This document shows positions 1 to 32,805 of a stretch of 32,805 nucleotides of DNA, piece by piece. Below the pieces are notes generated by a model that worked only from the letters and a program-made list of their open reading frames with translations, ran no database searches and was not told the origin of the DNA. How positions within the stretch are numbered: the stretch's first letter is position 1; each line of letters starts with the position of its first letter. The stretch comes from Thermoproteota archaeon (GTDB taxonomy: Archaea > Korarchaeota > Korarchaeia > Korarchaeales > Korarchaeaceae), in NCBI GenBank assembly GCA_027491785.1, contig JAOZGJ010000025.1, positions 1-32,805 of the forward strand. Direction: 5' to 3'. A program made the translations under genes and the position numbers.

Positions 1-1164
1 TTCCTCCGCCTTTCTATCCATCTGATCTTTGACCCCTAACTTCTCTATAGCATCCTTTGCAGGGATTTCTGAGAATCCTTCAACCTCTATTATGGATATA
101 GGCTCTATAGAATCTACTACGTCCCTCTCTACTCCAAATTTATCGAGGATTTCGGGATGGGCCTTCAAATCCCTGAGAGCTAAATAATCGTAGGGGGCAT
201 GTCCAGGGACGGACATCACTATGCCAGTTCCATAGTCTGGATCCACGAACTCTGCAGGGAGTATGGGTATTCTCCTTCCGTCAACCGGATTTTCAACGTA
301 TTTTCCGATAAGCTCACTCCCATTAACATAATCCTCTTCCTCTACCGGGAACTTCTGGAACCTAAGTTTCACGACGGCTTCCTCTGAAACGACCCACTTC
401 TCTCCTCCTACCCTAATTATCCTGTACCTTACATTTGGATTTACCCATATATTCGTGACACCAAAGATGGTCTCCGGCCTGAATGTCACTACGGGGATCA
501 CCAACTCATCCTTGAATTTTATGAGGGTAGTTTCAGCTATTTCTGGTTCTACATCTCCTTTAGTGTCGTGCTGACCTACAGCATTGTCGCAGCGTGGGCA
601 CCATCCAACAGGATGCTTTCCTTTTGTGAGAAGGCCCTTCTCATAGAGTTTGTTGAACTGCCAAGTTATGAACTTGTTATAGGAGGGATCTATTGTGGTG
701 AATTCCCTCCTCCAATCTATTGAGTACCCCATAAGCTTCATTCCAGACTTTATTTCCTCATGAAAGTATTTAGCCATCTTGAGTGGATCCTTAAGGTCCT
801 CTAGCTTGTCCTCGGGTATGTGAAATATCCTAGTAAATATCTCTATTAGCTCCTGATCTCCCTCGCTCAGCCTCTTAGCCATTGCTAATATGGGAGTTCC
901 CGTGTAATGGAAGGCCATCGGGAACAGGACATTAAAGCCCCTCATCCGCTTAAATCTAGCATAAGCGTCTGTAAGTCCATAGGTTCTCCCATGACCCACG
1001 TGCTGCGGGCTGTTTGGGTATGGATAAGCGACCGTGAGATAGAACTTCCTCCTGTGGGGATCAGGATCCGCTTCAAATATATGAGCCTCCTCCCATCTCC
1101 TCTGCCACTTCTTCTCTATCTCCCTAAGCTTAGACACGAGAGAAGCCTCGCCCTTCGAGCTCAA
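1..1164 (-). CDS. leuS: Leucyl-tRNA synthetase, N-terminal part (cut by window edge)
   Basis: This class I aminoacyl-tRNA synthetase charges tRNA-Leu with leucine in the cytoplasm. About 388 N-terminal residues are present and the C-terminal part lies beyond base 1. The HIGH-type signature appears as HVGH near residues 55-58, after the conserved stretch VAYPYPNSPQ. Further on are KRMGYSIDWRREFTT, a zinc-binding-like WCPRCDNAVGQHD segment, and the editing-domain motif MSVPGHAPYDYLAL, all typical of archaeal/eukaryotic LeuRS. I place the start at TTG 1164 because GGTGAT lies 4 nt upstream and a stop codon closely precedes it in frame. A GTG ten codons-equivalent downstream is a weaker alternative. 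The gene is monocistronic as far as visible, with the pilin-like gene ending 126 nt upstream in the same direction. The assignment is very secure and only the start is open. Confidence 0.96.
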   Translation of the reverse strand, partial: MSSKGEASLVSKLREIEKKWQRRWEEAHIFEADPDPHRRKFYLTVAYPYPNSPQHVGHGRTYGLTDAYARFKRMRGFNVLFPMAFHYTGTPILAMAKRLSEGDQELIEIFTRIFHIPEDKLEDLKDPLKMAKYFHEEIKSGMKLMGYSIDWRREFTTIDPSYNKFITWQFNKLYEKGLLTKGKHPVGWCPRCDNAVGQHDTKGDVEPEIAETTLIKFKDELVIPVVTFRPETIFGVTNIWVNPNVRYRIIRVGGEKWVVSEEAVVKLRFQKFPVEEEDYVNGSELIGKYVENPVDGRRIPILPAEFVDPDYGTGIVMSVPGHAPYDYLALRDLKAHPEILDKFGVERDVVDSIEPISIIEVEGFSEIPAKDAIEKLGVKDQMDRKAEE

Positions 1165-1249
1165 TTATATCACCTTCATCGTTTCCAGATCCTGCAAATG
1201 GCGCATGTTCATTGAAAAAAGTTGTCCCTTTGTGTGACCACGATGATCC

Positions 1250-1262
1250 AAAAAAGAAAATA
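1250..1262 (-). terminator. T-rich probable terminator of the pilin-like gene
   Basis: Read on the minus strand this is a run of T residues broken by single C and G bases, about 30 nt after the stop codon of the gene at 1290-1517. Archaeal transcription commonly stops at such T tracts without a hairpin. The assignment is by sequence composition only. Confidence 0.45.
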
Positions 1263-1289
1263 GGGATAGTATATGAGCGTCCTAGCCTG

Positions 1290-1517
1290 CTAGGGGCTAC
1301 CGCCTCCCTTCAAATTGAAAACGTTATCTATCAAATTATCTATCCAGTTTGTAAAGCTCTCCCAATTCTTCCACGCATTCTGGGGCATATTCCATATGAA
1401 TTTGGTAGCATTGGCCATTGGAGTAACGACTATTCCTAGGAAGAAAGCTAGGGTAACTGCTATCAGTAGTGCCTGTTCGAGTGTTCCAGTGATGCCCCTT
1501 CTCTTCCTCAAGGCCAT
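1290..1517 (-). CDS. Small pilin-like secreted/membrane peptide
   Basis: The product is a 75-residue protein starting MALRKRRGIT. A short basic head is followed by Gly, then Ile-Thr and about 22 hydrophobic residues (17-38). This matches the archaeal class III (type IV pilin-like) signal pattern in which a prepilin peptidase cuts after the Gly and the hydrophobic helix becomes the assembly core. The remaining 37 residues are short, rich in Asn and Trp, and end in GGGSP. I chose ATG 1517 over a longer reading from 1604 because GGTGAT lies 3 nt upstream and the longer N-terminus adds a second hydrophobic stretch with no clear role. It stands alone, while a pilus-type ATPase and TadC-like protein lie near 20.2-22.5 kb. 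A simple one-pass membrane peptide is the main alternative. Confidence 0.6.
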   Translation of the reverse strand: MALRKRRGITGTLEQALLIAVTLAFFLGIVVTPMANATKFIWNMPQNAWKNWESFTNWIDNLIDNVFNLKGGGSP

Positions 1518-1544
1518 GAAATCACCAACTTTATTAGATCCTAG

Positions 1545-1562
1545 GAGATATAACATATCGTT
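1545..1562. promoter_or_regulatory. Shared AT-rich promoter region between divergent genes
   Basis: The AT-rich stretch containing gatataacatatcg lies about 35 nt before the pilin-like start (minus) and about 36 nt before the zinc-ribbon start (plus). It could supply TATA elements in both directions, giving short leaders that just include the Shine-Dalgarno sites. Placement is by spacing alone. Confidence 0.35.
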
Positions 1563-1593
1563 ATTGTGAAAGAAAAGAGAAAGTGTGATCAGG

Positions 1594-1800
1594 TTGAGGG
1601 ACAAGAAAAAGAAGTTGAAGATAATGGTATGCCCGGTTTGCGGAAGTACGAATATAAAGAAGGTATCCGCCTTCTCTGGCTGGCTCCTACCTGAGGAATA
1701 CGTATGCTTAGATTGTGGATATAGGGGGCCCGTTGTTGCTGAGATTGAGGTAGATGAGGATGAGATCGAGGAGGATAGATCCGACCGACGTGGTTGGTGA
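1594..1800 (+). CDS. Small zinc-ribbon protein
   Basis: The product is about 68 residues, with a basic N-terminus and then a four-cysteine zinc ribbon: CPVCGS near residues 13-18 and CLDCGY about 25 residues later. The C-terminal third is strongly acidic (EIEVDEDEIEED). Such ribbons usually act in nucleic-acid or protein contacts, and nothing here identifies a partner. I chose TTG 1594 because GTGATC sits 3 nt upstream, the same spacing seen at other starts in this window. GTG 1585 (three residues longer) and ATG 1624 are alternatives. Its 3' end overlaps the next gene by about 40 nt, so the two are probably co-transcribed and perhaps translationally coupled. Confidence 0.72.
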   Translation: MRDKKKKLKIMVCPVCGSTNIKKVSAFSGWLLPEEYVCLDCGYRGPVVAEIEVDEDEIEEDRSDRRGW

Positions 1801-2188
1801 GATGCTTCTCGACTTAGGTATAAATGACTTCGCTGAGGTAAACGTATTAGGAAATATCATAAGGGTTGAAGTGAGCTATGACCCACTTCAACAGGAAAGA
1901 GAAAGTCTGATTCAATTTAAGAATAGATTAAGGAGCATGGATAAGCAAGGGGATGCGGTGAGGAGACATCTAATTCAACAGATAGAATACTTCATAGAGA
2001 GGCTCGACAAGATATCCCTTGAAAAGGTCCTCGTCATAGCAGCTTCGTCAGATGGCATAGAGAAGCTGAGAGAGCAACTTATCCTTATACGAAAAGAAAT
2101 GGAAATTAGGCAAAGAAAAGCTAGAGAAATGAAGAGATTGATAAGATCTCTATCATCTTACATAAGAGAATACTTAAGAGGATCATGA
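1760..2188 (+). CDS. Conserved-type hypothetical protein with coiled coil
   Basis: I do not recognise this family. The product is about 142 residues. Roughly the first 45 form a mixed region (EVNVLGNIIRVEVSYDP reads like two beta strands). The rest is predicted helix, rich in Glu, Arg, Lys and Leu, with heptad-like spacing suggesting a coiled coil, ending RSLSSYIREYLRGS. ATG 1760 has GAGGT about 8 nt upstream. ATG 1754 and ATG 1802 (just after the stop of the preceding gene) are alternatives. The overlap with the zinc-ribbon gene suggests a functional pair, but no role can be read from the sequence. No transmembrane segment or signal peptide is visible. Confidence 0.68.
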   Translation: MRSRRIDPTDVVGEMLLDLGINDFAEVNVLGNIIRVEVSYDPLQQERESLIQFKNRLRSMDKQGDAVRRHLIQQIEYFIERLDKISLEKVLVIAASSDGIEKLREQLILIRKEMEIRQRKAREMKRLIRSLSSYIREYLRGS

Positions 2189-2294
2189 AGTGCCTTTTTC
2201 TAGGATATTGAGCCAGATTTCATCAGTCGTGAGCTCTGTTTAAATAAGTCGTTCATCGAACCAGATTAGGGAGTATAATATACCTCTAATACAT

Positions 2295-2312
2295 TCTTTT
2301 ATATTATTTTTT
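2295..2312 (+). terminator. T-rich probable terminator after the zinc-ribbon/coiled-coil pair
   Basis: A T-rich run (tcttttatattattttttgg) lies about 110 nt after the stop at 2188. The 225-nt spacer 2189-2413 otherwise holds an AT-rich palindrome gtataatatac near 2274 and the promoter of the next gene. I saw no RNA gene in it. Confidence 0.4.
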
Positions 2313-2370
2313 GGATATAAAGATAATTAAGTATCTATATGTAACATAAATGCGGATGGACCGGTAAACA

Positions 2371-2409
2371 TTTATTAATAAACAGAGGTATGTTAAATTG
2401 AGGAGGTGA
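2371..2409 (+). promoter_or_regulatory. TATA-like box and strong Shine-Dalgarno for the winged-helix gene
   Basis: The element tttattaata at 2371-2380 is a TATA-like box, placing transcription start near 2400. AGGAGGTGA at 2401-2409 is a near-perfect Shine-Dalgarno sequence 4 nt before GTG 2414. It fixes the start of the next gene and implies a very short leader. Confidence 0.55.
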
Positions 2410-2413
2410 GTGT

Positions 2414-2662
2414 GTGGTATTATTGAAATCCCATGTCCGGATTTTGAAAGAATTGGTGAGAAGAGGAGAAAGGGGCATGACAGCAAGTAAGCTAATTGCG
2501 AAAAGGGAGTACAGAGTAAAGGTCATAAGGTATCTAGAAAGCGAGGGCCTAGTCAGAGTAACCTACAGCGGTGGTGGAATGAGGGTTTATGCCACAGATA
2601 GGGCCAGAAGACTTCTTGAGAGAATTAAAAAAGAAAAACCAGAGCTTTTAGTCAATAGCTAA
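2414..2662 (+). CDS. Small winged-helix DNA-binding protein
   Basis: The product is 82 residues with a winged helix-turn-helix pattern across most of its length. Helix RILKELVRRGERG is followed by MTASKLIAKREYRVKVIRYLES (helix-turn-helix), then the wing-like EGLVRVTYSGGGMRVYATD and a C-terminal helix RARRLLERIKKE. This resembles the compact MarR/PadR-like or archaeal wHTH regulators that consist of little more than the DNA-binding domain. The GTG start is supported by AGGAGGTGA immediately upstream. It has its own promoter and is convergent with the HAD gene, so it is not clearly tied to any neighbour. The target is unknown. Confidence 0.78.
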   Translation: MVLLKSHVRILKELVRRGERGMTASKLIAKREYRVKVIRYLESEGLVRVTYSGGGMRVYATDRARRLLERIKKEKPELLVNS

Positions 2663-2700
2663 GCTAAGTTAGATTAGGTTAAATTGAACTAAACTGAACC
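2658..2700. repeat. Degenerate 5-nt tandem repeat between convergent genes
   Basis: From 2658 the sequence reads as eight units, gctaa gctaa gttag attag gttaa attga actaa actga, each fitting R-Y-T-R-R. It covers the stop codon of the winged-helix gene and the last codons of the convergent HAD gene. Because the period of 5 is not a multiple of 3, stop triplets occur in several frames on both strands. A related array is at 32244-32273. Confidence 0.6.
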
Positions 2701-3290
2701 AGATTTTCTAAATCCTTTATGTAGACATCGGCTCCCTCTACTTCTCTTCTCACACATACTGTGAGACAACCTAGCTCTTTACCAGCCTTAACATCCCAAG
2801 GAGCATCCCCGACGAATATGCATTCCTGTGGCCTGACACCTAATTTCTCTATAGCGAATTCTAACTGTTTTTTCCTATCTAGTGAATATTCTCTAGTTAC
2901 GATGATATCGAAGAATTCCATAACACCCAAATTATCCAACGCTTTAATTGCTGGTCTCCTCGCTTGGAGTGTTACAAGTCCTATCTTCAAACCTGCCCCT
3001 TTTACCTTGCTTAAAGTAAGCCTTAAGGATGGATCGAAGTGGGCTCTCTCAGCAGCTTCCAACTCCGCTTCTTCAACTATCGAGAAGGCTTTCTTAATCT
3101 CTTCTCTATTTCTGGCAGCCTTTGGAATGCTCATCCCTAATGGACGGAGAGGATGATTCCATCCCATCTCTCTCCTCACTTTTTCCCTCAAGGAATCCCA
3201 ATTTATTCCTAGGTTCGTGAGGGTTCCGTCCAAGTCCGTTATTAATGCTTTCTTACCTTGAAGAAGTTTACTGAGCCGCATTCCTTGCAT
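2679..3290 (-). CDS. HAD-superfamily phosphatase (phosphoglycolate phosphatase-like)
   Basis: This is a haloacid dehalogenase-fold hydrolase of about 203 residues, probably a small-molecule phosphatase. Motif I is TDLDGTLTN (Asp19 nucleophile, Asp21), followed by a helical cap. Motif II is the Thr in GLVTLQ, motif III a Lys in LDRKKQLE, and motif IV VGDAPWDVKAG (Asp162 and Asp166, metal binding). The layout matches phosphoglycolate phosphatase and pyrophosphatase-like members, and the substrate cannot be fixed. ATG 3290 is preferred and ATG 3281 is possible. The open frame continues further upstream, but that part lies inside topA and reads as a shadow. The start overlaps the end of topA by about 49 nt in the same direction, so the two are likely one transcript. 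Confidence 0.88.
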   Translation of the reverse strand: MQGMRLSKLLQGKKALITDLDGTLTNLGINWDSLREKVRREMGWNHPLRPLGMSIPKAARNREEIKKAFSIVEEAELEAAERAHFDPSLRLTLSKVKGAGLKIGLVTLQARRPAIKALDNLGVMEFFDIIVTREYSLDRKKQLEFAIEKLGVRPQECIFVGDAPWDVKAGKELGCLTVCVRREVEGADVYIKDLENLVQFSSI

Positions 3291-5398
3291 TGAAGATACA
3301 CCCCATACCTTCCCTTCTTTGGAATCATTACTCCCCCGCATTTCGCGCACCTTACCGGACTCTCCTCGCAGTTTCCTAGGCACCTCTTATACTTAAGAGT
3401 CTTGTTACTCTTGGTCTTGACCTTGCCTTCCACAAGAGGCAATCCACATTTACATTGCTCCCTGAGGATCTTCTCCCCGGGAAGCAAGTTGTACTTCACA
3501 TCGCACTTATCTGGGTACCCTGAGCATATAACGAAATATCCATATTTGCTTTTCTTCAACAGGAGATCTCTACCGCATTTGGGACACTTTCCCACTACGT
3601 TCTGTGATATCCTGTATTTATAAACAGCCTTCGAGAGCTTCTCCGATATAAATCCCTCCTTCTCCTTAAAGTCCTTCATTATCTCCCTTAACTTGGATAG
3701 TGCATCGCCCAGAAACTCATTATGATCAAGCTCCCCTCTCTCTATCTTGCTCATAGCTTCCTCAAGTTCGGAAGTTAGCTCGGGACTTGTAAGCTCAGGA
3801 ACATACTCTTCAAGGACCTCAGCTACGGCCTCTCCGAGAGGCGTCGGTTTAAAGCTTTTCCCTTCCACGTATCCCCTCTCCCTCAGTATGTCGAGTATTT
3901 GGACCCTAGTGTTCTTGGTTCCAAGGCCCAGCTTTTCCATCTCCTTGATTATGGAAACGGGAGTGTACCTTTTTGGTGGCTGAGTTTCCTTCTCCTCTAT
4001 CTTGACATCTACGCACCTAACTTCATCCCCGTTTTTCACAGGAGGCATGGAAAAATCCTTCTTTGAGTAAGGATATACCCTCAGCCATCCTTCTTCAAGC
4101 AAAGACGCTCCATTAGCCCTAAACTTAAATGAATCGACGCTTACCTCCACTGATATCCTCTCTATTAGGGCATCTGGAGAGAGTGTAGCTAGATTCCTCC
4201 TAGCTATTATCTCGTATACCCTCCTATGGTTTTTACTCTCTAGCTTATCAGGAGTTCCTACTACATGTATCGTAGGATGAGCCGGATCATCTTTCCTTCC
4301 CTCAACTGGATTGTCCCTCATATTTTGAATTACGAAATCAGCATCTTCCTTAAGTGGAGAGTAGTTCCCTATGAGTTCCACCATCTTTATAAAATCCTCT
4401 TTCTTCCAGTTCTTCGGGTACTTCTGGCTCTCAGTTCCTATGTAACTTATCAAGCCAGCCTCGTATAACTGCTGGGCTATGCCTGTAGACCTATCGGCTA
4501 TTTGCTTTGGGGTTAGACCGGTTATTCGACTTACCTCAACCTGCATTGAAGTCCCATCGAAAGGTGGGGGTGGCCTTACTGCGACCTTCCTTGACCTCAC
4601 TTTCACCTTGAACGATTTGCCCATGACCGCCTTAGATGCCATTTCAGCGTATTCCTTCCGCCATATCTTCTCCTCTCCCCTTGGAGGTGAAAGCTTCATC
4701 TCGAACCTTCCTCTCTCACCTTCCATAACCGCCGTTACTACGTAGTATTTACGAGGAACGAAGTTCCTTATCTCCCGCTCTCTTCTCACTATCAGGGAGA
4801 GGGTGGGTCCCTGAACCCTACCTGAACTCAATACTTTCACCCATCTCTTCTTCCTAGTACTTAACGTGAGCCCCCTAGAGACGTTGGCACCCCATTGTAG
4901 ATCTAAAACTCTTCTAGACCATCCAGCATTGGCTCTAGGGTAATCAAAGGGCTTAAGGTTCCTGAACGCCTCTCTTATCTCCTCAGCGTTTAAAGATGAG
5001 AACTCCATCCTGTAGATAGTTTTTCCCCCCTCCCAGCCTAAGGCCCTCATTATCTCCAAGGCTATTGAACTCCCTTCAGTATCGAGATCTGTAGCTACTA
5101 TGATCCTGTCAGCTTTTTTACCTAACTTCTCTATAACCCTCAAAAACTGCTTCTTACTCTCTATATCCTTGAGCACGAGCTCTTCTGGAGATATTATGGC
5201 TGGATATATCCACTTACCATCGGGATAATCTAGCTCTAGGAGGTGACCTGCTGCAGGGACTACCTCGTACTCCTCACCATCCAATTCGAACGTGTAGTAA
5301 GACAACTTTCCCACTTTCCTTTGCTTAGCGTTTTTTGATAGAATGTAAGCTATCCTCTTGGCAACCCTTGGTTTTTCGGTGAGTATTAGCGTGGTCAT
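3242..5398 (-). CDS. topA: Type IA DNA topoisomerase
   Basis: This 718-residue enzyme relaxes negatively supercoiled DNA by passing strands through a transient single-strand break. The Toprim domain is at the N-terminus (Glu8 in TEKP, DLDTEG at 104-109). The core carries SSGRVQGPTLSLI (191-203), PPPPFDGTSMQVEVSR, and the catalytic region LYEAGLISYIGTESQKYP with Tyr319 as the DNA-linking residue. Three C-terminal zinc ribbons follow (CPKCGR..., CKCGLP..., CAKCGG...CKECG). The length and ribbons fit archaeal topoisomerase I/III. The usual Arg two residues after the Tyr (Y-x-R-T) is Gly here. It is transcribed divergently from the large surface protein and overlaps the HAD gene downstream. Confidence 0.96.
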   Translation of the reverse strand: MTTLILTEKPRVAKRIAYILSKNAKQRKVGKLSYYTFELDGEEYEVVPAAGHLLELDYPDGKWIYPAIISPEELVLKDIESKKQFLRVIEKLGKKADRIIVATDLDTEGSSIALEIMRALGWEGGKTIYRMEFSSLNAEEIREAFRNLKPFDYPRANAGWSRRVLDLQWGANVSRGLTLSTRKKRWVKVLSSGRVQGPTLSLIVRREREIRNFVPRKYYVVTAVMEGERGRFEMKLSPPRGEEKIWRKEYAEMASKAVMGKSFKVKVRSRKVAVRPPPPFDGTSMQVEVSRITGLTPKQIADRSTGIAQQLYEAGLISYIGTESQKYPKNWKKEDFIKMVELIGNYSPLKEDADFVIQNMRDNPVEGRKDDPAHPTIHVVGTPDKLESKNHRRVYEIIARRNLATLSPDALIERISVEVSVDSFKFRANGASLLEEGWLRVYPYSKKDFSMPPVKNGDEVRCVDVKIEEKETQPPKRYTPVSIIKEMEKLGLGTKNTRVQILDILRERGYVEGKSFKPTPLGEAVAEVLEEYVPELTSPELTSELEEAMSKIERGELDHNEFLGDALSKLREIMKDFKEKEGFISEKLSKAVYKYRISQNVVGKCPKCGRDLLLKKSKYGYFVICSGYPDKCDVKYNLLPGEKILREQCKCGLPLVEGKVKTKSNKTLKYKRCLGNCEESPVRCAKCGGVMIPKKGRYGVYLQCKECGSVNFFKVRKH

Positions 5399-5420
5399 AT
5401 AACAGCACCCTTAAGCTCAT

Positions 5421-5457
5421 AGGGAGGAATTACGGAGGTAATACATTTGTCCTCCCT
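5421..5457. promoter_or_regulatory. Nested inverted repeat in the topA / surface-protein divergent region
   Basis: AGGGAGG at 5421-5427 is matched by CCTCCCT at 5451-5457. Inside lies a second inverted repeat, ATTAC (5429-5433) and GTAAT (5438-5442). It sits about 25-60 nt before the topA start and just ahead of the TATA-like box for the plus-strand gene, as expected of a shared operator. Function is inferred. Confidence 0.45.
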
Positions 5458-5458
5458 T

Positions 5459-5469
5459 CAATATATGGG
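5459..5469 (+). promoter_or_regulatory. TATA-like box for the large surface protein
   Basis: The sequence caatatatggg lies about 33 nt before ATG 5497. This predicts a leader of a few bases. GAGG lies 5 nt before the ATG. Confidence 0.45.
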
Positions 5470-5496
5470 CGTTTCGGTTAATAGTGAAGAGGCTTC

Positions 5497-8400
5497 ATGA
5501 AAAGTAAATTCTTGCTCTTACTGATGGTAGTACTTCTCCTACCAATCCAATCCTCTTTAGCTAGCGGATCTCCAAAAACGCTCGTAGTTCATTCGGGAAC
5601 TGCCTGTGTAACCGGAGATCTATACTTTAATTTGCCTAGTGAGGCCCTATCTTCTGCAAACCCTGGAGATAGGATAATAATATGTCCCGGTACTTACCAT
5701 GATAACTTAAAGGTGGATAAGAGCAATGTAGTAATAGAAGGAAAAGGAGACCCTTCCAGCGTGAAGATAGAAGCTTTAAACAGCACTCAACATGTGATTG
5801 AGCTCAGAAACGTCAGAAATGTAACTATTAGGAATGTTACAGTTTCTGGGGCATTAGGATCGCAGATAGCAGGGATATATGCTCAACTATCATCTGAGAG
5901 CATTATAAAGAATGTGATAGCCGTAGATAATTACTTCGGCGTAGATATCGTATCAAGCTCCAATATGACCTTGGAAAACATAGAAGCAGTTAATAACACA
6001 GATGTTGGGATCAATTTAGAGAGAGCAGTTATCTCTAGCTTAGATAACTCCGCATCGGAGGGTAATAGGATAGGACTTCTCCTCCTCTTCTCGAACGACC
6101 TCCATATAGATGGAGTTAATGCCACTGGTAACTCAAAAGGTGGATTCTTGCTTAAATACTCAGCTAATAACACACTTTCCCATCTGATAGCAGATCTAAA
6201 TGGATGGTATGGGATATACCTCCAGGACTCGGATGATAATGAGATATTGGAATCATCAGCTGTCAATAACACGGCATCTGGAAGCGAAGGATATGGCCTT
6301 TACCTGTACTTAAAGTCAGAAAATAATAAGATATATAATATAACTTCTAGTTATAATGTATATGGAATAGCTCTCGCTTCCTCTTCATCTAAAAATAATA
6401 TAACAAACTCTATCATTCTAAATAATACGATAGCAGGTCTCTATATAGAGAACAGCGGTAAAAACTCGGTCATTGCTTCTATAAAAGGAAGCATGTATGG
6501 GGTATGGATCCAAGATGGAGACGAGAACGAGATAGGAGGAGAGATAGATTATTGTAGATGGGGCATCTTCATATCAGGATTGGATGGATCGTCTGGTAAT
6601 GTTATAAAGAGGGCCAAGATACACGATAATACTTATTCAGGTATAGTAATAGAAGGGAACGGTTCTAAAGGTAATGTGATCACGGAAATATCCTCCTATA
6701 ATAACACGCTTCTTGGAATAGACTTGGCCGGCGACTACGTGACGCCGAACGATGGACTCCTCAGTGAAGGGCCTAACGATCTGATGGACTATCCTGTCAT
6801 AAAATGGGCAGCCATCTATGGGGATAGAATGATAGTAAGTGGATATATAAATAAGGAGGGGAATGAAACCGAGGACAAGCTCTTCGATAATGCAACGGTC
6901 GAAATATATCAATCCGATAATGATAGAAGCGGCTATGGAGAGGGGATGCGGTATCTCGGCAGCCTCAAATCCAGAAATGGCGAATTCCTCGGATGGATAG
7001 CTCTTCCACCAGATATCTCAGGGCATAGTATAAACATAACTGGGACCGCAACTCTTACAACTCACGGTACCTCCGAGTTCGGCCCTACAGTTGCAGCTCC
7101 TATCGTGAGCACCAACCTCACAATATCAAAATCGATCAATCCTTCAACGGTCCTACCTAACTCCACGGCGGAAGTTCTCCTTCTCCTCAGAAATTACGGA
7201 AACGGAACTGCTTATAACGTGACAGTAGTAGATAAGCTTCCTAATGAGATGGAATACGAGAATGGAACCTCCAAGGTAGATGGAAATCTCATGGAACCAG
7301 AAATCGAGGGAAACAACTTGACATGGAGGGTAGATGTCCCATCGCACTCGGAGGTTAGAATAGAGTTCAATGTAACAGTTACAGCTTCTCCAGGAACTGC
7401 TCTGAAGAATGTAGCGGTATTCGAAGGGAACGATGAGAGGGGGAACGATACGGATGAAGTGAATGTGATAGCGCCTCCCATAATAAACGCAGTAAAGCAG
7501 GTAAGTCCCGAAGTTATAGATGTGAATAGCACAGCTCACTATAAGGTCATCTTGTCCAACAGTGGAGGTCTGCCCGCTCTCCTCATGGTCGAGGACGAGA
7601 TACCTAATGGCATGAGATATGTGAACGGTAGCTTAGCTTCAAATGTGAGCCTATCCGGATCTAGGGTTTCAGGAAGTAGAATGGAGTTCAACCTAACCTT
7701 GAGCCCAGGAAAAGCAGCTTCCATTTCCTACTCACTTAAGGCACTTGCTGAAGGAAGGATGGAGAACAGGCTTTACGTGAACGGTAGCTTCGTTGCATCT
7801 GCCTCCGTCATAGTAAGGGATCCACCTTCAGGCGGCTCGTCTGGATCCAATCACAGAACACACCATAGATCGCCAAACACCCATTCTGGAGGAACTCCCC
7901 CGCCATGCAGTTGGTTCTCGTATGGCCAGAGGAGTAAAGGTAACTCCACTAAGAGTGAGGAGAATGATGTGAAGAATTATAGACTCGATCACCCACCGAT
8001 AGTCCTCGTCTCTCTAGGTTCCTCAAGCGTCAAAGTAAGTCAGGTATCAGGTGGACAAAGCTCATTTGCAACCGAAAACAGTAAATCTGCGAAGGTATCC
8101 TCTAAGGGAAGCAATAAAGGAGTTCCCATGATAGTAGTAGATATCACAGCTACGCCCACACAAGCGGAGACTGGAACTGTAATATCTTTCCTAGTTGAGG
8201 TGAGCAATATAGGAGATGGACCGAAGGATAATCTCTCACTAATAGTAGATCTATCTAATGGGCTTGATTACATTAAAGGTAGCTCTATGGTAGGTGGAAT
8301 TACCAAAGAACCGGATAACAATGATAATAAGCTAAGCTGGAATTTAGGATCTCTCTATCCAAGTAAGGCTATCGAGGTTAGCTTCAGAGCTAAATTATTG

Positions 8401-9357
8401 GCCACATCAGGCCAGTTTAATGTGAAAGCAACAGCGTCATCTTCGTCTGATTCGGTAACGATAGCAGTTAAACTCAAACCCAAACCCAAGGTTCAATCAC
8501 CACCCCCTCCACCTCCCGCTGTGGTTAATCTTAAAGCATCCTCAACGACCTCAGGTGATGAAGCTATCATTAGGGTAACCCTAACAAGCCCCACGGGAGC
8601 TAAGGGAGTCAGGGTAATAGCTACATTGAACAACCTAACCTATGTGGCTAGAAGCGCTAAGATAGGAAATATGCCAGCAGGTACTGAAGCCAATGGAAAT
8701 ACCCTAAGATGGATCATTAGCATATCAAAAGGTGGATCTGCAACATTGAGCTTCAAAGTAAGGCAAGTCGATGAGGAAACGAGTAAAGGAGCCGTTAGAA
8801 TATACCTTCCAGAATTCGGTAAGTCTGCCGAGGTTAAAGTAGCATTTGAGCCCAAGCAGAGGGGAGTAGCTCCACCATCGTTCAATATAAAGCTACCAGC
8901 CTTCCCATCGATACCTTGGTGGCTTATATTTCTGCCGCTGATCGTGATTCCCATATTTCTTGCCTATAAAAGGAGAGAAGGAAAGAAAAGGGTAGTCATG
9001 GATTATGAGGCATTGAAATGGGCTGCTAGGAGGGGGTTACTGAGTGACTTGGTGGAGGAATATGAAATCCTAATCCCGACAGAGACCTTCAATAAAGTGA
9101 GCAAGGACCGCGATTTAATGCCTATAATAGAGAAGTACATAGTAGATCGCCTTATTACCGTAGAAAAGGCTCCTAGAAGAAAAATAACGATAAAAGGGAT
9201 AGAAGAAGACCTTCCTGCGGCCCTTGGATTAGCTGATAGGGAAAAGCTGCCAGTATATATAGGGGAGGAATATGCTCTGAAGGATCTGAAGAGAAGGGGG
9301 TTCGATGTTAGGCTGATTAGGGAGGCCCCTCCTCCCCTCAAGATAGATATACCCTAG
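5497..9357 (+). CDS. Giant surface protein: beta-helix, DUF11-like repeats, TM and PIN-like cytoplasmic tail
   Basis: The product is 1286 residues. A signal peptide (about 1-23, cut after LAS) is followed by a right-handed beta-helix with many NosD-like NxT/GI repeats to about residue 420. A segment containing GDYVTPNDGLLSEGPNDLMD resembles the junction seen after beta-helices in secreted bacterial proteins. DUF11-like beta-sandwiches occupy roughly 537-660, 661-771, 878-991 and 1008-1116 (for example VVDKLPNEMEYENGTS, VEDEIPNGMRYVNGS), with Ser/Gly/His-rich and PPPPPP linkers. A membrane helix (about 1141-1158) is followed by KRREGKKR, placing the last 120 residues inside the cell. That tail looks like a degenerate PIN fold (VVMDYEALKWAARRGLL ... 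AALGLADREKLPVYIGEEYALKDLKRRGFDVRLI). Many NxS/T sites imply N-glycosylation. A surface structural or adhesive role is likely. Confidence 0.88.
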   Translation: MKSKFLLLLMVVLLLPIQSSLASGSPKTLVVHSGTACVTGDLYFNLPSEALSSANPGDRIIICPGTYHDNLKVDKSNVVIEGKGDPSSVKIEALNSTQHVIELRNVRNVTIRNVTVSGALGSQIAGIYAQLSSESIIKNVIAVDNYFGVDIVSSSNMTLENIEAVNNTDVGINLERAVISSLDNSASEGNRIGLLLLFSNDLHIDGVNATGNSKGGFLLKYSANNTLSHLIADLNGWYGIYLQDSDDNEILESSAVNNTASGSEGYGLYLYLKSENNKIYNITSSYNVYGIALASSSSKNNITNSIILNNTIAGLYIENSGKNSVIASIKGSMYGVWIQDGDENEIGGEIDYCRWGIFISGLDGSSGNVIKRAKIHDNTYSGIVIEGNGSKGNVITEISSYNNTLLGIDLAGDYVTPNDGLLSEGPNDLMDYPVIKWAAIYGDRMIVSGYINKEGNETEDKLFDNATVEIYQSDNDRSGYGEGMRYLGSLKSRNGEFLGWIALPPDISGHSINITGTATLTTHGTSEFGPTVAAPIVSTNLTISKSINPSTVLPNSTAEVLLLLRNYGNGTAYNVTVVDKLPNEMEYENGTSKVDGNLMEPEIEGNNLTWRVDVPSHSEVRIEFNVTVTASPGTALKNVAVFEGNDERGNDTDEVNVIAPPIINAVKQVSPEVIDVNSTAHYKVILSNSGGLPALLMVEDEIPNGMRYVNGSLASNVSLSGSRVSGSRMEFNLTLSPGKAASISYSLKALAEGRMENRLYVNGSFVASASVIVRDPPSGGSSGSNHRTHHRSPNTHSGGTPPPCSWFSYGQRSKGNSTKSEENDVKNYRLDHPPIVLVSLGSSSVKVSQVSGGQSSFATENSKSAKVSSKGSNKGVPMIVVDITATPTQAETGTVISFLVEVSNIGDGPKDNLSLIVDLSNGLDYIKGSSMVGGITKEPDNNDNKLSWNLGSLYPSKAIEVSFRAKLLATSGQFNVKATASSSSDSVTIAVKLKPKPKVQSPPPPPPAVVNLKASSTTSGDEAIIRVTLTSPTGAKGVRVIATLNNLTYVARSAKIGNMPAGTEANGNTLRWIISISKGGSATLSFKVRQVDEETSKGAVRIYLPEFGKSAEVKVAFEPKQRGVAPPSFNIKLPAFPSIPWWLIFLPLIVIPIFLAYKRREGKKRVVMDYEALKWAARRGLLSDLVEEYEILIPTETFNKVSKDRDLMPIIEKYIVDRLITVEKAPRRKITIKGIEEDLPAALGLADREKLPVYIGEEYALKDLKRRGFDVRLIREAPPPLKIDIP

Positions 9358-9376
9358 CTGGCGCTTATTCTCTGCT

Positions 9377-11014
9377 CTACCCTCTTTCTTTTATTTCATT
9401 TATAAGGCCCATTTTTTCCTCTTTGAATATCCTCTGATCCATTAAGCTTAGCTTGTCCGATATCATTGGTTTGAACTTCATCTTCGCCAATAGGTCTCTC
9501 TCCAAATCGACGCCAGGTGCTATCTCCTCCAATAATAAGCCGTCCTGTGTTAGGCTGAATACAGCCCTTTCCGTTATGTATTTGATCTCCTTTCCCATCT
9601 CCAAGGCGACGGATCCGTTGAAGACTATCTTATATACTTCATCCACGAATTTAATTATGGGACCGTCTTCCTCTATGAGGAGCTTTCCATCCTTAACTTC
9701 GATCCTTCTCTTACCAGCTGTGAAACCCCCACCGAAGAATACCCTAGGAGATCCTGCGGCAATTACAGGAAAGCCACCAGGGCCGGGTATCCTATTAGGT
9801 AGCATGGAAGGATTTACGTTCCCCCTTCTGTCCACCTGCATGAAACCCAGAGATGCGGCATCTATTATGCCGCCTTCATAGTTCGTGAACATGTCCGGCA
9901 TTGGTATTATGGCAAATGGTCCTATTGAAACACCAAAGTCCTCACCCATGAGGGCTAGCCCACCCCATGGGCCAGATTCTATTGTAGTGATTATGAAATC
10001 GGATATTCCCTCCTCAGCAGCTACATTCGCTACCATCGCAGGGATTCCTATGCCTAAATTAACGAGGATAGGTCCTCCTCTCTCCCTGACTAGCCTGACC
10101 ATTTCTAGGGCAATTCTCCTAGCTATTACCTTTCTTGCATCTAATTTCATCTTAGGGAGGAGATTAGGGGTTATTGGAGGTATTATTCTTCCACTTATCC
10201 TAGGATCGAACATTATGGTTCCGCTCTGCCATTGATACTGTGGAGGAGCTATTACCAGATAATCAACTAAGGGGCCTGGAACATGGACGCTCTTAGGGTT
10301 TAACGAGCCAAATCTAGCTTCCCTCTCTACTTGAGCTATCACCATGCCTGGATTTGGTCTAGCCTTAGAAGCTTGAGCTATGGCCAATACCGTTCCATAG
10401 ATTCCCTCCTTCTCCATTGTGATATTACCCATCTCATCTGCGGTAGTTCCCCTTATGAAAGATACATTTGGTTTAGGTGCTTCATAGAAGATATACTCCT
10501 CTCCAGCTATTTTTATCAGAGAAGTCTTGCAGGTCCTCCTCTCCTTAGCAAGATCGTTCACAGCCCCTCCATCTTGTCTAGGATCTAAGAAGGTACCCTT
10601 CCCTATATAGGTTATCAATCCAGGCCTTCCGGATGCTATCTCCCTGAACCAGTAAGCAGCCATTCCTATAGACCATGAATAAAGCTCTATCCTGTTATCC
10701 ATGGCTAGCTTCTGGATCCAAGGCGCCCATCCAATGAAGGGGAGCAGCATACCTCTAATGAGGTCTTGATCCTTCTCTTCGTATAATCTCCTAGCTAAGA
10801 AATCCAATGCCCTGTTTGGGGTGGCAGGTAGGGTGTCTGATATTATGAAAAGGTTCTTAGGATGACCAGTATCCCTGTATCTCTCCCACAGCTTCATTAT
10901 TAGATACTCTGGAGTTGTGGCCATATTAAAACCTGAAATGGCGAGAACGGAGTTATCTGGTATTCTTGAGAGGGCATATTCGACCTCAACGAACTTATTA
11001 TAAGGAAGGGACAT
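9377..11014 (-). CDS. Family I CoA-transferase, fused alpha/beta subunits (propionate/acetate CoA-transferase-like)
   Basis: This 545-residue enzyme moves coenzyme A between acyl-CoA and a free carboxylic acid through a glutamyl-CoA intermediate. The two CoA-transferase halves are fused in one chain. The N-terminal half has VLAISGFNMATTPEYLI, GKGTFLDPRQDGG and RGTTADEMGNITME. The C-terminal half has VNLGIGIPAMVA and the catalytic glutamate (Glu346) in TTIESGPWGGL, followed by GGFTAGKRRIEVKDGKL. The length and motif order match propionate CoA-transferase (Pct/YdiF type). The true acid and CoA donor are not readable from sequence. A GGTGGTG sequence 5 nt before ATG 11014 supports the start. It is divergent from an ornithine cyclodeaminase-family gene and convergent with the giant surface gene. 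Confidence 0.9.
   Translation of the reverse strand: MSLPYNKFVEVEYALSRIPDNSVLAISGFNMATTPEYLIMKLWERYRDTGHPKNLFIISDTLPATPNRALDFLARRLYEEKDQDLIRGMLLPFIGWAPWIQKLAMDNRIELYSWSIGMAAYWFREIASGRPGLITYIGKGTFLDPRQDGGAVNDLAKERRTCKTSLIKIAGEEYIFYEAPKPNVSFIRGTTADEMGNITMEKEGIYGTVLAIAQASKARPNPGMVIAQVEREARFGSLNPKSVHVPGPLVDYLVIAPPQYQWQSGTIMFDPRISGRIIPPITPNLLPKMKLDARKVIARRIALEMVRLVRERGGPILVNLGIGIPAMVANVAAEEGISDFIITTIESGPWGGLALMGEDFGVSIGPFAIIPMPDMFTNYEGGIIDAASLGFMQVDRRGNVNPSMLPNRIPGPGGFPVIAAGSPRVFFGGGFTAGKRRIEVKDGKLLIEEDGPIIKFVDEVYKIVFNGSVALEMGKEIKYITERAVFSLTQDGLLLEEIAPGVDLERDLLAKMKFKPMISDKLSLMDQRIFKEEKMGLINEIKERG
9384..9401 (+). terminator. Pyrimidine/T-rich stretch after the surface-protein gene
   Basis: The run cctctttcttttatttcattt begins about 25 nt past the stop at 9357 and lies within the 3' end of the convergent CoA-transferase gene. 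It is a plausible archaeal T-tract terminator for the plus strand. Confidence 0.35.
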
Positions 11015-11042
11015 TGAAACACCACCATATTATTATATGTTC

Positions 11043-11054
11043 AAAATTTAAATC
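11043..11054. promoter_or_regulatory. AT-rich core of the divergent CoA-transferase / cyclodeaminase-family promoter
   Basis: The near-palindromic aaaatttaaatc is the strongest TATA-like element in the 103-nt gap. It lies about 35 nt before the CoA-transferase start. It is about 68 nt before the plus-strand start, which would then have a roughly 40-nt leader. Confidence 0.4.
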
Positions 11055-11117
11055 AATTTTGCTAGCTCCGAGGAACAAGGGTAAAAGGGAAATCGAGGGG
11101 ATTACGGTAGATGCTAT

Positions 11118-12086
11118 ATGCTACTATTAAAGGCCGATGAGGTGAGACTAGCCATAGAGAGCGATATTAAAGGATTTTTATCGCATTTGAAGGAGGCTCT
11201 CATCGAGAAATCGTCTGGAGAAGGGTGGTATCCCGCTAGAATTTCAACAGATCTACCGAAAGGATGGATTGGATTTATGCCAGCTTTCTCCCAAAAGATA
11301 GGGTTCATAGCAGTGAAGATAGTCGGGGTTTTTCCTAGAAACAGGGATAGGGGAATGCCTACGGTACCAGCATCAGCTCTTCTGCTTGATCCTGAAACGG
11401 GAGATCTCCTCTCTATCATGGATGGATCCGTCATCACGGAATATAGGACGGCGGGTGCAAGCGCCCTTTCAGTTCAAGCAATGGCGAGGCGAGATGCCAG
11501 CAGCTTGATGATCATAGGAGCAGGTACTCAGGGGAGATCCCATGCGAGATTAATACGGGAGGTGAGGGATCTAGAGGAAGTGTATGTAAGGGACGTAAAT
11601 AGGGAGAGGGCAGAGCTTCTAGCTGAATGGGTTGGAAAGATGGGAGTACATTCGGAGGCTGTTGATTTTAACAAGCCTGCTGACATAATAGTAACAGCTA
11701 CGACATCTAGGGAGCCTGTCATCATGGGATCGGAAATTCCAAGGGGAGGACATGTCTGCGCAATCGGAGCCTACACACCAGATGCTAGGGAACTGGATGA
11801 TTCAGCAATATCCTCGTTTGATAGGATAGTCGTAGATACGAGGGAGGCACTCGATTCAGGCGACCTCAGAATCCCTCTAGAGAAGGGCGTCCTAGCCATG
11901 GATAGAATAGTAGGGGAGCTAGGTGATGTATTGTCAGGGAAAGAGGTGGGTAGACTCTCCTATGATGAAAAAACTCTGTATAAGGCAGTAGGGACCTCCG
12001 CCCTTGATATAGCTGCGGCATCCTTTGTTTACAAGGTCGCTGAAAGATTAGGCTTGGGGAGTGAAGTGTCACTTACTAACCCTTAA
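11118..12086 (+). CDS. Ornithine cyclodeaminase / mu-crystallin / alanine dehydrogenase family protein
   Basis: This 322-residue NAD(P)-dependent enzyme belongs to the family that holds ornithine cyclodeaminase, archaeal alanine dehydrogenase and opine or imine reductases. The substrate pocket residues are visible as Arg41 and Lys67 (AVKIVGVFP). The family signature YRTAGASALSVQAMAR runs from 110, and the Rossmann motif GAGTQGRSHARL from 134. The C-terminal part closes with KEVGRLSYDEKTLYKAVG. Both alanine dehydrogenase and ornithine cyclodeaminase activities are possible. The lack of an obvious ornithine-pathway neighbour leaves this open. Start ATG 11118 has only a weak purine-rich stretch upstream. 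It lies head-to-head with the CoA-transferase and just before the methyltransferase. Confidence 0.87.
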   Translation: MLLLKADEVRLAIESDIKGFLSHLKEALIEKSSGEGWYPARISTDLPKGWIGFMPAFSQKIGFIAVKIVGVFPRNRDRGMPTVPASALLLDPETGDLLSIMDGSVITEYRTAGASALSVQAMARRDASSLMIIGAGTQGRSHARLIREVRDLEEVYVRDVNRERAELLAEWVGKMGVHSEAVDFNKPADIIVTATTSREPVIMGSEIPRGGHVCAIGAYTPDARELDDSAISSFDRIVVDTREALDSGDLRIPLEKGVLAMDRIVGELGDVLSGKEVGRLSYDEKTLYKAVGTSALDIAAASFVYKVAERLGLGSEVSLTNP

Positions 12087-12091
12087 TTAAG
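12083..12091 (+). promoter_or_regulatory. TATA-like box for the methyltransferase gene
   Basis: ttaattaag overlaps the stop codon of the preceding gene and centres about 25 nt before GTG 12112. This is the spacing expected for a leaderless archaeal transcript, and it supports that start. Confidence 0.5.
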
Positions 12092-12111
12092 ATAGGCCCC
12101 AATATTAATGG

Positions 12112-12909
12112 GTGGCTGGACTGAGCTGGGTGAAAAGGGTCTTCGTTGAGAGAGCCGATCTATACATAGAGATAATGAACGGAAGCTGGTCGGAAGGTGA
12201 GCAGATAGCTAAATCTATAGCCAAAATATTGAAAGAGAATGGATTGGAATCAGGTCGCTTGCTAGATGCCTTCTGCGGCAACGGAAGGGTTGCCATCCCA
12301 TTGGCCCTAGGAGGTTATGAGGTCACAGGCTTCGATATATCTCTTCCATTCATAGAAGATGCTAAGGTAAAGGCTGAAAAGTATAGAGTCTCTGACAGAA
12401 CTAGATTCATCGTTTCAGATGCCCGGACCATAGATCAGACGCTATCTGGTGAGAAGTTCGATGCCATCATAATAGTATCCACATCTTTGGGATACTATGA
12501 TGGAACTACAGATGAGGAGATCTTAAGGAAGCTGAGATCCCTAGCTAATGACGGAGCTATCCTGATAATAGCCAATACGCTGCACAGGGAAACTCCAGAC
12601 TGGAGGTATTGTAATAGGGTCTATCAGAGGTACGGCTCGCTAGTCCTTATGGAGGAGAGGAAATTCGACCCTCTATGGTCCCATCTCATATCTAAGTGGA
12701 TATTACTGCGTGATGATGGAGAGGGAAACCTCACTAAGGAACTCGAGGTAAATACGGAGATGAGGGTTTATACTCCAACGGAACTGGCTGAGATCCTGAA
12801 GAGAGCTGGATGGGGCGTTGATTCCATATATGGAGATATAAGGAGGATGGAGAAGTTCATCCCTCCGTGTACGCACCTAAGCTTGGTTGCCAAGGCCATC
12901 CAAGCATGA
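12112..12909 (+). CDS. SAM-dependent class I methyltransferase
   Basis: The product is 265 residues. Motif I is LLDAFCGNGRVAIPLAL (residues about 49-65). The acidic ribose-binding residue follows in VTGFDISLPF, then VSDARTID and the motif IV-like FDAIIIVSTSLGYY. This is the standard Rossmann methyltransferase fold, similar to small-molecule methyltransferases annotated only by domain. The C-terminal half contains a beta-rich insert (REKFDPLWSHLI-like stretch, then MRVYTPTELAEILKRAGW). The substrate is unknown. The GTG start fits a leaderless transcript and GTG 12130 is an alternative. The 3' end overlaps the convergent TmcA gene by 33 nt. Confidence 0.86.
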   Translation: MAGLSWVKRVFVERADLYIEIMNGSWSEGEQIAKSIAKILKENGLESGRLLDAFCGNGRVAIPLALGGYEVTGFDISLPFIEDAKVKAEKYRVSDRTRFIVSDARTIDQTLSGEKFDAIIIVSTSLGYYDGTTDEEILRKLRSLANDGAILIIANTLHRETPDWRYCNRVYQRYGSLVLMEERKFDPLWSHLISKWILLRDDGEGNLTKELEVNTEMRVYTPTELAEILKRAGWGVDSIYGDIRRMEKFIPPCTHLSLVAKAIQA

Positions 12910-15069
12910 TAGTAAGTTCTTAAGCATTTCCCTGAGTAGTTCATATGGGCTATCCCTCAACTTGAATCTGGATCTTATTATCTCCCATCCCTTCCCCTGC
13001 AGCACCTTTCCTATGAGTAGCGAATCCTCCAGAGGGGTAAGGCAATCCTTACCTAGCCAGAAATAGTGCTTAACTACCTCGTAGATTGCATCAGATGCTA
13101 GCTCATATATGTAATCCCCCCTGATGAATCCAAGCAGCCTGCTTCTTTGAGATTGACTTAATCTGAGTTTACCTGATTCTATAGGTGATTTGAGGAGGTA
13201 ACTTGCCACGAGAGGGTCGAGCGAGAAGTATACATCGTGAAGGCTATTCAGAACTCTCCTCTTGAATTCCTTGAGTATTTCGCTAAGTAGCCTTGAAGCT
13301 CTCTCGCTTATGGGTTTGACGAGCAGGACACTATATTCCCCTGTTACGGAGTTCCTCTTAGGGCTAATATGGACTGGAACAAACTTTAGCCTGGTCCAGA
13401 ACCTGAGGAGGTCCCTAGTTGCCCCGAAACCAGCTCCGATCCAATCAACTCCCTTACCTCTGGCTTCTTCCTCCACACACTCTAGAGCTCTCGTCCCGAA
13501 GCCCCTTCCCTGCATCTCGGGATGTGTGGCTATTCTCACTATTCTCCACCCCTTTAACCTTCCGAATGATTTGAAGTCGTAGTGAAGCACTATTCTAGAT
13601 GGTATGACGTGTCCCGGAACATCCCTCGATCCCCTCATCATATTGTCCAATACGCTGCTCGGAAGACCCCCCTCCTCAGCTATATGCAGGCTTACTATCG
13701 GCTCTCCATCATACTCCAGACTTCTGGCGAAATGATGTGGGGCGTCTAGGAGCATCTCAAGGTCATTAGGTCTGTTCCTATAGTGGGCCAGCACATATAT
13801 GCCGTAGAACTTCCTCAGGTAGTCCTCCTTCACGTACTCCATATCGAGGTGGCTATACGCTGTATCCTCAGGATTAGCATTAGGAGGGTCTCCCGGCTCA
13901 GCATCCAACAATAGCAGTCTATAGAGCCAAGATTCAACCGGATCTCCTGGAGGATACCTTATAGGTTCTTCCATTCTCTCCTCTACATAGGGAATTCCCG
14001 AACTTCTCACCCTCTTGAGGAATCTAAGAGTGAATCCCCTTCCTGCTCCTTCATATCCATGTATAGTGCTGGAAAATATGGAGAACTTGCTATTATACAG
14101 TATCTTAAACAGAGTAGGTATGGAAATAGCCGCCGCTTCATCCACAACTTTTAACTTGACCCCCACATCCGCTGCGCTGTCTGGAGTCAAGAAGAAGACA
14201 TCCCTGCCTTCGAACTTGACATCTATTACTTGGCCTCCCCTGATCAGGGGCTCATACTTCACTTCTTGTACATCTAAGCCCTTCATTAAGAACTCGAAGA
14301 GCGTCTGTATGCCCTCTAAGCTAGGAGATGTTACAACAGCTTTTCTGATTTTGGTCTCCATGAGAATACGTGAGAGAGCTAGGCCTAAAACGGCAGATTT
14401 TCCCCTCCCTCTATTAGCTGTGAGAATGAAAGTCCTTATATCTCCTTTAACAGAATCCAGTAGAGAACGAAGGATTCTCTGTTGATCTCTCGTTGCGCAG
14501 ACATTCATTATAGGATCCTCGCTCTCCTCAGGTGAAACTCTATCTCTGGCCAACTTACCTAAAAGACGGCCTCTTTCCTCCTCTCCTGAGAGGAAAGTAC
14601 CGGGAACTCCAAGGGAAGATAGGAATCTCTTCTTGAACAACTGCCTCACTTTCCTATTCTCGAAGGGAGGGACAATGAGTTTCCTCTGAAACTCTGTCAA
14701 AGTAGAAAGCCATTCTCTAACTGGAGGGATTGTGAATATGACTAAACCTCCCCCTCTTACTACCTCTACCAATCTACCCAGATCATTTGCTCTGAACTGG
14801 GAGGAGAAATCGGCTATGAGGATATCCCACGTCCCGCCCAAGACCTCTCCCGTCTGATCGAAGTCTATAGATACGGTTCTACTCTCATCCAAAGATACTT
14901 TATCTGCACCCATTCCCTGATGAGTGGCTAGGAGTACATTACCATCTCTTCTATACAACCATTCCTTTGCGATATTAGAGGCTACCTCCAAGGAATCTTG
15001 CCCCGATACTACTATGAGCCTCCTCTCTCCGTACGTTAAAGCTTCATTAATTATAGCTTCTATATCCAA
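12877..15069 (-). CDS. tmcA: tRNA(Met) cytidine acetyltransferase (Kre33/NAT10 family)
   Basis: This 730-residue enzyme makes N4-acetylcytidine in RNA using acetyl-CoA and ATP. Archaeal members modify many rRNA and tRNA sites and are linked to growth at high temperature. The N-terminal helicase-like domain carries the P-loop TANRGRGKSA (218-227) and VVDEAAAIS (308-316). The GNAT acetyltransferase domain has VRIATHPEMQGRGFGTRAL (511-529), and a tRNA-binding-like C-terminal part follows. The start is TTG 15069. Its Shine-Dalgarno sequence (GGGAGG) lies in the last codons of the upstream UPF0282 gene, 8 nt apart from it, which suggests translational coupling. It is the last gene of the long minus-strand run. 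Confidence 0.95.
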   Translation of the reverse strand: MDIEAIINEALTYGERRLIVVSGQDSLEVASNIAKEWLYRRDGNVLLATHQGMGADKVSLDESRTVSIDFDQTGEVLGGTWDILIADFSSQFRANDLGRLVEVVRGGGLVIFTIPPVREWLSTLTEFQRKLIVPPFENRKVRQLFKKRFLSSLGVPGTFLSGEEERGRLLGKLARDRVSPEESEDPIMNVCATRDQQRILRSLLDSVKGDIRTFILTANRGRGKSAVLGLALSRILMETKIRKAVVTSPSLEGIQTLFEFLMKGLDVQEVKYEPLIRGGQVIDVKFEGRDVFFLTPDSAADVGVKLKVVDEAAAISIPTLFKILYNSKFSIFSSTIHGYEGAGRGFTLRFLKRVRSSGIPYVEERMEEPIRYPPGDPVESWLYRLLLLDAEPGDPPNANPEDTAYSHLDMEYVKEDYLRKFYGIYVLAHYRNRPNDLEMLLDAPHHFARSLEYDGEPIVSLHIAEEGGLPSSVLDNMMRGSRDVPGHVIPSRIVLHYDFKSFGRLKGWRIVRIATHPEMQGRGFGTRALECVEEEARGKGVDWIGAGFGATRDLLRFWTRLKFVPVHISPKRNSVTGEYSVLLVKPISERASRLLSEILKEFKRRVLNSLHDVYFSLDPLVASYLLKSPIESGKLRLSQSQRSRLLGFIRGDYIYELASDAIYEVVKHYFWLGKDCLTPLEDSLLIGKVLQGKGWEIIRSRFKLRDSPYELLREMLKNLLSCLDGLGNQA

Positions 15070-15077
15070 AAGGGACT

Positions 15078-15926
15078 TTACCTCCCATATAACTCCCTTC
15101 TTCTGGCCTCTAGCAAGTTATTAGCCTTACCTGAGGCCTCAGCTGCCGTTTTAAATCTATTAGATATTGGATGAAGCCTCTCCCTGAAGGCGAGTTCCCT
15201 ACAGAGGTGGTGATCCATAACCAAGAGATCCAGTGAAGGGAGATCTAAAATCCTGCTTACGTTCTCTATTGATCTGTTTAGGCTGTCAGCTGAGTAGCGA
15301 AAACCAAGCATATAGGTCATAGGCCCATCTATTACCACAATATGAGGATCAGCTTCTACTATGAAATTCGCCTGCTCCTCTAGGGAAGGTCCCTCAACAT
15401 CTGAGGAGAAGAGGAATCTCTCTCCCTCGCTTTCTATTAATACCTCAACTACGTAGCCTAACCTAGTGTTAGTGCCGTGAGGTACCGCTTTGGAGAACTT
15501 TATGGTCGTAGGTCCGTATTTGAATTCCCTCCCATCAGCGAACTCTAACCTTCTTGGTAATCCTTCTATACTCTTCAGGAACAAGGGAGCTCGTTCTACC
15601 TTCTGACTTCTATTTATATTTTCTCTTGGATGCTTAATCAAGACATCCTTGTCCTTATAGATCGAGAGTGAGATTTTCCTCCCCAGATCGAAGTGATCAT
15701 AATGGTAATGGGTTACTATGATGACATCAGAATCCATGGCCTCCTCTTCTATCTCCTTAGCGAGTTCTCTCATCCTCTCCATTTCTTTCTCATGAGGTGG
15801 GAGACCATATCTCCTCGGTGCTAGAGCTACGCTAGGATCAATGAATACCTTCAGATTGCTCGTTTCTACGACTGTAGCCATCGATCTGACTCCAAGGCTG
15901 TCAAACGCTATTAATCTGAAGTTCAA
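15078..15926 (-). CDS. UPF0282-family metallo-beta-lactamase-fold protein
   Basis: The product is 282 residues with the opening FDSLGVRSMATVVET and DPSVALAPRRYGLPPH typical of UPF0282, an archaeal family with a metallo-hydrolase fold and no agreed substrate. The metal-binding signature is THYHYDHFD (72-80). Later ligands are likely His in VPHGTN, Asp in FSSDVEG and His in VMDHHLCR. It starts at TTG 15926, whose TTGA overlaps the TGA stop of the preceding dihydroorotate dehydrogenase gene by 4 nt, a sign of translational coupling. It sits directly before TmcA. Hydrolase activity is likely but unproven. Confidence 0.9.
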   Translation of the reverse strand: MNFRLIAFDSLGVRSMATVVETSNLKVFIDPSVALAPRRYGLPPHEKEMERMRELAKEIEEEAMDSDVIIVTHYHYDHFDLGRKISLSIYKDKDVLIKHPRENINRSQKVERAPLFLKSIEGLPRRLEFADGREFKYGPTTIKFSKAVPHGTNTRLGYVVEVLIESEGERFLFSSDVEGPSLEEQANFIVEADPHIVVIDGPMTYMLGFRYSADSLNRSIENVSRILDLPSLDLLVMDHHLCRELAFRERLHPISNRFKTAAEASGKANNLLEARRRELYGR

Positions 15927-16831
15927 GTGTCCCTTCCCCTCCCGATAAGCTCTCTAACCGATAGGTTTTTCCTCTCCAGATAATTAGAAAGTCCGTTTAG
16001 TATCTCCCCGAAGACCTCTAGTCCCCTCGTCATGATAGCCGTACCTACTCCAACGGCCTTAGCTCCCGCGAGCAGCATCTCTGCAGCATCTCTCCAACTT
16101 TCCACACCACCCGTCCCAATGACGTCGGAAATTGGAGCTAGCTCGTAAACACTTCTCACGGCAACTGGTCTTATTGCAGGTCCGCTTAATCCCCCTACCT
16201 TATTGGAGAGGACTGGGACCATGGCATCTACATCTATATACATTGCTCTCAAGGTATTGATGGCCGTGAGGCCATCCGCTCCCGCCCTCACAGCAGCTTC
16301 CCCTAGAGATCTTATATCAGATGTCATGGGAGTTAATTTCACTAAAAGAGGAATTCTGATAGATCTCCTGACTACTGCTACAAGTTCCTCAAGGGAATCG
16401 GGGGTACCACCTATCTCCAAGCCATGCCCCTTAACATGAGGGCATGATGCATTGATCTCTACTGCATCGACCCCAGCATCTTGGAGCCTTCCTGCTACAT
16501 AGGCGACTTCCTCAGGAGTTCCTCCACCTGCGCTGCCTATTATGGGTATGCTTATCTCTGATCTGGCCTCAGCCAGTTCCCTTTCGAATTCCTTTATACC
16601 GGGATTTGGAAGTCCCATGGCATTTATCAAGCCGAAAGGTAGCTCCACCACAACTGGATTATCATAGCCCCTCGTTGGCTCAGGAAGGATCGTCTTAGTG
16701 GTTAGTGCTCCAGCTCCTGCTTGTTCTACTCTCTTAAGCAATGAAGGGTTATTTCCCAGTATACCAGATGCCAATACAAGGGGGTTTCTCAATTTAAGAC
16801 CTGCTACTTCGGTCTCCAGTAATGCCTCCAT
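15923..16831 (-). CDS. pyrD: Dihydroorotate dehydrogenase, class 1B-like
   Basis: This flavoprotein oxidises dihydroorotate to orotate in pyrimidine synthesis. The product is about 302 residues. The opening GLKLRNPLVLASGILG binds FMN. AMGLPNPGI, SAGGGTPEE and the catalytic-loop cysteine in VEINASCPHVKGHG follow, then LLVKLTPM, GLSGPAIRP and the phosphate-binding IGTGGVESWRDAAEMLLAGA. A cysteine as catalytic base is characteristic of class 1 enzymes. Class 1B partners (PyrK) are not seen in the window. ATG 16831 is used here and TTG 16840 is possible, since neither has ideal Shine-Dalgarno spacing. It overlaps scpB by 38 nt and runs into the UPF0282 gene. Confidence 0.92.
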   Translation of the reverse strand: MEALLETEVAGLKLRNPLVLASGILGNNPSLLKRVEQAGAGALTTKTILPEPTRGYDNPVVVELPFGLINAMGLPNPGIKEFERELAEARSEISIPIIGSAGGGTPEEVAYVAGRLQDAGVDAVEINASCPHVKGHGLEIGGTPDSLEELVAVVRRSIRIPLLVKLTPMTSDIRSLGEAAVRAGADGLTAINTLRAMYIDVDAMVPVLSNKVGGLSGPAIRPVAVRSVYELAPISDVIGTGGVESWRDAAEMLLAGAKAVGVGTAIMTRGLEVFGEILNGLSNYLERKNLSVRELIGRGRDT

Positions 16832-17303
16832 TCTCCCCAACCTTCTCGATTCTGAACAGGAGAGAGAACTTTTTAGTTGTTCTGTATATCCTCATCCTTC
16901 CCTTCCGATTCTCCCTCACTAGGCCCAACTGAATCAATCTCCTGATGTGCTGCCTAGCAGAATTGCCCCTAACCCTAACTATCTCGGAAATAGTTACCGG
17001 TTCGTTAGCAGCTATCAAAGCGAGCGTCCTAATCTCTGATTTAGATAACATCTTCTGGGGGAAGAGATGGGCTAATTTTTCCTCAAACTCCCTCCTTAGG
17101 ATCATAATCCATCCATCCCCAACCCTCTCTATATAAAAGGGATGGGGTGATAGGGACTCATTTATCTCAGAGATAGCCTTCTCTATCGCCGGACCTGTGA
17201 GTCCCGTAATCCTTTTTATGTCAGAATCTCTGATTACATCCCCAGAGGCAAATAATGCGGCTTCAAGTAACCTTTTGGCTCTTTCCCATGACTCAATTTC
17301 CAT
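16794..17303 (-). CDS. scpB: Segregation and condensation protein B
   Basis: The product is 169 residues with two winged-helix domains, as in ScpB, the dimeric partner that binds the kleisin ScpA within SMC complexes. The first domain runs from RAKRLLEAALFASGDVI to about residue 75. The second begins with LSKSEIRTLALIAANEPVTISEIVRVRG, which is the usual ScpB consensus region, followed by LIQLGLVRENRK. The charged tail ends RSSRS. GGAGGG lies about 8 nt before ATG 17303. It is downstream of smc and scpA in the same direction, 62 nt after scpA. Confidence 0.92.
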   Translation of the reverse strand: MEIESWERAKRLLEAALFASGDVIRDSDIKRITGLTGPAIEKAISEINESLSPHPFYIERVGDGWIMILRREFEEKLAHLFPQKMLSKSEIRTLALIAANEPVTISEIVRVRGNSARQHIRRLIQLGLVRENRKGRMRIYRTTKKFSLLFRIEKVGENGGITGDRSSRS

Positions 17304-17365
17304 CTCAAATTCCCTCCAATCCCTCTAAATAGTCAGCGCATTTGTTGAGACTACCAGCCCTAACA

Positions 17366-17890
17366 TCAGGGCTCCCTTCCCAGTACTACGTAGATATCAT
17401 CGAACGGTTTATCTTGAAGGAGCTCTACTTCCCCATCCCTTTCCATGAATAACAAGGATACTAAGGCGGGAACGATTTCCTCTCTCGATGAAACCAATTC
17501 ATAAAGGGAAACTACCCTTCTCCCTCTACTTCTGAATGAGAGGAGCCTCTCCTTAACAGCTCGTATCTCCTCGATTAGATCCCATTTCGTTATCATCGAT
17601 ATATTAATAGATCTGGCTGCTTCCCTCAACTTCCCTCTAACCCATCTGAGGGCTGTTATTAATTCAGATCTTACGGGATATCTCCGTGGTATCCTCCGTG
17701 ATCTCATCTCTATTACCACATCCTTCCTTAGATTTCTCAAACTATGGGGCTTCCTCGCTTCGTGCCTTCCAGAGGATAGATATTTGATTATGTCAGCCCT
17801 CAGCCCTCTAGCCAATGATAATATCCTTCTGCCAGCTTTTGCTATATCTCTATCCCTCATAAATTCAATCCATACATCTTGCGGATTCAT
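17366..17890 (-). CDS. scpA: Short ScpA-type kleisin
   Basis: At 174 residues this is shorter than most ScpA proteins (about 220-270). ScpA links the two SMC heads and is bound by ScpB. The C-terminal winged-helix is clear (SSREEIVPALVSLLFMERDG, then VELLQDKPFDDIYVVLG, matching the ScpA consensus end). The middle is basic, with many Arg residues. The N-terminal SMC-neck-binding part is reduced. It starts at ATG 17890, overlapping the TAA stop of smc (TAATG), so it is translationally coupled to smc. The position between smc and scpB makes the assignment firm despite low motif strength. Confidence 0.87.
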   Translation of the reverse strand: MNPQDVWIEFMRDRDIAKAGRRILSLARGLRADIIKYLSSGRHEARKPHSLRNLRKDVVIEMRSRRIPRRYPVRSELITALRWVRGKLREAARSINISMITKWDLIEEIRAVKERLLSFRSRGRRVVSLYELVSSREEIVPALVSLLFMERDGEVELLQDKPFDDIYVVLGREP

Positions 17891-20193
17891 TAGGCGGCCT
17901 CCTTTGATATAGCAACTATCTTTGACTGACCATCTCTCATTGTAACACCTATTAGGTGATCTGCTTCCTCAAGTGATTCCTTCTTCAGCGATATTACAAT
18001 AACTTGGGCTTCCTTAGAGAGTTCCTTCAGAGCTTTAGCGTACCTCTTACAATTAACCCCATCTAGCATGGAGTCAGCTTCATCGAATATGTAGAGAGGA
18101 GAGGGCCTTAACCTCTGGGCTGCCAGAATGAAAGCTATCGCGCTCAGGGATTTCTCACCTCCAGAAAGTGAGTCTATGGAGACAGGCTTCTTTTCAGGTA
18201 ACCTTATCCTCATTTCTAGCCCTCTATCTGTGAGTTCCAAGCTTCCGCTCCCTCCTCCAAATATTATCCTTATCTCTTGATCGAATGCTTCCGAGAGCTT
18301 TCGTAGGGTCTCAGCTATTATATTCTCTCTCTCACCATCTATCCTCTTTATAAGCTCCATTATCTCCTCCTTTCTCTTGGAAAATTCCTCATACTTCCTT
18401 CTTACAAGATCATACTCCCTTTTTCTACTCTCATATTCCTCCTCAGCTCTTAGGTTAGCCGGTCCTATGATGCGGAGCTTAGCCTGAATAGATGCTATCT
18501 CTCCTATGGGATCTGCAACTTCCAGCGGATCCACATCACTCATTTTCTTAAGCTCTGATTTCAAAGATTTCACTTTCTCCTTTATCATCCCTTTTTCTTC
18601 GCTTATCTCCTCCATTTTAGCTATATATTGCCTCCTCCTGTAAAGAGCCTTCTCATACTCTCTCCTTAGACGATAAACCGTTTCTCTTAGGGACTTTAAC
18701 CTGTTCAGGTTTGAATCTATCTCCGGTAAGCTTGAAATCTCCTCCTCTTTTTTATCTATCTCCTCTGATATTTTTTTAAGATCGTTCTCCAGTAGAGAGA
18801 GGTCTCTCCTTATCTTATTTACCCTCTCCATATCCCTCTCAGGTTTTCCAGCTAGAAGGCTCCCTTCCCTTTCAAAGATCTCTCCCCTCATTGTAACGAA
18901 CCTAGCTTTGCCCACGAGATCCTTTCCTATATCATCCAAATCGTTCATTAGAATTGCATTAAATAGGAGCTTTGCAAGGGATTCAAATCTCTTATCGTAT
19001 TTCAGGAACCTATAAAGGGGACCCATAGATCCTACAATACTGGGAGGATCCCTCGGCCTTATCACATCCATCGGTATTATCCTAAATCTGCCCTTATATT
19101 TCCTCAATTTCCTAGCTATCCTTTTCGCTCCTTCTAAATCCTCTACTACAATGTCATTTAGCCTATTTCCTCCAACAGCTAGGTAAGGGATCTCATATCC
19201 CTCAAGAGGAGTGATTAGCTGAGAAACAATACCTAGAAAAGAAGGATCCTCCTCAACCACGTTGGGCACTACTCTCTCCCTAACTAATACACTCAACTCC
19301 TCCTTCTTTGCATTTATAGCTTCTTCAAGGGCCTTTCTCTGTCTTCTAAGTGATGAAATATCGGCCTCTAACTGTTTTCTCTTCCTCACAGGTGATTCTC
19401 TAACTAAGTCTTCAAGCTTCCTTAATTCAGCTTCCTTATCCTCCAATTCTCTTCTTAGGGAGTCTATATCGTCTAGATCCTCCTCTACTTTAAAGTTCTC
19501 AATATAATCAAGCCTTCTATTGAGATCATCGAGTTTCTTTAGGAGAAGGTACTTCTTTATCCCTCTTAACCTCGCTTCTAGCCTCCTTCTCTCTTTCAAT
19601 GTTTCTATCTCGCTTAAGGCTCTATCCAACTCCCTCTTCCTCTCCCTCAGCATTATAGATATCTCTCTTAAGGATTGATCCACTTTAGAAAGCTCTTCCA
19701 ATGCCCTAGCCTTCCTCTCATCGTATTCAGCTACCCCACTGATCTCCTCAAGCAGTCGAACCCTATCCTTAGGCGACATCTCCACGATGCTTGTTATATC
19801 ACCCTGAGTCACGAACGTATATTTATCCGTGACAAAACCTAACTCGGAGAGGAGATCAAAGGCGTCGTTAGCGCTAGATCTTTTCCCATTAATCCTATAA
19901 ACGCTCTCCCCATTTGGCCTAACCTCTCTGATGATCTTCACTTTCTCCGATGAATTATTTAAGGTCAGAGCCACATAACCTGATTTAGATCCTTTCCTAA
20001 CTAAGTGCTCTAATCTGGAGGCCCTAAGCCTCCTAGCCCGCCATCCCATAACGAAGGCTATAGCATCAAGTATGTTACTCTTCCCAGAGCCATTGGGTCC
20101 TGTGATGGCAATTAAACCCGGAGGAAGAGGTATCGTTACTCTGCTGAACGATTTGAAGTTCACCATCTGGATGCTATCAATGGCCGCTTTCAT
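17890..20193 (-). CDS. smc: Compact SMC chromosome-structuring ATPase
   Basis: This ATPase folds and segregates chromosomes. Only 767 residues are present, against about 1150-1200 in usual SMC proteins. All functional parts are intact: Walker A GPNGSGKSN (32-40), Q-loop FVTQGD (127-132), signature LSGGEKSLSAIAF (676-688) and Walker B PLYIFDEADSMLDG (699-712). A recognisable hinge lies at about 315-450 (VGGNRLNDIVVEDLEGAKRIA, later FEREGSLLAG). The coiled-coil arms are only about 150 residues (165-312) and 165 residues (455-620), roughly half the normal length. It has its own likely promoter and forms an operon with scpA and scpB. It is not Rad50: no zinc hook CxxC is present. Confidence 0.94.
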   Translation of the reverse strand: MKAAIDSIQMVNFKSFSRVTIPLPPGLIAITGPNGSGKSNILDAIAFVMGWRARRLRASRLEHLVRKGSKSGYVALTLNNSSEKVKIIREVRPNGESVYRINGKRSSANDAFDLLSELGFVTDKYTFVTQGDITSIVEMSPKDRVRLLEEISGVAEYDERKARALEELSKVDQSLREISIMLRERKRELDRALSEIETLKERRRLEARLRGIKKYLLLKKLDDLNRRLDYIENFKVEEDLDDIDSLRRELEDKEAELRKLEDLVRESPVRKRKQLEADISSLRRQRKALEEAINAKKEELSVLVRERVVPNVVEEDPSFLGIVSQLITPLEGYEIPYLAVGGNRLNDIVVEDLEGAKRIARKLRKYKGRFRIIPMDVIRPRDPPSIVGSMGPLYRFLKYDKRFESLAKLLFNAILMNDLDDIGKDLVGKARFVTMRGEIFEREGSLLAGKPERDMERVNKIRRDLSLLENDLKKISEEIDKKEEEISSLPEIDSNLNRLKSLRETVYRLRREYEKALYRRRQYIAKMEEISEEKGMIKEKVKSLKSELKKMSDVDPLEVADPIGEIASIQAKLRIIGPANLRAEEEYESRKREYDLVRRKYEEFSKRKEEIMELIKRIDGERENIIAETLRKLSEAFDQEIRIIFGGGSGSLELTDRGLEMRIRLPEKKPVSIDSLSGGEKSLSAIAFILAAQRLRPSPLYIFDEADSMLDGVNCKRYAKALKELSKEAQVIVISLKKESLEEADHLIGVTMRDGQSKIVAISKEAA

Positions 20194-20215
20194 TCATTAG
20201 GGTCAAAGAGGTTAG

Positions 20216-20227
20216 GAATTTAACTTT
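20216..20227 (-). promoter_or_regulatory. TATA-like box for smc
   Basis: On the minus strand aaaagttaaatt centres about 27-30 nt before ATG 20193, fitting a leaderless smc transcript. It suggests the condensin genes can be transcribed apart from the pilus-type genes upstream. Confidence 0.5.
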
Positions 20228-20235
20228 TACTGGGG

Positions 20236-21177
20236 TTAGGGAATGAAGAAGTATGCTATGGAGAAGGAAGCCAGATATACAGAGCTAGATTCTATGGTAA
20301 ACCCTATGGGCTTCGATGAGAGGATTACAGATACAAGACCCGATATCAGGAGTAGTAGAGGAAGATCTTGAGGTATTCCCGCAAATCCCAATAGGGGAGA
20401 TGACATAACCTTCATGATTATCACGTTGGATATGCCAATAGCGGATGATATAACCAAGGTCATTGCCTTCAGGGATCTTATCCTAGCGTTCCAAGCGCTC
20501 ATGATGCGATTGAATTCCTTCAACATGTTCGACACCTTCCTCATTACCGAAGCCAGCATCTTTCTATCAGATATATCCTTAATAATCTCCGCCCATTCAG
20601 GTAGCTTGACGCTATAGAGGAAATCATCGACCACCAACCTCTCATAGTATCCTAAACCCTTCAGGGCATATATTCTTCCACTTCCCCTTTCCAAGGATGA
20701 AGCTACCGAATCAGCTGCTGATGGATCTTCCTTGATAACTCCCATGTCAAGGCTAGGGATTATGGGATAGAGCAGGAGGAGCATGAGGAGATGGTAGAAC
20801 CTAATCCCCACCCTGCCTAGACTAATCGCCAAGGATATGCCAACCGATATGGACATGCCAAGGGTTAAAACGAGGTAGATCCATCTCTCCCTAGATATCG
20901 CATCTGCTTCCAGTAACTGCGATATGAGGGATAAAGAAGAACTGAGAGCGGACTCAGGATCTCCTCCCTCCACTACGCTTGAGAGTATCCTTCCGAGATC
21001 TCCCAATCCCCTCTTATTCAGGGAATTCTTGGCCCTCTCCCCCTCCACAGCTACCTCCTCGTAAGCAGATACCATCTTCAATCCCAGAGCTGGCGATGAA
21101 ACCCAACCTAATACCAGCTTCTGGGCCATCTTAGCCTTGGTAAGGTAGCTCTGAAGCCCTCCTAGAAACTTCCTCAT
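20236..21177 (-). CDS. TadC/GspF-like membrane protein of a type IV pilus-type system
   Basis: The product is 313 residues. It starts with an amphipathic cytoplasmic region, then hydrophobic segments at about 102-121 (YLVLTLGMSISVGISLAI) and 127-146 (FYHLLMLLLLYPIIPSLDMG). A second cytoplasmic helical region (about 160-240) is followed by further segments (AMTLVISSAIGISNVIIM, LPLLLLISGLVSVIL, VYLASFSIAYFFIP). The alternation of cytoplasmic helical bundles and membrane pairs is that of the inner-membrane platform protein of pilus and archaellum motors. It is about half the size of archaeal FlaJ/PilC platforms and resembles single-unit TadB/TadC. Identification leans on the adjacent ATPase gene, with which it overlaps by 47 nt. 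Confidence 0.68.
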   Translation of the reverse strand: MRKFLGGLQSYLTKAKMAQKLVLGWVSSPALGLKMVSAYEEVAVEGERAKNSLNKRGLGDLGRILSSVVEGGDPESALSSSLSLISQLLEADAISRERWIYLVLTLGMSISVGISLAISLGRVGIRFYHLLMLLLLYPIIPSLDMGVIKEDPSAADSVASSLERGSGRIYALKGLGYYERLVVDDFLYSVKLPEWAEIIKDISDRKMLASVMRKVSNMLKEFNRIMSAWNARIRSLKAMTLVISSAIGISNVIIMKVMSSPLLGFAGIPQDLPLLLLISGLVSVILSSKPIGFTIESSSVYLASFSIAYFFIP

Positions 21178-22510
21178 TGGTATAAGCTCCCTCCAGTTCT
21201 CTAATGTAGCTTAACCAGACAGTAGAAGGGGAAGGAGGGTCGTACCAAGATCCATCTACCCAATACCTGATCTCAGCTACCTTCCTATATTCCATTCTGA
21301 CCGCGAGAGTTTTCTCTGGTAATGTCAGGCCCCATGACGACCATTTAAATACTAGACCGCTGAAGTCCTTGGCATGGGTCGTGGCTAATACCCTTAGCCC
21401 ACTGAAGGAAGTCATATCTAGAGCTTCAGCTTGCTCTTTTCCTAGAACTTCACCTAGAAAGACTAGGTCTGGATTTCTATGTAGGAGAAACCTAACAAAA
21501 TCGTACTTACTTGAAGTGACCTCATATGGCGTGTGATGCATCCCGTACTTCGTCAGGTCCTCTATCTCCCTAACCTCCTCAACGCTTACTATCCTGAGAT
21601 ATCTAGGTAGGCTGGCTAGGATGGAATTCGAGAGAGTAGTCTTACCTACTCCCGTCCTGCCGAATATGAGTACCGGATCACCACTGTTCAGTCTATCGAG
21701 AATCGTCGCAGCCTCGTAGCTGTCTATAGTTCCTAGGGAAATAAGCCTAGGTAGACTTAGCTTCGACATAGAGCTTAAATTCCTGATATCCGCTGCCCCA
21801 AGCGATGCCGGAGGCATATCTAATGCTATCCTGAAGTGAAAGTTACCTAGGATGAGATCTACTTCTGAGAGGGGAGATCTTATATCTAATCCAGCGTTTA
21901 TATCCGCCTCTATCAGGGTAACTAGCTTCTCCAAGTCAATCTCATCCAATACGTAATTCTTTACAGCGAATCTACCATATTCAACGTGGTCTAAGTAGAG
22001 GGGACCTAGGAAATGAACGTATCCCTCAGTAACGTCTTCGGATGTCATTATAGCGAGAAGAGGCCAGATCTTGGTCGATCTTATGGCCGCTTCCTCCGCT
22101 AAATATGTGTATTCATCTCCCAAGCCGATCTCATCCAGAATCTCCATAGCCCTCCTCGTCCTCAATTGAATTGATTTCCATATGAGATCCCCCTGCGAAT
22201 CGTATTCAGTTGGATAGATTCCCTTAAGCATTGTAGACAGAAGAATGGAAGCCACTTGCCTTCCTTTAACTAAAGAATTAGGAAAAGCTAGTGCATCACT
22301 CCCTTTAACCTTTAAAAATCCTCCTAAGAACTTTAAATCCCCTGAGATATTCACAGATCTCGTCTCTAGCTCTTTACAATTTCTCCTCAATAAGGACCTA
22401 ATTCCCCTCGGTTTAATACCTAGAGCGAGTTTTAATGCATCACCTTTGCACCTAACTAGGAGATCCGACGCTACTCTTTCCGCTTCCTTCTCCCTGATAT
22501 CTGTTAGCAT
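21131..22510 (-). CDS. Type IV pilus / type II secretion-family ATPase (VirB11/GspE-like)
   Basis: The product is 459 residues with a long N-terminal domain (1-250) and a C-terminal RecA-like motor. Walker A is FGRTGVGKTTLSN (283-295). The Asp-box region reads VSVEEVREIEDL (309-320), Walker B DLVFLGEVLGKEQAEAL (348-364), and the His-box ATTHA (377-381). The family's usual GEIRG is GEVLG here. Such ATPases drive pilin assembly or retraction. GGGGAGG 7 nt before ATG 22510 supports the start. It lies between a small membrane protein and a TadC-like platform, overlapping both, so the four genes from 25609 to 20236 are one unit. Confidence 0.87.
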   Translation of the reverse strand: MLTDIREKEAERVASDLLVRCKGDALKLALGIKPRGIRSLLRRNCKELETRSVNISGDLKFLGGFLKVKGSDALAFPNSLVKGRQVASILLSTMLKGIYPTEYDSQGDLIWKSIQLRTRRAMEILDEIGLGDEYTYLAEEAAIRSTKIWPLLAIMTSEDVTEGYVHFLGPLYLDHVEYGRFAVKNYVLDEIDLEKLVTLIEADINAGLDIRSPLSEVDLILGNFHFRIALDMPPASLGAADIRNLSSMSKLSLPRLISLGTIDSYEAATILDRLNSGDPVLIFGRTGVGKTTLSNSILASLPRYLRIVSVEEVREIEDLTKYGMHHTPYEVTSSKYDFVRFLLHRNPDLVFLGEVLGKEQAEALDMTSFSGLRVLATTHAKDFSGLVFKWSSWGLTLPEKTLAVRMEYRKVAEIRYWVDGSWYDPPSPSTVWLSYIRELEGAYTNEEVSRRASELPYQG

Positions 22511-23135
22511 GCCCTTGCCTCCCCAATGCTACCCCTAGCAGAGATGCCGCCAAACCGAGTGTGATTATCGGTAAGGCTTCCCAGCCCTTCAGCCTGTATG
22601 CTTCAACGGATACCGGATATCCCAATGGATTGTAAAGCAGGATCGAGTAATCACCGCAAGGAACTGTTATGAAATCTCCATCCCTCGATATATTCGCATC
22701 TCTAGGGGCATCTTCCTCAATGTCGTAGATCACCGAGGGGACTTCAGATCTAATCGTAACGTTCCAATTTCCTTCCTCAACTGGGATTAGATATCCCCCA
22801 TCTACGAACTCCTTCGTCATGTTGAGAGAAGCGTTATAATTTTCTATTATGAGGGAGAGCTTCCCCTCGCTCCCCCTGATGAGAGGAAAGGACACGTCGT
22901 TTTCTCTAATGCTAGTACCTCTTCCCAAGTATCTAATGTTTAATTTCCTTAAATCAATGCATAGGGAGCCGTTAGCCCTTAGAATCAAAGTAGTTCCATT
23001 ACATGGAAATATCTCGTAGGTCCCACTCTCTATTGTCGATTTTAATATAGCTTCTCTCTTCATGGACTCCAGAGATCCAAATAATAGCAGAAAGATACCT
23101 ATCCCTACCACAATGTAGGGCAGTATTTTCCTCAT
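22452..23135 (-). CDS. Membrane-anchored extracellular protein of the pilus-type cluster (unknown family)
   Basis: The product is 227 residues. An N-terminal membrane helix (about 4-22, ILPYIVVGIGIFLLLFGSL) is followed by an extracellular beta-rich domain with several NxT/S sites (NGTTL, NYNASLN, NWNVT). A second helix (about 188-206, LPIITLGLAASLLGVALG) and a short basic/Ser tail follow. No family was recognised. ATG 23135 overlaps the stop of the preceding Ig-repeat gene by 4 nt (ATGA), and its end overlaps the ATPase start by 59 nt, so it is firmly part of the cluster. An accessory or anchoring protein for the pilus-type apparatus is a reasonable inference. Confidence 0.72.
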   Translation of the reverse strand: MRKILPYIVVGIGIFLLLFGSLESMKREAILKSTIESGTYEIFPCNGTTLILRANGSLCIDLRKLNIRYLGRGTSIRENDVSFPLIRGSEGKLSLIIENYNASLNMTKEFVDGGYLIPVEEGNWNVTIRSEVPSVIYDIEEDAPRDANISRDGDFITVPCGDYSILLYNPLGYPVSVEAYRLKGWEALPIITLGLAASLLGVALGRQGHANRYQGEGSGKSSVGSPS

Positions 23136-25609
23136 GACAACCTCCTCCTGATTATCAGGTAGGCCAGAAGCATGATGGCTATGAGCATCATTGTGGCATC
23201 TGGCGCTATATTCCCCCTTTCCTTCCTATTTTGAGTGTAGACCATGCATCTAGCTGAGAACCTCTTTATCTCCCCTACTGTCCTTTGACTGTTAGATATG
23301 GTAGATGTGCTGTACCCTCCTTCCTCCATCCTCTGAAAATGATGCATATAGGTCTCATTTTCAGGGTTGACTCCTAGGACTTCGAAATCTAACTGACCAA
23401 ATTTAACGTTACCATCGCTTCTATATACCCACCTGACAGACCAGTTACCGGCAGCATCAACTAGGAGTTGTATGACCTTTCTCCTAGTTATTGGAAGATC
23501 TTTTACGATTTCACGGGATGGGTTCAATATCCATAGGCGTCCCTTAACTCCTCCCGAGGGTACGGCAATTACGGCGACATTCTGACCAACTAATGGATTG
23601 GAAGGTATCACTCTAACGCTAAGTCTTCCTTCGGTATGAGTAGGCAGTTTAGATCCTATCTTGCTCGATGTCTTGTTCTTATATGGGGTAGGCTGCTCTT
23701 TAGTGGAAGTAGAAGTTAAATTATTGAGATCTTCAGTTTTTTGAGGTTGCTCGCTTACAGTTCCTCCTGTATCTGCTTTTCCAGTACTAGTAGAGGTCTG
23801 TGTGGGATTATTAGTGATATATGTGGTTGTGGAAGTAGTAGAGGTAGTAGTTGTCGTAGTGCTAGTCTGTCTGTGAACTATGACCGTTCTACTGGTAGAT
23901 GCCTTGGCTCCATCAATATCAACAGCATCTGCAACTATATCTAACCGAGAAGCATCTAAGGGAACCGAATATTGAGCAGTTCCCTCATCTTTAAAGTGAT
24001 AGACTGAGTTATTGATGCTTAAAGTTATCTCCACGCCGGGAGAATCATCTGAAGCCCTTACATGCACGGAGATATCATCTCCGGGCTTAACTTCTTTCCT
24101 ATCCAGCGATATATCCACCTTAGGAGGCTTATTTTCTAGAAGGATGTTCCAGATCTTTGAAACGCCACCAAAATCGTTCTTAGCCACGACTTTTACCTCA
24201 TACTTTCCCGCCTTAACATAACTCGGGATTTCAATTGTGTAGGAACCTTCCCTCCTCACATCGATCTCCTTATCCATATAGCTTATGGAGCCGGAGACAC
24301 CTTTCCCTTTGATCTTTATGGTATATTCATCTCCCCTGTGGACGGTGGATGGTATATCTCCCTCAATAGTTGGAGGGCTCCCGACCTCTATCTGAGCATC
24401 GGAGTAAGCAGTAGCTCCATCTATATCTATTGCTTCCGCTTTCACGGACAGATTTCCTTCAAAATCATCCGGGATTCTATATGATATGGTACCCCCGCTC
24501 TCGCTTAAGTTCCATTCCCTATGAATACCGCTTCCACTTACAGAAAGCGAGACCTTCAACCTTGTAGAATCATCCTGAGCGGATACGCTTATCTTTACAC
24601 TTTGACCTGGAGCTGCCTTCTCCTTATCTAAACTTAATGTCACTTCAGGGGGTATGTTCACTATCTCAGTGTCCCAGATACCATTGCTTGATCCATCTAC
24701 ATCTTTAACTACTGCATTTAATGTGTAATGCCCAGCAGTTACATCTCTTGGAACCTTAACGATGTTATCTCCCTTTACGAGGCTGTACTTCTTGCCAAAG
24801 GCCGATAGACTACCACTTACGGAATCTCCATCGCTCTCGCTGACGGTAAACTTCATAGAATCCGACCTGTGGACTTGGGAAGGTACATTTGCATTGATCT
24901 TAGGTGGGCTTCCCATAACCGTAAATGAGCGGGTCTTACTATCTGTAGCGGAGACGCCGGAGTAATACTTATACACACTGAATGTCACGCTTTTAGATCC
25001 TGCTGGCTGGTCTATGAAGTTTACAGACACGTATTTCCTGAAACTACCTCTGGATATCCTATCTAGTGAGTAAGTATGGGATCCAAGCTTAGCTGAAACA
25101 GTTAGGGAACCAATCCCATCATCTATAGATCCAAGGCCGCTTACCTCCAATGCTATTCTGTCCCTTTTACTTATGATGCTAGGTGATATGCTAGCAGACC
25201 AAGATCTCGGAATGGCTACTATATATGACCTCCCTAGGTTTATTGTATCTGAATCGGAGTATCCATTCACTTGGCATGTGATGGTTATCGAGAGATCCGC
25301 ATATTCCCCCGGAGATTCTCTAATCCAGATATAAACACTACCGCTTTTCGAGCTCTTTGAAATACTCTCGGATATGAGTTCTATGTTATTCCCCTTTACA
25401 TCAACGCTTAAATCCGTATTACTGGGATCGCTCGTCGTTAGGTCGAACCAGAACTTCACTATGAAATCCCCTGGATTTGTAGCCTGCGGCATGCTAGAGG
25501 GGTTAGATCCCGTGAACCTGATAGAGCATCCCGATCCCTCCACTCGAGGGGACCAGGGAAGAAAGAGGACAACAAGCAAGAGGATCACTACACTGATGGC
25601 TCGCATCAT
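23132..25609 (-). CDS. Secreted, membrane-anchored Ig-like repeat protein with Thr-rich stalk
   Basis: The product is 825 residues. A signal peptide (about 1-25, ending RVEG-S) precedes two or three beta-sandwich regions. Then comes an A-B-A-B set of Ig-like repeats: A at about 235-318 and 411-494 (NVPSQVHRSD and DIPSTVHRGD), B at about 319-410 and 495-580 (LSLDKEKAAPGQSVKI and ISLDRKEVKPGDDISV). A Thr/Ser-rich stalk (about 582-660) suggests O-glycosylation. Another sandwich domain and a C-terminal helix (about 803-820, MMLIAIMLLAYLII) with RRRLS anchor it. It is the first gene of the pilus-type cluster. A surface adhesin or filament-associated protein is likely. ATG 25609 or 25606 may be used. 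Confidence 0.83.
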   Translation of the reverse strand: MMRAISVVILLLVVLFLPWSPRVEGSGCSIRFTGSNPSSMPQATNPGDFIVKFWFDLTTSDPSNTDLSVDVKGNNIELISESISKSSKSGSVYIWIRESPGEYADLSITITCQVNGYSDSDTINLGRSYIVAIPRSWSASISPSIISKRDRIALEVSGLGSIDDGIGSLTVSAKLGSHTYSLDRISRGSFRKYVSVNFIDQPAGSKSVTFSVYKYYSGVSATDSKTRSFTVMGSPPKINANVPSQVHRSDSMKFTVSESDGDSVSGSLSAFGKKYSLVKGDNIVKVPRDVTAGHYTLNAVVKDVDGSSNGIWDTEIVNIPPEVTLSLDKEKAAPGQSVKISVSAQDDSTRLKVSLSVSGSGIHREWNLSESGGTISYRIPDDFEGNLSVKAEAIDIDGATAYSDAQIEVGSPPTIEGDIPSTVHRGDEYTIKIKGKGVSGSISYMDKEIDVRREGSYTIEIPSYVKAGKYEVKVVAKNDFGGVSKIWNILLENKPPKVDISLDRKEVKPGDDISVHVRASDDSPGVEITLSINNSVYHFKDEGTAQYSVPLDASRLDIVADAVDIDGAKASTSRTVIVHRQTSTTTTTTSTTSTTTYITNNPTQTSTSTGKADTGGTVSEQPQKTEDLNNLTSTSTKEQPTPYKNKTSSKIGSKLPTHTEGRLSVRVIPSNPLVGQNVAVIAVPSGGVKGRLWILNPSREIVKDLPITRRKVIQLLVDAAGNWSVRWVYRSDGNVKFGQLDFEVLGVNPENETYMHHFQRMEEGGYSTSTISNSQRTVGEIKRFSARCMVYTQNRKERGNIAPDATMMLIAIMLLAYLIIRRRLS

Positions 25610-25621
25610 GTAATCCGCACT

Positions 25622-25634
25622 CAGAATATAAGGC
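25622..25634 (-). promoter_or_regulatory. TATA-like element before the Ig-repeat / pilus-type cluster
   Basis: On the minus strand ccttatattctg lies about 20 nt upstream of ATG 25609. It is slightly close for a leaderless start at 25609 and fits ATG 25606 better. It is the only clear candidate in the 56-nt gap. Confidence 0.35.
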
Positions 25635-25647
25635 GATACTGGGTTTC

Positions 25648-25663
25648 AAAATAAGAGGAAAAC
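25648..25663 (-). terminator. T-rich probable terminator of the Lrp-type gene
   Basis: On the minus strand gttttcctcttatttt starts 3 nt after the stop codon at 25666 and is a plausible T-tract terminator. Confidence 0.4.
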
Positions 25664-25665
25664 TA

Positions 25666-26085
25666 TTACCAAGTAGCTAGGACCACCATGCTCAATGTAT
25701 TACTGACCCCCTCCATACTCCTTATGTTTTCTATCGTATCGTTCAAGCTGGATGTATCTGGACTAGATATCTCGGCAACAACATCGTACTCTCCAGTCAC
25801 TTCACAGGCCTTCACCACATTATTCATCTCTGAGATCGCTTTAGCTATCTCCGGTATGTTGTAGCCCGACTTCACCTTGATCAATACTATGGCTTTCATC
25901 CCGGACTCTCCTATCTCAACGGTGAATCTCTTTATTATGCCTCCTTTTATCAATTTACTAACTCTTTTCCTTACCGTTGCCTCACTAATCCCCAATTCCT
26001 TGGCAATATCTGTGTAGGGAGTTCTGGCATCCTTAACTAGGATCTCAATAATCCTTTTATCCAAGTCGTCCAGCAGTTCTCTCAC
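25666..26085 (-). CDS. Lrp/AsnC-family transcription regulator
   Basis: The product is 139 residues with the standard layout. An N-terminal helix-turn-helix (LLDDLDKRIIEILVKDAR, then TDIAKELGISEATVRKRVSKL, about 25-45) is followed by a RAM-type ligand/oligomer domain (AIVLIKVKSGYNIPEIAKAIS, then VTGEYDVVAEIS and TLSMVVLATW). These proteins sense amino acids or related metabolites and bind as octamers. A longer reading to 26157 is open, but GTG 26085 is preferred: the protein then begins like other Lrp members, and a TATA-like box sits 26 nt upstream, implying a leaderless transcript. The effector and targets are not evident. Confidence 0.92.
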   Translation of the reverse strand: MRELLDDLDKRIIEILVKDARTPYTDIAKELGISEATVRKRVSKLIKGGIIKRFTVEIGESGMKAIVLIKVKSGYNIPEIAKAISEMNNVVKACEVTGEYDVVAEISSPDTSSLNDTIENIRSMEGVSNTLSMVVLATW

Positions 26086-26106
26086 CGGGAATTTTCCTGA
26101 GGACAA

Positions 26107-26117
26107 GTAATTAATTT
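26107..26117 (-). promoter_or_regulatory. TATA-like box of the Lrp-type gene, overlapping the Nudix stop codon
   Basis: The element gtaattaattt (AT-rich on both strands) covers the TAA stop of the Nudix gene at 26111-26113 and centres 26 nt before GTG 26085. It supports both the shorter start and independent transcription. Confidence 0.5.
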
Positions 26118-26623
26118 TGGGCCAATCGATATATCCTACAGGAATTATCCTTAGCATCCACTTGCATGGTATGTAAGATTATCTTCAGTAACCTATAGGA
26201 CATCCCCCATATGACATAATCGCAGCAGTAGAGGGATCTAACAATTATCCCCTTCGCTGGAATGAAGGAGTATTTCTCCCTCAGCTCCCTCAAGTCCAGC
26301 CATTTAGCGCTTTCTACCTCAGATCCTATCCTAATCGGGACATCTCCGTTCACTACAAACAAAAACGGTTTAACATTAATCCTCGCTGATAGCGGGGATA
26401 TGCGTGGCAGCTCACCTAGGAGGCTATCTCTCCTAAGTTTGATACCAACTTCCTCCATCACCTCTCTAATAGCTGTATCCAGACAGTCTCGATCACTACG
26501 TTCTACACTTCCTCCAGGAAAGCTTACATTCCAGTAGAAAGGATCCCTGAGATCTGCCTTTCTCCTTATCATTAGTACGTGGCAGTCCCTTAAGATTACT
26601 CCCAAGGCAGCATCGCATGACAT
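26111..26623 (-). CDS. Nudix hydrolase, CoA pyrophosphatase-like
   Basis: The product is 170 residues and hydrolyses a nucleoside diphosphate linked to another group. The Nudix helix is seen as FPGGSVERSDRDCL followed by TAIREVMEEVGI. This form, with VERSDRD between GG and the REVMEEVG core, is like that of CoA pyrophosphatases (NudL/NUDT7-type) rather than of MutT. The upstream stretch VLMIRRKADLRDPFYWNVS is consistent with that group. The C-terminus contains Cys-Cys and ends RLAQN. ATG 26623 has a TATA-like box (tttttattaga) about 26 nt upstream, so it is probably leaderless. TTG 26626 is an alternative. It is divergent from the cis-prenyltransferase gene. Confidence 0.85.
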   Translation of the reverse strand: MSCDAALGVILRDCHVLMIRRKADLRDPFYWNVSFPGGSVERSDRDCLDTAIREVMEEVGIKLRRDSLLGELPRISPLSARINVKPFLFVVNGDVPIRIGSEVESAKWLDLRELREKYSFIPAKGIIVRSLYCCDYVIWGMSYRLLKIILHTMQVDAKDNSCRIYRLAQN

Positions 26624-26627
26624 CAAT

Positions 26628-26655
26628 TACTTTAAATTCTTGATCTAATAAAAAC
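26628..26655. promoter_or_regulatory. Divergent promoter region of Nudix and cis-prenyltransferase genes
   Basis: The 43-nt gap holds two AT-rich elements: tactttaaattctt (about 32 nt before GTG 26667, plus strand) and, on the minus strand, tttttattaga (about 26 nt before ATG 26623). Assignment is by spacing. Confidence 0.45.
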
Positions 26656-26666
26656 AGTCTGAGAAG

Positions 26667-27467
26667 GTGCCTCGATTGGGGCTGCTGGACATAGTATACA
26701 AGATAGCTAGTAAGGTAGAGATGCCAGTTTATCGAAGGTACTTGGAATCTAAGGTTAAGAGAGGAGAGATACCGAAACACGTAGCTCTCATACTCGATGG
26801 GAACAGGAGATTCGCTAAAAAGCTAGGTCTAAGCTGGTTAGAGGCTTACAGAATGGGGGCAGATATAACGGAGAAACTGCTATACTGGTTACTGGATTTG
26901 GGAGTTGAGCATGTGACCCTTTATGCATTCTCCACTGAGAACTTCTCGAGGCCTAAGGAGCAGGTCGATGCGATATTTCAAGTCATAGAGGAGAAACTGA
27001 GGAAAATGTTAGGTGAAATAGACACTTTGAAAAGGGATGGTGTGTCTATTAGGGTTATGGGGAGACGAGAGTTACTGCCTGAAGGAATAAGAGAACTAGC
27101 TGACGAACTTGAGAGAAAGACATCTAATTTCGGCTCTAAGACGCTCAATGTAGCAATTGCCTATGGAGGTAGAACTGAGATAGTGGATGCTGTAAGAAAG
27201 ATAGCTATGAAGGTCGCGAGAGGAGAGCTTAATCCGGAAGATATAAGCGAGGATACCATAAGAGCAAATCTCTACGCTCCAGATGTTCCCGACCCAGATC
27301 TCATTATTAGGACTTCAGGGGAAGAGAGGCTGAGTAATTTCCTCCTATGGCAATCGGCCTACTCGGAGCTGTATTTCTGTGAGGTTTATCTCCCTGAACT
27401 TAGGAAAGTAGACATCTTAAGGGCTATTAGAGATTATCAAAGGAGGAAGAGGAGATTTGGAAGCTGA
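26667..27467 (+). CDS. uppS: cis-Prenyltransferase (undecaprenyl/dolichyl diphosphate synthase type)
   Basis: This 266-residue enzyme extends a prenyl diphosphate with isopentenyl units in cis to form the long lipid that carries glycans for protein glycosylation and surface polymers. Conserved blocks are HVALILDGNRRFAKKLGL (about 39-56), EAYRMGAD, TLYAFSTENFSRP, LNVAIAYGGRTEIVDA, and the C-terminal PDLIIRTSGEERLSNFLLWQ followed by YSELYF. The DGNRRFA form is usual in archaea. The GTG start at 26667 is the first in frame with a plausible promoter. It overlaps the next gene by 11 nt, so it leads a four-gene unit to 29666. Confidence 0.95.
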   Translation: MPRLGLLDIVYKIASKVEMPVYRRYLESKVKRGEIPKHVALILDGNRRFAKKLGLSWLEAYRMGADITEKLLYWLLDLGVEHVTLYAFSTENFSRPKEQVDAIFQVIEEKLRKMLGEIDTLKRDGVSIRVMGRRELLPEGIRELADELERKTSNFGSKTLNVAIAYGGRTEIVDAVRKIAMKVARGELNPEDISEDTIRANLYAPDVPDPDLIIRTSGEERLSNFLLWQSAYSELYFCEVYLPELRKVDILRAIRDYQRRKRRFGS

Positions 27468-28374
27468 AAAACTGAGAATCGATGTTAACGGTGTATCAAT
27501 TGATCTCAAGACATTTACCGAAGAATATGATATAAGAATAGGACTTACCGAGGATGTGCCTGTAGAGGGACTAGATAGGAGGTATACTCGCCTTATGAGG
27601 GTAAACTCTAGGGACTTCAATGCGTACCTGTTCGAGACTCCCTATAACCTCAGATATATATCCCATCCTCACATAATAGGAGACTCCTTGGTGGATTTGC
27701 TGAGGAGAGATGCTCCCCTCATAAAAGGTGTGATAGATAAGTTCTCGCTTGGTAGATTTGGGAAACCTGTAGCTGTAGATCTAATGGCTGGAGGCATCGA
27801 TATAGGCTTTCCCTTACTGAAAGATATTAAAAACCCTGGTAACTTGGTGTTAATAGTTCCAACTCCTTTGGAATATGATATAGAGCAGATACATGAGGAT
27901 GCCAGAAGTAAGGGTGATAGGGTGACAGTATTCCTCTTCCTTGGATCAATGAGTACTGTCGATATAGAGAGGCTTACGGATCTATCAAACTCCTTGGGAT
28001 CCGACTCCATCTTCCTATCCAATGCTTTTATCGGTGGGAAAGATTGCTCAGGCCGGATTTATGCCTATGGACCCGATATAAAAATGCTGAGATCAGGGAA
28101 GATAGTGGAAATTGGCTCTATAATAGATGTTCATACTCTCTCAAGGCTTCTCAGGGAATATCCCCCCAGTACGGATGTCTCTGCATTGAAGAAGAGGGTT
28201 TCTGAGGAAGCACCCTATCTAAAGTCCACTTTGGAGGATATGATGTTCCTAATAGAAAAGGCTATTTTCGATGCATGGCAAATAGAGATCTTGCTGAGGG
28301 AAGCTAAAAGCATAAAAAGACAGCTTATGAGGGATGACCGTGGTAAGACTACCCCTTCTGCTCATTCTAGGTAA
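27457..28374 (+). CDS. Unrecognised protein linked to the cis-prenyltransferase
   Basis: I do not recognise this 305-residue protein. The N-terminal part (KLRIDVNGVSIDLKTFTEEY) looks beta-rich. The centre alternates strands and helices (KPVAVDLMAGGIDIG, NLVLIVPTPLEYDIEQIHED, RVTVFLFLGSMSTVDIE, DSIFLSNAFIGG), suggesting a Rossmann-like or TIM-type alpha/beta fold. The C-terminus is helical (LKSTLEDMMFLIEKAIFDAW) and ends basic. No catalytic motif, membrane helix or signal peptide was seen. TTG 27457 has GGAGGAAGAGGAGAT immediately upstream, inside the uppS 3' end. It overlaps the following URO-D-like gene by 41 nt. The tight linkage suggests a shared pathway with its neighbours. Confidence 0.75.
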   Translation: MEAEKLRIDVNGVSIDLKTFTEEYDIRIGLTEDVPVEGLDRRYTRLMRVNSRDFNAYLFETPYNLRYISHPHIIGDSLVDLLRRDAPLIKGVIDKFSLGRFGKPVAVDLMAGGIDIGFPLLKDIKNPGNLVLIVPTPLEYDIEQIHEDARSKGDRVTVFLFLGSMSTVDIERLTDLSNSLGSDSIFLSNAFIGGKDCSGRIYAYGPDIKMLRSGKIVEIGSIIDVHTLSRLLREYPPSTDVSALKKRVSEEAPYLKSTLEDMMFLIEKAIFDAWQIEILLREAKSIKRQLMRDDRGKTTPSAHSR

Positions 28375-29071
28375 TGAAGATCTGGAGATAGAATACGGGG
28401 ACTATATCCTCGCCTCTAGAGAGATAAGAGGTAAGAAAAGGGGAATTACCATTAAGGGACCCACTGAGAGACTTGCTGAGGAATTTGGGATTATCAACTT
28501 CATTAAATATGCAATACGTGACAGGGATACCGTTAGGAAGATATTCAATCGCAAATTAGGGAGGGTAATAGACGATATAGGAAGAATGGGAGGGAGAGAA
28601 CATCCAGATTTCATTTTCATCACAGACGATGCTGCCTCCTATGGAGGTCCTCTCCTCCCCAGATGGTACATGGAGGAACTGTATATCCCCTCCCATAGAT
28701 CAATCTCCGATGAGATAAGGACCTTAGGAGCAGAGGCTTTTCTCCATGCTGATGGGGATTACGGTTCCTACTTTAAGAATCTAAGTTCTATATGGGACGT
28801 CCTGCACCCCCTCGATATATATCCAAGGGGAAGCCTTCAAGAGTATGAAACTTGGCTAAATAGACTTATGAGGATAAGGAAGGATCTGAGATGCAGTATA
28901 GCCACAGGTATCCCCTTGGAATTAGGTAACGAGTCCGATATACTGACAGCTGTCAAACAGTTAATAAGGACGCATGGGGAGGAGGGATTGATATTATCTA
29001 ACTATCATCCCCCTTTATCGAAACTTGACTTGGATCCCCTGCTGGAGGGCATCAGATATGTCGTGCAATGA
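28334..29071 (+). CDS. Short URO-D / methyltransferase-superfamily-like protein
   Basis: The product is 245 residues. The best match by eye is the uroporphyrinogen decarboxylase/corrinoid methyltransferase (MtaA-type) TIM barrel. DFIFITDDAASYGGPLLP corresponds to the conserved DD-containing strand-loop. YIPSHRSISDEIRTLGAEAFLHADGDYGSY corresponds to the helix and HxxG strand, where metal-using members have H-x-C and this one has H-x-D. WDVLHPLDIYP and a C-terminal LILSNYHPPL stretch follow the family order. Members are usually about 340 residues, so the first part of the barrel is reduced or supplied elsewhere. True uroporphyrinogen decarboxylation is unlikely. ATG 28334 or GTG 28340 may start it. 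It overlaps both neighbours. Confidence 0.66.
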   Translation: MTVVRLPLLLILGNEDLEIEYGDYILASREIRGKKRGITIKGPTERLAEEFGIINFIKYAIRDRDTVRKIFNRKLGRVIDDIGRMGGREHPDFIFITDDAASYGGPLLPRWYMEELYIPSHRSISDEIRTLGAEAFLHADGDYGSYFKNLSSIWDVLHPLDIYPRGSLQEYETWLNRLMRIRKDLRCSIATGIPLELGNESDILTAVKQLIRTHGEEGLILSNYHPPLSKLDLDPLLEGIRYVVQ

Positions 29072-29666
29072 CCTTGAAAGAGAAGCACCAAGGCTAATCA
29101 AATCGCTTAAAAAGAGCTGCATTGACTTCACTGAGACGTTAAACAGCCTGACATTGGACTGCCGAACTCCCACGAGGAGAATAGTGCCCAGATATCTCCT
29201 AATATACTTGGGTGATGTATTGGGTAGGGCCCTATCCATCGATGATTTTTCCAAGATCAAGCGGTGCTGGTGCAGCGTGAATGATGATGGGAAACTCGTT
29301 TTCACTATAGCCCTGAGTAGATTGGCAATGGCCTGCCCTGATGAGGCTGATAAACTTTCTAGAGGATTGAAATCATGCGGAGGATGGCAGTTCTTAGCTA
29401 AATGGTTCTATCCGATAATGGGTATATGGAACACTTCCTACCTAGATAGAATAGAGGATAGAAGGATATTCCTCCTCAGCTGGGCTTGGTACGCTAGATA
29501 CGTCCCGGAGGATTTAGATCTAGCTGTAGATAAGGTAATGACCCGCTCAGATATTGTTGATAAACCATTAATTCTGGCCCTTAAGGAACTCCGAAGGATA
29601 GATGAGAGCAAGGTCTTAAGGAAGCTGAAAGGGAGGGATGATCTACTTAAGAAAGTAATTCCTTGA
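29058..29666 (+). CDS. Unrecognised mostly helical protein, last of the uppS-linked unit
   Basis: This 202-residue protein was not recognised. It appears mostly alpha-helical, with several Cys residues (SCNDL, KKSCIDF, LDCRT, RCWCSV, ACPDEA, KSCGGW) and Trp-rich segments (FLLSWAWYARYVPEDL). It has a lysine-rich C-terminal helix and no signal peptide or clear membrane helix. I chose ATG 29058, inside the end of the preceding gene, because GGAGGGC lies about 9 nt upstream. A longer reading from 29025 is less likely. The 3' end overlaps the convergent aroD gene by 20 nt. Its role can only be inferred from linkage. Confidence 0.7.
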   Translation: MSCNDLEREAPRLIKSLKKSCIDFTETLNSLTLDCRTPTRRIVPRYLLIYLGDVLGRALSIDDFSKIKRCWCSVNDDGKLVFTIALSRLAMACPDEADKLSRGLKSCGGWQFLAKWFYPIMGIWNTSYLDRIEDRRIFLLSWAWYARYVPEDLDLAVDKVMTRSDIVDKPLILALKELRRIDESKVLRKLKGRDDLLKKVIP

Positions 29667-30285
29667 GAATCAAGGCCTCCCTCAATGATATCTGCCCTTC
29701 AGCTACGGGTTCATCCAGATACGCATATACTATTGGAGATCCTAGGAAAGGTGCTATTCTCCTACTGAAAGATCCTTCCCTTCCCATAGAGAATGCTATT
29801 AGCTTTTCTGGCTGCCTTACCTCTCTGTACAATCTCAACACTCTATAAGCATCTTCCTCGCTCCTTGCATACGTGACGATCTTTGAAATCTCACCTAGTC
29901 CCATAATCTTACCTGCTAGATACTTGAGCCTCGACAATTCAGGGGTTCCTGATGGATCGTGCCATGAAACTATTGAGTTTGGAAGTCTAACGCCCATCAA
30001 TGCAAATTCGTACTCGATATCGATATATCTAGCCACAGGTCCCACATCCTTCAGCCACTTAGGATCTGGAGACCTGCCCTTACCTCCATGCCCCCTACTC
30101 CTCCATGTAAGTATGGACCTATCGCTGAATCCCCTCAAAAGGTCGTTAATCACTCTAACTCTCGGGGGACTATCCCATATTAGATCTAACCTGAGCTCCA
30201 CAAGGTCGGATCCATGGCTCAGAGCCTCAATAGCCTTATCACGGGTTGTTTCTAAAGGGCCACCAATCGATGTAGCTACGATCAT
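29647..30285 (-). CDS. aroD: 3-Dehydroquinate dehydratase, type I
   Basis: This 212-residue enzyme removes water from 3-dehydroquinate in the shikimate pathway to aromatic amino acids, using a lysine Schiff base. The type I residues are visible: Glu30 in VELRLD, His109 in IVSWHDPSGTP, and Lys135 in ISKIVTYARSEED. FSMGREGSFSRRIAPFLGSP and the closing VAEGQISLREAL match the usual C-terminal blocks. It starts at ATG 30285, overlapping the stop of the upstream aldolase-type gene by 4 nt (ATGA), so the two are translationally coupled. It converges with the gene ending at 29666 with a 20-nt overlap. Confidence 0.94.
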   Translation of the reverse strand: MIVATSIGGPLETTRDKAIEALSHGSDLVELRLDLIWDSPPRVRVINDLLRGFSDRSILTWRSRGHGGKGRSPDPKWLKDVGPVARYIDIEYEFALMGVRLPNSIVSWHDPSGTPELSRLKYLAGKIMGLGEISKIVTYARSEEDAYRVLRLYREVRQPEKLIAFSMGREGSFSRRIAPFLGSPIVYAYLDEPVAEGQISLREALILKELLS

Positions 30286-31061
30286 CTCAAGTACGCCATC
30301 GCCTCTTCTGGGCTTGCTCCCTCGAATATCACGGAAGCTATGGCCCTAGTCATTTTCTCGGGATCAGGATGCTGGAATACGTTCCTCCCGAAAGCAACCC
30401 CTGCAGCCCCTGCTTTCATAGCTCCCGCTACCATCTCGAGTACGCTCAGCTCATTCCCCATCTTAGGCCCACCTGCTATTATAACTGGCACGCTCACTCC
30501 CTCAGTTACCTTCCTGAAGCTATCTGGATCCCCTGTATATGGGACCTTTATTATATCGGCTCCTAATTCAGCTCCCACCCTAGCTACATGCGATATGAGC
30601 TTGGGGTCGAATTTGTACCCCACATTAGGTCCCCTTGCGTACATCATGGCTAGAAGAGGCATCCCAAGATCATCACTGTCCGCAGCTATCTCACCCAGAT
30701 CCATCAGCATTGAAGGCTCGCTCTGCTCTCCTCCTATGTTGATATGGACACTAACACCATCCGCTCCAAGTTTCACAGCCTCTAAGACATCAGCTACTCT
30801 TACCTTCCTATTGGGCTCTGAGCTGAGGGAGGTACCACCCGATAGGTGAAGGAGAACAGGCAAGTAGGCCTTCTTCAACGATTTGATCATCCCCTTATGG
30901 AGCACTATGCAAGTTGCTCCCCCTTTAGCTACCTTCTCAGCGATGGAATTAATGTCTTCGATCCCTTTGATCGGTCCATCAGTAAGGCCGTGGTCCATAG
31001 GAACGCATAAGATCTTCCCTTCCCTCATTATCCTAGAGAGCCTAACATCCTTCCCCCACAT
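30282..31061 (-). CDS. aroA': 2-Amino-3,7-dideoxy-D-threo-hept-6-ulosonate synthase (AroA'-type class I aldolase)
   Basis: This 259-residue class I aldolase-fold enzyme is most likely the first step of the archaeal route to 3-dehydroquinate. Catalytic positions are Asp23 in VPMDHGLTDGP, Tyr141 in MMYARGPNVG, and the Schiff-base Lys172 in ADIIKVPYTGDP. VPVIIAGGPKMG, GAAGVAFGRNVFQHPDP and the closing SPEEAMAYL complete the family pattern. The same family contains FbaB fructose-bisphosphate aldolases, but the direct coupling with aroD favours the shikimate role. ATG 31061 is preferred because GAGGCTGAT lies just upstream. TTG 31076 and 31085 are possible. The AroB' partner is not in the window. 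Confidence 0.92.
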   Translation of the reverse strand: MWGKDVRLSRIMREGKILCVPMDHGLTDGPIKGIEDINSIAEKVAKGGATCIVLHKGMIKSLKKAYLPVLLHLSGGTSLSSEPNRKVRVADVLEAVKLGADGVSVHINIGGEQSEPSMLMDLGEIAADSDDLGMPLLAMMYARGPNVGYKFDPKLISHVARVGAELGADIIKVPYTGDPDSFRKVTEGVSVPVIIAGGPKMGNELSVLEMVAGAMKAGAAGVAFGRNVFQHPDPEKMTRAIASVIFEGASPEEAMAYLR

Positions 31062-31088
31062 AGGTATCAGCCTCAAGGTGATCAAAAT

Positions 31089-31099
31089 GAATTATAAGA
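31089..31099. promoter_or_regulatory. Shared TATA-like element of aroA' and the glycosyltransferase
   Basis: gaattataaga centres about 28 nt before ATG 31122 (plus, fitting a leaderless transcript) and about 33 nt before ATG 31061 (minus). The nearly symmetrical ttataa core could serve both strands. Confidence 0.45.
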
Positions 31100-31121
31100 G
31101 TCCCTGCAGCATAAGCTGTAG

Positions 31122-32213
31122 ATGTACGTCAGGGCATTCATACTGCTGATCAAGGCAAGCATGGTGATCTTGATCTTCTATGCGATCTTGAGCTCAATCA
31201 GAACCTTAAAAGGATTTAGGAAGATACCAAGCCCATCCGTGCTTAATGGGAGACCTCCCGTATCAGTTATAGTACCAGCTAGAAATGAGGAGGGCAGAAT
31301 TGGCCGTTGCGTGAGATCTGTTCTCAGGATCCTAGGACCATCAGATGAGCTTCTCGTAGTGGATGATGATAGCTCAGATCACACTTTCGAGGAAGCGGCA
31401 TCTAACTGTGATAGTAGATGCTCAATCATAAAGATACTGTGGAAACCGGAAGGCTGGACAGGGAAGAACTGGGCATGCTACAATGGCTATCTAAGTTCCT
31501 CAGGCGAATTCCTGATATTTGTAGATGCAGATACTATCCTCAACGGTGGAATAGATGAGATGTACTCGCTCCTCACCATATACGATGCCGTATCTCAAGT
31601 TCCTAGGATAAGGTGCAATTCCATAGCTTGCGGAGCTGTAGAGATAGCTTTTACATCTCTTCTCAGGTTAACGTACCCCTATTGGGATATCGAAGGGGAG
31701 AAGGCATGGTTAGCTGGGGCCTTCATGGGGTGGAGGAGACGTTCCTATGAGATAGTGGGAACACACTCCGCTGTCAGGAGTAGCCTAGTTGAAGATGCTT
31801 CCCTAGGTAAATTAGCAGTAGAGAAGGGACTTAAGATCTCCTTCTTCAGGGGAAAATTCGCTGAAAGCCTCTGGATATTTAAATGGAGGGAAGCATTAGA
31901 TACTCTAGCTAGGATAGCTAGGGCAAGGGCTCCTCGCCCTATATACGCATACATCCTCCTCACTGCCTTCACCTTCGTAACTCTCTTGACGTATATAGCC
32001 CCATTAATGGCCCTCTCCGGAGTAATTAGTCCGGCCCTCTGCGTTGCTTACATAATCTCCTTGTTCGGATATGCGAGCTTTTCCTTCATGGAAGTAAAGG
32101 CAAATCCTGTATCCATAATTCTAGCACCTGTAGGCCTAATAGTAATGGGAATTAGCTTAGTGAAGGCATCAAAGAGGAAATCTATCAAATGGAAGGAAAG
32201 GAAGCTGAAGTAA
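31122..32213 (+). CDS. Membrane-bound family 2 glycosyltransferase
   Basis: The product is 363 residues. An N-terminal membrane helix (about 7-25) is followed by a GT-A catalytic domain. VSVIVPARNEEGRIGRCV opens it, LLVVDDDSSDHT carries nucleotide-sugar contacts, FLIFVDADTIL is the metal-binding DxD, and LVEDASLGKLAVEKGLKISFF holds the ED catalytic base region. Two or three C-terminal membrane helices lie at about 280-355. The layout resembles the lipid glycosyltransferases near HpnB/CruC, with a membrane lipid or polyprenyl acceptor likely. Donor and acceptor are not readable. ATG 31122 fits a leaderless transcript. It is divergent from aroA' and convergent with the ferredoxin-type gene. Confidence 0.9.
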   Translation: MYVRAFILLIKASMVILIFYAILSSIRTLKGFRKIPSPSVLNGRPPVSVIVPARNEEGRIGRCVRSVLRILGPSDELLVVDDDSSDHTFEEAASNCDSRCSIIKILWKPEGWTGKNWACYNGYLSSSGEFLIFVDADTILNGGIDEMYSLLTIYDAVSQVPRIRCNSIACGAVEIAFTSLLRLTYPYWDIEGEKAWLAGAFMGWRRRSYEIVGTHSAVRSSLVEDASLGKLAVEKGLKISFFRGKFAESLWIFKWREALDTLARIARARAPRPIYAYILLTAFTFVTLLTYIAPLMALSGVISPALCVAYIISLFGYASFSFMEVKANPVSIILAPVGLIVMGISLVKASKRKSIKWKERKLK

Positions 32214-32243
32214 CATGAGCTACGACATTAGCATCGAAAAGCC

Positions 32244-32273
32244 TCTTAACTTAGCCTAGATTGGCTTAGATGA
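32244..32273. repeat. Second degenerate 5-nt repeat between convergent genes
   Basis: cttaa cttag cctag attgg cttag atgag reads as six 5-nt units, five of which fit N-Y-T-R-R. It spans the end of the 52-nt gap and the last codons of the minus-strand ferredoxin-type gene. It has the same pattern and the same kind of position as 2658-2700. Confidence 0.45.
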
Positions 32274-32805
32274 GCCCTTCAAATAGAATTCTATCCTTGC
32301 ATTTCTGACAGTACCATACGAGCTCTGCATACTTATCATCCCCTTTCTCTCTGATCCTCTCCTCCAGCTTCTTCATCATGCGGACCGTCCCATTGAGAAG
32401 AGCACCGCACCCCCGACATCTAGCTATTTCATCTCTCGTCACCTCTCTAAATTCTCCGCTCCTTAACAAATGTGGATTTAAAGCTCTTTCTATGGTTATT
32501 GCATTTTCAGGGCATATCTGCCTGCAAGCATCACATCCTATGCATTGCTGATGCGAGAACTCTAGCTTCAGTGTATCCTCCTCCCTTACTATCCTGAGAG
32601 CCCTTGAAGGACATACCCTCGTGCAGGCTTCGCATAAGGTGCACTCATCGCTGGCCTTGACTCGAAAGTAATTTAGATAGTTAAGACGAATCCATTCGTC
32701 CTTATCCGGAAGTCTAGATGCTAGGAGACTAGCCTCCCTAGATGCATAGTCATTGAACCTCCTTATCTCTACAGGGGGCCCATTCCCTTTAGGAAGGGAT
32801 TCGAG
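32266..32805 (-). CDS. 4Fe-4S ferredoxin-domain protein with extra Cys-pair domain (N-terminus beyond window)
   Basis: At least 180 residues are present and the start is beyond base 32805. After about 57 residues come two [4Fe-4S] binding motifs: CTLCEACTRVCPSRA and, about 23 residues later, CIGCDACRQICPENA. A second part holds two Cys pairs, RCRGCGALL and, about 33 residues later, YCQKCKDR, possibly a zinc ribbon or another metal site. Two-cluster ferredoxin domains carry electrons between redox enzymes. The partner cannot be named from this fragment. The same reading frame runs without stop to the window edge, so it may be a subunit or C-terminal domain of a larger protein. It is convergent with the glycosyltransferase. 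Confidence 0.86.
   Translation of the reverse strand, partial: LESLPKGNGPPVEIRRFNDYASREASLLASRLPDKDEWIRLNYLNYFRVKASDECTLCEACTRVCPSRALRIVREEDTLKLEFSHQQCIGCDACRQICPENAITIERALNPHLLRSGEFREVTRDEIARCRGCGALLNGTVRMMKKLEERIREKGDDKYAELVWYCQKCKDRILFEGLI

Follow-up and report, generated by a model that had tools for sequence, protein, structure and literature searches.

It is debated what determines the step size of SMC motors and whether their arms take part in the work. The best-described systems close to the one analysed here are the Smc-ScpAB complexes of Bacillus and Pyrococcus. In the survey of Burmann et al. 2017 (PMC5344682), the arm lengths of prokaryotic SMC proteins fall into modes at 238, 341 and 515 residues, possibly with minor modes at 163 and 423, and the B. 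subtilis arm is given as 344 residues. Engineered B. subtilis Smc with shorter arms worked at 253-267 residues and arms shortened to intermediate lengths failed; the part of that paper available to us mentions no functional window below 253-267 residues. The head-proximal joint, located at residues 188-253 and 922-1011 of the B. subtilis protein, was linked to rod opening (PMC5526789), and a simulation study (PMC9122525) that shortened the arms no further than from 50 to 40 nm saw little effect. In archaea, Jeon et al. 2020 (PMC7055376) did not find ScpA-ScpB binding in six archaeal pairs; their survey includes three Korarchaeota species in which smc adjoins scpA, and the accessible part of the paper does not discuss arm length.

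Here we analysed a 32,805-nucleotide stretch of Korarchaeota DNA (the window). It comprises the whole of contig C51 in a draft genome of 1.79 Mb (114 contigs, estimated contamination 6.96%). A preliminary description of the window had proposed an intact SMC protein with roughly half-length arms next to a short ScpA.

Results

An intact SMC protein in 767 residues

The SMC protein and its partners are listed in Table 1, where the coordinates of the SMC domains were computed from residue numbers. Pfam SMC_N matched residues 5-756 (4.8e-59, exceeding the Pfam cut-off), and SMC_hinge matched residues 318-420 (1.3e-16; 61.5 bits against a cut-off of 22.5). In an alignment of 10 short SMC sequences, G32, N34, G35, G37, K38, S39 and N40 together with R57, Q130 and G131, SGGEK at 677-681, and D704, E705, L710 and D711 were invariant, and we take these residues to be the Walker A, Q-loop, signature and Walker B/D-loop motifs. 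The ABC-type head motifs are divided between the two ends of the protein, as in condensin-type SMCs. At the end of the hinge, where Gly-Gly is usual and important, the alignment shows Ala-Gly. In the PDB, Foldseek ranked highest the SMCs of cohesin and condensin, along with the head and joint of the P. yayanosii SMC (5xei). Two NCBIfam equivalog models for prokaryotic SMC did not reach their cut-offs (TIGR02169, 474.7 bits against 729.4; TIGR02168, 418.2 bits against 567.35), a formal miss that is expected if arms are missing. The ATPase motifs and the hinge are all present, in agreement with the preliminary description.

Table 1 Features of the smc locus in the window.
Feature	Coordinates	Strand	Description
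smc	17890..20193	-	767 aa, ATG start, half-length arms; from ORF, Pfam, alignment and AlphaFold2
HeadN, residues 5-158	19720..20181	-	Walker A GPNGSGKSN 32-40, Arg57, Q-loop Q130
N arm, residues 159-318	19240..19719	-	joint helix ~175-234, then 84 residues to hinge
Hinge, residues 319-450	18844..19239	-	Pfam SMC_hinge and alignment
C arm, residues 451-629	18307..18843	-	joint ~524-603, includes stretch LRIIGPANLRAEEEYE
HeadC, residues 630-767	17893..18306	-	signature SGGEK 677-681, Walker B/D-loop 704-711
scpA (kleisin)	17366..17890	-	174 aa, with the C-terminal winged helix and a shortened N-terminal domain
scpB	16794..17303	-	169 aa; Pfam SMC_ScpB 4.1e-33, over cut-off

Arm length

Arm boundaries were fixed at four alignment columns, which correspond to D158, F319, K450 and L630 of the window SMC. 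By these boundaries the N arm is 160, the hinge 132 and the C arm 179 residues long (arm mean 169.5, ratio 0.89). Among the 46 SMCs compared, the arm means were 164.0-175.5 in 19 Korarchaeota SMCs, 185.5-197.5 in six archaeal SMCs outside the window's phylum and 340.5-365.5 in 17 long archaeal SMCs; the other four rows (G042, G044, G046 and G047) were assigned to neither length class, being hinge-less, truncated or misaligned or containing a large insert. Two Bacillus species have arms of 349/372 residues (mean 360.5). The two near-equal arms of the window protein are halved, and the AlphaFold2 helices come close to the ~150 and ~165 residues estimated earlier. A larger set, extended by 77 complete frames out of 80 named loci, gave the same pattern, with arm means of 252-259 in six rows (Spiroplasma, Bacilli, Clostridium and Tenericutes) and of ~360 in most of the rest; several of its rows (e.g. 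L088, L142 and L112) are fragments or have wrong starts and were not interpreted.

Because the two Bacillus species measure 360.5 here and B. subtilis 344 in PMC5344682, the published scale lies ~16.5 residues lower. On that scale the window arm is ~153 residues, the measured short SMCs of other phyla are ~169-181 and the six bacterial rows ~236-243. The window protein is thus far from the ~340-345 residues of a typical arm, a value that is not strictly defining since prokaryotic Smc includes other lengths, such as the 238 mode (PMC5344682). Its mean arm is 191 residues below that of Bacillus, which equals 1.9-2.1 of the 91-99-residue periods described in the same paper. Hydrophobic periodicity, computed without a shuffle control, agreed only by half: it peaked at 3.5 in the C arm but at 3.15, and more weakly, in the N arm.

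Joint and missing segment

When the window SMC was aligned to the 1186-aa Bacillus SMC (L117), the joint fell on residues 175-234 and 524-603, and the distance from joint to hinge was 84/73 residues as against 266/246, so that ~182 and ~173 residues, roughly two superhelical periods, are absent from the mid-arm. As judged from this alignment, the head-proximal joint is retained and the shortening falls between joint and hinge.

The AlphaFold2 model (mean pLDDT 85.3, pTM 0.52) has N-arm helices at 155-227, 243-265 and 268-305 and C-arm helices at 453-488, 494-550, 562-576 and 583-645. The C-arm helix lengths (36, 57, 15 and 63) are like those in the model of an Aenigmatarchaeota SMC, L080 (35, 59, 18 and 63), and in each model both strands are broken at 35-41 residues from where the arm meets the hinge; the two models are not independent, since they were built from alignments of the same 36 sequences. 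The N arm of the window model has a second, larger break at 228-242, which L080 does not have, and confidence is low around the breaks (pLDDT <50 at 227-230 and 233-239). From helix rise, the arm was computed to be ~22-24 nm long, compared with ~50 nm. With an assumed stiffness, the same bend would be ~2 times costlier in a 23-nm than in a 50-nm arm and still cost <3 kT, so the bending arithmetic excludes nothing.

Conservation within Korarchaeota

A complete SMC was present in 19 of 29 Korarchaeota genomes, three had one cut by a contig end, and seven had no canonical SMC. All 19 complete proteins have short arms, including that of the single-contig genome G010, and their open frames are 758-802 aa long except in G026 (frame of 954 aa, SMC given as 951 aa; L028:1486-4341), where the N-terminal region of an intein is inserted at Walker A. 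The seven genomes without canonical SMC are G013, G025 (completeness 91%) and five others with a completeness of 66-78%, and a Pfam hinge match was absent in all seven. In the tree, which contains 66 of the 119 alignment rows chosen for spread, with near-copies and odd rows left out, the 16 Korarchaeota SMCs included from the 19 formed one clade (SH-aLRT 100).

In all 11 complete members of the genus, the N arm measures 158-161 residues and the C arm 177-179. Relative to the window SMC, five of its ten relatives in the genus show no gap in the arms at 49-64% arm identity, and the other five show gaps of 1-2 residues; in this alignment the arms have diverged in sequence at an almost fixed length. 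A similar constancy is seen in long SMCs (351/372 in many rows from Clostridia), and the constancy in the genus therefore reflects a general fixed-length rule of SMCs at a shorter value. Compared with G003, dN/dS was 0.090 overall (dS 1.5); with gap columns dropped, the N arm alone gave 0.069 (dS 3.1, near saturation) and the C arm 0.211; dS against the other three relatives was mostly saturated. These ratios indicate that the smc gene of the window is under purifying selection.

The preliminary description had asked whether relatives share the length, and had named a gap or assembly error within the arms, or relatives near 1150 residues, as possible objections. The length is shared throughout the complete Korarchaeota SMCs, there was no sign of a gap or error given 18 other complete short copies and a dN/dS of 0.09, and no long SMC of ~1150 aa was found among the 29 Korarchaeota genomes, the greater length of the G026 protein being due to its intein region.

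One member of the genus, G013 (99% complete), carries a 185-codon SMC remnant (L043:6475-7032) at the place of smc-scpA-scpB, with parts of both head halves and an altered Walker A, followed by the dehydrogenase and TmcA genes in the usual order. The ScpB and hinge families had no match in this genome, and ScpA had none within the 13-kb locus. G013 appears to have lost SMC and ScpB, and the complex seems dispensable there, as only the remnant is left. Separately, the window genome and several relatives encode a second SMC-like protein of ~540-680 aa (G000:C90, at L003:2-1606; L058; L056), which SMC models match best, at scores far under their cut-offs.

Short-armed SMCs in other archaea

Four further sampled archaeal phyla were each searched with their own short SMC (E <= 1e-30, genomes at least 80% complete), and open frames of 805-935 aa were found in 83 of 99 genomes. 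In the phylum of G045, 15 of 19 genomes have a complete open frame of 845-935 aa; in that of G039, three of three have frames of 833-846 aa; and in that of G041, 15 of 20 are complete at 838-876 aa, three of these with one internal stop. The phylum of G054 has 805-861 aa in 50 of 57 genomes, the rest being two at 1353 and 1386 aa, one in two pieces and four without a match. The named Aenigmatarchaeota record L080 clusters with G054 in the tree (SH-aLRT 86), so the phylum of G054 is probably Aenigmatarchaeota. Arms outside Korarchaeota were measured on one or two members per searched phylum, plus G043. Short arms are thus not unique to the window and also occur in several other archaeal groups. 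A single origin of the short SMCs of Korarchaeota and the other phyla could be neither demonstrated nor excluded (p-AU 0.254), and the p-AU for the seven other short SMCs alone was 0.151. In the two longest frames of the phylum of G054 (1353 and 1386 aa; G088 and G131) the match begins at residue 37-38, which suggests a possible intein at the same site as in G026.

A hinge-less archaeal SMC family was also observed (L057:4654-6837, L164, L165 and L166, from G042, G080 and G079, and the pieces L167 and L168 from G081), with 725-744 aa in three complete copies. PF06470 had no match at E <= 0.01 in the family in four of four genomes, the aligned middle regions of three copies showed no CxxC hook, and ScpA adjoins the gene in all four genomes. 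A Ryanbacteria SMC of 748 aa (L082:4884-7130) aligns with little or no hinge and may be another hinge-less form.

ScpA, ScpB and gene neighbourhood

The smc and scpA genes overlap by a single base (17890), which ends the smc stop codon and begins the start codon of scpA. After smc come ScpA, ScpB, dihydroorotate dehydrogenase, a metallo-beta-lactamase-fold protein and TmcA, and the order SMC-ScpA-ScpB was seen in 8 of the 11 larger Korarchaeota loci examined. The region upstream of smc (20236-25609) encodes a type II/IV secretion ATPase, a protein of 313 aa with no match in Pfam, and two more proteins; the first two of these are likewise found upstream of smc in three of the 11 loci (L039, L040 and L046). 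ScpB scored 77.4 bits with TIGR00281, under the cut-off of 89.2.

The window ScpA alone reached 19.2 bits in Pfam, under the cut-off of 24.6, and 9 of 14 members of its family match Pfam ScpA at E <= 1 (best 8.3e-14). The 14-member profile matches the SMC-head-bound ScpA 4i99_C (E 4.9e-12), and the C-terminal winged helix for the SMC head cap is present. Profile positions 12-87 match residues 45-119 of the ScpA N-domain 6ivh (E 7.8e-5); the window protein is without the conserved DPWDIDI stretch preceding the matched N-domain and keeps the rest.

The 174-residue length given for this ScpA in the preliminary description is correct, and its association with the short arms did not hold. ScpA proteins beside short-armed SMCs of other phyla (L080, L033, L034 and L035) have an ordinary length of 234-248 aa, those beside long SMCs range over 199-402 aa, and the 225-aa ScpA of G026, whose arms are equally short, has the N-terminal stretch as NPWEIDI. 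The link is ruled out by the proteins of the other phyla and of G026, and the shortening of ScpA is a separate event, since G026 combines short arms with the N-terminal stretch.

Discussion

Based on the intact motifs, the hinge, the joint, the halved arms, the conserved length, the purifying selection and the scpA-scpB operon, we consider the window SMC, with a probability of about 80%, to be a genuine, functional archaeal SMC that organises chromosomes together with a kleisin and belongs to a class with naturally short arms. By homology and established SMC biology, two such proteins would dimerise through the hinge and be linked at neck and head cap by the kleisin ScpA, forming a ring with arms of ~22-24 nm rather than ~50 nm. 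On binding ATP, the heads would engage and the arms would splay via the retained joint, and hydrolysis would return them to a rod, DNA being moved or captured as in longer SMCs. The reach per cycle would be shorter if, as we suppose, arm length sets both reach and step; the different step size or ring proposed in the preliminary description may reasonably be inferred from arms of this length. More tentatively, and with less than even odds, half-armed SMCs in at least five archaeal phyla might form a separate mechanical class, in which the joint plus about one superhelical repeat to the hinge suffices for a motor taking steps about half as long, and which lies at the lower size limit of natural SMC motors.

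An unlikely alternative is that the protein is a static clamp or bridge, which holds DNA segments topologically without translocation or loop extrusion because its lumen is too short for segment capture. B. subtilis Smc with improper arms hydrolyses ATP and reaches loading sites without relocating along DNA, and the functional windows in PMC5344682, as far as its available part describes them, stop above the arm length of the window protein, both of which favour a clamp. Against this, arm length in the genus is constant to a few residues, as expected if arm geometry still matters, and the joint, which was tied to rod opening in PMC5526789, is retained.

It is far less probable still that the protein is a repair-type SMC-like ATPase (Rad50, RecN or the archaea-specific SMC-related protein, ASRP) and not a chromosome organiser. 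It does match these families, with 111.8 bits for ASRP, 102.1 for Rad50 and 55.3 for RecN, scores which are far under the cut-offs and about four times lower than those of the SMC models; moreover, a true SMC hinge is present, ScpA and ScpB adjoin, and separate Rad50-sized frames of 903-965 aa with an SMC_N match occur in Korarchaeota. Membership was accordingly rejected for ASRP (NF045487, cut-off 300), for Rad50 (best score against a cut-off of 700, and an SMC hinge in the middle) and for RecN, and no MukB or MksB was among the 25 of 73 NCBIfam families listed. That the short arms reflect an assembly error, an internal deletion or a decaying gene in the window genome alone can be practically dismissed: the genome is indeed a contaminated draft in many contigs, but relatives from separate genomes, the single-contig G010 among them, rule out an error, and the dN/dS rules out decay.

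The short-armed SMC is a true natural form of a known motor, conserved and not confined to the window, and its value is that of test material rather than of a new kind of system. The clade keeps arms of ~153 residues on the scale of PMC5344682, under the functional windows reported in the engineered B. subtilis series. With the short- and long-armed archaeal SMCs, natural proteins are at hand in which reach, step and lumen size can be related to the length of the arm. The comparison suggests that the joint can stand below about one repeat of coil, so that a long mid-arm is not universally required.

At the level of titles and abstract openings, no published account of short archaeal SMC arms was found except for the length histogram in PMC5344682. 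Its 163-residue mode is termed possible and minor there, and the available part of the paper names no lineage or protein for it. The window SMC (~153) lies below this value and the other short archaeal SMCs (~169-181) above it; since the calibrated lengths flank 163, the short class was already visible, tentatively, in print, and the mode may be made up by the short-armed archaeal lineages. Like the hinge-less SMC of marine Actinobacteria (PMC12153180), the window SMC is a natural remodelling of the SMC rod, but it retains the hinge, and only the G042 family resembles the actinobacterial form. With the archaeal Smc-ScpA binary complexes (Jeon et al. 2020, PMC7055376) it shares the adjacency of smc and scpA, to which the window operon, as known from its genes, adds scpB. 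In common with the Smc-ScpAB of Bacillus and Pyrococcus, it has the head motifs, the joint, the hinge, two near-equal arms and adjoining scpA and scpB genes, and it differs from Bacillus in its arms (160/179 versus 349/372 residues) and in the distance from joint to hinge (84/73 versus 266/246).
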